Assembly (NCBI RefSeq): GCF_030410395.1
Contig: NZ_JAUHHF010000005.1
Coordinates: 124,001 to 188,000, forward strand
Length of the DNA stretch: 64,000 nucleotides
Source of the DNA: Zwartia panacis
GTDB taxonomy: Bacteria; Pseudomonadota; Gammaproteobacteria; Burkholderiales; Burkholderiaceae_B
Reading direction: 5' to 3'
In this document: positions 1 to 64,000 of the stretch, in pieces
How positions within the stretch are numbered: position 1 is the stretch's first letter
How the letters are laid out: every line of letters starts with the position of its first letter
The notes under the pieces: generated by a model
Told to the model about the DNA's origin: nothing
Databases searched by the model: none
Seen by the model: the letters and a program-made list of their open reading frames with translations, nothing else
Position numbers and translations under genes: made by a program

Positions 1-143
1 CGAATTGATTACAAAGTCTCAAGTAGTTTTAAAGCAACTGTTTGATTTCCGGTAAGTTACTCAGATACTACGAAAATGCACAATAAGACATTGGGCAGCT
101 CGAACAATAGCTAAATTAACCCTTTACCACTTAGAAAAATCAA

Positions 144-1370
144 ATGGCAGTTGTACACAAGAAATTCTCCTTCACGCTAGAAGGTCTGCCTGAGATTGGC
201 GAATATTTTGGGTATGAAGACTATCGGCTCGCACAACCCGAAAGAGGGCTGTTTTATGTTGGCATCGGCGATCGAAGAAGGGTCAAATTGCCCGAGCGTC
301 ATCACAACCGTGGGCATTCGAATATTGCCAATGTTCACGGAGTATTGAGGAAGGTGGTCAAAGTATTTGACTCAGTTGATGAGATGAATGCTTGGGAAAT
401 TTCCCGAATAAAGCAGGTCCGCAATGCAGGATTAACCTTGGTTAATAAGGCTGACGGAGGTGAGGGAACCAGAGGCTTGATGCCTTGCAGAAATTTATTA
501 ACGGGCGAAACCCAAGTTTTCCGTATTGATGAAATACCCGAAGGATGGGCTCATTCCTCTACGGGGATGGTTCCTTGTAGAAACATATTGACAGGTGAAT
601 CAACCAATTTCGCTAAAGGCGCAATTCCTGAGGGTTGGGAAACTGTTGGCAAACGTCTTGTTTTAACTAGACATATCAGCACTGGTGAAATGAAACGCTT
701 CTTCCCTGAGAGTGTTCCCGAGGGATGGACTGCTGCTAACACAGGTAGAGCAACTTTTAAGAATCCCTTAACGGGCGAGACTGCTATGTTCGACACAGCA
801 CAAGTTCCAGAGGGATGGGTACACATTTTTACTGGAATGGTTTCGTGTCGAAATATGGAGACAGGTGAAAACGCTGCGTTTCCTGTAGATGCGATACCAA
901 AGGGCTGGTCAGGTGTAACCAAAGGCTGGATGGCGATGAAGAATCCTGTCACTGGTGAAACTGGTTCATTTCTCAAAGGAACAGCACCTGCAGGTTGGGT
1001 TGGAGTGAACTCAGGTAATAAAAAGAAAAACTCCAACTTTGAAAAGGTCGAACAAATTGCAATTGCTAATCCTAATGCAACCAGAGCAGAACTTGTGGAG
1101 CTTTGTGTTGCGGCAGGAATCAACAAAAGCACCAGTAATGTCTATTGCAACAAACTAGGGTTGGGTAAAGAAGATCCTACATTTGCAATTAATCTTGAAT
1201 TGTTAAAAAACTATGTCAAACTTCATAAGCGAATTCCAGGCAGAAACTTTGATTTCGAGGGAGTTCGACTGGGTCTCTGGTGCGACGGTTTAAGGAAAAA
1301 ATTCGCCCGAGGAACTTTGTCAGAAATTCGTCAAGCAGAGCTAGAGAAGATTAACTGTTGGCGTTGGTGA
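144..1370 (+). CDS. GIY-YIG-like nuclease with six 30-residue TGE...PEGW repeats
   Basis: The protein has 408 residues. Residues about 35-108 resemble GIY-YIG-superfamily nucleases of phages: FYVGIG near 37-42, an Arg/His-rich stretch, and an LVNKADGGEG ending near 99-108. Residues about 111-290 are six tandem copies of a module carrying TGE..xF and (I/V)PEGW; the TG of each copy falls at residues 120, 150, 180, 210, 240 and 270, an exact 30-residue period. The C-terminus (about 345-402) has a W-xxGLRKKFARGTLS pattern like a helicase-associated DNA-binding domain. Similar repeats occur in homing-endonuclease-like proteins of large phages (family knowledge). I infer a DNA-binding, possibly DNA-cleaving protein. 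No good Shine-Dalgarno precedes the ATG. It converges on the small ORF downstream with a two-base gap. Confidence 0.6.
   Translation: MAVVHKKFSFTLEGLPEIGEYFGYEDYRLAQPERGLFYVGIGDRRRVKLPERHHNRGHSNIANVHGVLRKVVKVFDSVDEMNAWEISRIKQVRNAGLTLVNKADGGEGTRGLMPCRNLLTGETQVFRIDEIPEGWAHSSTGMVPCRNILTGESTNFAKGAIPEGWETVGKRLVLTRHISTGEMKRFFPESVPEGWTAANTGRATFKNPLTGETAMFDTAQVPEGWVHIFTGMVSCRNMETGENAAFPVDAIPKGWSGVTKGWMAMKNPVTGETGSFLKGTAPAGWVGVNSGNKKKNSNFEKVEQIAIANPNATRAELVELCVAAGINKSTSNVYCNKLGLGKEDPTFAINLELLKNYVKLHKRIPGRNFDFEGVRLGLWCDGLRKKFARGTLSEIRQAELEKINCWRW
474..1013 (+). repeat. six diverged 90-bp in-frame tandem repeats
   Basis: Each unit encodes 30 residues with a TGE box and a PEGW-like box. The copies keep the period without any insertion or deletion but have diverged at the base level, so this is an old protein repeat rather than a recent slippage array. 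Confidence 0.85.
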
Positions 1371-1372
1371 AA

Positions 1373-1525
1373 TTAAAGCGTCACGACCACAGTCACTACT
1401 TTAGAGTTCGCAGCCTGCGAATACGCAAACTGCTTATTAGGCGATTTACGAATCGCTTCCAGCAGTTTTTCCTTGCTAATTGAAGTGCCAGCCTTTTCCG
1501 TGAGTTTGATCGCTTCTTGACTCAT
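1373..1525 (-). CDS. small hypothetical protein, 50 residues
   Basis: This is an open frame of 50 codons from ATG (1523-1525) to TAA (1373-1375). An AAGGGA-like Shine-Dalgarno lies about 11 bases upstream. The protein starts MSQEAIKLTEK and ends VVTVVVTL; it has a Lys-rich helix-forming first half and a beta-like valine run at the end. It stops two bases from the end of the convergent repeat-protein gene and lies downstream of the ribbon-helix-helix gene on the same strand, so it may share that transcript. No family recognised. Confidence 0.5.
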   Translation of the reverse strand: MSQEAIKLTEKAGTSISKEKLLEAIRKSPNKQFAYSQAANSKVVTVVVTL

Positions 1526-1561
1526 CTCATTTTCCCTTTCGTTTATTTGCTAAAGCCTGCA

Positions 1562-1756
1562 TCAGAACAAGTCTGACCGAGCACGTTTAAAGTTCTCTGA
1601 ATTGTTGAAGTGCTCATTGAAAAACCGCTTTAAGCAGTAACGAATCACCTCGGATCGGTTGTAGCCGAGTCGTTCACATAACGAATCAAATTTAGTGATG
1701 AATTCTTGGTTTGTTCTGATACACAGAATCTGATTACGGCGTAGCTTGGTGTTCAC
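1562..1756 (-). CDS. ribbon-helix-helix transcriptional regulator
   Basis: The protein has 64 residues and fits the Arc/CopG/MetJ ribbon-helix-helix fold: a short N-terminal strand (residues about 7-14, QILCIRTN), a first helix (FITKFDSLCERLGY) and a second helix after NRSEVIRYCLKRFF. The start is GTG (1754-1756), chosen because AAGGAG lies about 8 bases upstream. Such proteins normally repress their own promoter as dimers. Two palindromes directly upstream (1772-1785 and 1804-1816) are plausible operators. It is probably a regulator of the mobile island or an antitoxin-type repressor; no toxin partner is evident beside it. Confidence 0.7.
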   Translation of the reverse strand: MNTKLRRNQILCIRTNQEFITKFDSLCERLGYNRSEVIRYCLKRFFNEHFNNSENFKRARSDLF

Positions 1757-1771
1757 GTAAAACTCCTTTTT

Positions 1772-1816
1772 TAGTAGTTTTACTATTTAGTCAATTTTTT
1801 ACTTTGGTATTACCAA
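1772..1816 (-). promoter_or_regulatory. two palindromes upstream of the RHH gene, candidate operators
   Basis: TAGTA-GTTT-TACTA lies at 1772-1785 and the perfect palindrome TTGGTA-T-TACCAA at 1804-1816. Both sit between the RHH gene and its upstream neighbour in AT-rich sequence. Small palindromes of this kind are typical RHH dimer targets (inference). Confidence 0.45.
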
Positions 1817-1820
1817 GGTC

Positions 1821-2402
1821 TTAAACCGTCAATTCAGAAAGCGACTTTTCCTTTCTTATGTAATTCATCCAATCATCAGCTTCCGACCTGATCAGTGGTT
1901 CGATCAGAAAGCTTGAGACGGTATCTAGGCTGTATAGATCCTTCTTCAGACGAACATCGAGCTCTTGCAGGTCGTAATTGAAAATTCTAGGAGCTAGTTC
2001 GGTCTTAACAAATAAAACTCCGTGGATGTGATGTGGAGCGTTACTTTTAGGCACTGGTTTAAAAAAGCTACCTTGTTCATACTCATATTGAAAGAAAGGA
2101 TCCATTGGTAATACTAGGTTCCATTTAGAACTGGATCGACTGAGTCTTTTCTTAATTTTGTTTAGAACTCGATTTTCGAACTGATATTCGACTGCTCTTT
2201 TCATCCCGTCTGAGGTTTCCAGTGGAACTAGGTTCTTAAAGGTAATTGTTATTGCAAAAGGAACACATTCATCACTTTCAAGTATCCAGTCGAGTATCTG
2301 AGTGGACTGGTTTATAGGATTAGACAGGGACTTTTGGAGGATCTCGGTTCCATACCGTCTATTGAATTCTGTAGGTTCTAGGTCGTTAATAGACTTGATC
2401 AT
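1821..2402 (-). CDS. candidate HUH-type replication initiator or nickase
   Basis: The protein has 193 residues from ATG 2400-2402; a longer frame to 2474 needs a TTG start and gives an unlikely Pro/Arg-rich leader. Three features in order recall rolling-circle Rep/HUH nucleases: a hydrophobic strand FAITITFKN like motif 1, HHIHGVLFV matching the metal-binding HxH motif 2, and WMNYIRKE matching the YxxK motif 3 that carries the nicking tyrosine. Size and order fit small Rep/transposase-like HUH domains. No full family match was recognised, so nickase activity is inference. The gene stands alone between a terminator upstream and the RHH operators downstream. A Shine-Dalgarno is not obvious. Confidence 0.45.
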   Translation of the reverse strand: MIKSINDLEPTEFNRRYGTEILQKSLSNPINQSTQILDWILESDECVPFAITITFKNLVPLETSDGMKRAVEYQFENRVLNKIKKRLSRSSSKWNLVLPMDPFFQYEYEQGSFFKPVPKSNAPHHIHGVLFVKTELAPRIFNYDLQELDVRLKKDLYSLDTVSSFLIEPLIRSEADDWMNYIRKEKSLSELTV

Positions 2403-2542
2403 TTGTTTTCGCTTTATTCTGGGTGTGAAAGGATTATCGACTCGATGCCGACAAGGTGGGTAGGGTGGATGCAAACAGGGCAGCCTCTACGGAAGCGATA
2501 CGGGCTTAACTGGCGGCGTATTCGGTTCGTATAACTATTTAG

Positions 2543-2571
2543 TAAAAAAAAGACCGCTCAGAGGCGGTCAG
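2543..2571 (-). terminator. rho-independent terminator after the clamp gene
   Basis: On the minus strand a GACCGCC/GCGGTC stem with a short loop is followed by a run of T. It lies about 20 bases past the sliding-clamp stop codon and ends the loader-clamp operon. Confidence 0.85.
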
Positions 2572-2589
2572 GATGAAATATTTACAAAT

Positions 2590-3282
2590 TTATTTACTTT
2601 CAGTATCAATTGAGAAGTCATTTGCTGCGATGTAATAGGTTAGGCATTTGGACTTGCCAACAAAGCGAACTACTGTCGCTTTTGCAATTTCAACAGAATA
2701 ATCATCTTCAAGAAATTTAAGATTGTCGATGAAAATTCTAAGATTAAATTTACGATCACTTTGAGCTAAAGTTATCGTTAAACATTCGTCATCAATTTTT
2801 TTAGAATTTTGTACCCGAGCGACAATAAGCTCACCGTTGCCTTCAATTGTTAGGTTTTGAACGCTAAGTGCATTTGAAGATTTAGGCTTCATCAGATTTG
2901 CGTATTTCATTATGTCTTTGATCACGATCCAGCTTAAGTCAAACCTGATCCCAGAAGGATCAAATTTAATATCCTTAGTAATTGATGTCAGTTTGTTTTC
3001 ATCAGCTAAAGCAAATACAGCCTCGGATTGATGATTGGAAATTTTTATCGAATTGTCGTTAAAAAATATTTCTGAATCATTTAAAAATGAAAGGCAAGAC
3101 ATAATTTTGCTTAATTCATATGTGGCCGCCTTTACGGGTATTACTTCTGAGATATTTGCTTCAACAGCGACCGATTTATTTTGAGAATAGCTGCTTACTT
3201 TTGTACCTTCGCGGAAAATGAACTGGTTATTGATTGCGGAGAAATTGTTCAAAATTTCAACGGTTTCTTTCGATAATTTCAT
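2590..3282 (-). CDS. phage T4 gp45-like DNA sliding clamp
   Basis: The protein has 230 residues against 228 for T4 gp45. The N-terminus MKLSKETVEILNNFSAINNQ closely follows that of gp45 (MKLSKDTTALLKNFATINSG, from memory), and the similarity continues through an EANISEVI segment near residues 42-49 and a DL/EL-type strand before SFLND. Sliding clamps encircle DNA and tether polymerases and other enzymes. It lies 10 bases downstream of a gp44-like clamp-loader gene whose stop codon overlaps this gene's AAGGAAC Shine-Dalgarno, so the two are translationally linked. There is no DNA polymerase, gp62-like subunit or late-transcription gene in the visible island. The host has its own unrelated-sequence beta clamp, so this copy must serve the element. 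Confidence 0.8.
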   Translation of the reverse strand: MKLSKETVEILNNFSAINNQFIFREGTKVSSYSQNKSVAVEANISEVIPVKAATYELSKIMSCLSFLNDSEIFFNDNSIKISNHQSEAVFALADENKLTSITKDIKFDPSGIRFDLSWIVIKDIMKYANLMKPKSSNALSVQNLTIEGNGELIVARVQNSKKIDDECLTITLAQSDRKFNLRIFIDNLKFLEDDYSVEIAKATVVRFVGKSKCLTYYIAANDFSIDTESK

Positions 3283-3292
3283 TTAATGTTCC

Positions 3293-3904
3293 TTAGTTAA
3301 TTTCAAATTGAAGGGTCTTAATCATCCGTCTAACATCTGGAAATGTGTTTTCTAAGATTTGATCCAGAAGCTTGACGCTTGGGGGCGGGTGACCTTCGAG
3401 TAAAGCGATTTGACTTAGATGTGCCTTGAGCTGAGTAGACAATTCATCGGATTGCTCAAGGTTAAAATTCACAGGTAAAAACCGAGACCTAACTGCATTA
3501 GTTAGCTTATTTGGATCGTTAGCCGTTAAAACAAAATCGTTATGTAACGCTAACTCTTCCGACACCGCTCTAATAGCTGCTTGGGCGTCTGAAGTTAAGT
3601 TGTCGGCTTCATCCAGCAAAAGTAAACGGCGACCACCAGTAACGACACCCGAAGCAAACTCACTTTCGAGCCAACGGATGGTATCGATTGAATTATTTGT
3701 AGAACAATTAATGAAGACCGTGTTTTCAGGATTAATTAATTTGGCTACGGTGGTTTTCCCACATCCTGCATTTCCATAGAAAAGAAGAGATAGCCCCCCC
3801 TTCTTATTCACAATCCCTTGAAGTTTTCCCCTTAAGTCGTTTGACAGCAATACATCGTCAAGTTTTTTTGGTCGATATTTCAGACCCCAGTCAAGGTGTT
3901 CCAT
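3293..3904 (-). CDS. T4 gp44-like clamp-loader ATPase lacking the collar domain
   Basis: The protein has 203 residues. It begins WGLKYRPKKLDDVLL, the loader N-terminal box, then has Walker A GNAGCGKT (44-51), Walker B LLLLDEAD (94-101), sensor 1 TAND (127-130) and an SRF arginine-finger motif (140-142). It ends right after the lid helix (FPDVRRMIKTLQ), where T4 gp44 (319 residues) continues into the collar domain that holds the loader pentamer together. The ending is real: the clamp gene starts 10 bases later, leaving no room for a lost tail. It contains AAA+ and lid domains only. It sits between a DUF3102-like gene (8-base gap) and the clamp gene in one operon. It could load the clamp through a different assembly, or act on it in another way (inference). 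Confidence 0.8.
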   Translation of the reverse strand: MEHLDWGLKYRPKKLDDVLLSNDLRGKLQGIVNKKGGLSLLFYGNAGCGKTTVAKLINPENTVFINCSTNNSIDTIRWLESEFASGVVTGGRRLLLLDEADNLTSDAQAAIRAVSEELALHNDFVLTANDPNKLTNAVRSRFLPVNFNLEQSDELSTQLKAHLSQIALLEGHPPPSVKLLDQILENTFPDVRRMIKTLQFEIN

Positions 3905-3912
3905 ATCTCACC

Positions 3913-4554
3913 TCAAGCCGCTTTACGGATTAAAGGTTGAAGCGCTGACTTTAGTTTGGGAGCGACGGTTACCTTGACCTTAAGGTCTTTAAGAGTTTTG
4001 ATGATCATTTGAATTTGTGATTTCAACTGCACATCAGTGGCGTCTTCTAATTCACACGTAAACGAGTAACCGACAGGAGTTCCATTTGGAACCTCTTCAG
4101 TTGTGGTGGATGTGGATACCGCTTCATCCTTGCCTGCGTTTTCTGAATGAGTGCCGTTAATAGACTTAATGACAGACCCTAAAACATTCTGGTGAATAAC
4201 TCCTTCGGCGATGTATTTCTTAAGCTCCGCGCTGGTCAACCGAGAAATCTCATAGAGAGTTGTCCAGTTGTTTGGTAGGTTTTGAGCCTGAGACTTCAGC
4301 TCTGTATACCCCTTGCCAATTTGAGACAGTTTTTTGATTGAGCTTGATGTAGATTTGAAGCCGATTTTTGTACAGAAAATTTCAAATTCAGCTTTATTAC
4401 CCTTGAGTTTGCTTTTAGTCTCAAAAACGACACGACCCATTTCCAGGATGTTTTCAGCAGTTTTCCGAGCGTAGCCTTTGAACTCAGTCGCTGATTCCTG
4501 AATAAAATTGATTCCGTTATTTGATAATTTAGTGTTAACAGATGAGTTACTCAT
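3913..4554 (-). CDS. DUF3102-like phage/element protein
   Basis: The protein has 213 residues. The first ~110 (KTAENILEMGRVVFETKSKL ... FEIFCTKIGFKSTSSSIKKL ... WTTLYEISRLTSAELKKYI) follow the pattern of DUF3102-like proteins of phages and plasmids, which are helical and often encoded near replication or partition genes. A Ser/Thr-rich linker (about 135-160) leads to a C-terminal alpha/beta piece (ATDVQLKSQIQMIIKTLKDLKVKVTV). The start has an AAAGGAA Shine-Dalgarno. It is the first gene of the operon with the clamp loader and clamp, so it may bring those proteins to the element's DNA (inference). Family assignment is from motif memory only. Confidence 0.5.
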   Translation of the reverse strand: MSNSSVNTKLSNNGINFIQESATEFKGYARKTAENILEMGRVVFETKSKLKGNKAEFEIFCTKIGFKSTSSSIKKLSQIGKGYTELKSQAQNLPNNWTTLYEISRLTSAELKKYIAEGVIHQNVLGSVIKSINGTHSENAGKDEAVSTSTTTEEVPNGTPVGYSFTCELEDATDVQLKSQIQMIIKTLKDLKVKVTVAPKLKSALQPLIRKAA

Positions 4555-4704
4555 TTTTATATTCCTTTAGATAAATTTAAGTACATTTAATGAAAGATTT
4601 AGAAGATTTTTTACTTCCTGAATCGATATAAACAGTTTAAAGAAAAGCTGATTTTTGCAACACTTTCAAAATAAATTGAGTATTTAATCTGTTAACATTT
4701 TTGA

Positions 4705-5421
4705 ATGAAAAAAACACACCAACGTCACTTTCCTTACCAACATCCAACATTTGGAACCGAAAAGCGTCCGAAACAACCTTGGTATTGGGAGGACACGATT
4801 TACTTCTTATGGTGGAGCTACTTAAAGCGGAACGATGAGTACCTACAAACCTGTGAAGCATCGGGGGCGACAGGCTTAAAAAGTCTCTACGCGGACTTTG
4901 GCGATGTTCGAGGGGGGAGTTTTAAGGAATGGTGGTCTTACGAGAGTCGTGGAATGAGACTGTTTGCTGAACCATTGGTCGCTAATACCCTTCAAGTCGT
5001 TTCCAAGGAAGAGATAGGCGACTTTGAAGGCGATCTACTTTTCTTGAGCGTTCCCCTTAACTTACCAAAAAAATTTCTTCTTGAGCGATTTAGAAAGGTT
5101 TTGGCAGAGCATCACAAAGGAGAAGTGGGGAGGCAGTACGCCAAAAAAAGTAAGGCGAAATATCAATTCAAGGGACAGCCAAATATTAGAGGGATGAGAA
5201 TAGCCTTAGACGTTTACGATTACATCAAGGCTAATCCGAACAAAAAGCTATGGGAAGTGGGAAAGACCTTGCCCCAATTCCAAATGGAATTAAATGAGTG
5301 CGAAAAAAAGGGAATTGTCCCTTCCTATGATTTGAAGAGAACGATTGAAGCTACTGTAAGTCGTTACAAGCGCAAAGCTACCCAAACCATAAAGAATGTA
5401 TCTCTAGGACTCTTCCCTTAA
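4705..5421 (+). CDS. hypothetical protein, Trp-rich N-terminus
   Basis: The protein has 238 residues and I recognise no family. The first 60 residues are unusually rich in Trp and Tyr (WYWEDTIYFLWWSYLKRN), and the second half is basic (KKSKAKYQFKGQ, KRKATQTIK), suggesting nucleic-acid binding. It has no signal peptide or membrane segment. It starts 150 bases from the divergent DUF3102-like gene; the ATG lacks a clear Shine-Dalgarno. Its stop overlaps by four bases the stop of the convergent gene at 5418-6071. It could be an element-borne regulator. Confidence 0.5.
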   Translation: MKKTHQRHFPYQHPTFGTEKRPKQPWYWEDTIYFLWWSYLKRNDEYLQTCEASGATGLKSLYADFGDVRGGSFKEWWSYESRGMRLFAEPLVANTLQVVSKEEIGDFEGDLLFLSVPLNLPKKFLLERFRKVLAEHHKGEVGRQYAKKSKAKYQFKGQPNIRGMRIALDVYDYIKANPNKKLWEVGKTLPQFQMELNECEKKGIVPSYDLKRTIEATVSRYKRKATQTIKNVSLGLFP

Positions 5422-6071
5422 CGGACTGGAGCGACTTGTTCGATCACCCAAGTAAACCTTGCCGCTGCTTCATTGAAATCAGTAAACTCCTCGCCCCCTG
5501 TGGCTACTCCGATTTTTTCGTCATCTAATAAGTAGGCTCGAAGTTCACTAAGTGGTTTGAAGTCAGTAAGGATAGATGCTGGACCAAGCACCTGATAACG
5601 AATACCGGCAGTGTCCTCTTCGCTCAAAAGAATACCTACTAATGCAAACGTATCGCCATTAAGTCGATATGAAATGTATTGATCAAAAACTACACGCCCA
5701 GCTTTTTGCGCCCCACCAGTCTTAGATTTACCCTTCGAATCGAGTAATTTATGAGGAGTAAATCTTTTATGTCCAACAGACAAAGCACGTGCTTTTTCAA
5801 CACTGAAATCAAAACGTAAAGACAGCAGATTTGCCAATTCCGCTAATCGGCGCGACACATCTGCTTCCTTCACTTTTGATCGACTGCTACGAACTACTCG
5901 AACAAACCCATCTGGCAGATGTAAAGCGGGTTTACGTTTTGGCTTACGAGATTCAAGTTCAAGCTCGCACATAGACGCAACTTCTTGGTTGCCTCTAACA
6001 GCGGCATTCGCAGCGAGGTTCTTAAGTTCTTCGGCCGTTAGTTTGGAAATTCGTTCAGAAGTCCAGATCAT
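5418..6071 (-). CDS. hypothetical protein of the helicase-nuclease cassette
   Basis: The protein has 217 residues and I recognise no family. The N-terminal 50 residues look like a helical hairpin (LTAEELKNLAANAAVRGNQEVASMCE). A basic linker follows (ESRKPKRKPALHLPDGF), then a region with RYQVLG, a Lys/Ser/Gly segment and an acidic C-terminal part. GGAGAG precedes the ATG. It lies 116 bases downstream of the helicase partner gene on the same strand, so it may be the third member of that cassette. Confidence 0.5.
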   Translation of the reverse strand: MIWTSERISKLTAEELKNLAANAAVRGNQEVASMCELELESRKPKRKPALHLPDGFVRVVRSSRSKVKEADVSRRLAELANLLSLRFDFSVEKARALSVGHKRFTPHKLLDSKGKSKTGGAQKAGRVVFDQYISYRLNGDTFALVGILLSEEDTAGIRYQVLGPASILTDFKPLSELRAYLLDDEKIGVATGGEEFTDFNEAAARFTWVIEQVAPVR

Positions 6072-6187
6072 ATAAAAGTCTCTCCGAAACTCTCGGACAA
6101 ATTGCTAACCACGGACTTATATCGCTCAGCAACTGTTTGAGAATTTTAAAATTAGTAGTTGACCGCGTCCTTGTCCAGACCGTTTGA

Positions 6188-6775
6188 TTATTGATAACCC
6201 GAACGTCTTGCCGCGATAACAATCGCCGCGTCGTTAGCTAATTTCGCTTCTGACAACAATTTCTGTATTTGTTCAGCAGACATACCTTTAGTTGCGATTG
6301 GACTGGACTTCTGAACTGCTCTCCTTCGAGCAAGCTCAACTTTATCCCAAATTTCACCAATGTTGACCTTAAGAATTTTGCAAGCGTCATCAAGGGCTAG
6401 TTGTGGTAATGGTTGCGACTTTATAGAGATTGTCACTTTAGGGGTGAGTGGAGCTACTTCTTTTGGATCGTCCAAGACTTTAGGGTCAGCACCTAGAAGG
6501 TCTGGTTGCATTGTATGTGGCAATGAAGTGTGAGGTAGCTCTATGGAAGGCTTCGCTGTGCTAGTAGTAACAGTCGTAACTTTAGGGTCTAGAATATTCT
6601 TCTGACTCGATTCGACTTTATTAATTCGCTCTCGCAATGCCAAAGATCTTGGAACTTGCCTAAAACTAAGTTCGTGTTTGAGACGGGAGAGGATTGTTAA
6701 ATCCTCTCCTTGCTTCTGAAAAATCTCTTCTAAGTCTGCGATACCAAGTCGCGCCATTGGTCGGTCTGTAGTCAT
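6188..6775 (-). CDS. unknown partner of the giant helicase-nuclease, translationally coupled
   Basis: The protein has 195 residues. Residues about 9-50 (LGIADLEEIFQKQGEDLTILSRL ... LRERINKV) form a predicted helical domain. Residues 60-110 are a Pro/Thr-rich linker. The C-terminal ~80 residues are helical and end in a basic tail. Its ATG shares one base with the helicase stop codon (TAATG), so the two are translationally coupled and probably act together. No enzymatic motif seen. I infer an accessory or specificity subunit of the helicase-nuclease; no named system was matched. Confidence 0.55.
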   Translation of the reverse strand: MTTDRPMARLGIADLEEIFQKQGEDLTILSRLKHELSFRQVPRSLALRERINKVESSQKNILDPKVTTVTTSTAKPSIELPHTSLPHTMQPDLLGADPKVLDDPKEVAPLTPKVTISIKSQPLPQLALDDACKILKVNIGEIWDKVELARRRAVQKSSPIATKGMSAEQIQKLLSEAKLANDAAIVIAARRSGYQ

Positions 6776-9700
6776 TAGACATCCTCTCTCTCTTCAACCA
6801 CTTCAACCTCAAAGGGATCAACCTCTTTGTACTCAACCCAAACAGTGCTATCAACGGTTTCAGATCCAATAGGTTCGATTCCTAATTTTTCTAAGGTTTG
6901 CAGAAGGTCTGAAATCACTTCTTCGCGTCGACGCACGAAACTGGAAGCAAAGCACCTCCAAAAAGTCCAGCCGGCACGTTCTAACACTCGTTGACGCGCC
7001 ATATCGTCGCTCCATTGACCCGGACCGTGGAATCGATCGCCATCGCATTCAATGGCTAGACGCCGCCCTTCGTTACCTTCTACAACAAAGTCTATGAAAT
7101 AACCTCCACTTGGGACCTGTGGAGTAACCCGATATCCGCGTTTTACTAGTTCATCAAAAACCTCTAACTCGAAGCCTGACTCACATTTTTCTCTAAGGCT
7201 TTCCACCTTTTTAACGTCTTGTCGGAATGGCTGCTTGAAATGCTGAATAACACGACTTGTAAGAGAGTCATCCTTTGATTCGTTTTCAGTAACAGAGCGG
7301 AACAAATACATTCGATCACGAGCACGCGAGAGGGCCACGTTAAAACGTTGGTGCATATCAGCTCTGTTCGCAGCTCCCCGATCACCCGGACCAATCACCA
7401 TCGATACCATCATTACATCTCGCTCCCGTCCCTGAAATACAGGAGGTGGCCCGACACTGATCTTTCGGGCAACAATTTCCGAGGGTGAAATTTCTTCGGA
7501 AATTAGCTTATGGATATGGCTTGCCTGTTCGGTGCCCATTAGCGTGACGACACCGATTGTTCGACCATCAAATTGGGGATCTGAAATTAGTTTTGAAATC
7601 TCTTCGACGATGGCTTTAGCTTCTGCTTTATTGATGTCGTTTCGTCGATTACCACCTTTTACGAACACATCGACCAAAGGAGGGTCAAGACGTTCGTTCG
7701 CTTTGGGAACTCGAAGCGGACGAATATCCCCCTCGTAGAACTCACGATTTGAAAACTCGATGATGGCTGGAACACTTCGGAAATGTTCTTTAAGCATCAC
7801 CGAATTTCCGGCGAACACTACGCGTGCTAAATCATAAATTGACTTGTCAGGAGTCATTTCAGAACCGTGCGGTTGCTCCCCTAAGAAGCGGCTAACCAGC
7901 TCTTTAACTCTTTCTTCTGCTGCCCCAACTGCTGACGGGGAAACCTGTTTATGGTCTCCAACGATAAGCAATTTCTTTCCTCTCAGCAAAGCTGGTAATG
8001 CCATAATATCGGACTGCGAAGCTTCGTCAACTATTACGAGATCAAATAAACCAACCTCTGCTGGAATTGTTTCAGAAACACGCCATTGCGGAAGCACCCA
8101 GCACGGGACGGCCTTGTAAGCACGGACCATTGCTTCCCGAGCATTCTTTCTATGACGGACGGCACGAACACCTGTACCAGAACCCATCGCCTGTACGGCA
8201 TTTAAGTAGGCTTGCAATGCTTGTCGAACGCTGTCTGGCGAGTTGTTAAAGACACCAAGCCAAGTTTTTTCCGCAACAAGCTCTTGGTATGTTTTCGCTA
8301 GAGTGGCAGTTAGTTGTCTTCGCTCTTCAATCAAATCACGAATTTTGTGATGGCTGTCGAGTCGATCTAAGAACCCCACGGCTAAACGCCAATCCCACGC
8401 TTCACGCCAAGTAAATGGCACAACACTGTCGATCTCGCTATCAACTACCAGTGCTCTAGTTCGGCTCGCCCACTTGGGGGCACCAGAGTGTTCAATTTTG
8501 TTGGCCACTTCTACGATGGTGGAAATATGAATCCAAAGGCTTTGTAGTTTTTCTAGCTCTGCCAATTTGGCTAGCCAAGTTGCTTGCAAGGTATCTTCGT
8601 TCGAATTCAGCTGACCTATTTGGTACGTCAAGAAATCCCGAAGCTCGCTTACGATGTTGCCGGAATGCCCGTCTAGTTTTTTCAGAATCTCCTCTAGTCG
8701 ACGCATTGCATATCCGAGGCGCCCCTTATCAAGATGAGACTGCAAGCTCTCGCTTATATTTTTGATGGCGCTTACATCGTTCGCTTTCAGTTGCGTAGAA
8801 ACGTTCTTACCAAACACCTCACCGACTTTATTTGCCAGATGAGCATCAAATTCGAACTGAAGCTGATCTGCGTCTTTAATCGCTGTGATTGAAGTCACTA
8901 AGCCTCTAAAGGCTTGTTCTGGTGCTTCATTAATGGCCTCAAAGTCAAACTCTCCATACAATGATGTCCATCGAGCCAAAGCCTTTCTTGCTTTTAATCT
9001 CCATTCGACTAACTCCCGTACGTTCAGCCAATCTTCAACCGCTTTGGGTTTGATTCCAGCGACTGTAACCAAACTCACGAGTCCTCGCGGAACGGCACTA
9101 CCTATTGGCAATTTAAATGCGCTCTTACCAGCAACTAAGCGCTTGAGCGCCTCATTGAATTCCTCATTGAGTTCGGAGTTCTCTGGTAGCTGAACAGCTT
9201 TTGAAACTAGTGCTGCTCTTTCTGTTTCCAACTCAAGTAATAAATCGCAAACCAGCCTCAGCGTAACGATCAACGGATCGGTAGTTTCCTTATTTGCCAT
9301 CCGGCCTCTGAAGGAGGTGATCCAAGGTAAGTTAACTGCAGACAATCGATCCGCAACTTGTTGCCGGTTTTCTAAAAACTCTGAAAGCTGATTTGCCTTG
9401 GTAAATGTCTCTGATGTTGCATCAATCAGAGGGAGTACGGAACCCTTCTCGACAGCAGCCTCAATCTTTTTCGCTCTAACAAGGTCTCGGTGCAGCGCCA
9501 GCAGATCAACCCACGCAGGAAAATCATTTGCTTTGGGTATGCTGCAGCCTACGTAGCTAAGATTGCTACCCACCGCCTTTCGGGACTGTCTTAACGCTGC
9601 GACCTCTTCGTCAGTAGCTGATATTTCTGAATTTTCAGGAAGCTCATCATCAAACCATTGATGAGAGTCAGCTTGTTCAAGAACCTCTCTCGCCATCTCT

Positions 9701-11247
9701 TCGGGGCTAACGGACTTTCCTCTAAATTCATACGTTCGCATTTGACGTTGCGCGTAATCCTCAACGGTCTTATCTACGTTTGAAATCTTTGCGTGCAGTT
9801 GATCTATTAACGACTCCCCAGCAATGATAGCTTTTTCAGATTGAGTAGGATTTAATTGCGACACCCGAGCAGCAATTGTTTGAATTGAGTGTTCAAACTG
9901 CTTTTTACCGTCTCGCTCGTCAGAGAGAAGTGATACACAAAGCGGGCGAATTCTTTCTGGAAGTTTTTCCTGAACAACTGCCAATGCAGATTCACCTTTT
10001 GCAGTAACCAACACTCGTTTGCCTTGAGCGAGGTAATGGCAAATGACGTTTGCAATCGTGTGTGTCTTACCCGTTCCTGGAGGTCCTTGAACGACTACAC
10101 CGTCGTTACTCTCTAGCTTACGGATTATTGAGACTTGCTCTTCGTTATAGGGCATCGGAAAAAAAAGTTCACGCGCTCCGCTTGGATTGTTGCTGGTAGA
10201 TAATCCCCGAAAAGGTATTTCTGGTTGTCTGCGTACAGTATCGTCACCCGAGGTTACAAAGCTTTGAATAACCCCCGGAAGTGTTTCGATAGTTTCAAGT
10301 TTTTGCCTAAGACGTCTGACATCTTCAAGTAGGATATCTCCTGATCGTTTTCGTCCAAAAATCACCCACCCGTTTGTTACAAGCATCTTATTGGAGGGGG
10401 TAGGTAGTGAAGCCCATCCTTCAGAGGTCACATAACTACCAGTCGGGTCAAGGTGACCGACCGCGGCGCGTAAGGTCGGCTCAAACGTACTTTCCTCGAA
10501 CGGAGTAATCCGATTTGTCCCCGTTGCTTGAACGTTCTTCCAAAATGTTTCAAGCTGACTGATGCCGGAAATTTCCAGTTCGGCATAACAGTCAATTTCC
10601 AATTTGGCTTCAACATCCCTAGGACGGATTTCCAAATCAAGCGTAATTTCATTAAGCGTTACGTTGCACGTCTGTAAAAGCAACGGGTGTTTGATTGGGG
10701 TCGGATAGCCCTCTTTTTTCCAAACTGCATAGCCGATGCCCCAAACCAGCTCCAAAGGAGTCTCTGCACCTTCTGAAGAAATTGCCTGTTGAAGCGCAAA
10801 CAACTTGTTATAGAAGGAAATAGATTTACGGCGAGGACGCTCCGTTTGCGACCAAGGCTTCCAAAGGAACTCCACATACCAATCAAACTGGGCTTTTACC
10901 TCTTGGTTGTTACTCAATAGCTCGCGACGTGTTTCACCGCTTCCTTGGGTTATCGTGATCTCTTGTTTAATCTCTGGGGGCTTTTCCGGAGATTTTGATA
11001 TCGTCACCCAAGGCTTAAGCAGATCATCTAATTCGGGCGGCGCAACTTCTTGTAATCGAGGCATTTTCAGCCAAACGTCATCTCCACCTAGCTGAAGATT
11101 AAATTGCAGTTCAGGCAGATTGAGCAGGTCGTGACGGTGAGCAACAAAATAATCATCCGGCAAGCTAAAAGTCGGCTTTCGCTTTAGTTTTTCTATTTGT
11201 TCGATGTAGTTCAGCAGGCTAATAACCTTGGCAGCAGACTCAATCAC
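6775..11247 (-). CDS. giant SF1 (Upf1-like) helicase fused to a Vsr/MTES_1575-type nuclease
   Basis: The protein has 1490 residues and a GTG start. Residues 1-350 are an unrecognised N-terminal region. A Q-motif-like YNEEQ (367) is followed by Walker A GPPGTGKT (388-395). A long helical insertion follows, then motif II VIVDEASQSD with VGDHKQVSP (motif III), GRERDVMMVSMV, and the motif VI box FNVALSRARDR. The last ~100 residues carry a PD-(D/E)xK nuclease of the Vsr/DUF559/MTES_1575 type: FELEVFDELVKRGY, a catalytic FIDFVV ... AIECDGDRFH, then WTFWRCF. Helicase-Vsr fusions are a known class of phage-defence proteins, for example Hhe with a DUF4011 domain; the DUF4011 signature was not found here. 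The gene is followed by a coupled partner gene and lies next to serine recombinases, a typical defence cargo position. The role is inferred from architecture. Confidence 0.8.
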   Translation of the reverse strand: MIESAAKVISLLNYIEQIEKLKRKPTFSLPDDYFVAHRHDLLNLPELQFNLQLGGDDVWLKMPRLQEVAPPELDDLLKPWVTISKSPEKPPEIKQEITITQGSGETRRELLSNNQEVKAQFDWYVEFLWKPWSQTERPRRKSISFYNKLFALQQAISSEGAETPLELVWGIGYAVWKKEGYPTPIKHPLLLQTCNVTLNEITLDLEIRPRDVEAKLEIDCYAELEISGISQLETFWKNVQATGTNRITPFEESTFEPTLRAAVGHLDPTGSYVTSEGWASLPTPSNKMLVTNGWVIFGRKRSGDILLEDVRRLRQKLETIETLPGVIQSFVTSGDDTVRRQPEIPFRGLSTSNNPSGARELFFPMPYNEEQVSIIRKLESNDGVVVQGPPGTGKTHTIANVICHYLAQGKRVLVTAKGESALAVVQEKLPERIRPLCVSLLSDERDGKKQFEHSIQTIAARVSQLNPTQSEKAIIAGESLIDQLHAKISNVDKTVEDYAQRQMRTYEFRGKSVSPEEMAREVLEQADSHQWFDDELPENSEISATDEEVAALRQSRKAVGSNLSYVGCSIPKANDFPAWVDLLALHRDLVRAKKIEAAVEKGSVLPLIDATSETFTKANQLSEFLENRQQVADRLSAVNLPWITSFRGRMANKETTDPLIVTLRLVCDLLLELETERAALVSKAVQLPENSELNEEFNEALKRLVAGKSAFKLPIGSAVPRGLVSLVTVAGIKPKAVEDWLNVRELVEWRLKARKALARWTSLYGEFDFEAINEAPEQAFRGLVTSITAIKDADQLQFEFDAHLANKVGEVFGKNVSTQLKANDVSAIKNISESLQSHLDKGRLGYAMRRLEEILKKLDGHSGNIVSELRDFLTYQIGQLNSNEDTLQATWLAKLAELEKLQSLWIHISTIVEVANKIEHSGAPKWASRTRALVVDSEIDSVVPFTWREAWDWRLAVGFLDRLDSHHKIRDLIEERRQLTATLAKTYQELVAEKTWLGVFNNSPDSVRQALQAYLNAVQAMGSGTGVRAVRHRKNAREAMVRAYKAVPCWVLPQWRVSETIPAEVGLFDLVIVDEASQSDIMALPALLRGKKLLIVGDHKQVSPSAVGAAEERVKELVSRFLGEQPHGSEMTPDKSIYDLARVVFAGNSVMLKEHFRSVPAIIEFSNREFYEGDIRPLRVPKANERLDPPLVDVFVKGGNRRNDINKAEAKAIVEEISKLISDPQFDGRTIGVVTLMGTEQASHIHKLISEEISPSEIVARKISVGPPPVFQGRERDVMMVSMVIGPGDRGAANRADMHQRFNVALSRARDRMYLFRSVTENESKDDSLTSRVIQHFKQPFRQDVKKVESLREKCESGFELEVFDELVKRGYRVTPQVPSGGYFIDFVVEGNEGRRLAIECDGDRFHGPGQWSDDMARQRVLERAGWTFWRCFASSFVRRREEVISDLLQTLEKLGIEPIGSETVDSTVWVEYKEVDPFEVEVVEEREDV

Positions 11248-11360
11248 GACAGCTCACTTTGTTGATTTCGATTTACTTGCTCATATGAATAGTAAATCAC
11301 GTTACAGCGAGCCGAACAAACGTAAAGGTCGCCTCGAAGCGATTCTTACGAAATCAGACT

Positions 11361-11427
11361 TAACTCATTGATTTCATTTACTTTAATTCATAAGAAAAAT
11401 ATAATATCCATATAAATCAATGAGTTA
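11361..11427 (+). promoter_or_regulatory. promoter flanked by perfect 14-bp inverted repeats, upstream of the recombinases
   Basis: TAACTCATTGATTT at 11361-11374 and its exact complement AAATCAATGAGTTA at 11414-11427 enclose 39 bases. Inside lies a sigma-70-type promoter facing the recombinase: TTTACT (11377-11382), a 17-base spacer, TATAAT (11400-11405). The repeats may be operators for a dimeric regulator or a recombinase binding site. They sit in the divergent region between the helicase-nuclease and the recombinase genes. Confidence 0.6.
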
Positions 11428-11437
11428 GAGGTTTTTT

Positions 11438-12091
11438 ATGGCAGCTTATGGTTATGTTCGAGTAAGTACTCTTCAGCAGGCGAACGAAGGCGAGAGTTTG
11501 GAAACACAGCTTCGTCAGATCAAATCGTATTCAGAGCTTAAGGGATACAGCCTTTCTCAAGAGAATCTCATCACCGAAAGAGGGGTGAGTGGTAGCCTTG
11601 AATTTGAAAAGCGACCCGAGGGCGCCAAGCTATTCGACAGCCTTCAGACAGGCGATATTCTTATTTTTTCTAAACTTGATCGAGCTTTCCGCAATACAAG
11701 AAATGCATTGAACACCCTTCACGAATTAAAAGAACGAGGTGTATCTGTCCACTTCATCGACCTTGGGGGCGATGTAACTAACGACGGCATTGGTTCAGTG
11801 ATCTTTACGATTCTTTCGGCGTTTGCAACTTTTGAGCGTGAGCGTATAGCAACCCGAATTCGTGAAGTGAAACAAGTTCAGAAATCAGAAGGGAAGTTTC
11901 TTGGAGGCTTTACTCGTTTTGGTTACTCTGTAGATGATGAGAAACTAGTACCAAATCCAGAGCAACAGGCAATTATTAAAGAAATGCGGGTTATGAGGCG
12001 ACGAGGGATGAGCTTACGCCGAATTGCAAAATGGCTTGATAGGTCGTACGGCGTTGAAATGTCACATTCAACTGTTTCAACTTTTGTATAA
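11438..12091 (+). CDS. small serine recombinase (resolvase/invertase family)
   Basis: The protein has 217 residues. The catalytic serine is in GYVRVST (5-11), with conserved LDRAFRN (the SKLDR box), ILSAFATFERE and the E-helix ERIATRIREVK. A short C-terminal helix-turn-helix ends near MSLRRIAKWLDRSYG. The size is usual for resolvases and invertases. The GTT-rich leader lacks a strong Shine-Dalgarno, but the start codon precedes the universal N-terminal strand. It is followed after 39 bases by a large serine recombinase. It could resolve or invert DNA within the island or help excision. Confidence 0.85.
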   Translation: MAAYGYVRVSTLQQANEGESLETQLRQIKSYSELKGYSLSQENLITERGVSGSLEFEKRPEGAKLFDSLQTGDILIFSKLDRAFRNTRNALNTLHELKERGVSVHFIDLGGDVTNDGIGSVIFTILSAFATFERERIATRIREVKQVQKSEGKFLGGFTRFGYSVDDEKLVPNPEQQAIIKEMRVMRRRGMSLRRIAKWLDRSYGVEMSHSTVSTFV

Positions 12092-12095
12092 AAAG

Positions 12096-12109
12096 GTTCC
12101 AAATGGAAC
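12096..12109. other. short palindrome between the two recombinase genes
   Basis: GTTCCA-AA-TGGAAC lies in the 39-base gap between the two serine recombinase genes. It is too short to call a terminator and has no T run. Confidence 0.3.
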
Positions 12110-12130
12110 TGAGGCACAGGATAAAAAACC

Positions 12131-13864
12131 GTGGGTGTTTTAATAACTAAGCCAAGCAACCCTGATAAAACCCTTCATATCTACACAAGGGTTTCAACAG
12201 TTGCTCAAGCTGACCAAGGAACCTCACTTACTACTCAACACCAGTTAGGTGTGAAAAGAGCAAAGGCTCTTAAGTTTGAACCAAAGCATTGGAATGAGGG
12301 TGGTAAAAGCTCGCACCACGAGGATATGGCTGATCGTCCTAAGTTGTTAGCCCTATTCGAAGCGGTTAAGCGTGGAGAGGTTAAGCACCTTTGGGTTTAC
12401 GACCAGTCTAGGCTTTCAAGAAATGACCAAGTAGCTTCGATCTTCCGTTACGAGTGTAATAAGCAGGGCGTAACACTCTATACAAAGGATGGTCAGTTCG
12501 ACTTATCTAATCCCCAAGATAAATTTTTAAAACTGATATTGGATGGTATCGGAGAGTTTGAAAACTCAGTTAGATCTGAAAAAACACGGCTAGGTAAGGT
12601 TAATAGAGCTCGTCAAGGTTTTTGGTATGGAGGACCGCCCCCATTCGGGTACCAAATTATTGAAAAGAAGCTCGCACTAAACAAAGCTGAATCGGTGTGG
12701 GTAAAAAAGATATTCACGTTAACGCAAAAGGGAGAAACTACATTAGGAATTAAAAAATTACTTGATTCGAACGGGGTACTTCCGAGACGCAAGAAGGGAA
12801 CGTGGTCTATAGGATCAGTACAGTCTCTCATCAAAAACACTCACTACAAAGGCGAGTACCACTATCACGATAAGAAGAGTGATGAAAAGATTGTTCTCAG
12901 TTGCCCAGCGATAGTTGACGTGACAACTTGGAAAGCAGTTCAGCAACTTAAAACTAGGGACACGAGTCGAGTGTCGCAACAAAATAGAACGAAGCAGTTT
13001 TACTTGTTGAGGGACATAATGGTTTGCGGGCATTGTGGAAGACATATGTCTGCCAGACGAAAGGTAAGTAAAAACGAACAGCTTTACTATTGCCCAAACA
13101 AAGAAAGAGATTGGGTAAATAACGGGGGCTCAGCCACTCCGTGGAAACGGGGTGAGGGATGTGGAATGACACGTTCACTAAACATACCTGAAACTGATCA
13201 GCTCGTCTGGGATGCGGTCATTGAGGCACACAGAAATTCGAGTCTGCTCAAGGAAGAAGTGAAGTGGAAGATACTTGAGGAGAGTGGGGCTCCTCTATCT
13301 AAAAACGAAACTGACTTGAAAGCGTTAGAGCGTCAGCTTAAACAAATTCAAAAGAGCTTACATTCGGCTAAAGAATCTCAGGCCAGTTTGTTAGTGGGTA
13401 AGTCATCGGGGGCGATCAAGGCTGATATCTACGCGATGGCTCTTCAACAGTCCAATGATGAAATCCATAATCTTGAAGTAAAGCTAGCTAACATTCAGCT
13501 ACAGCTTCGGGGCGAGAACGAGTCAAAAAAATGGGTGAGTTGGCTCAAAATATTTGGTAAGAGTTTGGATGAAAAAAAGCTGCTTCCAGATGAGCAAAAA
13601 AAGCTGTATTTAATGGGTCTTTTGGAGCAAATAAAGGTTAGATATGACCTTAAGAAGAACGAACACGAACTCACTTTGCAGTTTCGGTTGCCAATTATCG
13701 GAGATGGTCTAATTTGGACCAATCCTGACAACATTAAAGATGGTTATAAGATCAAACGAGGTAAAAAAGCTACTAAAGTGACTGTCAAAAAAAAAGATGC
13801 TCGATGGTCAAATTTAAAGACCAAAATGACCCCCGAACGGAACCAGTCCGTTACGGTGGAGTGA
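12131..13864 (+). CDS. large serine recombinase, probable integrase of the island
   Basis: The protein has 577 residues and a GTG start. The N-terminal catalytic domain has IYTRVST (serine near 22), YDQSRLSRN and a long E-helix (IGEFENSVRSEKTRLG). A recombinase domain follows (GPPPFGYQI ... GTWSIGSVQSLIKNTHYKG). A zinc-ribbon domain is seen as MVCGHCGRHM with YYCPNK and a later GCGM. The coiled-coil segment (about 390-450) is the usual subunit-contact motif of phage-type integrases. The last 60 residues are very basic. Large serine recombinases integrate unidirectionally at att sites, usually beside their own gene, so the right junction should lie within the next ~100 bases. Confidence 0.85.
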   Translation: MGVLITKPSNPDKTLHIYTRVSTVAQADQGTSLTTQHQLGVKRAKALKFEPKHWNEGGKSSHHEDMADRPKLLALFEAVKRGEVKHLWVYDQSRLSRNDQVASIFRYECNKQGVTLYTKDGQFDLSNPQDKFLKLILDGIGEFENSVRSEKTRLGKVNRARQGFWYGGPPPFGYQIIEKKLALNKAESVWVKKIFTLTQKGETTLGIKKLLDSNGVLPRRKKGTWSIGSVQSLIKNTHYKGEYHYHDKKSDEKIVLSCPAIVDVTTWKAVQQLKTRDTSRVSQQNRTKQFYLLRDIMVCGHCGRHMSARRKVSKNEQLYYCPNKERDWVNNGGSATPWKRGEGCGMTRSLNIPETDQLVWDAVIEAHRNSSLLKEEVKWKILEESGAPLSKNETDLKALERQLKQIQKSLHSAKESQASLLVGKSSGAIKADIYAMALQQSNDEIHNLEVKLANIQLQLRGENESKKWVSWLKIFGKSLDEKKLLPDEQKKLYLMGLLEQIKVRYDLKKNEHELTLQFRLPIIGDGLIWTNPDNIKDGYKIKRGKKATKVTVKKKDARWSNLKTKMTPERNQSVTVE

Positions 13865-13884
13865 ACGAAGAAAGTTATTGAAAG

Positions 13885-13949
13885 AATTATTTTTAATAAT
13901 TCCATAGTATGTGGATGAGATTGATCTAAACACCACATACTTATGGAAT
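13885..13949. other. inverted repeats at the island/chromosome junction
   Basis: An AT-only palindrome AATTATT-TTT-AATAATT (13885-13901) is followed by a larger imperfect palindrome. The arms of the second are 13899-13914 (attccatagtatgtgg) and 13933-13949, complementary except for one extra T, with an 18-base spacer. The right arm runs into the ATG of the first hydrolase. The position directly downstream of a large serine recombinase makes it a candidate attachment site; it could also be an operator of the hydrolase gene. Confidence 0.4.
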
Positions 13950-13953
13950 GATG

Positions 13954-15108
13954 ATGAAAATAAAAACCCTCAGTGGAGCCTTGCTTTCTCTAGTACTTCT
14001 TGCCTCTTCGGTGGGAAACAGCGTGGCCTGTACAGTTTTGGCAATCAGAGACGCCAATGGGAACGTTTACCAAGCTCGCAGTAATGAGTTTGTCGGACAG
14101 CAGCCTGATGCACTCACTTACTACCCGCCTGGCACCAGAATCGAATCTGTTACACCGGATGGCAAACAAGGCAAAACATTTAATACAAAGTATGCAATTT
14201 TTGGTGCGACCCTTAAGGGGATGACGCCCAATGCAAAGCAAGAAACAATTCATGAGGCCGTTAATGATCAGGGCATGTCTCTGACGACTAACGCATTTAT
14301 GGGCAATACAAGTCCCAATATTACTCAGCCACCTGAAAAAGTATTGTCAGTGATGGATTTTGGAACATGGGCGCTAGGAAGTTTTCAAAATGTTGAAGAG
14401 GTTAAGAAAGCTTTAAAAAATAAAGAGGTCGATCTTTGGTTACCTAAAATCGCCTCGATGGGAGATTTTATTGCGCCTCTTCATTTTGCACTGTATGACA
14501 AAAAGGGCGGCAGTATTGTGATCGAATTTGATAATGGAATACACATCTACGATAACCCTTCTTATGTGATGACGAATGACCCGCCGCTGCCATGGCATCT
14601 TCAAAATTTAAATGACTATGCTGATCTGACTAACATTGATAAAAACAAGCAACAATTCAATGGTTTTGAGGCAAAAGCCGGATCTGGTGGTATTGCATTG
14701 AGGGGATTGCCTTCTAACCAGCTGTCATCAGGAAGGTTTGTGAAAGCAGCGTTCTATTCAAACTTCGCTCGCAAAGCTAAAACGCCCGAGCAAGCGATAT
14801 TTACGCTCGGTCATGTGATGAATAACTTTGACAGACCACTGGATATCTCGGTGGATGAGCCAGTCAAGGGAACGTTCTCTACAGTTTTTTCAATGACTGC
14901 TGGCGTTGGATCTGAGTCAACTTTCTTCACGGTTTTGAATGACTTGTCACAGAACCATTTTTATATCCGTACGATCAACAGTTTGAATTTTTCCAAATTT
15001 GATATCAAAAAAATGAGTGGCCTGAAAGAAATTACTGTCGTCAAGTTTCAGACAATTAATGATTACAAGAGTCTGGATGCGACGGGCTTATTTTTGAAAA
15101 AATCATAG
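13954..15108 (+). CDS. exported choloylglycine hydrolase / penicillin V acylase family protein, paralog 1
   Basis: This is a Cys-Ntn amidase of the CBAH/PVA family, which cleaves amides such as bile-salt conjugates, penicillin V or acyl-homoserine lactones; the actual substrate is unknown. A signal peptide ends in SVA just before CTVLAIRD, so signal peptidase exposes the nucleophile Cys directly. Other expected active-site positions are ARSNEF, NDQGMSLTTNAF, VMTNDPPLPWH and SGRFVKAAFYSNF. Gram-negative members are periplasmic. Three ATG codons begin the frame (13948, 13951, 13954); the third has the best-placed GGA, and the longest form starts at 13948. It is close to paralog 3 and more distant from paralog 2. 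It is the first gene after the mobile island. Confidence 0.85.
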   Translation: MKIKTLSGALLSLVLLASSVGNSVACTVLAIRDANGNVYQARSNEFVGQQPDALTYYPPGTRIESVTPDGKQGKTFNTKYAIFGATLKGMTPNAKQETIHEAVNDQGMSLTTNAFMGNTSPNITQPPEKVLSVMDFGTWALGSFQNVEEVKKALKNKEVDLWLPKIASMGDFIAPLHFALYDKKGGSIVIEFDNGIHIYDNPSYVMTNDPPLPWHLQNLNDYADLTNIDKNKQQFNGFEAKAGSGGIALRGLPSNQLSSGRFVKAAFYSNFARKAKTPEQAIFTLGHVMNNFDRPLDISVDEPVKGTFSTVFSMTAGVGSESTFFTVLNDLSQNHFYIRTINSLNFSKFDIKKMSGLKEITVVKFQTINDYKSLDATGLFLKKS

Positions 15109-15149
15109 CTATTAGATGTCTTGCGAAGCATTCGACTATTAATGGATGG

Positions 15150-15167
15150 TGGAGTAATCTTGCTCCA
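15150..15167 (+). promoter_or_regulatory. small hairpin covering the Shine-Dalgarno of the kinase gene
   Basis: TGGAG (15150-15154) contains the only Shine-Dalgarno-like bases before the kinase ATG at 15170 and can pair with CTCCA (15163-15167). The free spacing of 15 bases is long, so folding may affect initiation. Low evidence. Confidence 0.3.
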
Positions 15168-15169
15168 TC

Positions 15170-17041
15170 ATGATTTCTAGATATTTTCTATCGCTGATTA
15201 TTTTGCTCTGCGCATTCACTGCGCAGAGCAATGATTTAGTCTCTGAGCGCGGCTGGGTGGAGGATCCCTCCGGTCTGATGACGGTTTCAGAGGTCAAGCA
15301 GGCAAAGGAATCTGCGTTAACGACCAAACTATTTTCGAAGGGCTATAGTTCGTCTGCCTTTTGGATTCGCTTGCGGATTGATCCAGCTCGCCTGGATGAT
15401 CCTGCCATTCAAAATCTGGTTGTGCGTATACGACCACCGTATCAGGATCAGATATGGATCTACGATCCTCTCGCTGCAACAGATAAAGTCCGAGTAACAG
15501 GTGATTATTATGATTGGGCGGATGATGAATACCGCTCATTAAATTTGAATTTTGTCATTCCAGTTGGAACTGAGCCTCGAGACATCTGGTTCAGAATCAA
15601 AGCGAGTGTGAGTACTTTGACCTTCATCGAGGTGATGACGCCAGACCAGGTACGAGCAGCCGATCGCAAGCAAGAAATCATCACAATGCTTTATTTGTCA
15701 GCACTCTTTGTGTGCTTTGGGTGGGCGATACTGACACGCATCAATAGAAAGGATAAGTTGTTATCGTTTTATTTAATTCGAGAGTTTGTCGTGATTCTCT
15801 ATGCGCTCGCGATACTGGGGTATTTGCGCATTTTTGGATCGGGCTGGCTTACGCCAAGCTGGATTGATCAGTCAACTAATCTCATCGCCTTTATTTTTAT
15901 TACAACGCTCATTTGGTTTGATTGGCAGTTGATAAGAGAGTTCAAGCCAAATAAATGGATCGCTCTCTTGCACGGAGGGTTAGTTTTCTTTCTTCCGATC
16001 GCAGTGATACTGATGATCATGGGAAAAACAAGAGAGGCGGCGCAGTTAAGCTCGCTTGTGGTCATGGCATACATGCTTCTTACGGTGCTAAGTGTTTTGT
16101 CCACACAGGCTTGGAAACAAGCACGCCTGGTTCCCCTTGAGGAGAAGCCGATATGCTCCAAAAGTTTTCTCGTATTCATTTATTTGATTGCGATTTCGGT
16201 TGCTCTATTACATCGCCTACCAATTATGGGTTCCTCATCAGGTAGCGACTTATTCTTCTATTTCAATCTAGTCTATCCCCTGTTGACCAGTATTACGCTG
16301 ATGATATTCGTTCAAAAACGTTTGTATCGTTTGTCCAAAAATCAGCAGGAGAGACAACGCCGCTTGGAACTCGCTGAAATAGAAGTGAATAAAGAGCGCG
16401 CTCAACGCAAAGAGCAATCTAATTTCCTGAAAATGCTCGCGCACGAAATGAAGACACCGCTTTCTGTTGTCCGGATGGCAGTGGGGGGTAAAGGTCTGCC
16501 GGCTAAAACGCATGAGGTGGTTGAGCGCGCGGTGACTGACATGGACGGGATTATCGAGAGGCTTTTACAGGTTGAGCGCCTTGAGGATGGTCGCATAGAC
16601 ATCAAGCATCAAAATATCGATTTACAAGAAATGGTGAATAGTTTATGTGTGTCATTACCTGAGGGAGAGCGCATTCATACACATATCAATGGTGAATTGA
16701 TTCTTCACTCAGACCTGCAGCTTGTGCGCGTGATCATCTCTAATTTGCTCGAAAATGCGTTGAAATATAGTCCGCAAGACAGTCCTGTAGAAATTGATGT
16801 GAACGAGCATGCCGGACAAATATCCATCACAGTTGAAAACAAAGTCGGCATGACCGGCTTTCCAGATCCTGAGCGGGTGTTCAACAAATATTACCGCTCA
16901 CCATTGGCACATCAAAAGACCGGCTCAGGTCTGGGTCTGTACTTGGTGAAATCACTTGTCACCCTGCTGGGTGGGAGTGTCCAATACACACATGCCAACG
17001 ATAGCGTACGCTTTATAGCCTACATCCCTACCAGGGGCTGA
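15170..17041 (+). CDS. 7TMR-DISM sensor histidine kinase
   Basis: The protein has 623 residues. A signal peptide (1-20) is followed by a periplasmic 7TMR-DISMED2-type sensor domain (about 30-160, a beta-sandwich often linked to carbohydrate or small-ligand sensing), seven predicted membrane segments (about 170-385) and a coiled coil. The HisKA domain has the phospho-acceptor in MLAHEMKTP (His425). The HATPase has its N-box at ISNLLENALKYS (about 524-533) and G-box GSGLGL (585-590). It follows hydrolase paralog 1 and precedes paralog 2; its likely partner regulator is encoded one gene further on. This suggests a periplasmic signal related to the hydrolases' substrate or product. Confidence 0.85.
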   Translation: MISRYFLSLIILLCAFTAQSNDLVSERGWVEDPSGLMTVSEVKQAKESALTTKLFSKGYSSSAFWIRLRIDPARLDDPAIQNLVVRIRPPYQDQIWIYDPLAATDKVRVTGDYYDWADDEYRSLNLNFVIPVGTEPRDIWFRIKASVSTLTFIEVMTPDQVRAADRKQEIITMLYLSALFVCFGWAILTRINRKDKLLSFYLIREFVVILYALAILGYLRIFGSGWLTPSWIDQSTNLIAFIFITTLIWFDWQLIREFKPNKWIALLHGGLVFFLPIAVILMIMGKTREAAQLSSLVVMAYMLLTVLSVLSTQAWKQARLVPLEEKPICSKSFLVFIYLIAISVALLHRLPIMGSSSGSDLFFYFNLVYPLLTSITLMIFVQKRLYRLSKNQQERQRRLELAEIEVNKERAQRKEQSNFLKMLAHEMKTPLSVVRMAVGGKGLPAKTHEVVERAVTDMDGIIERLLQVERLEDGRIDIKHQNIDLQEMVNSLCVSLPEGERIHTHINGELILHSDLQLVRVIISNLLENALKYSPQDSPVEIDVNEHAGQISITVENKVGMTGFPDPERVFNKYYRSPLAHQKTGSGLGLYLVKSLVTLLGGSVQYTHANDSVRFIAYIPTRG

Positions 17042-17069
17042 AGTTTTAAGAAAGTTTAAGAAAGTTTTC
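17040..17069 (+). promoter_or_regulatory. three 10-bp direct repeats, candidate response-regulator site
   Basis: The sequence reads gaagttttaa, gaaagtttaa, gaaagttttc in direct succession. A 10-base period with an AGTTT(T/A)A core is typical of OmpR/PhoB-class regulators binding head-to-tail. It starts at the kinase stop codon and lies 60-90 bases upstream of hydrolase 2. Confidence 0.6.
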
Positions 17070-17089
17070 TCTGTAACGTTTGACTACAG

Positions 17090-17113
17090 TTCATTCATTA
17101 TTCAATGAATGAA
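17090..17113. promoter_or_regulatory. perfect palindrome in the hydrolase 2 leader
   Basis: TTCATTCATT (17090-17099) and AATGAATGAA (17104-17113) are exact inverted repeats separated by four bases. The site lies between the decameric repeats and the ATG at 17133. A TTGACT -35-like box is at 17080-17085. It could be an operator or a leader hairpin. Confidence 0.45.
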
Positions 17114-17132
17114 TTCAAAGGTGGCATAGAAA

Positions 17133-18263
17133 ATGAAAAATATGATCGGCTTTCTAACGGCGATTTCTCTAACCTTTGCTTCGGTCGGTCAGGCTGTCGC
17201 CTGTACGTCGATTTTGATCACGGATACGGAAGGACGAGCCTATCATGGGAGAACCCTGGAATACAGCGCCTTGTTGCCAATGGATATGACGTATTTGCCA
17301 GCGGGTATGCGAGTGATTTCACTGACTCCCTCCGGGAATCAAGGTGTGACCTTTGATACCAAGTATCCGATTCTGGGAATGAGCGCGAAAGTCGTGACAG
17401 CATCCAAACAAGTGACAGTTGCAGAGGGAATCAATGACCAGGGGCTTAGCTTTTCTGCGAACTGGCTGAATGGGACACGATCCCCTGCCGTCGGTAAGGA
17501 TCACTCAAAGGTGATGTCGGTCAGTGATTTGGGTATCTGGATTTTGGGAAATTTCAGAAATGCGCAAGATGTGAAAGAAGCCATCAAAAGCGGCAAACTC
17601 GAGTTTTGGGTACCAGAGAAGAATACGATCGCCCCTGATACACCGCTACCATTACATTATTCAATTAATGATAAAAAAGGTGGCTCAATCGTTGTTGAGT
17701 TCTTAGATGGAAAAACCCAGGTCTATGACAATCCAGTTGGGGTCATGACAAACGGTCCTGCTTTTCCCTGGCACCTGGAAAATTTGAACAACTACACTTT
17801 TAACAACGTCAATAAAAATACAGGGCAGCTGGGCAAACTTAAGCTGCAGACGCAAGACTCGGGTATTGCATTAACGAGTTTGCCTTCAGCCGAAACGACA
17901 CAAGGAAGATTCGTCAAGGCCGCCTTCTATGCCAATTACGTGCGCAAAGCAAAAGAACCCAATGAGGCCATTACGACGCTTGCTCATATTATGAATAATT
18001 TCGATCGTCCCTATGATTTGACAGTGGACATGGCTGGAGGCATGGGCGATGGGGTGACGCGCAATAACTCGAGTGAAGTCACGGTATGGACGACTTTACA
18101 AGATTTATCGCGCAACCTGCTGTACTTTAGAAGCATCAATGCGATGAACTGGTCTGTCATTGATATGAATAAGCTCAAAGATGTGAAGCAAATTAAATCC
18201 ATCTCGACCTTCGATGTGGATCAAGCAGGTGCGGATGCTTTCAAATTGTTCTATGCAAACTAA
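17133..18263 (+). CDS. exported choloylglycine hydrolase / penicillin V acylase family protein, paralog 2
   Basis: The protein has 376 residues. A signal peptide ends in AVA before CTSILITD (Cys24 becomes the N-terminal nucleophile). Active-site features: GRTLEYS, EGINDQGLSFSANW, VMTNGPAFPWH and TQGRFVKAAFYANY. It is the most diverged of the three paralogs, with MDMTYLPAG where the others have a QQPD...YYP(P/A)G segment, so it may have a different specificity. It stands between the kinase and its regulator and has its own candidate regulatory region (17040-17113). A GGTGG-type Shine-Dalgarno lies upstream. Confidence 0.85.
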   Translation: MKNMIGFLTAISLTFASVGQAVACTSILITDTEGRAYHGRTLEYSALLPMDMTYLPAGMRVISLTPSGNQGVTFDTKYPILGMSAKVVTASKQVTVAEGINDQGLSFSANWLNGTRSPAVGKDHSKVMSVSDLGIWILGNFRNAQDVKEAIKSGKLEFWVPEKNTIAPDTPLPLHYSINDKKGGSIVVEFLDGKTQVYDNPVGVMTNGPAFPWHLENLNNYTFNNVNKNTGQLGKLKLQTQDSGIALTSLPSAETTQGRFVKAAFYANYVRKAKEPNEAITTLAHIMNNFDRPYDLTVDMAGGMGDGVTRNNSSEVTVWTTLQDLSRNLLYFRSINAMNWSVIDMNKLKDVKQIKSISTFDVDQAGADAFKLFYAN

Positions 18264-18290
18264 TTCCCTTTTACAGACTGACAGATCAAT

Positions 18291-18971
18291 ATGAAAGTCG
18301 TTGTGGTCGAGGATCATCTGGATTTGCGCCAACTGTTTGTGGATGCACTTGTTCACGAAGGCATGGATGCGATCGCAGTTTCCTGTGCGGAAGAGTTAGA
18401 CGAGTGCATGTCAGAGGGCATGATCCACTTACTGATTCTGGATGTGAACCTTCCTGGCGAGTCTGGTTTTGATATCGCCAAAAGAGTTCGCGCTGCTGAT
18501 CCAAAAATCAACATCATCATGCTTTCAGCGAGGACAGGAGAGCTTGATCGTATCCAGGGGTATGAATGTGGTGCAGACTTTTATCTCTGCAAGCCAGTTT
18601 CGCCCGCTGAGCTTGCTGCTGCTGTGCGTGCTGTCAAGAGGCGTGTGCAGGATGAAATATCAAGAGGCATTGATCTTGCGCTGAGTGTGACAGGCATGCG
18701 CTTAACTTCTGAAAAAGGCGTGGCGAACATCAGTAAAGTCGACGTCGCCTTACTCAAAGCATTAGCCATGGCGCCTGATAAGCGGCTGCCTTATTGGCGG
18801 CTGTATGAAGTCACAGAACGAAATTCAAATGAACAGGCTAAAAGCCAACTGGAACTTCAGGTCTTCAGATTACGTAAAAAGTTGGTGGAAATTGGGATAT
18901 CAGAAAATTTAATTAGATCGATGCGATCTGAGGGGTATCAATTGACACAAGCGATTCGCATCGATCCTTAG
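18291..18971 (+). CDS. OmpR-family response regulator
   Basis: The protein has 226 residues. The receiver domain has acidic ED (7-8), phospho-acceptor Asp51 in LILDVNLPG, Ser/Thr in MLSAR and Lys in LCKPVS. The C-terminal winged helix (about 135-222) ends in IRSMRSEGYQL, the recognition-helix region of Trans_Reg_C. It is probably the partner of the 7TMR-DISM kinase at 15170, from which it is separated by hydrolase 2. Such regulators bind direct repeats, and a matching site lies at 17040-17069. The start follows paralog 2 by 27 bases. Confidence 0.85.
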   Translation: MKVVVVEDHLDLRQLFVDALVHEGMDAIAVSCAEELDECMSEGMIHLLILDVNLPGESGFDIAKRVRAADPKINIIMLSARTGELDRIQGYECGADFYLCKPVSPAELAAAVRAVKRRVQDEISRGIDLALSVTGMRLTSEKGVANISKVDVALLKALAMAPDKRLPYWRLYEVTERNSNEQAKSQLELQVFRLRKKLVEIGISENLIRSMRSEGYQLTQAIRIDP

Positions 18972-19028
18972 GTGCGGGTTGCTCAGCCTATATCAAACTG
19001 TATTGAAATCAGCCGAAAGGAGAGGGAA

Positions 19029-20177
19029 ATGAAATTAAAAATAGTTTCGAAAATTTTACTGTCGACATGTCTTGCATTATCAACGGTTGCAAATACCTTC
19101 GCTTGCACTGTGCTGAGTATCAGAGATGCGAAGGGTAATGTTTACCAAGGCCGCACCAATGAATTTGCTGGGCAACAACCAGACTCGCTGATGTACTACC
19201 CAGCCGGCACACGCATTGAGTCAATGACTCCCGAGGGCAAGCCCGGCAAAACCTTTAATACCAAGTATGGCATCTTGAGCGTCACGCTTGTGGGCTTGGT
19301 CGCGAATGCCAAACAGGGGACCCTGCACGAGGCGGTGAATGATCAAGGCCTGACCATCACAACGAATGCGCTGATTGAAAATAATCCACCTGTCGCGACA
19401 GGACCGGCCGATAAGATTTTATCCGCACTGGATGTGGGCACTTGGGCATTAGGTAACTTCCAGAATGTCCAGCAGGTTAAACAGGCTTTGCAAAACAAAG
19501 AAGTTGAAGTTTGGTTGCCTCGGGTGCCCAGTATGGCGAATTTGTACGCACCATTGCATTTCGCGCTGTACGACAAGGCAGGAGGTTCGATTGTGATTGA
19601 ATTTACCGACGGAAAAACCTCGGTATACGATAATCCTGTCGCTGTCATGACGAACGATCCTCCGTTTCCATGGCACCTCAAGAATATGAATAACTATGCC
19701 TATCTGACTAATATTGATAAGAACACAGGTCAGTTCAATAATCTGAAAGTCGCTTCGACGGACAGTGGTGGAAATATGGCATCGCTACCATCGGTTGAAA
19801 CTTCAGTGGGACGCTTCGTCAAGGCAGCCTTTTATTCAAATTTTGTACATAAGGCTGAAACGCCCGATCAAGCGATCAAGACACTGTCGCATGTGATGAA
19901 TAATTTTGATCGACCCAAAGATGTCTCGGCTGATTTGCCAGGAACCGCGAGCAAGGCCGAGGCGTTTGCCGCCAATAAAATATCTTCTGAGTCTACTTAC
20001 TTTACAACGATGAATGACTTGAACCGTGGGTATTTCTATCTGCGTACGATTAATGGCATTAACTTTTCAAGATTCGATGTTAAAAAGCTTGCTGTGCTGA
20101 AACAAACCAAAGAAGTGAAGTTCAGCACAATCGATGCTTTTGGAAATCTTGATGCGACCGAATTGTTTTTAAAATAA
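19029..20177 (+). CDS. exported choloylglycine hydrolase / penicillin V acylase family protein, paralog 3
   Basis: The protein has 382 residues from the ATG at 19029, chosen because AAAGGAGAGGGAA lies just before it; a longer GTG frame (18972) has no such site. A signal peptide ends in TFA before CTVLSIRD (Cys26, the mature nucleophile). GRTNEFAGQQPDS, NDQGLTITTNAL, VMTNDPPFPWH and VGRFVKAAFYSNF mark the active site. It is clearly the sister of paralog 1, with near-identical stretches throughout. It follows the regulator gene and precedes a porin-like gene, so hydrolysis may be tied to substrate entry through the outer membrane. Confidence 0.85.
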   Translation: MKLKIVSKILLSTCLALSTVANTFACTVLSIRDAKGNVYQGRTNEFAGQQPDSLMYYPAGTRIESMTPEGKPGKTFNTKYGILSVTLVGLVANAKQGTLHEAVNDQGLTITTNALIENNPPVATGPADKILSALDVGTWALGNFQNVQQVKQALQNKEVEVWLPRVPSMANLYAPLHFALYDKAGGSIVIEFTDGKTSVYDNPVAVMTNDPPFPWHLKNMNNYAYLTNIDKNTGQFNNLKVASTDSGGNMASLPSVETSVGRFVKAAFYSNFVHKAETPDQAIKTLSHVMNNFDRPKDVSADLPGTASKAEAFAANKISSESTYFTTMNDLNRGYFYLRTINGINFSRFDVKKLAVLKQTKEVKFSTIDAFGNLDATELFLK

Positions 20178-20205
20178 GAAAATCACCGAGGGTACGAGAG
20201 GAGAG

Positions 20206-21018
20206 ATGAATCGCGTTAAATTTCGTTGCGGATACATCATTCTCTCGATACTCCTCGGTACCCACGGCGTTGGGATTGCTCAAGAAAAAAGCAGCAAGAT
20301 GAGCGAAGAGGCACGTGCCGGGCAGAGGATGCAAAACAAACTCTACCCTCAGATGCAACTTCCCTTTTCCTATAACTACAACCAAAAAATCGGAAACGAC
20401 AACGCCTCACAACAAAGTCAATTCGCATTGCAGCCAATCATCCCTGTCTCTCTGGGTTCAAACCTGCAATTACTGTTGAATCCGATGTTGACCTTCAACC
20501 GCAACATCCACTATCCACAGGCGGTCAATCAGTTTCAGCCAGTACAGCTCGCAACTTTTTTTGCACCGAAATTCGCGGGAGATTGGTATGCTGGGATCGG
20601 CCCTTATTATCAGGCACCGGCTTCAAGTGCGGTGAATGGTTCCAGGCAAACGGGAGTTGGTTTTTCAGCGGGTGCTTTCTATACCCCCGACAATTGGGTA
20701 GTCGGCGTAGCGATGTACAACTCATGGGGAGTGGGAAGTGATTTGTCTGGAGGCTCTGCGAGTATCTTGAATGCTCAGCCGACGGTTTCATATACCACCA
20801 ATGATGGCTGGACGTTCAATTTATCAAGTCAGATTAACTATGACTATCGGGCTCGAAATACGACCAATCAACTGACGCTGAGCGCAGGGCAGACTGTCAA
20901 GATCCTGGGCATGCATTGGCAGTACCAAATTGGCCCAACCTATATGGTCTCCGCCATTCCCTCAAGTTCGAAGGGATGGGGTGCCTATTTGAATGTATCG
21001 ACCAGTATTGCTGATTGA
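20206..21018 (+). CDS. outer-membrane beta-barrel protein (Phenol_MetA_deg/neuromedin-U-like)
   Basis: The protein has 270 residues. A signal peptide ends near GIAQ. The mature part alternates short amphipathic strands with Gly/Asn turns (LQPIIPVSLGSNLQLLLNPMLTF, WYAGIGPYYQAP, GVGFSAGAFYTPDNWVVGVAMYNSWG, WTFNLSSQINYDY, WQYQIGPTYMVS), the pattern of the putative transporter family PF13557. It ends with a barrel-like strand (GWGAYLNVSTSIAD). It has a GAGAGGAGAG leader and is 28 bases after hydrolase 3, so probably the same transcript. It may admit the hydrolases' substrate. Confidence 0.65.
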   Translation: MNRVKFRCGYIILSILLGTHGVGIAQEKSSKMSEEARAGQRMQNKLYPQMQLPFSYNYNQKIGNDNASQQSQFALQPIIPVSLGSNLQLLLNPMLTFNRNIHYPQAVNQFQPVQLATFFAPKFAGDWYAGIGPYYQAPASSAVNGSRQTGVGFSAGAFYTPDNWVVGVAMYNSWGVGSDLSGGSASILNAQPTVSYTTNDGWTFNLSSQINYDYRARNTTNQLTLSAGQTVKILGMHWQYQIGPTYMVSAIPSSSKGWGAYLNVSTSIAD

Positions 21019-21107
21019 AGTCATGCATAAACTTTGACCCGAGCACATAAATCTACGAAAATCGCGTTGCTTAGGTTCATACACAGGCTTCAGGGAAGAG
21101 ATCATTT

Positions 21108-21737
21108 ATGCCAAGCGCAGAAGACATCAAACGCATTCATGCTGAAGAAATGCTTCGGCAAGAGATTCGAGAAGAAATAGAAGCTTCAAAAAAATCAGAG
21201 ACCCGCAAAGGATCAGGATCGGAGCTTTCTCAAAAACTCATGGATTTTTTGAACAGCTCAGTGGGCATGTGGTTGCTTTCTTCTGTGGTGTTGACGACCG
21301 GCGCGGCATTGATCCAGCAGTTTCAGCACGATTACCAGATTCGTGAACAAAATCATAAACAGCTGGTGACGCACCTCTTTGAGATACAAAACCGTCTAGA
21401 CAATATGGAGTACATCCTGCGCCGGGCTCAAACAGTGGGCGAAGCGAAAGAAGGACTCAAGGGTCTATTCAAAAGTATCTTTCCCCTGACTCCCGAGCTT
21501 GAAAACCGCAGCCTTGTCTCGCTTTATTTCGCTGTATACAGCCTGATACCGGGAGATCGTCAGGTCAAGGCTAAGGACGCCATTGAGTTTGTTCGGGAAA
21601 TGGAGCAGTCTGAGTTCACGTTTCAGTCGCGCCCTGATACTGAAAAATTGAATGACGAAGACCGAGAGCAATTACGCAAGCTCATACAGGCCTGCAAGGC
21701 TGTTCATGACAGTATTGCGATTCAGAGAGCTAAATAA
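21108..21737 (+). CDS. hypothetical membrane-anchored coiled-coil protein
   Basis: The protein has 209 residues and no recognised family. A charged helical N-terminus (IKRIHAEEMLRQEIREEIEASKK) leads to one membrane segment (about 52-70, VGMWLLSSVVLTTGAALI). A predicted coiled coil follows (QFQHDYQIREQNHKQLVTHLFEIQNRLDNMEYILRRA) and then a helical domain with a basic/acidic tail. It is immediately followed by a second membrane protein gene (three-base gap), so the two are likely partners. Confidence 0.55.
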   Translation: MPSAEDIKRIHAEEMLRQEIREEIEASKKSETRKGSGSELSQKLMDFLNSSVGMWLLSSVVLTTGAALIQQFQHDYQIREQNHKQLVTHLFEIQNRLDNMEYILRRAQTVGEAKEGLKGLFKSIFPLTPELENRSLVSLYFAVYSLIPGDRQVKAKDAIEFVREMEQSEFTFQSRPDTEKLNDEDREQLRKLIQACKAVHDSIAIQRAK

Positions 21738-21740
21738 TTG

Positions 21741-22214
21741 ATGAGCACACCAGATCTCAATCTATTTTCAGAGCAGGTATTCAGAGATGCCGCGTTCGGT
21801 TTGGGTCTTCTGGCAATCGTGCTGGTTCTCAATACGATTCTTTTTATCAGAATTTTTTTATGGTTCTTGAAGGGTAGCGCAAAGCTCGTCAAGCCGCGTG
21901 CTTTGGATTTGATCATTCTCTTTGTTTCATCAGTCTTGCTGATGTCTCTTGTACAGATCGGTTCAATCATGATCTGGACTGTTGCTTTATATGCAACGGG
22001 CCTGATCGCAGACATACGTCTCGCGATGCTTTTTTCGGGTAGCAGCTATACGACTCTGGGTATATTTTCAGATGTGCTCCCACAGGGCTGGAAATCCGTC
22101 GCTTTTTATATCGCGTTCTCAGGTTTATTTTCTTTTGCGATTGCGACTTCATCCATGATGTCGATGCTGACAATTGTGACAAAACGGCTTTACAAGTCTA
22201 CTCCACGTCCCTAG
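21741..22214 (+). CDS. hypothetical integral membrane protein
   Basis: The protein has 157 residues from the ATG at 21741; a TTG three bases earlier is in frame. It has four predicted membrane segments (about 17-43, 55-85, 92-110, 120-140) and short loops. No family recognised. It forms a pair with the preceding gene and is convergent with the QseC-like kinase gene. The 120 bases to that gene hold small imperfect hairpins but no clear terminator. Confidence 0.55.
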   Translation: MSTPDLNLFSEQVFRDAAFGLGLLAIVLVLNTILFIRIFLWFLKGSAKLVKPRALDLIILFVSSVLLMSLVQIGSIMIWTVALYATGLIADIRLAMLFSGSSYTTLGIFSDVLPQGWKSVAFYIAFSGLFSFAIATSSMMSMLTIVTKRLYKSTPRP

Positions 22215-22335
22215 TTTCAAGAAGGTTTGGTACAGACAGAGTGATATGTCATATGTCGCTGAGCAGATTGCATCTCTGCATCAAAATGTCATTTTGTACA
22301 CTTGATGTCAAGGTTCTCAATATTTTAGAGAATCT

Positions 22336-23757
22336 TCACTCATTCTCGGTGGTGTGAGTATCTGGAATGGAAATTTCTGCACCGAGTCCACCGAGGGCTG
22401 AGGTATATAAAATGAGCTTTCCCCCGTAGACAGAACAAAGCTCCGTGACGATGGATAATCCCAGACCACTTCCAGGCGTGCGCTCATCTGCACGTACGCC
22501 TCTTTGTCTAATTTTGTTGAGTTGAGCAATAGGCACCCCTTTGCCATCGTCTTCAACTGCAATATGCAGTTTTTGGTGATGCCTGAAAATTTTGATTTGA
22601 ACTTTTGATTTTGCCCATTTGCTTGCATTGTCCAACAGGTTTCCCAGAATTTCCTGAAGGGTATTAGCATCCGCAGGAAAATAAAGTGTTCGATCGTTTT
22701 GTTCAATCGAGTAGGACAGATTTTTATCCGCGTAGATTTTTTTCATGACCCGTATGAGTTGATCTACAACGGGCTCGATGATTGTTTGGGAATGGGATTT
22801 TACGGATACTGCTTCTGAGCGAGCACGTAATAATTGCTCGTCCACATGACTTTTGAGGAGTGCGATTTGCTCTGTCATGAGCATGGCGAGACCTGACTGA
22901 GAGGAGTGACTTTTAAGTTCTGTCTCTGCGGCATTGGACAAAACTGTCAGAGGTGTCTTCATTGCATGAGCGAAATCACCGGCTCGATTTTGAGCCCGGA
23001 CGAGCATGGCTTCATTTTGGCTCAGGACTTGATTAAGCTCCTGAACCAGGGGTCGGATCTCAACAGGGAAATCGCCCTCTAAACGCTTTGTGTGTCCAGC
23101 CCCAAGCTTGATGAGTGCTTGTTGCAAGTTGCGCAGAGGTGAGAGTGCCAGAAATACTTGGGCAACGGCAGCAATGATTAGTGTGAGTAAAAGAATACCT
23201 AAAAAGAGCACTAGCAATTTAACCCAGTCCTCGATTGCATGATCCAGACTATTTGTTTCAGAGGCCACGCTGATACGCCAAAGATCATCGGGTGCCTCCG
23301 AAATTTTGACGACTTGTTCGAGCAAGCGTACGTTTTCTCCTTTTGGGCCTATCACTTCGCGGATGGATTGTTTTCCATCGCGGGTGACCTTCGGAGAAAA
23401 ATCCAGTTTTGCATCCCAAAGTGAGCGTGAGCGAAGGATATCGCGTTGTGCCTCGTCACTGATTTGCCAATACAGGCCTGAGAGCGGCTGCATGAAGCGG
23501 GCGTCTGCAGGCTGAGTGCGAAGGAGCGGTTTGCCCTCGTCGGATACATTCAAGTTGGCGACAAGTTGAGTGAGATGGGTGCGTAGTTCTTGATCAAACT
23601 GCTGGGTCGCATGATTTTTAAAGAGAATCGCGAGCGCGGTACCCGTGATAAATAGCGCAATAGAAATCCACAGTAAGGTGCCAATTAATAAGCGCGTGCG
23701 TAGTGACTGACTCGCGCGTGTCCATAGTGATTCTGTTTGATTCATGCGCATCTTCAC
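22336..23757 (-). CDS. QseC/PmrB-like sensor histidine kinase
   Basis: The protein has 473 residues. Two membrane segments (about 22-45 and 180-203) flank a periplasmic sensor region; a HAMP linker (ALSPLRNLQQAL) and HisKA with His264 in DFAHAMKTPL follow. The HATPase has LGNLLDNASKWAKS and GSGLGLSIV. The AHAMKTPL form of the H-box is usual for the QseC/PhoQ-like class. Its ATG overlaps the stop of the upstream regulator gene by four bases. The pair lies next to a PepSY gene and a divergent cytochrome operon that it probably controls. Confidence 0.85.
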   Translation of the reverse strand: MKMRMNQTESLWTRASQSLRTRLLIGTLLWISIALFITGTALAILFKNHATQQFDQELRTHLTQLVANLNVSDEGKPLLRTQPADARFMQPLSGLYWQISDEAQRDILRSRSLWDAKLDFSPKVTRDGKQSIREVIGPKGENVRLLEQVVKISEAPDDLWRISVASETNSLDHAIEDWVKLLVLFLGILLLTLIIAAVAQVFLALSPLRNLQQALIKLGAGHTKRLEGDFPVEIRPLVQELNQVLSQNEAMLVRAQNRAGDFAHAMKTPLTVLSNAAETELKSHSSQSGLAMLMTEQIALLKSHVDEQLLRARSEAVSVKSHSQTIIEPVVDQLIRVMKKIYADKNLSYSIEQNDRTLYFPADANTLQEILGNLLDNASKWAKSKVQIKIFRHHQKLHIAVEDDGKGVPIAQLNKIRQRGVRADERTPGSGLGLSIVTELCSVYGGKLILYTSALGGLGAEISIPDTHTTENE

Positions 23758-24419
23758 GCCGGTGTGACCAGCCGATAGCCCCCACCACGGACTGTCTCGA
23801 TGTAGTCCTTGGGCAGTTTCTTTCGGAGGCGCCCAATAAAAACTTCGATCGTATTAGAGTCTCTGTCAAAGTCTTGCGCGTAAATATGTTCGGTGAGTTC
23901 TGCTTTGCTGACTAATTCATTTTGATGATGCATTAAATATGAAAGGACTTTGAATTCATGACTCGTCAAGTTGAGGACAAGACCATCGATCGCAACCTTT
24001 CCTGTTTTGGTGTTGAGTTCGATGACGCCACAATGCAAGATAGATGTCGAGTGTCCCGCGGCGCGTCTGATAATCGCACGCAAGCGTGCAAGTAACTCTT
24101 CCATCCGGAAGGGTTTGGCAAGGTAGTCATCCGCGCCTGCATCAATGCCGATCACCTTCTCGCTCCAATTGTCTCGCGCGGTCAAAATAATCACCGGTGT
24201 GGTGATGCCAGCTTCGCGCCAATTTTTCAGGATGCTGATGCCATCCATTTGTGGCAGACCGAGATCAAGGATGATTGCGTCATATGGCTCGGTTAATCCC
24301 AAAAATAAAGCTTGCCTGCCATCAGTTGCGATATCGACAACATAACTTTCTTCTTTGAGCGAAGACGCGAGTTGATCGCTGATGTTGGGCTCATCCTCGA
24401 CAATTAGTATGCGCATCAA
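23754..24419 (-). CDS. QseB/PmrA-like OmpR-family response regulator
   Basis: The protein has 221 residues. The receiver has ED (8-9), phospho-acceptor Asp52 (LDLGLPQMDG), TARD and the Lys of AKPF. The C-terminal winged helix has LTSHEFKVLSYLM and ends VRGGGYRLVTPA. It is co-transcribed with the kinase (ATGA overlap) and lies 18 bases downstream of the PepSY gene on the same strand. In other proteobacteria, comparable TCS-PepSY clusters neighbour cytochrome b561/DHC/SHP genes, as here. Its likely target is the palindrome at 24848-24864. Confidence 0.85.
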   Translation of the reverse strand: MMRILIVEDEPNISDQLASSLKEESYVVDIATDGRQALFLGLTEPYDAIILDLGLPQMDGISILKNWREAGITTPVIILTARDNWSEKVIGIDAGADDYLAKPFRMEELLARLRAIIRRAAGHSTSILHCGVIELNTKTGKVAIDGLVLNLTSHEFKVLSYLMHHQNELVSKAELTEHIYAQDFDRDSNTIEVFIGRLRKKLPKDYIETVRGGGYRLVTPA

Positions 24420-24437
24420 TCGTTGTCCGGGATCAAT

Positions 24438-24770
24438 CTATTTAATTTTCTTGGAAATAACAGCTGCATTTTTTGCGTCGACTTTCAGTTTTTGACGATA
24501 ACCGTCTTTCTGAAGCAATTTGATTTCATAAATCCATTGGCCGTGTTCTCGTTCAAGTTCAACTTCAACAATCTGACCGGAAAAATCCTTTTCGAGTTTG
24601 AGAAGGATGGCGCTGAGGGGAAGTATCTCCCCAGACTCTAGCGCAGCGCGAGCCTGGTCGTGGTCGCCAGAGCTGGCAATTGCTGGCGCGCTTGTGCCCG
24701 CATTGATCCCGAACGCCAGGGCAAGCGCGAGTACAAGGTTCCGTAATAAAGATATGTGTCTGACTTTCAT
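24438..24770 (-). CDS. exported PepSY-domain protein
   Basis: The protein has 110 residues from the ATG at 24768-24770; the longer frame to 24827 has an atypical N-terminus with Cys and no signal peptide at its start. A signal peptide (LLRNLVLALALAFGINAG) is followed by one PepSY domain: a helix (AILLKLEKDFSGQIVEVELEREHGQWIYEIKLL) and strands with KLKVDAKNAAVI. Periplasmic PepSY proteins of this size usually sit beside two-component systems and may modulate the sensor. It is the first gene of the minus-strand operon with the regulator and kinase. Confidence 0.75.
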   Translation of the reverse strand: MKVRHISLLRNLVLALALAFGINAGTSAPAIASSGDHDQARAALESGEILPLSAILLKLEKDFSGQIVEVELEREHGQWIYEIKLLQKDGYRQKLKVDAKNAAVISKKIK

Positions 24771-24847
24771 GAATGAATCGGAACACTCAAGACAATATTT
24801 GATTAAAAAGCATCCGTTCATTATCACCTGATCAATATGAACACAAG

Positions 24848-24864
24848 CTGAACAAACTGTTCAG
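24848..24864. promoter_or_regulatory. palindromic operator between PepSY and cytochrome operons
   Basis: CTGAACA-AAC-TGTTCAG is a perfect inverted repeat in the 155-base divergent region, 62 bases upstream of the cytochrome ATG. It is well placed to control both operons. Confidence 0.5.
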
Positions 24865-24925
24865 AGTCTGTACAGGATGAGATAGGCAATATAGCGACAT
24901 CTTCACTAAAAATGTATATACCGCC

Positions 24926-25342
24926 ATGAAAAAGACGTCTTCGAAACAGCTTTTATTACAAACCATCACAGTTTTATCAGCTGGGGTCATGTGCTTTCAT
25001 GCGAGCGCCGCAGACACTTCGCCTCAAGCGCAGCTCGAAAAATGGGCCGTGACTGCGGGTCAGCCCGGTAATGCCACGAAAGGTGAGAAGCTTTTTAATC
25101 AAAAGCATGGGGATGTATGGTCATGCGCTTCTTGTCATAACAGCCCTCCCACGACTACTGGAAAGCATGCCTCCACATCCAAGCCCATCAAACCACTCGC
25201 ACCTGCTTTTAACGCGGAGGCTTTTACAGATACAGCCAAGGTTGATAAGTGGTTTAAAAGAAACTGCCGCGATGTGATGAAGCGAGAATGCACTCCAACC
25301 GAAAAAGCCGATGTGCTCGCTTACTTGCTGAGCCTTAAATGA
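24926..25342 (+). CDS. SHP-type monoheme cytochrome c (DUF1924)
   Basis: The protein has 138 residues. A signal peptide ends at ASA (near residue 28). The single heme site is CASCH (67-71). The conserved end NCRDVMKRECTPTEKADVLAYLLSL is typical of sphaeroides-heme-protein-like DUF1924 cytochromes. SHP is a periplasmic high-spin c-type cytochrome that binds O2 or NO-type ligands and receives electrons from a diheme cytochrome (family knowledge). It is the first gene of the SHP-DHC-cytochrome b operon, overlapping the next gene by four bases. Confidence 0.85.
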   Translation: MKKTSSKQLLLQTITVLSAGVMCFHASAADTSPQAQLEKWAVTAGQPGNATKGEKLFNQKHGDVWSCASCHNSPPTTTGKHASTSKPIKPLAPAFNAEAFTDTAKVDKWFKRNCRDVMKRECTPTEKADVLAYLLSLK

Positions 25343-25836
25343 TAATGAGGATCAGGGTCATGCAAATCGGTCAGTTTTTAATCTATTTTTTGGGTCTGAC
25401 GTTTGGATCAGTCACGCTGAACCCCGTGATGGCGGGGAGTGAAAATCTATTCCCTGCAAAGATCTCACCCCAGTACCAACAAGAATGTGCGGCATGTCAT
25501 CTGGCGTATCCTCCTGCGCTTTTGCCGCGTCAATCCTGGATCAGACTGATGAACAATCTCGAGCATCATTTTGGTTCGGATGCATCGATCGACATTGAGG
25601 CGGTCAAAGAAGTCAGCGTCTGGCTCAACGACAACGCGGGTACATTTAAACGTGTGCGTGCACAGCCCAAGGACGACAGAATTACCGAGTCAGATTGGTT
25701 TGTTCGAAAACATCGAAAAATTGATGAGGCTGTTTGGTTGCGTGATGCGATCAAAAGCCGCGCGAACTGCGCGGCCTGTCACACGCAGGCTGAGCGTGGA
25801 AATTATGACGACGATCATGTCGTGATTCCCAAATAA
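25339..25836 (+). CDS. diheme cytochrome c (DHC family)
   Basis: The protein has 165 residues with an N-terminal export signal. Heme motifs are CAACH (50-54) and CAACH (144-148), one near each end, as in DHC proteins that pass electrons from a membrane cytochrome b to SHP. It overlaps the SHP gene by ATGA and is followed after 11 bases by cytochrome b561. The alternative start at MQIGQF (residue 8) would shorten the leader. Confidence 0.85.
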   Translation: MIMRIRVMQIGQFLIYFLGLTFGSVTLNPVMAGSENLFPAKISPQYQQECAACHLAYPPALLPRQSWIRLMNNLEHHFGSDASIDIEAVKEVSVWLNDNAGTFKRVRAQPKDDRITESDWFVRKHRKIDEAVWLRDAIKSRANCAACHTQAERGNYDDDHVVIPK

Positions 25837-25847
25837 TGGAGTTTTAA

Positions 25848-26468
25848 ATGAGAAAAGTGGTTGATTTAGCGACACGCACCTATCACTGGCTTTTCGCTGC
25901 CAGCTTCCTTGGCGCCTATCTTTCAGCTGATAGCGAAAAATTCAGGCTTTTGCACGTGACGCTTGGCTACACGATGATCGGCTTGCTAGGTTTTCGATTG
26001 GTCTGGGGGATGTTCGGTCCCCGTCATATGCGCCTGAGCGCGATGTTTAGAAAGCTTAAAGGCTTAAAGCCCTTGCGTGAGGCATTTCGGTCAGGCCAGT
26101 TGTTGCAAGCTTCGCATCTTAAACAGAGTGCCAATTTACTCATGTCGTGGGTCATTGTGGCATTGCTGATCTCGGTGATTCCGTTGACGCTGAGCGGGTA
26201 CGCGGTCTATCACGAACTGGCGGGAAAGTGGCTGGAGGAAATCCACGAGTTTTTTGGAGAATTGATGTTATGGATGGTAGTCATCCACTTGATCATGATT
26301 GCAGTCGTGAGCCTGCTTAGACGCACGAATTTAGCTCAATCGATGATCACAGGATCAGTTTCGGGGACAGGACCTGATTTAATCAAATCTGAATATTCAG
26401 TCGTGTCGGTCGTTATTTTGATGAGTGTCTTGGCCTGGATCATTGGTTACATGTTTTTTATAAGCTGA
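25848..26468 (+). CDS. cytochrome b561-family membrane protein
   Basis: The protein has 206 residues with four to five membrane segments. Conserved histidines are in TYHWLF (about 13), LLHVTLGY (about 36), YHELAGKW and MVVIHLIM (about 149), fitting two b hemes of the Ni/Fe-hydrogenase-type b561 family. It would oxidise quinol and feed the periplasmic DHC and SHP cytochromes. GGAG lies just before the ATG. It is the last cytochrome gene; the TPR glycosyltransferase starts seven bases later and may be read from the same transcript. Confidence 0.85.
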   Translation: MRKVVDLATRTYHWLFAASFLGAYLSADSEKFRLLHVTLGYTMIGLLGFRLVWGMFGPRHMRLSAMFRKLKGLKPLREAFRSGQLLQASHLKQSANLLMSWVIVALLISVIPLTLSGYAVYHELAGKWLEEIHEFFGELMLWMVVIHLIMIAVVSLLRRTNLAQSMITGSVSGTGPDLIKSEYSVVSVVILMSVLAWIIGYMFFIS

Positions 26469-26474
26469 CGGTTT

Positions 26475-28073
26475 ATGATCGGGCTCTCCCTTTCATCATA
26501 TCTATCGACCATGAGCACAGACGATCAAAGGCTTGAAGAGGCTCAGGCCTTATTCAAGGCGGGTAAATTCGAGGAAGCAAAATTAATCTTTGCGGAGCTG
26601 GTCGAGCGTCACCCCATGCATGGGGTTGCATGGCAGGGCTTGGGATATGTTGCGGGAAAGCAGAGGCAATACGAGCGAGCTGTCCAGTACCTGGCGCAAG
26701 CTCAGCAATATCTGCCACCTTCTCTTGAGATATATGTCCAGCTGACTTATTTATCTAAGCTTGCTCGACTCAACGAGCAGGCGCTTTCTTGGGTTGAGCA
26801 AGGGTTACGACTAGCCCCCAGGGATTATGAGGCCTTATCTTACAAAACAGGGATCTTGATTGAGCTGGGCCGATACGAGGAGGCGGTCGCGCACATCAGA
26901 CAGGTGCTTGAAATATATCCCAACGATGCACAGCTGTATTTTCAGTTCGGTCAAATCAGTGGTGTGATGGGGCGTCTGCAAGATGAAGAGGATGCTTACC
27001 GACGGGCTCTTCAGATCAAGCCCGATGCATTGCAGGTGCGCGTGAATCTGGGTGTGGCGCTCCGAGATCAGTTTAAATTTGACGAAGCGTTAAGTCAGTT
27101 TAATCATGTTCTCAAAGTGGATCCCAATCATGCAGGTGCGCGAACGAACCGGGCACAATTGAATTTATTACTGGGAAATTTACCTCAAGGATGGAAGGAT
27201 TATGAATGGCGGTGGTTAGATGGCGTTGCGTCACATGGCATAGAGGGGCCTCGCTGGCAGCCACCTAAATCTGTTAAAGCAGCTCAGCCATGTAAATTGC
27301 TGATCCATGCCGAGCAAGGTTTTGGAGACACCATACAGTTTTCCAGATACGTTGCGGCCTTGAATACGCTGTTTCCCAAAACTGAGATCATATTTCGAGT
27401 TCAACACGAGCTTGTCAGTTTTTTAAGACCTAATTTCCCTCAAATCAATGTGCAGTCTGCGCAAGATCCTATGGTCGAGTTCGATGCACATTTACCTCTG
27501 CTAAGCGCTCCTTTCGCGCTGGAAAAATACCTTCAGGCGATTCCTGCTCTTGTGACCCCATTTTCAGTGTCCGAGGAAAAATTCAGAGAGTGGGGTGCGC
27601 GTCTGGGAGTTAAAAATAGATGCAGAGTTGGTCTTGTGTGGAGTGGCCGCCCCACACACCTGAATGACAAAAATAGATCCGTGACGCTGACTCACATGCT
27701 TTCACTCTTGAGTGAACGCCACGATTTTTACTCCTTGCAGAAAGAGATTCGTCCCCAAGATCAACAGGTATTGAGCGGCGAGAGCAGGCTGCAATCTTTC
27801 GGCGCCGATCTTCACGATTTCTCTGATACCGCCGCCTTATGCCAACACATGGATTTAGTCATCAGTGTGGATACCAGTGTGGCGCACTTGGCCGCTTCGC
27901 TGGGTCGGCCGACTTGGGTGATGTTGCCGCATTTACCTGACTGGCGGTGGCAGTTGAATCGGTCGGATACGGACTGGTATGACACTGTGCGGCTATTCAG
28001 ACAAGCCTCGCCTGGAAAGTGGGCCGAAGTGATTGAGCAGGTTAAGGATGCGTTGACTCAGAAGCTTTCTTGA
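26475..28073 (+). CDS. TPR protein with C-terminal glycosyltransferase-9-like domain
   Basis: The protein has 532 residues. Residues about 15-230 form six or so tetratricopeptide repeats (AQALFKAGKFEEAKLIF, ALQIKPDALQVRVNLGVALRDQFKFDEAL). The C-terminal ~280 residues have AEQGFGDTIQFSRYV, GLVWSGRPTHLNDKNRS and the terminal motif DLVISVDTSVAHLAASLGRPTWVMLP, the nucleotide-sugar end of GT9/heptosyltransferase-like proteins. Such fusions act in envelope or protein glycosylation (inference). The start may be the ATG at 26511 (MSTDDQ). Confidence 0.75.
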   Translation: MIGLSLSSYLSTMSTDDQRLEEAQALFKAGKFEEAKLIFAELVERHPMHGVAWQGLGYVAGKQRQYERAVQYLAQAQQYLPPSLEIYVQLTYLSKLARLNEQALSWVEQGLRLAPRDYEALSYKTGILIELGRYEEAVAHIRQVLEIYPNDAQLYFQFGQISGVMGRLQDEEDAYRRALQIKPDALQVRVNLGVALRDQFKFDEALSQFNHVLKVDPNHAGARTNRAQLNLLLGNLPQGWKDYEWRWLDGVASHGIEGPRWQPPKSVKAAQPCKLLIHAEQGFGDTIQFSRYVAALNTLFPKTEIIFRVQHELVSFLRPNFPQINVQSAQDPMVEFDAHLPLLSAPFALEKYLQAIPALVTPFSVSEEKFREWGARLGVKNRCRVGLVWSGRPTHLNDKNRSVTLTHMLSLLSERHDFYSLQKEIRPQDQQVLSGESRLQSFGADLHDFSDTAALCQHMDLVISVDTSVAHLAASLGRPTWVMLPHLPDWRWQLNRSDTDWYDTVRLFRQASPGKWAEVIEQVKDALTQKLS

Positions 28074-28084
28074 TCTTATAAAGT

Positions 28085-29851
28085 ATGAATCGTGATTTCA
28101 CTGGAATAAAAATGACAAGTTCAATGTCACCTTTGCGGGTCAGCGGTTTGACTGCGCAAAATACAGGCGCTCATGCCGTCGTGAGTGCGTTAAAGCGGCA
28201 TGGCGTCGACACGATATTCGGGCAAAGCTTGCCTAGCATGGTGCACCTTGTGGCTGAAAAGCAAGGAATCCGACAAATCGCGTACAGAACTGAAAACGCG
28301 GGTGGCTACATGGCCGATGCCTATGCGCGCGTGAGTGGAAAAATCGGCGTGGTCACTGCACAAAATGGCCCTGCCGCGGCACTCCTGGTTCCGCCACTAG
28401 CGGAGGCTTTGAAGGCCTCTGTCCCCTTACTGGCACTTGTCCAAGACGTCAGCGCAGAGCATACGGATCGGAACGCTTTTCAGGACCTCGATCACATCGG
28501 CATGTTCACGGCGGTCACCAAGTGGGTCCGTCGCGTGACCGACGTCTCACGGATCGAGGATTACATCGATCAGGCGATCACAGCCGCGTGCACTGGAAGA
28601 CCTGGGCCCGTCGTGCTGATGCTGCCCGCGGATATTTTGCTTCAACCATATGGCGCTTCGAAAAGAAAATACACACTGGGTCATTACCCGCTTGATCGTG
28701 TCACAGCTTCTTCTGAATGTATTGCGCAAGCGGCCGAACTGCTGGCCCAGGCAAAAAATCCGCTCATCATTGCTGGCGGCGGTGTGCATTTGTCGCATGC
28801 GCACGAGGAGCTCTCGGCACTCCAGGACCTTTGCCACCTTCCTGTTGCGACGACTGTGATGGGTAAAGGGAGTGTCGATGAAACCCATCCACTCTCGCTT
28901 GGTGTGATGACTTATTTCCTGGGACCGAATGGTTCCGGTCGACATCAGCGCCCATTGTTGGAAAGTGCAGATGTTGTTTTGCTGATCGGCACGCGAACGA
29001 ATCAAAACGGGACGGACTCATGGAAGTTGTATCCAAAAGGTGCGACTTTTATCCACCTCGATATTGATGGCAACGAAGTGGGGCGAAACTACGAAGCGAT
29101 GAGGCTGGTAGGCGACGCGAAGCTGACACTGTCGGCACTGACACACGCGATCGTGGCACTGAATAGCTCGATCAGAAAAGAAGCGCGGACAGCCGTGGAG
29201 AAAAAAATCGCTGCCGGACGCGCGGCATTCTTTAAAGAATCCGAAGAGGTCAGAAAGTCGGATGCCATGCCGATCAGACCTGAGCGCATCATGCAGGAGA
29301 TTCAGTCTCAGCTGACAGACAATTCGATCGTCGTGGCGGATGCGAGTTACTCTTCGATATGGATCGCAAACTTTCTGGTTTCTCTCAAAGCGGGTATGCG
29401 TTTTATCACTCCCCGGGGGCTGGCAGGCTTAGGCTGGGGATTTCCAATGGCGCTTGGCGTCAAAGTCGCCCAACCTCAGAAAGAAGTATTTTGCGTGGTG
29501 GGCGATGGTGGGTTTGGCCACGTGTGGTCAGAACTCGAAACGGCTGCACGGATGGGCATCAAAGTCACTCTGATTCTGATTAATAACGGAATATTGGGCT
29601 ATCAGAAACATGCTGAGAATGTGAAATTTGGGGATCACACGTCAGCTGTACATTTCAAGCCAGTTGATCACGCTGCAATCGCGAGAAATAGTGGATGCGA
29701 TGGTATCCGCGTGACGGATCCAAAAGAACTTGCTGCTGCGATCGCCCAGGCAAAGAAAAATACTGGAACCACGTTGATCGAAGTCATTTGCGATGAAAAC
29801 GCATTTCCACCGATTACTTTCTACACTCCTGATGCGGCGGTGATTCAATGA
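28085..29851 (+). CDS. thiamine-diphosphate-dependent enzyme, acetolactate-synthase-like
   Basis: The protein has 588 residues with three domains: N-terminal PYR (catalytic Glu in RTENAGGYMADAYAR), central FAD/NAD-like domain (AKNPLIIAGGGVHLS) and C-terminal PP domain with the ThDP motif GDGGFGHVWSELETA ... INN. It is a relative of acetolactate synthase, benzoylformate decarboxylase and similar lyases; the substrate cannot be fixed from sequence. A small subunit gene is absent, arguing against biosynthetic IlvBN. It overlaps an SDR gene by four bases and is followed by a Bug-type receptor, suggesting catabolism of an imported organic acid. The start may be the ATG at 28115 (MTSSMS). Confidence 0.8.
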   Translation: MNRDFTGIKMTSSMSPLRVSGLTAQNTGAHAVVSALKRHGVDTIFGQSLPSMVHLVAEKQGIRQIAYRTENAGGYMADAYARVSGKIGVVTAQNGPAAALLVPPLAEALKASVPLLALVQDVSAEHTDRNAFQDLDHIGMFTAVTKWVRRVTDVSRIEDYIDQAITAACTGRPGPVVLMLPADILLQPYGASKRKYTLGHYPLDRVTASSECIAQAAELLAQAKNPLIIAGGGVHLSHAHEELSALQDLCHLPVATTVMGKGSVDETHPLSLGVMTYFLGPNGSGRHQRPLLESADVVLLIGTRTNQNGTDSWKLYPKGATFIHLDIDGNEVGRNYEAMRLVGDAKLTLSALTHAIVALNSSIRKEARTAVEKKIAAGRAAFFKESEEVRKSDAMPIRPERIMQEIQSQLTDNSIVVADASYSSIWIANFLVSLKAGMRFITPRGLAGLGWGFPMALGVKVAQPQKEVFCVVGDGGFGHVWSELETAARMGIKVTLILINNGILGYQKHAENVKFGDHTSAVHFKPVDHAAIARNSGCDGIRVTDPKELAAAIAQAKKNTGTTLIEVICDENAFPPITFYTPDAAVIQ

Positions 29852-30603
29852 GTCAAAAACGGATCGCGGTTGTGACGGGTGCTCGCCAAGGGATTGGTTT
29901 AGAAACCTCGAAAGCTTTATTACAAGACAACCACTTTGTGGTGATGGTGGATCGTGAACCCTTTGACGCGGTCGCACTGCTTGGCAGCCTTCATCAAGCA
30001 AATGTTATGTCGCAGGTCTTGGATGTGACAGACTATGAAGGTGTGGCGAGACTGCATCAAACGATCCGTGACAAAATAGGCCAAGTTTCAGTTCTCGTGA
30101 ACAACGCGGGAATTTCGCCTAAGCAACCCGATGGACGTTCTAGCGGGATCTTGCAACTCGATCCCAAAGAATGGGCCAAGGTGATTGAGGTCAACCTCAC
30201 CTCAGTGATGCGTATGTGCCAAATCTTCATACCGGATATGCAGGCACTGCGATACGGGAGGATTGTCAATATCTCATCATTGGCCGGCCGTTCGAAGTCA
30301 GTCGTGGCAGGTCCGAGTTATATGGCGTCTAAAGCCGGTGTGCTCGGGTTGACGCGTGCCATTGCATCAGAGATGGGTCCTTTTGGCATCACGGCGAACT
30401 GTGTCGCGCCTGGGCGGATTTTGACAGAGATGGCCATGCAGGCCGGAGAAGAAGTGAACCGCAGGTATGCTGAACAAATTCCAGTCAAACGGATTGGTAC
30501 CCCTGAAGAGGTCGGCAAAGCCGTTGCATTTTTATGCGCTGAAAGTAGTGGATTTATTAATGGTGCGACCATCGACGTGAATGGTGGCTTTTTCATGTCG
30601 TAA
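29848..30603 (+). CDS. short-chain dehydrogenase/reductase
   Basis: The protein has 251 residues, the classical SDR size. Cofactor motif TGARQGIGLE (9-18), NNAGIS, catalytic Ser in NISSLAG and YMASK with the Tyr-Lys pair, ending DVNGGFFMS. It is closest in pattern to 3-oxoacyl-ACP-reductase-like (FabG-like) catabolic SDRs. It overlaps the ThDP enzyme gene (ATGA), so the two act in one pathway. Confidence 0.85.
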   Translation: MSQKRIAVVTGARQGIGLETSKALLQDNHFVVMVDREPFDAVALLGSLHQANVMSQVLDVTDYEGVARLHQTIRDKIGQVSVLVNNAGISPKQPDGRSSGILQLDPKEWAKVIEVNLTSVMRMCQIFIPDMQALRYGRIVNISSLAGRSKSVVAGPSYMASKAGVLGLTRAIASEMGPFGITANCVAPGRILTEMAMQAGEEVNRRYAEQIPVKRIGTPEEVGKAVAFLCAESSGFINGATIDVNGGFFMS

Positions 30604-30643
30604 ACGATGAAATGATCGTGATATCTAAAATAACGGAGCAAAC

Positions 30644-31600
30644 ATGATTCAGAAATTAAAGTTAGGTTTAAGTGCTTTGGCGTTGATGGCAAGTGCTGGG
30701 GTCGTTAGTGCGCAAAACTTTCCCCAGCGTGAGGTCACGCTGATTGTCAATTTCGGCGCGGGTGGGGCCACTGACGTCGCATCACGCGCGTTGGCGCAAG
30801 GGATGGAGGCGCCACTTGGAAAACCTGTCATTGTTCAAAACAAACCAGGCGCACTCGGAACATTAACGCCAGCCTACATCGCCAAACAGAAACCCGATGG
30901 TTATCAAGTTGGCGTTGTGACGTATTCGACTGTAGCCATCATGCCCCACTTGATGGATCTCACCTACACCATTCATGATTTTGAGTTTGTCGCGGGCTTC
31001 GGCCGCTTTCGTTATGGCGTGGCCGTACGCGCCGATTCACCCTACAAATCGTTGACAGATCTTGTTGCCGCTTCCAAAGCAGGTAAAGGCGTATTTTTTG
31101 GGGCACCATCCGCACCGAACAATCTCGCCATGTTTGAATTAGGTCGGGTAACGGGTGGAAAGTTTGAGCAAATCAGCTACAAATCAGGCACAGAGACAGT
31201 GACAGCGTTGTTGGGTGGACAGGTCGAAGTGATCGTTCAAAATCCCTCGGATATATTGCCTCACATCACAAGTGGAAAGCTGCGCATGCTGGCCTCTGCA
31301 AGTCCAATGCGCTGGACTGAGCTCCCCGACGTACCGACGATGAAAGAACAAGGCTTTGAAGTCGAGATCGACTCATGGATGGGGCTGGCCGTACCGAAAG
31401 GCACACCCAAACCCATCGTGGATAAGCTTCAGTCTGCAACGCTTGATTCAGTTAAAAATCCAGAGGTTGCAAAACGACTCACGAGTCTCGGTGTGGATCC
31501 CTCGCCATTGACCGGTAAGCAGTATGAAGAAGTCTTACAGACCGGCTTCGTGCAGATGGGTAAGGCGATTAAGGCTGCGAATCTGCCACGGATTAATTAA
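30644..31600 (+). CDS. Bug/TctC-family periplasmic tricarboxylate-type receptor
   Basis: The protein has 318 residues. A signal peptide ends in VSAQ. Typical segments: FPQREVTLIVNFGAGGATDVASRALA, PVIVQNKPGALGT, the KPDGYQ loop and a C-terminal GLAVPKGTPKPIVDKLQ. Bug proteins are the solute receptors of tripartite tricarboxylate transporters and are greatly expanded in Bordetella-like Burkholderiales. No TctA/TctB membrane genes are near, so it may share them or act as a sensor. A GGAG precedes the ATG. Confidence 0.85.
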   Translation: MIQKLKLGLSALALMASAGVVSAQNFPQREVTLIVNFGAGGATDVASRALAQGMEAPLGKPVIVQNKPGALGTLTPAYIAKQKPDGYQVGVVTYSTVAIMPHLMDLTYTIHDFEFVAGFGRFRYGVAVRADSPYKSLTDLVAASKAGKGVFFGAPSAPNNLAMFELGRVTGGKFEQISYKSGTETVTALLGGQVEVIVQNPSDILPHITSGKLRMLASASPMRWTELPDVPTMKEQGFEVEIDSWMGLAVPKGTPKPIVDKLQSATLDSVKNPEVAKRLTSLGVDPSPLTGKQYEEVLQTGFVQMGKAIKAANLPRIN

Positions 31601-31611
31601 AGGATCATTTT

Positions 31612-32199
31612 TTAAGCGCAACTCACAATCAGATTATTCATCTCAAGCTCAGCCATCTCGGTCATCTTGAGTAGATTGTCTGCGAGGTCAGAGAGCTCTG
31701 AGACATCAAGCGCTGTGCCTTTTTCCATGTTGACCATATTGGTATAAAGCTGCACGAGTTCTTCGAGGATGTCCAGACTCTCGCCTACTTCTTCGTCAAG
31801 CTCCAGCGACTCCTGGTCTTGAAAGAAACCTGTCAGAAAAGCATCGAGCTCTTCGCCGCGCAATTGAGCGTGTGCGATGAGTTCGTTCAAAGATGTCGCT
31901 TTTTCCAGCGATGTCAGCATGAATGGCATCACGGCATCTTCTGACGCATGCTCCGCAAGCAACCCCCAAAAATCTTCCAGAAAAGTTTTGGTGACCTCGT
32001 CCAGTTTTTCTTGCGAGGGGAGTTCTGGGAACTCGCCGTCCCATAAGGCATTCAATTCAAAGAGCGGGTCGACCACATAAGGGCTTGCGATCGCCCCCAT
32101 GAAAGCTGCCCGCACCTCATGGAACTGATAAGGACACTGATACTCGCTCAGCAGTGACTGAACGTGTTGATGGATCGCGACTGCTGAGCTTTGCATCAT
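31612..32199 (-). CDS. acidic UPF0149/YecA-like protein
   Basis: The protein has 195 residues from ATG 32197-32199, chosen for its AGGAC Shine-Dalgarno; a longer frame covers the neighbouring gene's coding strand and is not credible. It is rich in Glu, Asp and Leu and all-helical: HQHVQSLLSEYQCPYQFHEVRAAFMGA, EELDAFLTGFFQDQESLELDEEVGESLDILEELVQLY. The layout (helical domain with xGxxDAFLxGF) recalls the UPF0149/YecA family of unknown function, but the match is not certain. It starts eight bases after the gamma-glutamyltransferase stop. Confidence 0.5.
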   Translation of the reverse strand: MMQSSAVAIHQHVQSLLSEYQCPYQFHEVRAAFMGAIASPYVVDPLFELNALWDGEFPELPSQEKLDEVTKTFLEDFWGLLAEHASEDAVMPFMLTSLEKATSLNELIAHAQLRGEELDAFLTGFFQDQESLELDEEVGESLDILEELVQLYTNMVNMEKGTALDVSELSDLADNLLKMTEMAELEMNNLIVSCA

Positions 32200-32206
32200 G
32201 TATGTC

Positions 32207-33808
32207 CTAGTAGCCCACGGCCTCGCCATCACGGCGGTGATCGGACCCGGCGACATAAGCGTATGGTGCCTGATCGCCTTCGCCTGCGAGACGCGAAATG
32301 AGCTGTGCACTGCCAAAGTCGAGACTGTCGGGTGCCGCCACGATAGGCTTGTGTCCCATGGCGCGCAACGCATCGACAACCGCAGGACTGACAGCGGCCT
32401 CGAGTGTCAACTCCCCCGCATCGTTGATGCGCCAGCGAGGTGCGTCGGAGCAGGCTTGCGGGTTGTAGCCCTCGGAGATATGACGCAGCACCATTTGCAT
32501 ATGGCCTTGCGCCTGCATATTGCCGCCCATCACGCCAAACGCCATCGAGGGTTTGCCGTCGCGCGTGATGAACGCGGGGATGATCGTGTGCATCGGGCGC
32601 TTGCCGCCACCGACCAGGTTTGGATGTCCGGGCGTGGTGACAAAGCCCCAGCCACGGTTTTGCAAGGCGATCCCCGTTTTTGGAACGACCACGCCAGAGC
32701 CAAAGCCTTTGAAGTTGGATTGGATGTAGGAGACCATGCGACCCTCGGCATCAGAGGTGCACAGATAGATGGTACCGCCTGAGGGTGGTTGACCAGGTCC
32801 GTATGTGCCTGCTTTTTTGGGGTCGATCAGTTTGGCGCGTTCTTTTGCGTAGGACTTGCTGAGCAAATCGCGAGCGGTGACTTTCATGAAGTCAGGATCG
32901 GCAACGTGTTCAAACAAGTCAGCGAAAGCCGCACGCATACACTCGATCTCGAGATGCATGCGTTCTGCTGAGCCAGGCTTGGTTTGTTGGTAAGGCAGGT
33001 GTTCGATGAGGTTGAGTGCAAGCAATGCAGTCAGACCCTGGCCATTAGGTGGAATCTCATGAATGTCATAGCCTTGATAGTTGGTGGAGACTGTACCCAC
33101 CCAGTCACAGCGATGCGCAGCCAGATCGGCCTCATCCAGAACTGCGCCGTTTGCGCGTGCGAAGTCGGCGATCATTTTTGCCAGACGACCGCGATAGAAA
33201 GACTCGCCCTTGGTGCGCGCGATGTCCTCAAGTGTGTCGGCTTGGTCCGCGAATTTCCAGATCTCACCAGCGGCTGGAGTGCGACCGTCTTTCATGAAGG
33301 CTTCTTTGAAACCTGGCTGGACGTGCAATTCTGCGGCCTGATCTTTCCACTGACGTGCGATCACGGGGCTGACCGGAAAGCCTTCACGTGCGTGACGGAT
33401 CGCGTCTTTGAACAAATCCTCAAAAGGCAGGTTGCCAAACTTTTTGGACAATTCAACCCATTGCGACACCACGCCGGGGACAGTGACAGATTCCCAACCA
33501 CGATGTGGCATGGCGGACATGCCTTTGAAGCGCTCGGGCGTCCAGGCTGCAGGTGCGCGGCCTGAGGCATTCAGGCCATGCAGTTCTTTGCCGTCCCAAA
33601 CGATGGCGAAACCGTCGCCGCCAATTCCGTTCATGGTGGGTTCGACGACGGTCAGCGTGATCGCAGCGGCGAGTGCGGCATCGATCGCATTGCCGCCACG
33701 GGCAAACGCAGCGGCTCCGGCTTGCGAGGCGAGGGGCTGGGAAGTGGAGACGAGATTACGTGCGAGGACGGGTTGACGACCTGATTGGAAGGGCAGTTGC
33801 CATTTCAT
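32207..33808 (-). CDS. gamma-glutamyltransferase-family Ntn hydrolase (YwrD-like)
   Basis: The protein has 533 residues from the ATG at 33806-33808 (MKWQLPF). The N-terminal part has STSQPLASQAGAAAF, GGNAIDAALAA and MNGIGGDGFA. The self-cleavage and nucleophile region is SGGTIYLCTSD, where Thr begins the small subunit, followed by SNFKGFGSGVVVP, the glycine/serine oxyanion region, and the GGKRPMHTIIP / VMGGNMQAQGH motifs. No signal peptide is seen, as in YwrD-type members, so it is probably cytoplasmic. The substrate is unclear: glutathione-like or other gamma-glutamyl amides. It lies downstream of the aminotransferase after a terminator. Confidence 0.85.
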   Translation of the reverse strand: MKWQLPFQSGRQPVLARNLVSTSQPLASQAGAAAFARGGNAIDAALAAAITLTVVEPTMNGIGGDGFAIVWDGKELHGLNASGRAPAAWTPERFKGMSAMPHRGWESVTVPGVVSQWVELSKKFGNLPFEDLFKDAIRHAREGFPVSPVIARQWKDQAAELHVQPGFKEAFMKDGRTPAAGEIWKFADQADTLEDIARTKGESFYRGRLAKMIADFARANGAVLDEADLAAHRCDWVGTVSTNYQGYDIHEIPPNGQGLTALLALNLIEHLPYQQTKPGSAERMHLEIECMRAAFADLFEHVADPDFMKVTARDLLSKSYAKERAKLIDPKKAGTYGPGQPPSGGTIYLCTSDAEGRMVSYIQSNFKGFGSGVVVPKTGIALQNRGWGFVTTPGHPNLVGGGKRPMHTIIPAFITRDGKPSMAFGVMGGNMQAQGHMQMVLRHISEGYNPQACSDAPRWRINDAGELTLEAAVSPAVVDALRAMGHKPIVAAPDSLDFGSAQLISRLAGEGDQAPYAYVAGSDHRRDGEAVGY

Positions 33809-33847
33809 GAGACGAAATATTCCAAAAAAAGAGAGATAGAGAAAATT

Positions 33848-33877
33848 ATAAAGGGGCGCTCGAGGCGCCCCTTTATT
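33848..33877 (-). terminator. rho-independent terminator after the aminotransferase gene
   Basis: An AAAGGGGCGC stem pairs with GCGCCCCTTT around a five-base loop, followed by T-rich sequence on the minus strand. It separates the aminotransferase from the gamma-glutamyltransferase. Confidence 0.8.
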
Positions 33878-33891
33878 CGCGACCGCTAAAT

Positions 33892-35238
33892 TTAGGCGGT
33901 TTCGTGCAATGCTTTTCTGACTGTCGAGAAGATCTCTTCGATCTGACCTTCGCTGACGATCAGTGGTGGCGAGAAGGTCATGATGTCGCCTGTGAAGCGT
34001 GCCAAGACACCTTTTTCCAGGCACTTGAGAAATACGTCGTAAGCCCGCGCGCCAGGTGCGCCGTCACGTGACTCCAGCTCAACCGCGCCCATCAGGCCAA
34101 GGTTACGGATGTCTTTAACGAAAGGCTCGCCACGCAGAGCGTGGATTTCCTTTTCGAACTTTGGAGCAAGACTCAAGGAGCGATCGAACAGTTTTTCCTT
34201 GCGGTAGATTTCCTGTGTCGCCAAACATGCCGCAGCGGCAGCAGGGTGGGCAGAGTAGGTGTAGCCGTGGAAAAACTCAATCGCCGTGCCGGGACCGGCA
34301 TTGACGATGGCGTCATGGACATGACGGCTGGCTGCGACGCCGGACATCGGGATCGCAGCGTTGTTCATTGCCTTGGCCATCGTGATGATGTCTGGTGTCA
34401 CACCGAGCAGTTCACTGGCGGTGGCTTTGCCCAAACGACCGAAGCCTGTGATGACCTCGTCGAAAATCAACAGAATGCCGTGCTTGGTGCAAATCTCGCG
34501 CAAGCGCTGCAGGTAACCCTGTGGCGGTACCAGCACGCCAGTCGAACCTGCGACGGGCTCAACGATCACAGCCGCGATGGTTGAGGGATCATGCAGTGCG
34601 CAGAGACGCTCGAGGTCGTCGGCAAGGTGCGCGCCCCAGGCAGGCTGACCTTTGCTAAAGGCCATTTCAGCCAAATTGTGCGTGTGCGAAATATGATCGA
34701 CGCCAGGAATCAGCGCGCCAGAGTAGGCCTTGCGGTTCGCCAAAATGCCACCCACAGAGATGCCACCAAAACCGACGCCGCTATAGCCGCGCTCGCGACC
34801 GATTAGACGGGTGCGTTGTCCGTCGCCTCGCGCGCGGTGGTAGGCCAGTGCGATTTTCAGTGCGGTATCGACAGCTTCGGAACCTGAGTTTGCAAAGAAG
34901 ATGCGATCTAGGCCGGCTGGCATGACGGCCGCGATGGCCTTGGCCGCTTCGAAGGCGACAGGATGCGCCATCTGGAACGGAGGTGCGTAATCGAGTTCCA
35001 TCATTTGCTTGTGAACGGCCTCGATAATTTCTTCACGACCGTGTCCTGCGTTGACACACCACAAACCGGAACTCGCATCGAGGACTTTTTTGTCATCGAT
35101 GGTGGTGAAGTACATGCCCTTGGCACTCTTCAAAATACGGGGGGCTGCCTTGAACTGCTTATTTGCAGTGAAGGGCATCCAGAAATTTTCCATATCCACT
35201 TCTTTGGACAGGCTGACTTTTTCGGTGAGGGCGTTCAT
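33892..35238 (-). CDS. class III PLP aminotransferase (omega-amino acid:pyruvate type)
   Basis: The protein has 448 residues from ATG 35236-35238, chosen for GGAG upstream; the longer frame runs into the regulatory region. FWMPFTANKQF at the start, GLWCVNAGHGR, FANSGSEAVDTALK, and the PLP site LIFDEVITGFGRLG ... ITMAKAMNN with the Schiff-base Lys. The N-terminal pattern fits beta-alanine/omega-amino acid:pyruvate transaminases. It is divergent from a MocR-type regulator with operator repeats between them, the usual arrangement for a MocR-controlled aminotransferase. Confidence 0.85.
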   Translation of the reverse strand: MNALTEKVSLSKEVDMENFWMPFTANKQFKAAPRILKSAKGMYFTTIDDKKVLDASSGLWCVNAGHGREEIIEAVHKQMMELDYAPPFQMAHPVAFEAAKAIAAVMPAGLDRIFFANSGSEAVDTALKIALAYHRARGDGQRTRLIGRERGYSGVGFGGISVGGILANRKAYSGALIPGVDHISHTHNLAEMAFSKGQPAWGAHLADDLERLCALHDPSTIAAVIVEPVAGSTGVLVPPQGYLQRLREICTKHGILLIFDEVITGFGRLGKATASELLGVTPDIITMAKAMNNAAIPMSGVAASRHVHDAIVNAGPGTAIEFFHGYTYSAHPAAAAACLATQEIYRKEKLFDRSLSLAPKFEKEIHALRGEPFVKDIRNLGLMGAVELESRDGAPGARAYDVFLKCLEKGVLARFTGDIMTFSPPLIVSEGQIEEIFSTVRKALHETA

Positions 35239-35295
35239 GGAATTCTCCAGTTTGCGAGCGAATGCACCACTGTAACGGCTCTGTAGAAATAATTG

Positions 35296-35365
35296 CCAGT
35301 ACAGTTGAGGGGATTTATGGCAAACTGTATTGAATTTAGGACGTAGAAGCTCAAAACTGTACTGG
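35296..35365. promoter_or_regulatory. MocR operator repeats between aminotransferase and regulator
   Basis: CCAGTACAGTT (35296-35306), AAACTGTATTG (35322-35332) and AAACTGTACTGG (35354-35365) share an ACTGTA(C/T)TGG core. The first is inverted relative to the other two, which are direct repeats 32 bases apart. MocR/GabR-type dimers recognise such sites. The last one is 20 bases before the regulator start, allowing autoregulation. Confidence 0.7.
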
Positions 35366-35385
35366 TTTGCATCTGGACAACGACC

Positions 35386-36798
35386 ATGATCAATACTTTT
35401 GCACTCCATCTGGATCGTCAGTCCTCGCGCACGCTCGTCGAGCAAGTCGTTGAAGCGGTCAATCTGGCGATTGACCGACGGACTTTGCGCGTGGGAGATG
35501 CCTTGCCTTCCGTACGCGGGCTGGCTGCTGCACATGGGTTAAGTGCCTTTACTGTGGCGGAAGCCTATCAACGTTTGGTCACCTCTGGGCGTGTCAGTGC
35601 GCGTCGAGGTTCTGCGTACCGGGTTGCCGATACTCGCGCCGCATCGCCCAGTCTTTCCCCGGTTTGGTCGGCCCCCAGTCTCAATGCGGCATGGCTATTG
35701 TCCGATGTGTTCGCGGATCACTCTGTTCCGACCAAAGCCGGTTGTGGCTGGATTCCCGGGGAATGGATCAATGAAAGCGGTTTGCAGCATGCTTTACGCG
35801 CACTCAGTCGGGTACCGGGTCCGCGCTTTGGTGGGTATGGCCATCCCTATGGAATGGCCTCTTTGCGCGAACAAATCGCGACCTCCTTGAGACGGTTTTC
35901 GGTCCCGGCCGAAGCTTCAAACATTTTATTGACCCAAGGTGCTACGCAGGCGCTTGATCTTGTGGTGCGAACCTTGTTGCGTCCGGGAGATTCGGTCATT
36001 GTCGAAGACCCGTGTTATTGCAATCTTTTACAGATTTTGCAGTTGGCAGGCCTGAAGGTGATTGGTATCGCGCGCACAGCCGAAGGACACGATTTTGAGC
36101 AGCTCGTACGGGTTTTTAAAGAATCCAGACCTAAAGCGATTTTCATCAACACCGTATTGCAAAACCCTTCTGGATCCTCTTTGACCATGTCCCATGCCGA
36201 GCGTTTATTGGAAATGGTGACACGCGAGGGCTTGTGGATCATCGAGGACGATATCTATCGAGAGCTCGCACCCTCTGAGGCGCCTTGTCTGGCTGCGATG
36301 GAAGGCTTGAGCAAGGTGATTTACATTTCCGGCTTTTCTAAAACGATTACACCGACTTTGCGTGTGGGGTATGTCGCGGCACACGCTGAGGTGCTGGCCG
36401 ATCTGGCGCGCACTAAGATGGCAGTGGGTTTGACGTCCTCGCAGGTCACCGAGCGGATCGTTTCAAACGTGTTGAGTGAAGGCCACTATGCACGCCATAT
36501 TGAATTTTTGAAAGAAAAGTTGCGCGTCGCGCATGTCCATGTTGTCGAGAAGATGCAGACTTTGAAGATGGAGATTTTTGATCAGCCTGGCGCGGGGTTG
36601 TTTCTTTGGGCCAAACTCCCAATCAACGCCGAGCAAAGCGCGAAAGTCGCAACGCGTGCGCTTGAAAAAGGGATATGGTTAGCGCCAGGATCTTATTTTC
36701 ATCCAGGTGATCGGCGGTCAAGCTGGTTCCGCTTCAATGTCGCGACATCCGATAATGAAGTGCTCTGGGATTTTGTGCGTACCCTCGAGCGTACGTAA
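35386..36798 (+). CDS. MocR/PdxR-type GntR-aminotransferase fusion regulator
   Basis: The protein has 470 residues. An N-terminal GntR winged helix (about 12-80: LVEQVVEAVNLAIDRRTLRVGDALPSVRGLA, TVAEAYQRLVTSGRV) is joined to a fold-type I aminotransferase-like domain with ATQALDLVVRTLL, EDPCYCN, ENP-like QNPSGSS, IIEDDIYRE and the PLP Lys in GFSKTITPTLRVGY. Such regulators sense PLP or PLP-amino acid adducts. It controls the divergent aminotransferase and probably itself. Confidence 0.9.
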   Translation: MINTFALHLDRQSSRTLVEQVVEAVNLAIDRRTLRVGDALPSVRGLAAAHGLSAFTVAEAYQRLVTSGRVSARRGSAYRVADTRAASPSLSPVWSAPSLNAAWLLSDVFADHSVPTKAGCGWIPGEWINESGLQHALRALSRVPGPRFGGYGHPYGMASLREQIATSLRRFSVPAEASNILLTQGATQALDLVVRTLLRPGDSVIVEDPCYCNLLQILQLAGLKVIGIARTAEGHDFEQLVRVFKESRPKAIFINTVLQNPSGSSLTMSHAERLLEMVTREGLWIIEDDIYRELAPSEAPCLAAMEGLSKVIYISGFSKTITPTLRVGYVAAHAEVLADLARTKMAVGLTSSQVTERIVSNVLSEGHYARHIEFLKEKLRVAHVHVVEKMQTLKMEIFDQPGAGLFLWAKLPINAEQSAKVATRALEKGIWLAPGSYFHPGDRRSSWFRFNVATSDNEVLWDFVRTLERT

Positions 36799-36808
36799 AC
36801 TAAGTAGT

Positions 36809-37276
36809 CTAGCGATCAACCGCCAGGTAAAGCGTTTCCTTGATTTCCTCCATGACAACGTAGCTGCGGGACTCGGCCGAGCCAGGCAGTCGCTTGAGGA
36901 TCTCGCCCAGCAACTGTCGGTATTTGTTCATTTCAGGTAGCCGGGCTTTGATCAAGTAATCAAAATCTCCAGAGACCAGGTGACATTCCATGACTTCCGG
37001 GACGTAACTGAGCTCTTTTTTTACTTTTTCAAAAACATCGTCGGACTTGGCTGAAAGCTTGATCTCGAGGAAAACGAGTAGATTTTTACCTAAAGCCGTT
37101 GGATTGACACGGGCGTAATAGCCCATGATGACACCTTCGCGCTCGAGCCGACGCACGCGTTCGGAGCAGGGTGTGGCGGACAAATTGACGCGTTCAGCGA
37201 GATCGGTCATCGAAATGCGACCGTCACGTTGCAGGACATCCAGAATCTTGAGGTCAATACGATCAAGTTCGCGCAT
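36809..37276 (-). CDS. Lrp/AsnC-family transcriptional regulator
   Basis: The protein has 155 residues. N-terminal helix-turn-helix (LDRIDLKILDVLQRDGRISMTDLAERVNLS, PCSERVRRLEREGVI) and C-terminal RAM ligand domain (EVMECHLVSGDFDYLIKARL). It is near the length of global Lrp (about 164) and ends with the KETLYLAVDR-like tail seen in Lrp itself. It is convergent with the MocR gene and divergent from the SMP-30 gene; the target is unknown. Confidence 0.85.
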   Translation of the reverse strand: MRELDRIDLKILDVLQRDGRISMTDLAERVNLSATPCSERVRRLEREGVIMGYYARVNPTALGKNLLVFLEIKLSAKSDDVFEKVKKELSYVPEVMECHLVSGDFDYLIKARLPEMNKYRQLLGEILKRLPGSAESRSYVVMEEIKETLYLAVDR

Positions 37277-37374
37277 AGTGCCTCCTAAGTAGAGCCATTT
37301 TAGTGTTTTCCGCTGTAAAACTGTCAGAATTAAGTGTTACGTCTTATTTACTTATTATTCAAGAGATCAAGCCC

Positions 37375-38295
37375 ATGTTTTTTAAAAACGCTCCTGAGTT
37401 CACCACAGCCGAAGTTTTTACTGAGATGCCCGCTCACTTAAGACGCACGGGTGTGCGCTCCGAGTGGGCCGATGTCAATCGCGGCGGGGTCGCAATGGAT
37501 TCATTTCTGGAGGGGCCAGTATTTGATCCGGCAGGCAATCTCTACGTTACAGATATTATTTTCGGCCGGGTTTTTCGAATTGATCCCAAGGGAGCTTGGA
37601 CACAGATTGTCGAATACGATGGCGAACCCAACGGGATGAAGTTCTTGTCGCCCACCGAACTTCTCATCACCGACTATAAAAATGGGTTGATGAGACTGAA
37701 TGTCCAAACCGGGCAGATCATGCCCTACCTGATACGCCGCAATACAGAGGGTTTCAAAGGTCTCAATGACCTCACTTTTGATTCCCGCGGCAATCTGTAC
37801 TTTACTGACCAGGGGCAGACGGGGCTGCATGATCCCACCGGACGCGTGTATCGTCTGCGCGCATCAGGACAGCTGGATCTCTTGCTGGGAAATGTACCCA
37901 GCCCTAATGGTCTGGTCTTGTCGCCGGATGAGCGTGTCCTGTACGTGGGTGTCACGCGAGGTAACTGCGTATGGCGAGTGCCGCTCATGCCAGACGGTGG
38001 CGTAGCCAAGGTTGGGCAGTTTTTCACGTCTTATGGTCCAAGTGGTCCGGATGGGTTGGCGATGGATGAAGCAGGTAATCTGGTGATTGCAAATCCTGGC
38101 CTAGGATACGTCTGGCTGATTAACCCCAGAGGCGAGCCGATCGCGGTCTGGTCTAGTCCAAAATCCTCAGCCGTGACGAATATCGCTTTCGGTGGTCCGG
38201 ATCGACAAAGTTTGTTTTGCACCGAATCCGAATCCGGCTCGATTTTGACAATGCGTATGCCATATCCCGGAGCAGCGGTACATCAACCCGGATAG
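37375..38295 (+). CDS. SMP-30/gluconolactonase-like hydrolase
   Basis: The protein has 306 residues from the ATG at 37375 (MFFKNAPEF); the frame is open further upstream but without support. It is a six-bladed beta-propeller of the SGL family: FLEGPVFDPAGNLYVTDI, NDLTFDSRGNLYFTDQGQTGLHDP, SPNGLVLSPDERVLYVG, GPDGLAMDEAGNLVIANP. The Glu, Asn and Asp metal ligands of lactonases are present in these blades. It probably opens a sugar lactone. It stands alone, divergent from lrp. Confidence 0.75.
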   Translation: MFFKNAPEFTTAEVFTEMPAHLRRTGVRSEWADVNRGGVAMDSFLEGPVFDPAGNLYVTDIIFGRVFRIDPKGAWTQIVEYDGEPNGMKFLSPTELLITDYKNGLMRLNVQTGQIMPYLIRRNTEGFKGLNDLTFDSRGNLYFTDQGQTGLHDPTGRVYRLRASGQLDLLLGNVPSPNGLVLSPDERVLYVGVTRGNCVWRVPLMPDGGVAKVGQFFTSYGPSGPDGLAMDEAGNLVIANPGLGYVWLINPRGEPIAVWSSPKSSAVTNIAFGGPDRQSLFCTESESGSILTMRMPYPGAAVHQPG

Positions 38296-38401
38296 CTTGA
38301 TACTTTATGGATTTGTTTGACGAAAGCATGCGAGGTTTTCGATGGTCTTGTGAGAAAATAGGAGAACGTTTTTTTTCTTTATTTTTAGCCGCTGGCTGCA
38401 C

Positions 38402-39418
38402 ATGAACATTGAAATTTTTATTCGTCGGTCCCTGGGTGTTTTCGCGGTCGCAACCGCCACATTGTTAGGCGCTGTCAGCACGGCGTCCGCGCAGAAAGCA
38501 CCGCCTATCCTGGTGTTGAATTCCCTCAATGCCGATGTCAGCGTGATCGACCCTGCGACATGGACTGAAATCAAACGCGTCCCTGTTGGCAAAGAGCCGC
38601 ATCATCTATACCTGACCCCGGATGAAAAATCGGTCATGGTGGCGAATGCCGAGGGTGATTCAATCACCTTTCTAGATCCAAAGACTGCGCAGGTTCAGCG
38701 CACACTCACAGGGATTGTTGATCCCTACCATTTGCGGTTTTCGCCGGATATGAAATGGTTTGTGACGGCTGCAAATCGTCTAAACCATGTTGACATCTAC
38801 ACATGGGAAAACAAGTCGGGTGAATTCAAGCTCAATCTGGTCAAACGCATCCCTGCCGGAAAGACACCCAGCCACATCGCGATCGACAGCAAAAGCAAAA
38901 TTGCCTACATCACATTACAGGATAGCCATGAGCTCACCGCGATTGAGCTGGCTACGCAAAAGCGTCTCTGGACAATCAAGGTTGGAAAAACACCTGCTGA
39001 TTTATATTTGACACCTGACGATAAAACGCTCTTGATTGGCCTGACGGGTGCCGCCGAGGTCGAGGCCTACGACGTTTCCAACGGCAAGGCTGTACTTAAG
39101 ACCAAGATTCCTACGGGCAAGGGCGCTCACGCGTTTCGCTCGCAGGGAGACAAACAGCATGTTTTCGTCAGCAATCGGACTGCCAACACCATCAGCCGAA
39201 TCGATTGGAAGACGCTGAAAGTTGTGGATACCTATCGCACACCAGCCGGTCCGGATTGTATGGAAATGATGGCAGACGGGAAAACTTTGCTAGTGACAAC
39301 GCGCTGGGCTGGCAAGCTATCCGTGATCGATCTGGAGAAAAAAGCTGTCGTCAGGCAAATTCCGGTCGGAAAGTCACCTCACGGGGTGTGGACCTTGAAC
39401 CATGCGAGTCGTGATTAG
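38402..39418 (+). CDS. exported YVTN-type beta-propeller protein
   Basis: The protein has 338 residues. A signal peptide ends in ASAQ. About six blades carry the (V/I)IDPATW ... KRVPVGKEPHHLYLTPDEKSVMVAN pattern, repeated as PAGKTPSHIAIDS, KVGKTPADLYLTPDDKT and PVGKSPHGVW. Such proteins are periplasmic or cell-surface scaffolds or carriers. Its last 17 bases overlap the polysaccharide deacetylase gene, forming an operon of three. Confidence 0.75.
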   Translation: MNIEIFIRRSLGVFAVATATLLGAVSTASAQKAPPILVLNSLNADVSVIDPATWTEIKRVPVGKEPHHLYLTPDEKSVMVANAEGDSITFLDPKTAQVQRTLTGIVDPYHLRFSPDMKWFVTAANRLNHVDIYTWENKSGEFKLNLVKRIPAGKTPSHIAIDSKSKIAYITLQDSHELTAIELATQKRLWTIKVGKTPADLYLTPDDKTLLIGLTGAAEVEAYDVSNGKAVLKTKIPTGKGAHAFRSQGDKQHVFVSNRTANTISRIDWKTLKVVDTYRTPAGPDCMEMMADGKTLLVTTRWAGKLSVIDLEKKAVVRQIPVGKSPHGVWTLNHASRD

Positions 39419-40406
39419 GCGCGTTCGGTTTGTTTTTTGTGCTCAGCTGATGTGCGCGTTGATGTTGACCGCATCAGCCCAGCCCGAAACTGAGCAGGGT
39501 AATGTGTTTGAGCCGGAGACCGTGACGTCCCTGACTGAGGTCTCTTCCTTGCCTTCAGGCCCTGTTCAGCCCGCTCAGTCCACTCAGCCCGTTCAGCCCG
39601 TTCAGCCCGCTCAGCCCACTCAGCTCACAGCACCCCCTCTGCCAACTCAATTTCCCGAGTTGGTACAGCCCGCTCGGCAGGCCATGTGCGCCAAGCCCGT
39701 GTACTTGACCTTCGATACGGGGCACATGGAGATCGCACCTTTCGTGGAGGAAGTGCTGACGCGCCAAGATGTTCGCGCGACCTTTTTTTTGGCCAATGAA
39801 CGCACGCGTACCGGTGGGGGGAGTTTGGACGATACCTGGGCGCCCTGGTGGAAAAAGCTCAGTGATCAAGGCCATGTTTTCGCTTCGCACACCTATGATC
39901 ATGTTTACTGGCGGGCCGATTTGCCGGATGGTCGCTTTCGGGTTCGGGCAAGTGCCGGACCGCTTGAGGGTAAATCGCAGATTTGGTCTGCAGAAGATTA
40001 TTGCCGCGAGTTAAAAAGACCGGTCGAACGTTTTCACCAAATGACGGGTAAACAAATGCTGCCGTTGTTTCGTGCTGCGGGAGGGCGGACATCGCCCGCG
40101 TTGCTCAAGGCGGCTGCCGAGTGCGGATTTACCCATGTTGGCTGGTCGCCTGCGGGGTTTTTAGGTGACGAGTTGTCGAGTGAACAGTATCCTAATCAAA
40201 TGCTCCTTGAACAAGCCTTGCGCAATATCCGCAGTGGCGATATTTTGCTGGCACATCTTGGTATTTGGTCTCGCAAAGACCCCTGGGCGCCTGCGGTACT
40301 CGAGCCGCTGATCCAGGGTCTGAAGCAAAAGGGGTTTTGTTTTGCCACAATCGATACGCATCCTGCCTTTCGCACGGCTGCACGGCTACCTGAGTTGAAG
40401 CAATGA
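39402..40406 (+). CDS. polysaccharide deacetylase (NodB-like) with Pro/Gln-rich linker
   Basis: The protein has 334 residues. A signal peptide ends in ASAQP. A low-complexity linker (about 45-80) made of Gln-Pro-Val/Ala triplets is encoded by 9-base repeats. The NodB domain has VYLTFDTGH (TFDDG-like motif 1 with the second Asp replaced by Thr), the metal-binding pair in ASHTYDHVYW, FRAAGGR and a C-terminal GDILLAHLG. It probably deacetylates an envelope polysaccharide. It overlaps both neighbours, so it is in an operon with the propeller protein and sterol desaturase. Confidence 0.75.
   Translation: MRVVIRRVRFVFCAQLMCALMLTASAQPETEQGNVFEPETVTSLTEVSSLPSGPVQPAQSTQPVQPVQPAQPTQLTAPPLPTQFPELVQPARQAMCAKPVYLTFDTGHMEIAPFVEEVLTRQDVRATFFLANERTRTGGGSLDDTWAPWWKKLSDQGHVFASHTYDHVYWRADLPDGRFRVRASAGPLEGKSQIWSAEDYCRELKRPVERFHQMTGKQMLPLFRAAGGRTSPALLKAAAECGFTHVGWSPAGFLGDELSSEQYPNQMLLEQALRNIRSGDILLAHLGIWSRKDPWAPAVLEPLIQGLKQKGFCFATIDTHPAFRTAARLPELKQ
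39567..39629 (+). repeat. 9-bp in-frame tandem repeat in the deacetylase linker
   Basis: Seven units of CAGCCCGYT-like 9-mers encode Gln-Pro-X triplets. The units differ by one to three bases, so slippage could change linker length in steps of three residues. Confidence 0.75.
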
Positions 40407-41392
40407 TGATGAATACCGCAATCGAGTTATTTGATTCCGCACAGCAGTGGTTATTTGAGACGCTTGTCCAGCCCATGCTTTTTAATCTTGGACTCAGTGG
40501 CTTTATCGAAGATGCCTACGATGGAACGATGTGGTTACTGATTGGCGTGCTGCAGATTACGTTGATTGTTGTGGTGTTCGGCACCTTGCAGCGTCTGCGT
40601 CCCGTAGAACCTCTGGTAGACCGTCATCAGGTACGCATTGATATTTTGTACACGCTGATTCATCGACTTGGGCTTTTCAGAGTGGCATTGTTTTTTTCCA
40701 TTCAGCCCATTTGGGATGCCTTGTCGGGGCAGGCGAGCGTGTCAGGTTTCACGACTTTCCACGTTGATCAGTTGTGGCCGGGTGTCACCGATATCGCCTG
40801 GGTCAGTTTCATCATATACCTGTTGATATTCGACGCGGTCGATTATTTTTACCATCGTGCGCAGCACCGGTTTGCCTGGTTCTGGAGTCTGCATGCCGTC
40901 CACCATAGCCAGCGGCAAATGACGATGTGGAGCGATAACCGCAATCATCTGCTGGACAGCGTATTGCGCAGTATTGTTTTTGTATTGGTGTCCAAGCTGA
41001 TTGGTGTGCCACCCGGGCAGTTCATTTTGATCGTCGTGTTGAGCCAATTGGTTGAGAGTTATTCACACGCCAATATCCGGATGTCTTTCGGGAAAATCGG
41101 TGAGCGTTTGCTCGTGAGTCCAAAGTTTCATCGTTATCACCATTCGATCGAGTACGACGAGTCAACTGCCGGGCCTGCGCATGGACATAACTTTGCCGTA
41201 CTGTTTCCGATCTGGGATATTTTGTTTGGCACGGCGCGCTACAACACAGGTTATGCCAAGACTGGTATTCATGACCAGGAGCCCGCGGGGGGGAGTAGAG
41301 ATTACGGCCGCAGTTTCCTTGCCCAGCAGTGGCTGGGCTTGCGGCGAATGTTTGGATCAAAGACCGCAGGTTTTGAAAGTAGTCAGAAATAA
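40403..41392 (+). CDS. sterol desaturase/fatty acid hydroxylase-family membrane protein
   Basis: The protein has 329 residues and about four membrane segments. It has the di-iron histidine boxes of the family: YHRAQHRFAWFWSLHAVHHSQ (HxxxH ... HAVHH), then SYSHANIRMSF and HRYHHSIEYDE, GHNFAVLFPIWDILFGT. It oxidises a lipid substrate not identifiable here. It overlaps the deacetylase by four bases. A strong terminator follows. Confidence 0.8.
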   Translation: MMMNTAIELFDSAQQWLFETLVQPMLFNLGLSGFIEDAYDGTMWLLIGVLQITLIVVVFGTLQRLRPVEPLVDRHQVRIDILYTLIHRLGLFRVALFFSIQPIWDALSGQASVSGFTTFHVDQLWPGVTDIAWVSFIIYLLIFDAVDYFYHRAQHRFAWFWSLHAVHHSQRQMTMWSDNRNHLLDSVLRSIVFVLVSKLIGVPPGQFILIVVLSQLVESYSHANIRMSFGKIGERLLVSPKFHRYHHSIEYDESTAGPAHGHNFAVLFPIWDILFGTARYNTGYAKTGIHDQEPAGGSRDYGRSFLAQQWLGLRRMFGSKTAGFESSQK

Positions 41393-41421
41393 GTCCTTAA
41401 GAACTTACCGGGAACTGGACG

Positions 41422-41465
41422 AAAAAAGCTCGCTGCATGGTTGAACAACGCAGCGAGCTTTTTTT
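41422..41465. terminator. bidirectional rho-independent terminator
   Basis: AAAAAAGCTCGCTGC pairs with GCAGCGAGCTTTTTT around a 13-base loop. A and T runs on both sides make it work for the convergent sterol desaturase and tcuB genes. Confidence 0.9.
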
Positions 41466-41478
41466 ATGCGAGAGTAAT

Positions 41479-42666
41479 TTAGTCAGAGCCGAGCGATAGC
41501 TTGTTAGGCATACGCTTTTCAATGGATGACTTAAGCAGAGCCGCACAGCGGTAAAAGCCGTGCGCGAACTTGCCATAAGGCATGGTCAGGAACAGGGCCA
41601 TCACAACACCCAGGTGGATAGCCAGGAGCAAGGCCATCGCACCGGTATCGCGCCAGATCAGGAGCGCTAAACCTGTCAAACTGGTCAAAAACAGCAATGC
41701 GATAAAGCCGCGATCCATGGGTTTTTGTGCTGCGTCACCATGCAAGGGAGAACGTTTCAGGTTCAGGGTCAGCAGGCCGATTGGGCCGATGAGCAGTCCG
41801 ATACCGCCCACAGTTCCCAAAATGACGGGCAGGCTGGTGTAGTCGTAGGGTGCTTGCCAACCGAACACGTAGTGATAAATGGTCGCCACAGAGGTCGAGG
41901 CAAAACACAGCATGAAGCCGTAAAACGTCAGATGATGATAGCGACGGCGACGCAAGGTAAAGCGATCATCTTCATCGTTACAGCCTTCGCCATGACCACC
42001 GTCAAGATACTTGAGCTTGAGTGCATAGTGCGCGGCCTCACCGACTGCGACCCCACTGGCTTGACCGGGTGTGATTTCTCGCCAGAACCTGACGACGCCT
42101 ATTAAGAGCGCAAGTATTGAAAAACCGAAGACGGATCCGAACAGTACCACCAAGGTATTGTGGGGAAATACGGCGTAGAAGTTGCCTGCCAAGGGTTCAT
42201 GCCAAAGCGAACCCTGTGACAGTAAGGCGAGCACAAGGAAAAGCGCCAAGCCGAATGCCATCGCCAAAGCGACTGTCAGGCCGTTGCGCTTGTACAAGGA
42301 GCCCAGTGCGGCTGGCCAAGCAAAATCTGTATAGGTCTCCAGGCGAACTTTGGCCATCGCTTGAGGAATATTGACCATGAATTCGTGTGGCGGGGCGTAC
42401 TGACAGGCGTGCAAGCAGGCGCCACAGTTATGACAGAGGTTGGCTAGATAGTTCAGATCTGCTTTATTGTCGAATTGCAGGCGACGTGTCATCGCCGGAA
42501 ACACGGCACAGAAGCCTTCGCAGTAACGACAGGCATTACAAATTTGCATCTGGCGCGCGACTTCCGCTTCGTTTTCAGTGATGCCTTTCTTGTGCCAGGT
42601 CACGGAGTGCTCAGAAGCGCCCGCAAGATTCTGTGCTTCGCGGGTGAGTGATTCAAGCTGCTGCAT
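41479..42666 (-). CDS. tcuB: tricarballylate dehydrogenase electron-transfer subunit TcuB
   Basis: The protein has 395 residues. The N-terminal part carries two ferredoxin-like cysteine clusters, [11 protein letters not shown] and [13 protein letters not shown]. The C-terminal ~270 residues have about six membrane segments with histidines for b-type heme ([29 protein letters not shown]). TcuB reoxidises the FADH2 of TcuA and passes electrons to the respiratory chain (family knowledge from Salmonella). It overlaps tcuA by 14 bases. No tcuC transporter or tcuR regulator is adjacent. Confidence 0.85.
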
Positions 42667-44068
42667 GCTTTACTGCTCCTTCTTTCATCTTTTTCGCTGC
42701 CAGGGCCGCCTGGGTGCCGGCGATCCGACCAAAAGCTGTGCCAATCGACATTCCGACACCTGCTGTGTAACCTTTGCCGAGCACATTACCTGCGTTGATT
42801 TCGCCTGCGGCAAACATGTTTGGGCTCGCTTTTCCGTTGAAAAACACGCTGGCTTTTTCGTCGGTCGTGAGTCCAAAATAAGTAAAGGTCACGCCAGGTC
42901 TCACGGCGTAGCCATAAAACGGTCCGGTATCGATGGGACGCGCCCAGTGTGTTTTTTCAGGTGTGATGCCTTCGGTATGGCAGTCGTCCTGAATCGTGTG
43001 ATCAAACGTACCGACCCGGCATGCGGCGTTAAAGCTGTTGACCGTTTCCATGAAGGTGTCGACATCGAGTTCAAGTTTGCGCGCGAGTTCGGGTAGCGTG
43101 TCGGCTTTGACGCCATCAAAGACGGGCGGCATGAAGCGACCAACAGATTTGGCGTCAATGATGGAGTAGGCGATTTGTCCGGGTTGCATGGCAACCAGAC
43201 GTCCCCAGAGCGCATAACGCTTGGGCCAGAAGTCTTCGCCTTCGTCGTAAAAGCGTTTTGCTTCGCGATTGACCACGATTCCGAGAGATACGCAGTCGAT
43301 GCGCGTACAGATGCCGCCATCATAGAGGGGTGAACGGGCATCAATCGCGACGCAGTGGGCCTGGGTGGGATCGCCCATGGTATCAGCGCCTTCGCGCATC
43401 ATGACCTTGAGGACGACGCCCATGTTGTAACGCGTGCCGCGAATCAAAAAGTTGTCTGCTGGCCATTCGCCACGCTCGTTCTGACCCCATGCTTCGCGTA
43501 GCCAGGCGCGGTCGGATTCAAAGCCGCCACATCCCAATACGACAGCATGACCTTCGTAGCGTTTGTCACCCACACGTGCAGCGATGAACGTGCCGTCTTT
43601 AATTTCGAGATCATCGACTGGGGAGTCATACAAAATGTCGATGCCGAGGTTTTCTGCGCTGCGATAATAGGCGTTCACGAGTGCTTTGCCGCCACCCATG
43701 AAGAAAGCATTGGTGCGCGCGACGTGCAGAGTGCCTGAGAGCGAGGGCTGGAAACGAACGCCATGCTTTTCCATCCAGGGGCGACAGGTTGAGGACTCGC
43801 GGATGACCATGCGGGCGAGTTTTTCGTTTGTAATGCCACCGGTAACCTTCAGCAAATCTTGCCAATATTCTTCTTCAGGATATGCATCGACTAGGACATC
43901 TTGCGGTGCATCGTGCATACAACGCAGGTTTCGGGTGTGCTGGGAGTTCCCGCCGCGCCACTCTTTAGGAGATGCTTCTAGGATCAATACGCTCGCGCCA
44001 GCTTCTCGTGCCATCAATGCGCTGCACAGGGCGGCGTTGCCACCCCCGACTACGACTACGTCCCACAT
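42653..44068 (-). CDS. tcuA: tricarballylate dehydrogenase flavoprotein TcuA
   Basis: The protein has 471 residues from ATG 44066-44068 ([20 protein letters not shown]), with GAGG upstream; the longer frame runs into the palindromic repeats. FAD-binding GGGNAAL near residues 8-14, [22 protein letters not shown] and the C-terminal [30 protein letters not shown] fit the fumarate reductase/succinate dehydrogenase flavoprotein-like TcuA. It oxidises tricarballylate to cis-aconitate. It forms an operon with tcuB. Confidence 0.85.
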
Positions 44069-44190
44069 GTTCTTGCCTCGCGGTGTTTTTTTGTTCGCGT
44101 TGAGATTGGATAAAAACGTGCCACATTGTAGGGGAATGTGGGAGGGTCGTGCGGGTAGAGATTTGGGTTTTGGGGTATTTGAGACGTCCG

Positions 44191-44388
44191 CGATACGGTG
44201 CCGCCCGCAGGGTGGGGGCGCGGCGGACGGGTGGGCGTTGCCCACTACCCTCGCAGCACGCTTGCTGGCTGATCGGCTCCGAACTCGGCCCTGGCGGGCC
44301 TCAGACAGGCGGAGCCGATTTTTCGCCAGCCGCTCGTACTGCTCGGCCTGTCCTTGACGCGACCCACCCTACGGGCGGCACCGTATCG
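44191..44388 (-). repeat. nested palindromic ~200-bp repeat, copy A
   Basis: The outer arms are 44191-44216 and 44363-44388, 26 bases with one mismatch. The conserved core lies at about 44264-44313 with the CTCCG / CGGAG hairpin and GCCCTGGCGGGC. The conserved side box GGACGGGTGGGCGTTGCCCAC is at about 44225-44244. It is inverted relative to copies B and C and abuts copy B with two bases between. The inner arms (about 44253-44270 and 44323-44343) are imperfectly complementary. Confidence 0.8.
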
Positions 44389-44390
44389 CC

Positions 44391-44591
44391 GGGCTCAGAA
44401 ATGCTCAGGGTGTGGCGAGGCACTTCAGGACGAGCCTCAAAATATCCAGACAGGCGCAGAATCGACTCCGCCTGTCTGAGGCCCGCCAGGGCCGAGTTCG
44501 GAGTCGATGCGCTTGCCTGGATATTTTGGGGGAAGTGGGCGAAGCCCACCCGTCCACAGTGACTTGCCACACCCTGAGCATTTCTGAGCCC
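44391..44591 (+). repeat. nested palindromic ~200-bp repeat, copy B
   Basis: Perfect 26-base outer inverted arms at 44391-44416 and 44566-44591, ending five bases before the urtE stop. The inner arms 44439-44470 and 44500-44527 carry AAAATATCCAG / CTGGATATTTT and ATCGACTCCG / CGGAGTCGAT. The core CTGTCTGAGGCCCGCCAGGG and the side box GTGGGCGAAGCCCACCCGTCC match copies A and C, whereas the arms are unrelated to theirs. The gap 44069-44595 otherwise holds only the tcuA leader. Confidence 0.85.
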
Positions 44592-44595
44592 AAAC

Positions 44596-45294
44596 TCAGA
44601 CGGATAAATACCTACGGACAACTTCGCTATCCATTTCAGACCGGTCTCCAGACACCACGACCTCCCCCCTGGATAGGACGACAAAGCGGTCAGCCAGTTC
44701 GCGTGCAAAGTCGAAATATTGCTCGCATAACAGAATCGCGATATCCCCTCGGTCGCGCAGCAAGTTGATCACGCGACCGATGTCTTTAATGATGGAAGGC
44801 TGAATACCCTCAGTGGGTTCATCAAAGATAATGAGCTTAGGGTCAGCAACAAGCGCCCGAGCGATGGCGAGTTGCTGTTGTTGCCCGCCGGAAAGGTCTC
44901 CGCCGCGCCGTTTCAGCATCGTCCGAAGTACCGGAAATAAATCAAACACCTCTTCCTTGATGTCGTGTGCCTGACGACTGGGCTTGGTTGCCATGCCCAT
45001 TAAGATGTTTTCCTCGACAGTCAGCCGCGCAAAAATTTCGCGTCCTTGAGGAACATAGGCGATGCCGAGCTTAGCTCTGGCGTGAGGCGGGAGTTGGCTA
45101 ATGTCCTGACCTAAAAAAGAAATCGAACCAGAGGCTATTTGCTGTACACCCATGAGACATTTTAAGAACGTTGTTTTGCCCACACCGTTACGGCCCAGCA
45201 ACGCCATGCACTCGCCTTGTTTGATGCTGAGGGATATACCCCTCAAGGTGTGACTGCTGCCATAAAACTGATTGATTTCGTGAACGTCCAACAT
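44596..45294 (-). CDS. urtE: urea ABC transporter ATP-binding protein UrtE
   Basis: The protein has 232 residues, LivF-like. Walker A GRNGVGKT (34-41), signature LSGGQQQQLAIARAL, Walker B KLIIFDEPTEGIQPSI and a switch His replaced by LLCEQY, as in LivF/UrtE proteins. It is the last gene of urtABCDE, four bases after urtD. No urease genes follow; the repeats and tcuAB come next. Confidence 0.9.
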   Translation of the reverse strand: MLDVHEINQFYGSSHTLRGISLSIKQGECMALLGRNGVGKTTFLKCLMGVQQIASGSISFLGQDISQLPPHARAKLGIAYVPQGREIFARLTVEENILMGMATKPSRQAHDIKEEVFDLFPVLRTMLKRRGGDLSGGQQQQLAIARALVADPKLIIFDEPTEGIQPSIIKDIGRVINLLRDRGDIAILLCEQYFDFARELADRFVVLSRGEVVVSGDRSEMDSEVVRRYLSV

Positions 45295-45298
45295 GATG

Positions 45299-46153
45299 CT
45301 ATCGCCCTAGATACACTTCAATCACTCGCGGATCCTCTTGCACTTGTTGCATCGTGCCCTCAGCGAGCACAGAGCCTTCGCACAGAACAGTGACTTTGCC
45401 GCCTTGCGCGATTTGTGTGACAAAGTCCATGTCGTGTTCGACCACGACCAGAGAATGTTTACCCCGTAATTCGTTTAATAGTTCACCCGTTCGCTCTGTC
45501 TCTGCGTCAGTCATGCCGGCCACTGGCTCGTCTAGCAAGAGTAACAAGGGCTCCTGCATGAGTAGCATGCCAATCTCAAGCCATTGCTTTTGTCCGTGCG
45601 ACAGCAATCCGGCAGGACGGCGATGCTCGGAAGTGAGACGAAGCATTTCAAGGGTCGAGGCGATTTTGTCTCGCTCCGCACTCTTGAGCCGGGCAAACAA
45701 AGTCGATTGAACGCCTTTATTGGCTTTCATCGCGAGCTCTAGATTTTCGAATACTGTGTGATGTTCAAACACCGTGGGGCGTTGAAATTTTCTTCCGATG
45801 CCTGCGTCGGCGATTTGTGCCTCGCTGAGCGTCGAAAGATCGTAATTTTGACCAAAAAATGCAGAACCGGAAGTCGCGCGTGTTTTACCGGTAATGACAT
45901 CCATCATGGTTGTTTTGCCCGCACCGTTTGGACCAATAATGCAGCGCAACTCTCCAACCCCAATATCGAGTGATAAATTGTTGAGCGCTTTAAAACCATC
46001 AAAGACAACACTGATCGATTCAAGATACAGAATCGCCCCATGAGTGGTGTCCACACCCTCGTGTTTTGGACGGCCATAGGAAACCTCCCCGCCTGCGCTC
46101 CCCTCCAGCAGAGTATCTTCGTGATTAATGACCGCTGATTGAGATGTCATCAC
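45299..46153 (-). CDS. urtD: urea ABC transporter ATP-binding protein UrtD
   Basis: The protein has 284 residues, LivG-like. Walker A GPNGAGKTT, signature LLSHGQKQWLEIGMLLM and Walker B LLLLDEPVAGMTDAE. The LSHGQKQWLEIG form of the signature is characteristic of UrtD. An N-terminal extension of about 40 residues precedes the ABC domain. It overlaps urtC by four bases. Confidence 0.9.
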   Translation of the reverse strand: MMTSQSAVINHEDTLLEGSAGGEVSYGRPKHEGVDTTHGAILYLESISVVFDGFKALNNLSLDIGVGELRCIIGPNGAGKTTMMDVITGKTRATSGSAFFGQNYDLSTLSEAQIADAGIGRKFQRPTVFEHHTVFENLELAMKANKGVQSTLFARLKSAERDKIASTLEMLRLTSEHRRPAGLLSHGQKQWLEIGMLLMQEPLLLLLDEPVAGMTDAETERTGELLNELRGKHSLVVVEHDMDFVTQIAQGGKVTVLCEGSVLAEGTMQQVQEDPRVIEVYLGR

Positions 46154-47262
46154 TTCGCTACCTTGATGCGCTGTCCCAATTGCTTTGCTAGTCCAACAAT
46201 CCCTTGTGGTAGAAACAGCGTGACCAGAACAAAAATGAGACCAAGCGCATAGAGCCAGAACTCAGGAAATACGCTGGTGAACCAAGTTTTCAAGCCATTG
46301 ATCGTACCTGCGCCGATGATCGGGCCAATGAGGGTACCCCGACCACCTGTTGCGACCCAAATGACCATCTCGATAGAGTTTTCGGTCGACATTTCGCTCG
46401 GATTGATAATGCCGACTTGAGGGACGTATAAAGCGCCCGCGATCGAGCAGAGGATCGCGGATACAGTCCAGATGAAGAGCTTAAAACCCAGCGGTTCATA
46501 GCCTAAAAATCGCAGCCGATTTTCGGAGTCACGAATCGCGGTCAGCACTCTGCCTAGTTTGGATTGCGTGATCGCCCGCGCGAGAATGAGTGCACCTAAA
46601 AGAGTTGCAAGACTGACCCAGTACAACACCGCACGTGTATCCGCGGAGGTAATGTCAAAGCCAAGGATTTTTTTGAAATCTGTGAAGCCGTTGTTACCAC
46701 CAAATCCTGTTTCATTTCGGAAAAATAACAACATCGCCGCAAAAGTCAGCGCCTGAGTAATGATTGAAAAATAGACACCCTTGATGCGCGAACGAAAGGC
46801 GAAGTATCCAAATAGAAATGCCAGGAGGCCGGGCACCAGGACTACCAGTAACATGGCATACCAAAAGTGTTCTGTGAACGACCAGAACCATGGAAAAGCT
46901 TTCCAGCTTAAAAAGCCCATGAAATCAGGCAGGATCTCTGGAGAGGGTTTTGCTGCACGCATCAGATACATGCCGTGTGCATAGCCACCCAATGCAAAAA
47001 ACAAACCATGACCGAGCGACAAAATTCCGGTGTAACCCCAAACGAGATCAAGCGCGAGAGCGGCGAGGGCGTAACATAAAAACTTGCCGATCAACGAGAT
47101 CGCAAAAGAAGAAATATGCAAAGCATGACCTGCCGGGAACAGCAAGTTCAATGCTGGCAAGCTTGCAAGAAGGATCGTCACAAAGGCGATGCCCACCCAT
47201 GCGTTGGGTGAGTACAGGCCGACAGTTTGAGACAGTGAAGGGTTCATAGTTGATGCGTTCAT
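46150..47262 (-). CDS. urtC: urea ABC transporter permease UrtC
   Basis: The protein has 370 residues, LivM-like, with about ten membrane segments. ALALDLVWGYTGILSLGHGLFFALGGYA is the family's first conserved block. TAIRDSENRLRFLGYEPLGFKLFIWTVSAILCSIAGALY is the cytoplasmic coupling loop, and WVATGGRGTLIGPIIGA follows. It overlaps urtB and urtD by four bases each. Confidence 0.9.
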   Translation of the reverse strand: MNASTMNPSLSQTVGLYSPNAWVGIAFVTILLASLPALNLLFPAGHALHISSFAISLIGKFLCYALAALALDLVWGYTGILSLGHGLFFALGGYAHGMYLMRAAKPSPEILPDFMGFLSWKAFPWFWSFTEHFWYAMLLVVLVPGLLAFLFGYFAFRSRIKGVYFSIITQALTFAAMLLFFRNETGFGGNNGFTDFKKILGFDITSADTRAVLYWVSLATLLGALILARAITQSKLGRVLTAIRDSENRLRFLGYEPLGFKLFIWTVSAILCSIAGALYVPQVGIINPSEMSTENSIEMVIWVATGGRGTLIGPIIGAGTINGLKTWFTSVFPEFWLYALGLIFVLVTLFLPQGIVGLAKQLGQRIKVAK

Positions 47263-48884
47263 TCAGCGCTCCTGCCTTTCGGAGCAAAGAGCCCTTGCGG
47301 ACGCTTTTGTACAAACAAAACGATGAAAAGGAGAATGGCGATTTTGGCGATCACGGCACCCCAGAAGGGCTCAATGATCTTATTGAGAACGCCCAAACCC
47401 AAGGCGGCGACGACCGTGCCGGCCAGTTGACCCACACCACCCAGCACAACCACCATAAAAGAGTCAACGATGTAGCCGCGTCCGAGATCGGGGCCTACGT
47501 TGCTGAGCTGTGACAGCGCAACGCCCGCTAACCCGGCGATACCCGAACCCAGGCCAAAGGCCAGCATGTCGATGCGGCCGGTGGGCACGCCGACACAGTC
47601 CGCCATGCGACGATTCTGTGTAATCGCACGCACGAATAGGCCCAGACGTGTGAAGTTCAATACAAGCCATACGGCGATCACGATACAGAGCGCAAATCCA
47701 ATGATGACAAGCCGGTTGTAGCTTAAGGTCAGATCACCCAAAATACGGATGCCACTACTCATCCAGCTGGGGTTGGCGACTTCGACGTTTTGAGCGCCAA
47801 AGATGCTGCGTACTGCTTGCATCAATATCAGGCTGATCCCCCACGTGGCAAGCAAGGTTTCCAGCGGGCGGCCATAGAGCCACCGAATGACGGTGCGCTC
47901 AAGAGCCATGCCTACGATTGCGGTGATTAAAAAAGCGACAGGTAAAGCGGCCAGGACATACCAGTCGAGCCATTCAGGGAACCATTGTTTAAATACCCCC
48001 TGCACGATATAGGTGGCATATGCACCGATCATGAGCAGTTCGCCATGCGCCATATTGATCACGCCCATCAAGCCAAATGTGATGGCCAGGCCGAGTGCTG
48101 CGAGCAGCAAAACACTCCCCAGGCTGATCCCAAAGAAAATATTGCCAATCCAGCTCACGAGTGTTTGGTGTTGTTCGATTTTTGACAGAGCGGCTTTTGC
48201 TGCTGTGCGAACAGTTTCATCGGGTTCGATATATTGACCAGTACCATCGGCCGTGATTAAACCAAGCAGTGCCGGTTTGAACGCGGAATTTTTGCTTTCT
48301 CCCAAAGCAATGACAGCTTGGCGTCTCACTGAGGCATCAGGGCTTTTCAACGCAGCGCTGGCCATCGCGACTTCAAGCGCGCGACGAATGGACGGATCTT
48401 TTTCTGCGCTGAGCGCGCGCTCGATGATGGGAACCCGAGCAGGATCCGCTTCTTTTTGGAGTCTTTGCGCGGCAGCAAGGCGGACACTGGGCTGGGAGGA
48501 GAACAGCTCCGAACTGGCGAGCGCGGATTGCAACGCGCGACGCAAACGATTGTTGAGCGTTAAAGATTGGGCATCACCAGGGATGCTGACGATTTGACCC
48601 GTGACGGGGTCGAGTGCTTGCTCGCGAGTGCGAGCAAGCAACACTGTCGCATTAGAGGTAATCAGAACGTTGCCGTCCCCCAGAGCAGCCAACACTTCGG
48701 CTGCGCCAGGAGTCGAGAGAAGTCCCAGTGCTGTGATGGCTTTGGCCCGCTCTTCGTTGCTGTCCCCAGCCAGACCGCTCAGTACGTTGCGATCGACCAA
48801 GTCGGCGGCAACACTGAATTGCAGCGGTAAAGCGAGCAAAACAGCCAGCAACCATCTTTTCCAAGAGGGATAAGTCAAAGACAT
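47259..48884 (-). CDS. urtB: urea ABC transporter permease UrtB
   Basis: The protein has 541 residues. A signal-like N-terminus is followed by ~200 residues of HEAT-like helical repeats (SVRLAAAQRLQKEADPARVPIIERAL, DASVRRQAVIALGES), the usual UrtB extension. The LivH-like permease has GLMGVINMAHGELLMIGAYATY, VRAITQNRRMADCVGVPTGRIDMLAFGLGSGIAGLAG and SFMVVVLGGVGQLAGTVV. It begins 25 bases after urtA. Confidence 0.9.
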   Translation of the reverse strand: MSLTYPSWKRWLLAVLLALPLQFSVAADLVDRNVLSGLAGDSNEERAKAITALGLLSTPGAAEVLAALGDGNVLITSNATVLLARTREQALDPVTGQIVSIPGDAQSLTLNNRLRRALQSALASSELFSSQPSVRLAAAQRLQKEADPARVPIIERALSAEKDPSIRRALEVAMASAALKSPDASVRRQAVIALGESKNSAFKPALLGLITADGTGQYIEPDETVRTAAKAALSKIEQHQTLVSWIGNIFFGISLGSVLLLAALGLAITFGLMGVINMAHGELLMIGAYATYIVQGVFKQWFPEWLDWYVLAALPVAFLITAIVGMALERTVIRWLYGRPLETLLATWGISLILMQAVRSIFGAQNVEVANPSWMSSGIRILGDLTLSYNRLVIIGFALCIVIAVWLVLNFTRLGLFVRAITQNRRMADCVGVPTGRIDMLAFGLGSGIAGLAGVALSQLSNVGPDLGRGYIVDSFMVVVLGGVGQLAGTVVAALGLGVLNKIIEPFWGAVIAKIAILLFIVLFVQKRPQGLFAPKGRSAE

Positions 48885-48909
48885 AGTGAGACATTCTCAT
48901 GTTGTGAAA

Positions 48910-50160
48910 TTAAAGGCCTTGTTTGCCTTCATTGCCTGCGATGTAAGGGCTCCAAGGTTGAGCACGGATCGGCCCTTTGCTTTTCCATACGACGTTGAAC
49001 TGACCATTTGCCTGGATTTCGCCGATGTAGACAGGCTTATGCAGGTGATGATTGGTTTTGTCCATTTCGATTGTGTAGCCATCAGGAGCGGCGAACTTTT
49101 GCCCCGCCATGGCTGCGATCACCTTGTCTGTATCGACAGATTTCGCTTGTTCGACCGCTTGCTTCCACATGTGGATGCCAATATAGGTGGCCTCCATGGG
49201 GTCGTTGGTCACAGCAGTCGCATTGTTTGGCAGATTCTTGGCTTTTGCATAAGCCTTCCACTTGGCAACAAAATCTGCATTGACTGGATTTTTGAGCGAC
49301 TCAAAATAATTCCAGGCAGCAAGGTGTCCGACAAGAGGCTTGGTATCTACGCCACGAAGTTCTTCTTCACCGACAGAAAACGCAACAACAGGCACATCGG
49401 TTGCTTTCAGTCCTGCATTACCCAGCTCTTTGTAGAACGGAACGTTAGAGTCACCATTGATTGTGGAGACAACCGCAGTCTTTCCGCCGGCAGAAAACTT
49501 TTTGATGTTGGCGACGATCGTTTGATAATCAGAGTGACCGAAGGGCGTGTAAATTTCCTCGATGTCGCTGTCTTTGACGCCTTTGGACTTGAGGAAAGCA
49601 CGCAAAATTTTGTTGGTCGTGCGTGGATACACATAATCCGTTCCAAGCAAAACAAAACGCTTGGCACCACCACCATCTTCGCTCATCAGATATTCGACAG
49701 CGGGAATCGCCTGCTGGTTGGGTGCAGCACCTGTGTAAAACACATTTTTCTCAAGTTCTTCGCCTTCGTACTGAACGGGATAAAACAAGAGGCTATTGAG
49801 CTCTTTGAAGACAGGCAGTACAGATTTACGTGACACCGATGTCCAGCAGCCAAAGACGACAGATACTTTGTTCTGAGCAATCAACTCCCTTGCCTTTTCC
49901 GCAAACAGTGGCCAGTTTGATGCAGGGTCGACGATGACGGGCTCGAGTTTTTTGCCCATGACGCCGCCTTTTGCATTGATTTCATCGATCGTCATCAATG
50001 CGACATCTTTAAGCGATGTTTCCGAAATCGCCATCGTTCCGGACAAGGAATGCAAAATTCCGACTTTGATCGTGTCTTGTGCAAAAGCGGTCGGCATCCA
50101 ACCGGTCATGGCCAAGAGGCTGGCGGCGGTAAGCTGTTTAAGTGCGAGTCTGCGTTGCAT
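48910..50160 (-). CDS. urtA: urea ABC transporter substrate-binding protein UrtA
   Basis: The protein has 416 residues. A signal peptide ends in TAFAQ. The mature start DTIKVGILHSLSGTMAISETSLKD, plus SNWPLFAEKARELI, GCWTSVSRKSVLPVFKELNSLLFYPVQYEGEE and FVLLGTDYVYPRTTN, are hallmarks of UrtA. It binds urea or short amides in the periplasm. It is the first gene of the operon, transcribed from a sigma-54 promoter about 86 bases upstream. Confidence 0.92.
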   Translation of the reverse strand: MQRRLALKQLTAASLLAMTGWMPTAFAQDTIKVGILHSLSGTMAISETSLKDVALMTIDEINAKGGVMGKKLEPVIVDPASNWPLFAEKARELIAQNKVSVVFGCWTSVSRKSVLPVFKELNSLLFYPVQYEGEELEKNVFYTGAAPNQQAIPAVEYLMSEDGGGAKRFVLLGTDYVYPRTTNKILRAFLKSKGVKDSDIEEIYTPFGHSDYQTIVANIKKFSAGGKTAVVSTINGDSNVPFYKELGNAGLKATDVPVVAFSVGEEELRGVDTKPLVGHLAAWNYFESLKNPVNADFVAKWKAYAKAKNLPNNATAVTNDPMEATYIGIHMWKQAVEQAKSVDTDKVIAAMAGQKFAAPDGYTIEMDKTNHHLHKPVYIGEIQANGQFNVVWKSKGPIRAQPWSPYIAGNEGKQGL

Positions 50161-50256
50161 CTTTAACTCCTGGTTCTGTTCATGCTGGGATCGCCAGCGA
50201 AATGGAAAGACCGCATATCAACCGAAGAGGCAGGCAGCTATGCTTAAACCTATCAA

Positions 50257-50272
50257 AGCAAGACTCGTGCCA
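50257..50272 (-). promoter_or_regulatory. sigma-54 promoter of the urt operon
   Basis: The minus strand reads TGGCACGAGTCTTGCT, matching the -24/-12 consensus TGGCACG-N4-TTGCW at every defined position. The GC of the -12 element falls about 98 bases from the urtA start, giving an untranslated leader of about 86 bases. Sigma-54 control fits nitrogen-limited induction of urea uptake through NtrC. Confidence 0.85.
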
Positions 50273-50301
50273 AGCGTGAATCATTGTGTATAAATTGGCT
50301 A

Positions 50302-50503
50302 TCTGCTTGGGCGGGAGTGCCCGTGGGTAGGGGCTCAGGACGAGCCGAATAAAACACAGTGCGCGCGCAAATCGGCTCCGTCTGTCTGAGACCCGCGAGG
50401 GTCGAGTTCGGAGCCGGTGCACACGCACTGTGTTTTATGAGGGAAGTGGGCAAAGCCCACCCGTCCTCAAGCTCCTACCCACGGGCACTCCCGCCCAAGC
50501 AGA
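50302..50503 (+). repeat. nested palindromic ~200-bp repeat, copy C
   Basis: Perfect 30-base outer arms at 50302-50331 and 50474-50503. The inner arms contain AATAAAACACAGTGCG and CGCACTGTGTTTTAT. The core CTCCGTCTGTCTGAGACCCG ... CGGAG and the side box GGGAAGTGGGCAAAGCCCAC match copies A and B. It starts 30 bases upstream of the urt sigma-54 promoter, within the 476-base gap between urtA and yggS; the rest of the gap (50504-50636) shows no clear feature. Confidence 0.85.
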
Positions 50504-50636
50504 CCCCCATTCAACATCCACGCAAGAAAATGAGGCATCCATGCCCCCCTTTGGCGCATAGGCACACACCACAAGCCACCAATTCGATGGCGTAACATAA
50601 GAACTTGATGATTCATCACCTAGATAGCCCAAAAGC

Positions 50637-51383
50637 ATGAACACAGAACTCACACAAACACCAAACTTGAACGATGCGGTGACAATCGCCATGTCTGAGC
50701 GTATCGTTCGCATCAAAGATCGGATGGCCCAAGCTTGCGCACGCGTTGGACGTGATCCGAGTGAAGTCACGCTGCTACCTGTCAGTAAAACCTTTGATGA
50801 CCAGGCAATCAGACGCGCGGTGAGCCTGGGTTACAAGCGCTTTGGAGAAAACCGCACACAGGAAATCGCTCAAAAAACACCTCTCTTGGCAGATTGCGAT
50901 ATCCAGTGGGTTGTCATCGGTCAGCTTCAAACCAATAAAGCGAAAGATGTCGCCCGGTTGGCCCATGAGCTCCAGTCACTGGATCGACTGGAGCTTGCCG
51001 AGGCGCTCGACCGCAGATTGCAGCTTGAAGGCCGCGCAATTGACGTTTTGGTTCAGGTTAAAACCTCACCCGAGGAAACCAAAGCAGGCCTTGAACCGAC
51101 AGGGCTCATTCCGTTTTTGAAACAGATCAGTGGTTTTCAGACCTTGCGTGTAAAAGGTCTGATGACGATGGCGATTTTGTCTGAGGATGAAAGTGCAGTG
51201 CGCCGTTGTTTTGCACAATTGCGCCAGTTACGCGATCAGGCCAGACAAGAAGCGATATCCGGCATTGAACTCGATCGTTTGTCGATGGGTATGAGCGGCG
51301 ATTTTGAGCTAGCGATCGAAGAGGGTTCGACAGAAATTCGTGTGGGCTCGGCGATTTTTGGCGCGAGAGACTATTCGGCCTGA
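50637..51383 (+). CDS. yggS: PLP homeostasis protein YggS/PLPBP
   Basis: The protein has 248 residues; the alternative ATG at 50691 (MSERIVRI) gives the usual family length. The PLP lysine is in LLPVSKTF; conserved FGENRTQE, HFIGQLQTNK-like VVIGQLQTNK, LQVKTS-like VQVKTSPEETKAG, LMTMAI, LSMGMSGDFELAIEEGSTEIRVGSAIFG. A cytoplasmic carrier that buffers PLP. It faces away from urtA. Confidence 0.92.
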   Translation: MNTELTQTPNLNDAVTIAMSERIVRIKDRMAQACARVGRDPSEVTLLPVSKTFDDQAIRRAVSLGYKRFGENRTQEIAQKTPLLADCDIQWVVIGQLQTNKAKDVARLAHELQSLDRLELAEALDRRLQLEGRAIDVLVQVKTSPEETKAGLEPTGLIPFLKQISGFQTLRVKGLMTMAILSEDESAVRRCFAQLRQLRDQARQEAISGIELDRLSMGMSGDFELAIEEGSTEIRVGSAIFGARDYSA

Positions 51384-51404
51384 GATGTTCATCGCGGACT
51401 TTGT

Positions 51405-51878
51405 TTACTTTAAGACAATCGTGCCGCGCATGATGGGCGAATGACCTGCGAAGGTGCAGACAAAGCCGTAGCGTTCGCCCGGCACAAGTTTGTTCACATC
51501 AAACGTCACCGAAGTCGACTCTGCGCCACCCACAACGCCAGTATGCGCGAGCACGCGGGTATCCTTGGGATCGACATATTGATGATCTGCCCCCGCGAGC
51601 ATGCCGGTACGCGCGACACCGTCCAGATCGCTCAGCTTGGCCAATACCCAGTTGTGTCCCATGGCGAGTTTAGGCAGCCTTCCCGAATGCTTCAGCGTCA
51701 CGGTATAGGACTGGCACGCGAGAGGGATCTCGATTTTGTCGGGCACATAACGTAATGCGTCGTCACTTTCAATGGTGGTTGCACAATGTTGAGCAAAAGC
51801 CACTTGATGCATCACGCTCAAAGCACTCGCGATCAGGAGAGTCCGACACGCTTTGATTAGACAGGGTAAGGTTTGCAT
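51405..51878 (-). CDS. azu: azurin, type 1 copper protein
   Basis: The protein has 157 residues. A signal peptide ends in AFAQ. Cys in HCATTIESDDALRY begins the azurin disulfide. The copper ligands are His in MGHNWVL and the Cys, His and Met of FVCTFAGHSPIMRG. A periplasmic electron carrier for denitrification or stress-related peroxidase chains. It stands alone, convergent with yggS. Confidence 0.9.
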   Translation of the reverse strand: MQTLPCLIKACRTLLIASALSVMHQVAFAQHCATTIESDDALRYVPDKIEIPLACQSYTVTLKHSGRLPKLAMGHNWVLAKLSDLDGVARTGMLAGADHQYVDPKDTRVLAHTGVVGGAESTSVTFDVNKLVPGERYGFVCTFAGHSPIMRGTIVLK

Positions 51879-51906
51879 AAGGTGAATCGTTTATTCAAAG
51901 TCGTTT

Positions 51907-53073
51907 TTAAGTGCGTTTCCGCGCGCGAACAATCGAACCGTTGGGCCGACGTTCGATATCGCCGTTTAGCTCAAGCGTCAAAAGTTCGCACTGCAGAATC
52001 GCGGGCAACATATTCGTGCGTTGCTGCAGGGTGTCTTCACTAATCGGATCGTAGCCGATTGCGTTCCAGATCGGTGAATGAGGTTCAGATCTGGACGCCG
52101 CATTTGATGCCGATGCACACACGGTGGCAGACTTCTCCGATATATAGGGGATTGTTGAATCAGGAAAGTTGAACATGCTGAGTTCGTTAAGAATGTCTTC
52201 GGCTGTCTCGACCAGTTTTGCGCCATCCTGAATCAGCGCGTGTGGGCCGCGCGACAGCGGAGAATGAATCGAGCCCGGGATGGCGAATACTTCCCTGTCC
52301 ATCTCGACCGCGAGTCTGGCGGTCAGCAGTGAACCGCTTTTGAGCGCGGCCTCCACCACCAGAACGCCATGGGAAAGCCCGGTCACAATGCGATTGCGGC
52401 GAGGAAAGTGTTGCGGTCGTGCCGGTGTGCCCAGATTGAACTCAGAGATGATCAAGCCTCCCGAGTCCAGAATGTTTCGAGAAAGATCAGTGTGATTACG
52501 TGGATAGATGACGTCTGCACCCGTACCCAGTACTGCGATGGTGCCTGCGCCATGCTCGCCTGCACGAAGGGCGCCGCGGTGTGCGGCAGCGTCAATGCCT
52601 TGTGCCAGCCCGCTTACGACGCACCAGCCTCGTCTGGCAAGCGCGCAGGCAAAGTCCTTGGCATTTTCAAGTCCGTCAGGCGTGGCGTTGCGTGCGCCAA
52701 CGATGGCCAGCGCGGGCTGTGCGAGCCGACTGAGATTGCCTTTGGCGTACAGGACCATCGGCGCATCGGCTGTCTGTCGCAACAGTCCCGGATAAAGCGG
52801 ATGTTCGGGTGTCAGGATGGTCTGATCGGGACCTTCTGCCCATTTCAATGCGAGCGCGATTTGTCGGTTGACGCTTTCCCCTCGTGCGAACAATAGACCC
52901 TCGAACAGCGCTTTGGGCACGAGCGCACGGAGCTGCTCGGGTGCGGATCGCTCTGCCGCTAGGGCATTTGGAAAGTGGCTTAGTAGGCGTTGGCTCAGAA
53001 TGGGGCCGAGTCCAGGGGTCATGCTCAGGCGCAGCCAGGCAGTGAGTACTTCATTCGAAAGGGTATGAGGCAT
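51907..53073 (-). CDS. dprA: DNA-processing protein DprA
   Basis: The protein has 388 residues. An N-terminal SAM-like helical domain (WLRLSMTPGLG) is followed by a Rossmann-like domain with IVGARNATPDGLENAKDFACALARRGWCVVSGLAQGIDAAAH, GTGADVIYP and FPRRNRIVTGLSHGVLVVEAALKSGSLLTA, then a C-terminal winged helix. It loads RecA on incoming single-stranded DNA during transformation. It is divergent from def, as in many Burkholderiales. Confidence 0.92.
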   Translation of the reverse strand: MPHTLSNEVLTAWLRLSMTPGLGPILSQRLLSHFPNALAAERSAPEQLRALVPKALFEGLLFARGESVNRQIALALKWAEGPDQTILTPEHPLYPGLLRQTADAPMVLYAKGNLSRLAQPALAIVGARNATPDGLENAKDFACALARRGWCVVSGLAQGIDAAAHRGALRAGEHGAGTIAVLGTGADVIYPRNHTDLSRNILDSGGLIISEFNLGTPARPQHFPRRNRIVTGLSHGVLVVEAALKSGSLLTARLAVEMDREVFAIPGSIHSPLSRGPHALIQDGAKLVETAEDILNELSMFNFPDSTIPYISEKSATVCASASNAASRSEPHSPIWNAIGYDPISEDTLQQRTNMLPAILQCELLTLELNGDIERRPNGSIVRARKRT

Positions 53074-53236
53074 GAACTAGTCTGCCATATGTTGTGAGCG
53101 GAAACGGGACAAAACTGTCCTGAAAATCCCTCCTAAATCATGCGGAATGCATCGAATTTCGGATGTTATTAATTTAAAATTGGTTTGAATTCGTACAAAT
53201 ACTCAGTTTTCGCTCGGTTCAGACCCATTTTTTGTT

Positions 53237-53749
53237 ATGTCTTTGCTCAAAATTTTGCATTACCCCGACAAGCGCTTGCACACAGTTGCGAAACCTGTGC
53301 GGGTGGTGGACGATCGCATCCGCCAACTTGTCGCCGATATGACTGAAACCATGTACGACGCGCCGGGTGTTGGTTTGGCCGCTACTCAAGTCGATGTTCA
53401 TGAGCGCGTTGTCGTGATTGATGTCAGTGAAGACAAAAGCGATTTGCGGGTGTTGATTAACCCAGAAATTTTGCACTACAGCGACGATAAGAAGACCTAC
53501 GAAGAGGGTTGTTTGTCTGTGCCAGGCGTGTATGACGAGGTGGATCGTCCCGCGAGTATTCGCGTCCGCGCACTGAACTTGCAGGGTGAACCTTACGAGT
53601 TTGATGCCGACGGGCTTTTGGCTGTTTGCGTGCAGCATGAGCTGGATCATTTGAACGGCAAAGTGTTTGTCCAGCACCTCTCGATGCTCAAGCAAACGCG
53701 TCTCAAGGCTAAGTTACGCAAAGAACAGCGTGAATTGGAGCGGGTTTGA
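53237..53749 (+). CDS. def: peptide deformylase
   Basis: The protein has 170 residues. All three family motifs are present: [17 protein letters not shown] and QHELDHLNG with the metal Cys and two His. It removes the N-formyl group from nascent proteins. The ATG has no good Shine-Dalgarno. It is usually paired with fmt, but here a SemiSWEET gene intervenes and fmt is on the other strand. Confidence 0.95.
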
Positions 53750-53758
53750 CCCTTCCAC

Positions 53759-54028
53759 ATGCATATTGAAACTTTAGGTTACATCGCCGCTTTTTTGACC
53801 ACTGCGGCCTTTTTCCCGCAAACGATCAAAACCATCAAATCACGCGATACCGCGTCGATTTCTTTGGCGATGTATGTGATGTTTACAACGGGTATCGCTT
53901 TTTGGCTTGGTTATGCCTTTTTGATCGAGTCCATGCCAATGATTATCGCCAACATCATTACTTTTGTTTTGTCGGCCACCATTTTGGTCCTCAAGCTCAG
54001 CGAGAAAAAGTCGACCACCCGGCAATAA
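53759..54028 (+). CDS. SemiSWEET/PQ-loop sugar transporter
   Basis: The protein has 89 residues and three membrane helices, the size of SemiSWEET half-transporters. The PQ motif is in [20 protein letters not shown], and the conserved Asn of the third helix in [11 protein letters not shown]. It moves small sugars as a homodimer. It starts nine bases after def and converges on fmt with a 32-base overlap. Confidence 0.85.
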
Positions 54029-54962
54029 ATGCCGAAGCAGGTTGACGCTTACCGCCTGGACGTTGCAACTCTAGCAAGCGTAATACCCCTTTACCGGTCG
54101 CCACATCAATTCCATCAGGGCTGGCGTTTATCACGTGAGCCACGTCCTCGGTTTGTCCGATCTTCACCGACGTGTCATCAGAGATTGCAACGGCGTTCCA
54201 TATTTTGACTGGTTCGGGAATGCCGGGCAGTCTGATGGTTGCACCGGGTACGGGATTAAAGGCGCGAATGCGACGTGCTAGAAGCTCCGCGGGCGCGTGT
54301 AGCTGTAAAGCCGCTTCGGCTTTATCGAGTTTGGCGGCGTAGGTGGCGCCTGTTTCAGGTTGTGGTGTCGCAATAAGCGAGCCTGAAGGGAGCGCCTGCA
54401 AGGCCTGGACAATCAGGCGCGCGCCTTGTTCAGCGAGTTTGTCATGCAAGCTTGATGCGTTGTCATCCGGTTCGATATTGAGAGGCTCGACCATCAGCAT
54501 CGGACCCGTATCCAGACCCTCGTCCATTTGCATGATGGTCACGCCAGTTTGCGTGTCACCCGCTTCGATCGCGCGCTGGATGGGGGCAGCGCCGCGCCAG
54601 CGGGGCAATAAACTGGCATGGATATTCAGACAGCCATGACGAGGCGTTTGCAGGACCCAAGCGGGCAAGATCAGACCGTAAGCCGCGACCACCAACACAT
54701 CAAGCTGTGCTTGTTGGAGTGAAAGTTGCGCAGCGAGCGCGTCCTCCGGGTATTTGCCGTCGAGTCGTAAACTGCGCGGCTGGATGACTGGTAACGCGTG
54801 CTCGAGCGCGAGTTGTTTGACTGCGCTGGGCGTCAGCTTGAGACCTCGACCCGAGGGGCGGTCTGGTTGCGTCAGCACTAATGGGACCTCAAATCCCGCC
54901 CGCAGGATGGCTTGTAATGCGAGTTTGGAAAACTCTGGTGTGCCGGCAAACCCTACGCGCAT
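53997..54962 (-). CDS. fmt: methionyl-tRNA formyltransferase
   Basis: The protein has 321 residues from ATG 54960-54962, five codons inside a longer TTG frame. The start [12 protein letters not shown] is canonical, with [13 protein letters not shown]-like [10 protein letters not shown], the catalytic region [24 protein letters not shown] and [16 protein letters not shown]. The C-terminal OB-like domain has [11 protein letters not shown]. It follows rimO by four bases. Confidence 0.93.
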
Positions 54963-54966
54963 CACA

Positions 54967-56289
54967 TCAGGACCCAATCTTTTCAGCCCAGAGGTCGTAT
55001 TCGTCTGACTCTGTCACGCGAGCACGGATGAGATCGCCGGGTTTGAGAGGCGTATCGCTATCCACATACACGCAGCCGTCGATTTCAGGTGCATCGGCGC
55101 TGGAGCGGCCAATGGCACCGTCCTCGTCAACCTCGTCGATCAGGACATCGATTTCGCGCCCGACACGTTTAGCCAGTCTCGCGGTCGAGATGGCTTGCTG
55201 ATGCGCCATGAAGCGATCCCAGCGTTCTTGTTTGACCTCGTCGGGGACTGCACCCTCGAGTGCGTTGGCAGGCGCCCCTTCGACGGGCGAGTACTGAAAA
55301 CAGCCCACGCGGTCGAGTTGAGCCTCTGACATCCAGTCCAGCAGATATTGAAAATCGCTTTCTGTTTCGCCGGGGAAGCCCACAATAAAGGTCGAACGCA
55401 AGGTGATGTCGGGGCACTGTTCACGCCAGCGATGAATACGCGCCATGGTTTTGTCCTCGAACGCGGGGCGCTTCATGGCCTTGAGGATACGCGGACTGGC
55501 ATGCTGAAATGGAATGTCCAGATAAGGCAGGATTTTGCCCTCGGCCATCAGGGGGATCACTTCGTCCACGTGCGGGTAGGGATAAACATAATGCAGACGT
55601 ACCCAGATCCCGAGCTCGGACAACGCGGAGCATAGTTCGGTCATGCGCGTCTTGACGGGACGACCATTCCAGAAACCGCTGCGATATTTGACATCGACGC
55701 CATAGGCGCTAGTGTCCTGTGAAATCACGAGCAGTTCTTTGACGCCAGCTTTGGCCAGGCGCTGGGCCTCGTCCAGCACATCACCGATCGGCCGGCTGAC
55801 CAGGTCGCCGCGCATCGAGGGGATGATACAAAAGCTGCAACGGTGGTTACAGCCTTCGGAGATTTTCAAATATGCGTAATGGCGCGGTGTGAGCTTGATG
55901 CCTTGGGGGGGCACGAGATCCAGAAAGGGATCGTGGGAGGCATTGGGCGGCGCGGCTTCGTGCACCGCGCGCACGACTTGTTCGTATTGCTGAGGTCCTG
56001 TGACGGCAAGAACGCTTGGGTGAACAGCCCGAATCACAGATTCTTCGACACCCATGCAACCCGTCACAATGACCCGACCGTTTTCCGCAATGGCCTCGCC
56101 AATCGCATCGAGAGATTCGGCTTTTGCGCTGTCTATGAAGCCACAGGTATTGACCACGACAACATCGGCATTGTCATAATCGGGGACGATCTGATAGCCC
56201 TCGGTACGTAATTGTGTAAGGATGCGTTCGGAGTCCACAAGCGCTTTGGGACAACCGAGACTGACGAAACCGACTTTTGGCGAAGACAT
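54967..56289 (-). CDS. rimO: ribosomal protein S12 methylthiotransferase RimO
   Basis: The protein has 440 residues from ATG 56287-56289. N-terminal UPF0004 domain with [20 protein letters not shown] and TGCMG; radical SAM cluster [23 protein letters not shown]; and a C-terminal TRAM domain ([27 protein letters not shown]). It methylthiolates Asp of S12. It is co-directional with fmt, an unusual pairing, and divergent from rsmB. Confidence 0.93.
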
Positions 56290-56373
56290 GATGAGTGACC
56301 TGGCGGATCGCAATCCGCATTAAACAGGGTGTGATTTTACCTTGCAAGAAGGATAAAACCGACTTTGCACGAT

Positions 56374-56420
56374 ATTGTTGGGGCACCCCTGCGGGACTGG
56401 CCCGCCAAAGCCCCTACAAT
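56374..56420 (+). promoter_or_regulatory. palindromic rsmB leader with TACAAT -10 box
   Basis: ATTGT, GGGG and GCGGG pair with CCCGC, CCCC and ACAAT around an ACTGG loop. The right arm contains TACAAT (56415-56420), a good sigma-70 -10, only seven bases before the rsmB ATG, so a transcript from it would be leaderless or nearly so. Confidence 0.45.
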
Positions 56421-56426
56421 TGAGGC

Positions 56427-57755
56427 ATGAATCCAGTCACACCTGCCTTATCCCATTCTTTGCTGGCCGCTGCCAGTTCCGTGGCCGCGGTCGAGTCCGG
56501 CCAGTCTCTGACCGAGGCACTTGCCGATGTTCATCCTGATGTGCGACCTGCCGCGCAAGCGCTTGCTTTCTATGCCATGCGACATTGGGGATGGGCTAAA
56601 GCCGTTCGTCGCACACTCGTCGAGCGCGAGCCAGCCAGCGCAACGATGTATGCCCTGATCGGTTTAAGTCTGTTGTTGCTCGACGCATCGATACGCGCCC
56701 GGGAAGAGTCACCTGCCGCAGGTACCCCGGTTTACAGTGCGCACACACTGGTTGACCAGGCAGTGCAAGCGACCCAGTGGCATCGTTCGACTGCGTCGTT
56801 CAAAGGGTTGGTCAACGCAGTGCTCAGGCGGTTTCAGCGCGAACGTGCCGTCATACTGTCTCGGATCGAAAATGATCTTGAAGCAACGTGGAACCACCCG
56901 CGCTGGTGGATCGAGAGTCTGCAAAAAAACTATCCTCAGAATTGGCAGGCGCTTTTAGCCGCTGCGAACGCGCACCCACCGCTCACTTTACGCGTGAATA
57001 TTCGCGCCACGACACGTGAAACAGTTGAGCGCGCTTTTGCCGAGCAAGGCATCGAGACTACGCCATTTGGCGTGGCTGGACTGGTGTTGCGGGTGCCCCG
57101 CCCCATCACGTCCTTACCAGGTTATGCGCAGGGCTGGTGGTCGGTGCAGGACGCTGGCGCTCAACTTGCCGCACCGATGCTGGATGTCAAGGATGGCATG
57201 CAAGTGCTGGACGCGTGTGCGGCACCTGGAGGCAAAACCGCCCATCTGCTCGAGTTGGCGAAGGTCGATTTAACGGCGCTTGATGTCGACGCCACCCGTC
57301 TTGAGCGTGTGCATCAAAACCTCAAGCGCCTGGGATTGATGCGACGTGGTGTCCGTCTGGTCGCAGAAAGTGCGATCAAGACCCACATCTGGTGGGATGG
57401 CAAACCATTTGACGCTGTATTGGCAGACTTGCCCTGTACCGCGTCGGGTATCGTCAGCCGCCATCCCGATATCCGATGGTTGCGTCGCGCACAGGACGTG
57501 CAGCAGACGGCCAAACTGGCCAGGGAAATTTTGGATTCCCTCTGGAGTGTGGTCGCGCCTGGTGGCAAACTACTCATGGTGACCTGTTCAATTTTTCCGG
57601 AGGAGGGCGAACAACAGGCTCAGGCCTTTGCCGCCCAGCACGCCCAAGCTGAAAGACTTAGCGCGCCCGGGCAGTTATTGCCTCATCTGCCGGATGCTGA
57701 GCATCCCGCTGGCTATGATGGATTCTTTTACGCATTGTTTACTCGCAGGACCTAA
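56427..57755 (+). CDS. rsmB: 16S rRNA (cytosine-967-C5)-methyltransferase RsmB
   Basis: The protein has 442 residues. An N-terminal NusB-like domain is followed by the SAM-binding block VLDACAAPGGKTAHLLEL, ALDVDATRLERV, ADLPCTASGIVSRHPDIRW with the TC-type cysteine, and catalytic LLMVTCSIFPEEGEQQ. It is followed immediately by DUF4390, ntrY and ntrX, the standard Burkholderiales order. Confidence 0.93.
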   Translation: MNPVTPALSHSLLAAASSVAAVESGQSLTEALADVHPDVRPAAQALAFYAMRHWGWAKAVRRTLVEREPASATMYALIGLSLLLLDASIRAREESPAAGTPVYSAHTLVDQAVQATQWHRSTASFKGLVNAVLRRFQRERAVILSRIENDLEATWNHPRWWIESLQKNYPQNWQALLAAANAHPPLTLRVNIRATTRETVERAFAEQGIETTPFGVAGLVLRVPRPITSLPGYAQGWWSVQDAGAQLAAPMLDVKDGMQVLDACAAPGGKTAHLLELAKVDLTALDVDATRLERVHQNLKRLGLMRRGVRLVAESAIKTHIWWDGKPFDAVLADLPCTASGIVSRHPDIRWLRRAQDVQQTAKLAREILDSLWSVVAPGGKLLMVTCSIFPEEGEQQAQAFAAQHAQAERLSAPGQLLPHLPDAEHPAGYDGFFYALFTRRT

Positions 57756-58367
57756 GTGCTGAATTGGATGATCGCTGAGCTGAGAGGCTGGACTTTTCTG
57801 AGGTGCGCGCTTGCAGCGTTCGCCTTGGTGGGTTGCGCGCTTTTTCAACATGCCAGCGCAGCCACGGAGGCCCAGATCAAACAGATTGAGCCTTTGATCG
57901 GTGAAGGTCATCTCACGATGGATCTAGATGTTGCGCTCAAACTCAGTCCGATTGTGATCGAGGCGGCGGAGCGCGGAGTACCTCTTTATTTCACGCTGGA
58001 TGTCAAAATCACCGCGCCGCGCTGGTGGTGGTGGGACAAAACGATTGTTGAAACATCGCTGACACGGCGGATGTCCTACAACACGTTGACGCAGCAGTGG
58101 CGCGTAGCATCTGGGGATTTGTTTTTGCCAGTCTCGTCTTTGCAGGAAGCGTTGTCGGTATTGGAAAAGGTCCGTGGTTGGCCCGTGGCGCCGCTTGACC
58201 GTTTTGAACCGAATGTGCGCTATGACGGCCTGGTGCGCATACGACTGGATACCTCGCATCTGGCGAGACCTTTGCAACTCGATGCCCGTAATCGCGGAGC
58301 GTGGTCACTGACAAGCCCCTGGACGCCTTTTGATTTTTCAGTTCGTAAAGGCGAAGACTCAAAATGA
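57756..58367 (+). CDS. DUF4390 exported protein
   Basis: The protein has 203 residues. The GTG start directly follows the rsmB stop; an ATG at 57768 is possible. A signal peptide ends near ASAAT. Conserved WWWWDKTIVE and YNTLTQQWRVASGDL are typical of DUF4390. The function is unknown; it always lies between rsmB and ntrY in this order and overlaps ntrY by four bases. Confidence 0.85.
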   Translation: MLNWMIAELRGWTFLRCALAAFALVGCALFQHASAATEAQIKQIEPLIGEGHLTMDLDVALKLSPIVIEAAERGVPLYFTLDVKITAPRWWWWDKTIVETSLTRRMSYNTLTQQWRVASGDLFLPVSSLQEALSVLEKVRGWPVAPLDRFEPNVRYDGLVRIRLDTSHLARPLQLDARNRGAWSLTSPWTPFDFSVRKGEDSK

Positions 58368-60676
58368 ATCCGCTCATGCGCCTCGTCACAGCGATCGGCA
58401 TCGTGAGCGCCGCCGTTTTGTTCCTTTTGCTGGCGTGGTCGACGGGTAATGCTTCTCTGTTGGCGCAGTACCAGACCTTGTTGCTCTGGCTCAATGGAGG
58501 ATTGGCGCTGACTTTGTGCGTGTGGGTGGTGTGGCTCACGTATCGCCTGGCCAGGCAGTTTTTGGTGGGACAGTTTGGTGCGCGGCTGACCGCTCGTTTT
58601 GCTCTGGCCTTCGCGTTGATTGGCGTGTTGCCCGGAGCCCTCATCTACACAGTGTCGTTGCAGTTCATGTCCAGGTCGATTGAGTCATGGTTTAACGTGC
58701 GCGTCGATACAGCGCTGGAGTCAGGTTTGGCGCTTGGCCGCGCCGCACTTGATTCTCAACTTGCGCAGCTCGATGCCCGTGCGCGTTCGATGACGCCTGA
58801 TTTGAGCAATACACCCGATCCGGAAATCGCCAGTGCGTTGACCCGTTTGCGAGAGTCGAGTGGCGCGATCGATGCGATGGTGTTTACAACGAGTGGTCGC
58901 CTGATTGCTTTTTCCACGGATAATCTCGGTACGCTCTTGCCACCCTTGCCGCCTGCTGCCGTGCTGAATCAATTGAGAACGGCGCGCGGGTATTCGGCGG
59001 CAGACTCGGACGATCCTACCGCGAATTTGGGTGATGCCGGACTGCAGCTGCGTGTGATTGTGCCCTTAGGTTCGCCCGAGCGTTCGGATACCGCGCTGGG
59101 TGTGACATCTGAGTCGCGTTGGTTGCAGTTGACGCAGCCTGTCTCGGACAAAATTGCTCAAAATGCCGGAGAGGTTCAAAAGGGCTATCTTGATTATCAG
59201 GAGCTGGCGCTGTCGAGGCAAAGTCTGCGCAATTTGTTTGCGGTGACGCTGACTCTTGCACTATTGCTGGCGGTATTTGCCGCGATCGCCGTGGCGCTTT
59301 ATCTGTCTAAAAAATTGGTGCGGCCTTTGCTGACCCTCGCAGCGGGAACACAGGCTGTCAGTATCGGCGACTTTCGACCGCTTCCCGAACCGCCTACCAG
59401 GGACGAAGTCGGTCAGCTCACCAGATCGTTTAACGACATGACGCGTCAGCTCGAAGAGGCGCGCCGGATGGTTGAGACCAATCGCGCGCAGTTAGAGCGC
59501 TCCAATGTCTATCTCGAAAGCGTATTGTCGAACCTGTCGGCTGGCGTACTTGTTTTTGACCAACAGTTTCGCTTGACGACCTTTAATCATGGCGCGCAAG
59601 CGATTCTGAGCGTGGATTTACGCGCCGCTCCCGGACGACCCCTGGAGACGATTGACGGCATGATTGATTTTGCCGGAATGATTCGGCAAGCCTTTTCTCA
59701 GCATGCGGCTGTAGGATCCGAACGTACGCACTGGCAGGAGCAGTTTGAGCTCAAACTGCCTGATTTGAGTGACGACAAGAAGTTTTATACGCTGACACTC
59801 CTGGCGCGTGGTACGCAATTACTCGTGGATGGGCGCGATAATGGCTATATGGTTGTGTTTGATGATATTACCGAAGTGATGTCCGCGAACCGAAGCGTGG
59901 CTTGGGGGGAAGTTGCCCGCAGACTGGCGCACGAGATTAAAAACCCGCTGACGCCGATTCAGTTGTCAGCTGAACGTTTGGCGATGAAACTCGCCCACAA
60001 GCTCGAGCCTGCCGATGCGGCGCTTCTTGAAAGGGCGACCAATACTATCGTCAATCAAGTCAGTTCTCTCAAGCATATGGTGGACGATTTTAAGGAATAT
60101 GCGCGTAAGCCCGCAGTCACCATGGTGCCTGTTGACTTCAATGCCTTGGTCGATGAGGTCCTCGGACTTTATGGTTGGGATCCATTAGATGGTATGGTGA
60201 GAGATGAGCGGCATGCATGGCACCTCGAGGTTTCACTTGACCCGGCGTTGCCGCCTGTATTGGGCGATCCCACTCAGTTGCGCCAGGTGATTCATAATCT
60301 CCTCGCGAATGCGCGTGACGCGCTGGTCGAAATGCCTGAGGGGGGTGTGATTGAAGTCACAACCAAGCTGATTCAGGCAGGCAGCCGGGAAAATACGGAA
60401 AGTCCCGATCGGCCCGCCTTGAGGTTTACGGTCTCGGACAATGGTCCCGGATTTGGTACGCAGGTGTTGCAACGTGCTTTTGAGCCTTACATTACAACTA
60501 AAGCTCAAGGCACGGGTCTCGGTTTGGCGATTGTTCGCAAGATTATTGATGAGCATCAGGGGCGTATTGATCTGTCCAACCGGCGCGAAGGTGGTGCCAA
60601 AGTTTCAATTTTGTTGACGCAGCTGGCGGGACCGCTGGACGCGTCGCCGCAAGGCAACGATAATGCTCATGTGTAA
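58364..60676 (+). CDS. ntrY: NtrY-family sensor histidine kinase
   Basis: The protein has 770 residues. Several N-terminal membrane segments flank a periplasmic or membrane sensor region, followed by HAMP (about 310-365), a PAS domain (VYLESVLSNLSAGVLVFDQ), HisKA with RRLAHEIKNPLTPIQLSAERL and a HATPase with IHNLLANARDALVEMPEGG and GTGLGLAIV. NtrY senses redox or nitrogen status and signals to NtrX. Confidence 0.9.
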   Translation: MNPLMRLVTAIGIVSAAVLFLLLAWSTGNASLLAQYQTLLLWLNGGLALTLCVWVVWLTYRLARQFLVGQFGARLTARFALAFALIGVLPGALIYTVSLQFMSRSIESWFNVRVDTALESGLALGRAALDSQLAQLDARARSMTPDLSNTPDPEIASALTRLRESSGAIDAMVFTTSGRLIAFSTDNLGTLLPPLPPAAVLNQLRTARGYSAADSDDPTANLGDAGLQLRVIVPLGSPERSDTALGVTSESRWLQLTQPVSDKIAQNAGEVQKGYLDYQELALSRQSLRNLFAVTLTLALLLAVFAAIAVALYLSKKLVRPLLTLAAGTQAVSIGDFRPLPEPPTRDEVGQLTRSFNDMTRQLEEARRMVETNRAQLERSNVYLESVLSNLSAGVLVFDQQFRLTTFNHGAQAILSVDLRAAPGRPLETIDGMIDFAGMIRQAFSQHAAVGSERTHWQEQFELKLPDLSDDKKFYTLTLLARGTQLLVDGRDNGYMVVFDDITEVMSANRSVAWGEVARRLAHEIKNPLTPIQLSAERLAMKLAHKLEPADAALLERATNTIVNQVSSLKHMVDDFKEYARKPAVTMVPVDFNALVDEVLGLYGWDPLDGMVRDERHAWHLEVSLDPALPPVLGDPTQLRQVIHNLLANARDALVEMPEGGVIEVTTKLIQAGSRENTESPDRPALRFTVSDNGPGFGTQVLQRAFEPYITTKAQGTGLGLAIVRKIIDEHQGRIDLSNRREGGAKVSILLTQLAGPLDASPQGNDNAHV

Positions 60677-60693
60677 GGGGTGGTGAAAGATAT

Positions 60694-61383
60694 ATGGCCA
60701 GAATTTTGGTTGTCGACGATGAAGTCGGGATTCGCGAGTTGCTCTCCGAAATCCTATATGACGAGGGACATACGATCGAGCTTGCTGAAAACGCTGCTCA
60801 GGCGCGTGCGGCACGTTTGCGTGGACGTCCCGATCTTGTCTTGCTCGATATCTGGATGCCCGATACCGATGGTGTGACGCTGCTCAAAGAGTGGGGCTCC
60901 CAAGGCCTGCTGGATATGCCGGTGATCATGATGAGCGGCCACGCCACCATTGATACTGCTGTCGAGGCCACCCGTATTGGTGCGATTGATTTTTTGGAAA
61001 AACCGATCACCTTGCAGCGTTTGCTCAAGACGATTTCAGCCGGACTGGCGCGCGGTCGCTTACCTGTGGCCAAGTCCGCTAACGGCACGTTTGTTCCCGT
61101 GCCCCCTCCTAGTAGCGCGGCTCCCCAGATTGCGGAACCCGTTGTGCAGGTCCAAACCCAAGTGCCTCCAGAGCCTGTCGATCACAGCTTGTTGGGTGAC
61201 ATTACGCTGGATCAGCCTTTGCGTGAGGCGCGCGACGCATTTGAGCGTGTGTATTTCGAGTACCACCTTGCCCGCGAAAACAACAGTATGACCAGGGTCT
61301 CGGAAAAGACCGGCCTCGAGCGCACGCATCTTTACCGCAAGCTCAAGCAGCTCGGTATCGAATCCCGCAAACGAGGCGGCTGA
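60694..61383 (+). CDS. NtrX-like response regulator without an AAA+ domain
   Basis: The protein has 229 residues. The receiver domain has DDE (8-10), phospho-acceptor Asp52 (LLDIWMPDTDG), MSGH and the Lys of EKPI. A Pro-rich linker (about 125-155) replaces the sigma-54-interacting AAA+ domain of canonical NtrX (about 450 residues). A Fis-type helix-turn-helix closes the protein (MTRVSEKTGLERTHLYRKLKQLGIE). Without AAA+ it cannot activate sigma-54 directly. Partner of ntrY (17-base gap). Confidence 0.88.
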   Translation: MARILVVDDEVGIRELLSEILYDEGHTIELAENAAQARAARLRGRPDLVLLDIWMPDTDGVTLLKEWGSQGLLDMPVIMMSGHATIDTAVEATRIGAIDFLEKPITLQRLLKTISAGLARGRLPVAKSANGTFVPVPPPSSAAPQIAEPVVQVQTQVPPEPVDHSLLGDITLDQPLREARDAFERVYFEYHLARENNSMTRVSEKTGLERTHLYRKLKQLGIESRKRGG

Positions 61384-61391
61384 GCGGAGGT

Positions 61392-62378
61392 TTAAACTTT
61401 TGACGCGGGCGGCTGTGTCAGTCCACCCACGCGCTCATCCTCAAGCGCTCGCCTGACCTGGACGAGCTCAGCACCGACTGCGACAGCAATCTCTGCGGGG
61501 GTGCGACTACCGATTTGTAAACCAACGGGGCCATGTAGCCGATCGACCTCTTCTTCGCTTAAATCAAAACTTAGCAGGCGTTCGCGACGCTTACTTTGAT
61601 TGCGTACCGAACCTAACGCGCCGACGTAAAAGGCTTTGGATTTCAAGGCCTCAAGCAAGGCCATATCGTCAAGTTTTGGATCATGGGTGATCGCGACGAT
61701 CGCAGTACGTGAATCCGTCTGAATGGCGAGTACCGCGTCGTCAGGCATGCCTGGCTGCAATGTCACGCCCGGCATATCCCAATCGGCTGTGAATTCCTCG
61801 CGGGGATCGCAGATGATGACTTGAAATTCAAGCATCGTGGCGATTTGCGCCAAGGCGCGGGCAGTTTGGTTCGCCCCGATGATCAATAGTCGCCAGTGCG
61901 GTCCATAGACAAAATGGCAGCCATCCTCTTTGACCTCGGTCAGCTGGCCAGGACGCGCATTGGTGAGCGTCGAGATACCGGTCGACATATCGAGCCAGCG
62001 ACCAATAAGCTGCTGCGCCTCTGTTGAGGCGACCACTTGTTCAAGCCAGTCGCTTTTGGCGAGAGGTTCGATCACGAGTCGTAAGGTCCCTCCGCAAGGC
62101 AGTCCAAATCGCGCTGCTTCGTCTTGTGAAACACCGTAGCGTGCCCATTCGGGCTTGTCTGGCAGACGTCCCTCTTGTGCGCGTGCGATCAGATCGTCCT
62201 CGATACAGCCCCCCGAAACTGAACCAATCACCCGACCGTCTTTGCGTACGGCCAGCATGGCACCGGCCTGTCGTGGCGCCGAACCCCAGGTTTTGACAAC
62301 CGTTGCCAAGTGGACAATATGGCCGGCAAGTACCCATTCGCGGGCTTGTTTCAACACTTCGGTATCAAGAGAGTCCAT
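61392..62378 (-). CDS. XdhC-family protein
   Basis: The protein has 328 residues. The N-terminal XdhC/CoxI domain has VVKTWGSAPRQAGAMLAV, SVSGGCIEDDLI and GLPCGGTL with the sulfur-carrying Cys. The C-terminal Rossmann domain has LLIIGANQTARALAQIA, CDPREEF and GALGSVRNQSKRRERL. XdhC proteins insert sulfurated molybdenum cofactor into xanthine-dehydrogenase-type enzymes; no such enzyme is in the window. Confidence 0.85.
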   Translation of the reverse strand: MDSLDTEVLKQAREWVLAGHIVHLATVVKTWGSAPRQAGAMLAVRKDGRVIGSVSGGCIEDDLIARAQEGRLPDKPEWARYGVSQDEAARFGLPCGGTLRLVIEPLAKSDWLEQVVASTEAQQLIGRWLDMSTGISTLTNARPGQLTEVKEDGCHFVYGPHWRLLIIGANQTARALAQIATMLEFQVIICDPREEFTADWDMPGVTLQPGMPDDAVLAIQTDSRTAIVAITHDPKLDDMALLEALKSKAFYVGALGSVRNQSKRRERLLSFDLSEEEVDRLHGPVGLQIGSRTPAEIAVAVGAELVQVRRALEDERVGGLTQPPASKV

Positions 62379-62474
62379 GCTGCTTTTTTTCAGAAATTAA
62401 GTTGGGGCGGGCACAGTAGATGTTCAATCAGTATACTGAGCGCCTTTACCAGCGTCGAGATCGAGTTGAACCTC

Positions 62475-63293
62475 ATGGATCCATTATTTATCCTGGCTCT
62501 TGCCATTCTAGGCTGTGTCACCGGTTTTGCAGCCGGTTTGTTGGGCATTGGCGGCGGCATGCTGTTGGTCCCGTTCCTGACATTGCTCCTGACCTGGCAA
62601 GGATTGCCCCTCGAGTTGATTGTCCATGCCGCAATCGCGACCTCGATGGCTTCGATTTTGTTTACTTCGGTCTCAAGTGTTCGGGCGCACAACAAAAAGG
62701 GGGCGGTGCGTTGGGATCTGGTTGCGGCCCTGACCCCCGGCATCGTCGTGGGTGGCCTGATCGCGGGGGGGGCGATTTTTTCTTTCCTCAAAACAGGCTG
62801 GTTGGCACTGTTTTTCGCTGTATTCGTAGGCTATTCCGCCTATCAGATGTTGCGCGACAAAAAGCCCAAGGCTTCGCGCCAGATGCCAGGCAAGGTGGGT
62901 ACAGTTGGCGCGGGTGGCACGATTGGTTTTGTTTCGGGCTTGGTCGGTGCGGGTGGCGGCTTTATCTCCGTGCCTTTCATGCTGTGGTGCAATGTCCCGC
63001 TGCACCAGGCTGTGGGTACTTCAGCGGCCTTGGGATTTCCGATCGCGCTGGCTAACACGATTGGTTATGTGTGGTCCGGCTGGCACAAAGAAGGGCTGCC
63101 TTTTGAAATGGTCGGCTACATCTACTGGCCGGCTTTGATTATTTTGGCGGCTTGCAGTGTGGTGCTTGCCCCTGTGGGAGCCCGCGCGGCGCACAACCTT
63201 CCGGTCAAGACGCTCAAGCGCATCTTCGCTTATCTGCTCTTTGGCTTGTCAGCCTACATGGCTTATAAAGCCTACTATTCATTTTTCGGTTGA
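62475..63293 (+). CDS. TauE/SafE-family sulfite/anion exporter
   Basis: The protein has 272 residues from the ATG at 62475 (MDPLFILAL); the longer frame crosses into the xdhC gene. Eight membrane segments in two halves, each with the family glycine motif: CVTGFAAGLLGIGGGMLLVP and GFVSGLVGAGGGFISVP. The substrate is unknown: sulfite, sulfoacetate or another organic anion. It converges on the methyltransferase with a 15-base overlap. Confidence 0.87.
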   Translation: MDPLFILALAILGCVTGFAAGLLGIGGGMLLVPFLTLLLTWQGLPLELIVHAAIATSMASILFTSVSSVRAHNKKGAVRWDLVAALTPGIVVGGLIAGGAIFSFLKTGWLALFFAVFVGYSAYQMLRDKKPKASRQMPGKVGTVGAGGTIGFVSGLVGAGGGFISVPFMLWCNVPLHQAVGTSAALGFPIALANTIGYVWSGWHKEGLPFEMVGYIYWPALIILAACSVVLAPVGARAAHNLPVKTLKRIFAYLLFGLSAYMAYKAYYSFFG

Positions 63294-64000
63294 TTTTCGC
63301 TGAATCGCGCTCACACTGATGCGCGTTTCACCTGACTGACCGCGCCGGATAGCGCTGCGCCAGGCATGGCCATAGGCAACCTCGATCGTGAGGTGGATGC
63401 GGCCATCGGGCTGACGTTGCAAAGCAAGCGCATCAAGCAAGCGTTGCCGCCATTGGCGAGTGGCGAGACCTGCGCGTCGACCGAGCGCGGGATTGCCACC
63501 AAGATTTTTCACATCCTGCAGAAGTTTTTCTGCAGAGGGATAAGTCAAGGTCAGGACCTCCTGATCCATGACTGGATCGGCAAAACCCTTTTCAATCAGC
63601 AGATCTCCAAAGTCATGCATGTCGACAAAGTTTGGCGTTGCGGTGGTGAGTCCCGCGGTCGTCAACGCCTCGCGAAGCTCCTGCATCGTGGCGGGACCAA
63701 AGCAAGAAAAAAAGACCAGTCCGTTGGGTCGGATGATGCGTCCCCATTCCTGTAAAACTTCGTGAGGAGCAGGATGCCAGTGCAGCGCGAGATTGGACCA
63801 GACTAGATCGATGGATTCGGGTTGTAGACCTGAGTGCGCCAGGTCTGTTTGGATCCATGCGGTGGCGGGAGGGTGTCCACGCAAGCGGCTGAGCCATTCG
63901 CGCCAGCCGTGAGGAAAAATCTTTTTTGCGCGTTGTTGCGCGAGTTTGAGTAAGCCTGGGTTGTGATCTTGTCCCAGGATACGCGCAAGAGGGTAACGTG
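63279..64000 (-). CDS. SAM-dependent methyltransferase, BioC-like, 5' end outside the window
   Basis: The frame stays open to the window edge, so at least 240 residues are visible and the start is missing. ARILGQDHNPGLL precedes a TDL segment and the motif IDLVWSNLALHWHPAPHEVLQEWGRIIRPNGLVFFSCFGP, typical of Methyltransf_11 proteins of the BioC/malonyl-ACP methyltransferase type. The SAM-binding glycine loop lies beyond the edge or is not visible in the part shown. BioC assignment is tentative. Confidence 0.75.
   Translation of the reverse strand, partial: RYPLARILGQDHNPGLLKLAQQRAKKIFPHGWREWLSRLRGHPPATAWIQTDLAHSGLQPESIDLVWSNLALHWHPAPHEVLQEWGRIIRPNGLVFFSCFGPATMQELREALTTAGLTTATPNFVDMHDFGDLLIEKGFADPVMDQEVLTLTYPSAEKLLQDVKNLGGNPALGRRAGLATRQWRQRLLDALALQRQPDGRIHLTIEVAYGHAWRSAIRRGQSGETRISVSAIQRKSTEK

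Follow-up and report, generated by a model that had tools for sequence, protein, structure and literature searches.

A T4-type sliding clamp and a gp44/RFC-like AAA+ loader that lacks the C-terminal collar are encoded in one tight operon on an integrative island of a bacterial chromosome, in a genome where no B-family polymerase was found. The protein families concerned are already known; their joint occurrence in this form appears to be new. We tentatively read the operon, at somewhat less than an even chance, as a DNA-tether module that a serine-recombinase integrative element has made from T4-type replication parts. The window, meaning the whole 64,000-nt stretch that was analysed, corresponds to C50:124001-188000 of the 3.34-Mb genome, and positions given without a contig name refer to it.

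A full-length T4-type sliding clamp

The clamp gene (2590..3282, minus strand) encodes a 230-aa protein that matches the DNA polymerase processivity factor family phrog_223 at E = 3.8e-42, with residues 1-222 aligned to profile positions 1-218 of 222, a full-length match to the gp45 family. The protein also matches Pfam gp45-slide_C over the family cut-off (E = 4.3e-6), and a phmmer search of the PDB returned three distinct sequences at E ≤ 10, each of them a gp45-type sliding clamp (best 1b77, 1.8e-15). An AlphaFold model, built as a monomer without Met1 from a 52-row alignment, reached a pLDDT of 90.3 and a pTM of 0.86. When this model was compared with the PDB by Foldseek, gp45 took ranks 1-4 (TM 0.85-0.88, E 2.6e-18 to 1.3e-16) and PCNA and the beta clamps ranked after it; the fold is the two-domain clamp fold, with gp45 nearest. 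The window clamp is about 24-33% identical to aligned phage-type clamps, with one at 18%, and retains 22 of the 31 columns that are at least 85% conserved in 58 phage-type clamps. In the clamp tree its nearest neighbours, with weak placement (91/83) and on a long branch, are two clamps from phages listed under Straboviridae. Together, these results confirm a full-length T4-type sliding clamp at 2590-3282, as claimed in a preliminary description of this DNA, which had named a structure search that failed to find gp45 as the outcome that would speak against it; the model matched gp45.

An AAA+ loader that ends where the collar would begin

The neighbouring gene (3293..3904, minus strand) encodes a 203-aa gp44/RFC-like AAA+ module, as judged from phrog_168, alignment and tree. 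Its match to phrog_168 (E = 6.7e-43) covers profile positions 11-208 of 314 only, and its PDB matches by sequence are RFC small subunits and gp44. Two alignments show an RFC-type AAA+ module with its catalytic motifs: Walker A, Walker B, a conserved Gln108, sensor 1, the SR finger and the sensor-2 Arg are all kept. From its place in the alignment, we take Gln108 to be the coupler glutamine, Gln118 of T4. The C-terminal collar is absent from the protein. The gp44 alignment stops where the collar would begin, the reading frame ends at the domain border, and a split or frameshifted collar is ruled out because the clamp gene begins 10 bp past the loader stop. The gp44-like ATPase of the preliminary description therefore stands as an AAA+ module but not as a full-length loader subunit.

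According to the available part of one account (PMC8121543), clamp loaders oligomerise through their collar domain. Since, in addition, none of 8 island ORFs compared with PHROGs gave a gp62-like match (a search that a very divergent gp62 could escape, and orf213 is family-less), loading may not work, and the AAA+ module alone does not warrant assuming a clamp-loader complex of the T4 kind. The loader tree places the window protein beside 20 gp44 sequences (97/90) and away from the AAA+ proteins of other elements, a position of which the long branches leave us unsure. PADLOC families at E ≤ 0.01 gave no match for the clamp or orf213, and matched the loader over short stretches around the P-loop only (best 1.1e-4).

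Operon layout and comparison with phage-type loci

On the minus strand, the family-less orf213 (3913..4554) comes first, followed after 8 bp by the loader and after a further 10 bp by the clamp; the three genes form an intact, tight operon with a G+C of 0.386, so the clamp and ATPase do share an operon as had been proposed. Directly 3′ of the clamp gene lies an intrinsic-terminator-like site (2552..2569, minus strand) consisting of GACCGCCTCTGAGCGGTC and then T8. The stretch contains five such sites against 3.0 expected, which makes the scan weak by itself. For orf213 no Pfam family was matched at E ≤ 1 and PHROG matches were at E 0.06 or worse only. Its relatives were confined to 2 of 150 genomes, this one and G487, where the homologue forms part of a 347-aa protein near recombinase genes. 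No relation to the orf287-type proteins discussed below was seen, and kinship with the ParB-like gene of a second clamp island (G947) was ruled out, as no significant match was obtained.

As a control we assembled 90 phage-type clamp loci, comprising 7 phage records, the best 80 of at least 534 confirmed IMG/VR loci and 3 contigs from metagenome-assembled genomes (MAGs). Both genes were present in 82 of them, and in all 82 the clamp precedes the loader. Every complete loader (76/76) is at least 312 aa long and extends 99-106 residues beyond the AAA+ match. In the window, by comparison, the loader comes first, the clamp second, and the collar is absent. The island thus resembles gp45 and gp44/62 of T4 (Straboviridae, Kyanoviridae and kin) in the fold, length and sequence family of the clamp, in the gp44 AAA+ motifs and in having adjoining clamp and loader genes. 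It differs in the collar-less loader, in the absence of a gp62-like match among the ORFs scanned, in the loader-before-clamp order, in residing on a chromosome-borne integrative element and in having no gp43-type polymerase that we could find in the genome.

The known polymerase partners of such clamps are in T4-like phages. Searching for the B-family polymerase domain PF00136 yielded 0 matches in the host genome, and the same search was positive in 5 of 14 control genomes; no T4-type (B-family) partner was therefore found, in line with the polymerase absence noted earlier.

An integrative island at glmS

The operon sits inside a 212-kb contig of a genome that is 100% complete and 0.63% contaminated. 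The island encodes a small serine recombinase (11438..12091, plus strand; Pfam Resolvase PF00239, 9.4e-32) and a large one (12131..13864, plus strand; PF00239 8.2e-20, PF07508, PF13408; phrog_95 6.3e-75), which agrees with the serine-recombinase island of the preliminary description. They are 62.5% (over 200 residues) and 52.5% identical, respectively, to those of a sister island in G023. A 10-bp att core repeat, ACGGTGGAGT, forms part of the large recombinase gene at its 3′ end (13853..13862, plus strand). The partner repeat, at C50:122582-122591, falls within the final codons of glmS, which are 1.4 kb to the left of window base 1; two serine recombinases and a repeat at each end mark the island as an integrative element. 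From about base 13859 on, the right flank matches another genome, G029 (81.7% over 644 columns), which together with the repeats gives an island of about 15.3 kb. The G029 site is not cleanly empty, as about 1.3 kb of other DNA separates its att-like repeats. G+C is 0.49-0.53 in the chromosome directly left and 0.36-0.48 along the island; at the right border it gives no mark, the flank (0.456) not being distinct from the island (0.431).

To the left of the window follow 1.4 kb of island, glmS and then ordinary chromosomal genes over 40 kb, as read by eye from ORF translations. A T4-like prophage on this side, which the preliminary description had named as an outcome that would speak against its reading, is thereby ruled out.

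Beyond the terminator-like site, and thus outside the operon, lies a gene for a putative HUH-type Rep/relaxase-like protein (1821..2474, minus strand). This assignment is by motif: HHIHG and Y-x-x-K (YIRK) are common to the protein and its 49% identical G023 counterpart. No Pfam match was obtained, hhalign of the two putative Rep families returned a probability of 1.4%, and the single-sequence model had a pLDDT of 43.6, so that of the HUH-like protein suggested earlier the motifs stand and the family assignment stays putative. Divergent from the operon is orf238 (4705..5421, plus strand), a conserved element protein with homologues in relatives. The cargo is a 1490-aa helicase-nuclease (6775..11247, minus strand), a candidate defence gene with PADLOC matches to PDC-S37 (6.7e-74) and Hhe (1.1e-42) and a Pfam match to the MTES_1575 nuclease domain (4.6e-30).

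Further genes lie near the two ends of the island. At 144-1370 (plus strand) a 408-aa protein carries a C-terminal helicase-associated (HA) domain (PF03457, 1.1e-7) and several tandem repeats like NxxTGExxxFxxxxxPEGW, with an N-terminus that looks GIY-YIG-like by eye only. At the glmS end, left of the window (L003:18963-19810), small PIN-like (PF01850 2.4e-4, under cut-off) and weakly HEPN-like (E 0.098) genes adjoin and are possibly a toxin-antitoxin pair. Right of the island there are three choloylglycine-hydrolase-like genes (13948-15108, about 17130-18251 and 19029-20177); two of them have one stop in the matched stretch, at its very end, and so show no sign of breakage.

Distribution of the clamp and loader

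The clamp query or phrog_223 gave matches in 1 of 61 relatives; sampling the class as a whole yielded 1 match in 369 genomes, and sampling the phylum 2 in 349. The samples overlap and each includes the genome itself. In phages, the clamp matched 1,713 records, all at less than 60% identity, with the 40 matches listed at 29-32%, and the loader matched 2,285, the best among the matches listed reaching 38.9%. Phage records gave no match for orf213 or the HUH-like protein. When GTDB contigs were scanned with an alignment of four clamps, 117 pattern matches and three relatives were returned. These three contigs carry a full-length loader in phage order and are most likely phage contigs in MAGs. The scan uses strict short patterns and may omit the genome itself and near records, and it can miss distant clamps.

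No plasmid record matched the clamp, orf213, the putative HUH-like protein or the G947 clamp. The loader matched six plasmid records annotated as dnaX or RFC, the AAA+ protein of G012 matched two dnaX records, and orf238 matched three Bradyrhizobium records; in two of these Bradyrhizobium plasmids, profile searches of the orf238 neighbourhood gave no clamp or loader match. Among viral contigs, single queries with the clamp, loader, orf213, HUH-like protein and G947 clamp yielded pattern matches of which none was confirmed, and the same held for the HUH pair and the orf213 pair used as alignments (at least 600 stretches in one search). T4-type clamps are thus almost confined to phages in the collections searched. 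Open-licence full texts gave nothing, among the matches listed, on an integrative island with a T4-type clamp and a collar-less loader.

The second of the two phylum matches leads outside phages as well. G947, of the same class, encodes a 217-aa T4-type clamp (phrog_223 6.4e-24; 98% probability in profile comparison), the start of which overlaps the end of a ParB-like gene. Within the same stretch of about 10 kb lie genes for a resolvase, for a large serine recombinase of the phrog_95 type and for a CAP12/PCTIR TIR protein. This island is unrelated to that of the window. It is alike in combining a T4-type clamp, a phrog_95-type large recombinase and candidate defence cargo; it differs in its partner gene and site, in giving no loader profile match among the ORFs of 34 kb, and in its clamp, which is 20% identical to the window clamp and keeps 16 of the 31 conserved columns where the latter keeps 22; the function of the G947 clamp may therefore have changed. 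The island (G947:C24, L217/L218) spans about 33.9-43.6 kb; the two end regions compared share no 12-base direct repeat, which leaves these borders unproven. Its neighbours read as chromosomal genes, for a large fatty-acid/polyketide synthase and a peptidyl-prolyl isomerase.

Collar-less AAA+ genes recur in related elements

The closest comparison is the sister island in the same genus (G023, L101), which also lies beside glmS, in the opposite orientation. It shares both serine recombinases, orf238 (52%) and the HUH-like protein with the window, has two unrelated genes where the window has clamp, loader and orf213, and carries a cytosine methyltransferase (by Pfam) as cargo. With no match to clamp or loader there, the module is not essential to such elements.

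Homologues of orf238 occurred in 6 of 200 relatives, and a profile search found them in 8 of 330 genomes of the order; both counts include the genome itself. DUF6641 matched in 12 of 200 relatives. Through these two families we fetched 31 loci, including the window, several of which share a genome and some of which overlap, and scanned them with profiles. The clamp profile matched in the window only. The loader profile, of which L114 is itself a member, matched strongly in five loci, namely the window, L114 (G012), L168 (G487), L211 (G713) and L214 (G704), and more weakly in the window's helicase, L169 and L213. Four of the 30 other loci thus encode collar-less gp44-like AAA+ proteins with no clamp.

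The four AAA+ proteins are 219-238 aa long from their predicted starts and have phrog_168 as best match, over the AAA+ part only. Lys50, Glu99, Thr127, Asn129 and Arg141 are invariant in the five element proteins and two phage gp44s; three of the four proteins from outside the window carry an altered Walker B Asp. In each of the four loci the AAA+ gene lies directly 3′ of an orf287-type gene, and in L114, L211 and L214 it is divergent from the orf238 homologue, as in the window; L168 has no orf238 match. From this arrangement the slot resembles a core slot and not random cargo. It is not always filled: the AAA+ gene is absent from 4 of the 8 loci with an orf287 match, and of the 16 loci among the 31 with an orf238 match, 4 have it and 12 do not. 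Moreover, the tree groups the window loader with phage gp44, apart from the element proteins and on long branches, and so gives no proof that the slot goes back to one ancestor. It may have been refilled by capture from a T4-like phage, or the other copies may have evolved fast; the sequences fit both.

No published name was found for these orf238/DUF6641/orf287 elements, which belong to the same order. They resemble the window island in having a collar-less gp44-like AAA+ protein beside an orf287-type gene (in the four loci above) and differ in lacking a clamp match and in carrying, in those loci, tyrosine instead of serine recombinases, which read as small and XerD-like. As a side observation, restriction-modification-like genes occur in such elements, type I-like in L111 and type III-like in L170, and L168 has a large restriction-like gene, all by eye.

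Proposed function and alternative explanations

Our best reading is that the phage-type clamp module serves the replication or maintenance of the element's own DNA, possibly at nicks. The clamp and loader, if made and active, would work after excision or during processing of element DNA. The AAA+ protein would open the clamp and set it on nicks or 3′ ends of the element, and may be assembled through orf213, a role suggested by the missing collar. Once loaded, the clamp would slide and keep host or element proteins on the DNA, a platform that could help the element to be replicated or maintained with no polymerase of its own.

Several observations favour this tether reading. The operon is tight and intact, the ATPase motifs are kept and so are most of the conserved clamp columns; the corresponding slot in some related elements also holds gp44-like AAA+ proteins; a second T4-type clamp sits on the unrelated G947 island; and a Rep-like gene lies nearby here, as a ParB-like gene does in G947. 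In the available part of PMC2988020, T4 gp44/62 is described as loading gp45 at nicks too, which suits a module acting at nicked element DNA, and under crowding gp45 is described there as able to act without a loader, which would ease the problem of the missing collar. Weakening the reading are the absence of the collar and of a gp62-like match, the lack of the module in the sister island, the putative status of the HUH protein, the orf287 and orf238 loci in which the AAA+ gene is absent, and the altered Walker B Asp in most of the other element proteins. Of the roles put forward in the preliminary description, element replication is the one favoured by position in related elements, and decoy, sensor and phage-parasite functions found no direct support.

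A broader form of the proposal, possible but doubtful, is that bacterial integrative elements have more than once taken over T4-type clamps and collar-less gp44-like AAA+ motors and turned them into a polymerase-free module. The AAA+ protein would here be a collar-independent ATPase that deposits or remodels clamps, marking or replicating element DNA or diverting phage replisomes to the benefit of the element. The presence of such a clamp and collar-less loader on a mobile island suggests that such islands can use phage replication parts alone. It raises three questions: can a clamp loader function once the collar is gone, do mobile elements employ clamps as platforms instead of as tethers for a polymerase, and are islands able to tap or block the replication of phages?

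The last question leads to the strongest rival, a phage-directed role, in which the module is a dominant-negative or decoy for the clamp and loader of T4-like phages or belongs to a satellite that borrows phage polymerase. We consider it unlikely. With no B-family polymerase found in the host, such a partner would need an external source, a loader subunit that has lost the domain for oligomerisation could plausibly act as a poison, and both clamp islands carry candidate defence genes, the PDC-S37/Hhe-like helicase-nuclease here and the CAP12/PCTIR TIR effector in G947. However, the clamp is far from phage-type clamps for a specific decoy, related AAA+ modules exist without a clamp, and PADLOC has no family for the clamp or orf213 and reaches the loader only around the P-loop. 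Nor does the island resemble a PICI-like phage satellite: packaging or capsid-redirecting genes were not matched in PHROGs by any of the 11 island ORFs that lie inside the window.

It is quite improbable that the clamp is instead a transcription or regulation factor that is loaded at nicks, moves along the DNA and switches on promoters of the element, in the manner of gp45 at T4 late genes. Nick-loaded gp45 is indeed the T4 late-transcription activator in the available part of PMC2988020, and loading at nicks would couple gene expression to the processing of element DNA, but T4 requires gp33 and gp55 according to the same part of that source, and neither family appears in the PHROG matches of eight island ORFs. 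Still less plausible is a fragment of a T4-like replication locus stranded in the island and being lost, a picture that the short loader and the match of both proteins to phage families might suggest. The gene order is opposite to that of all the two-gene phage-type loci, the loader is cut at a domain border with the next gene starting 10 bp on, its ATPase residues are retained, and both frames have stayed open over what must be a long divergence, identity to the phage relatives compared being at most 33% for the clamp and 39% for the loader. Finally, assembly error or phage contamination, which does occur, as the three phage-like GTDB contigs show, is ruled out by the position of the genes within a long contig between glmS and the G029-matching flank with att repeats at both ends, and has next to no likelihood in a genome this complete and this little contaminated.

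Relation to other mobile elements

SCC/SCCmec elements have paired recombinases and use the rlmH site, and Tn7 uses the glmS region. With Tn7-like elements the island has only this target region in common, as TnsA-E are missing from the Pfam matches of its 11 ORFs inside the window. Like SCC/SCCmec, it is a non-phage element in which two serine recombinases accompany an operon for replication-type proteins; it differs in being inserted at glmS and in carrying a clamp and AAA+ loader, not primase-helicase genes. The available part of PMC7581432 describes SCC/SCCmec-type serine-recombinase elements as carrying their own replication genes. Insertions seem to have landed at the 3′ end of glmS more than once: att-like repeats with different DNA beside glmS are also seen in L182 (G029:C57) and in L101 (G023).
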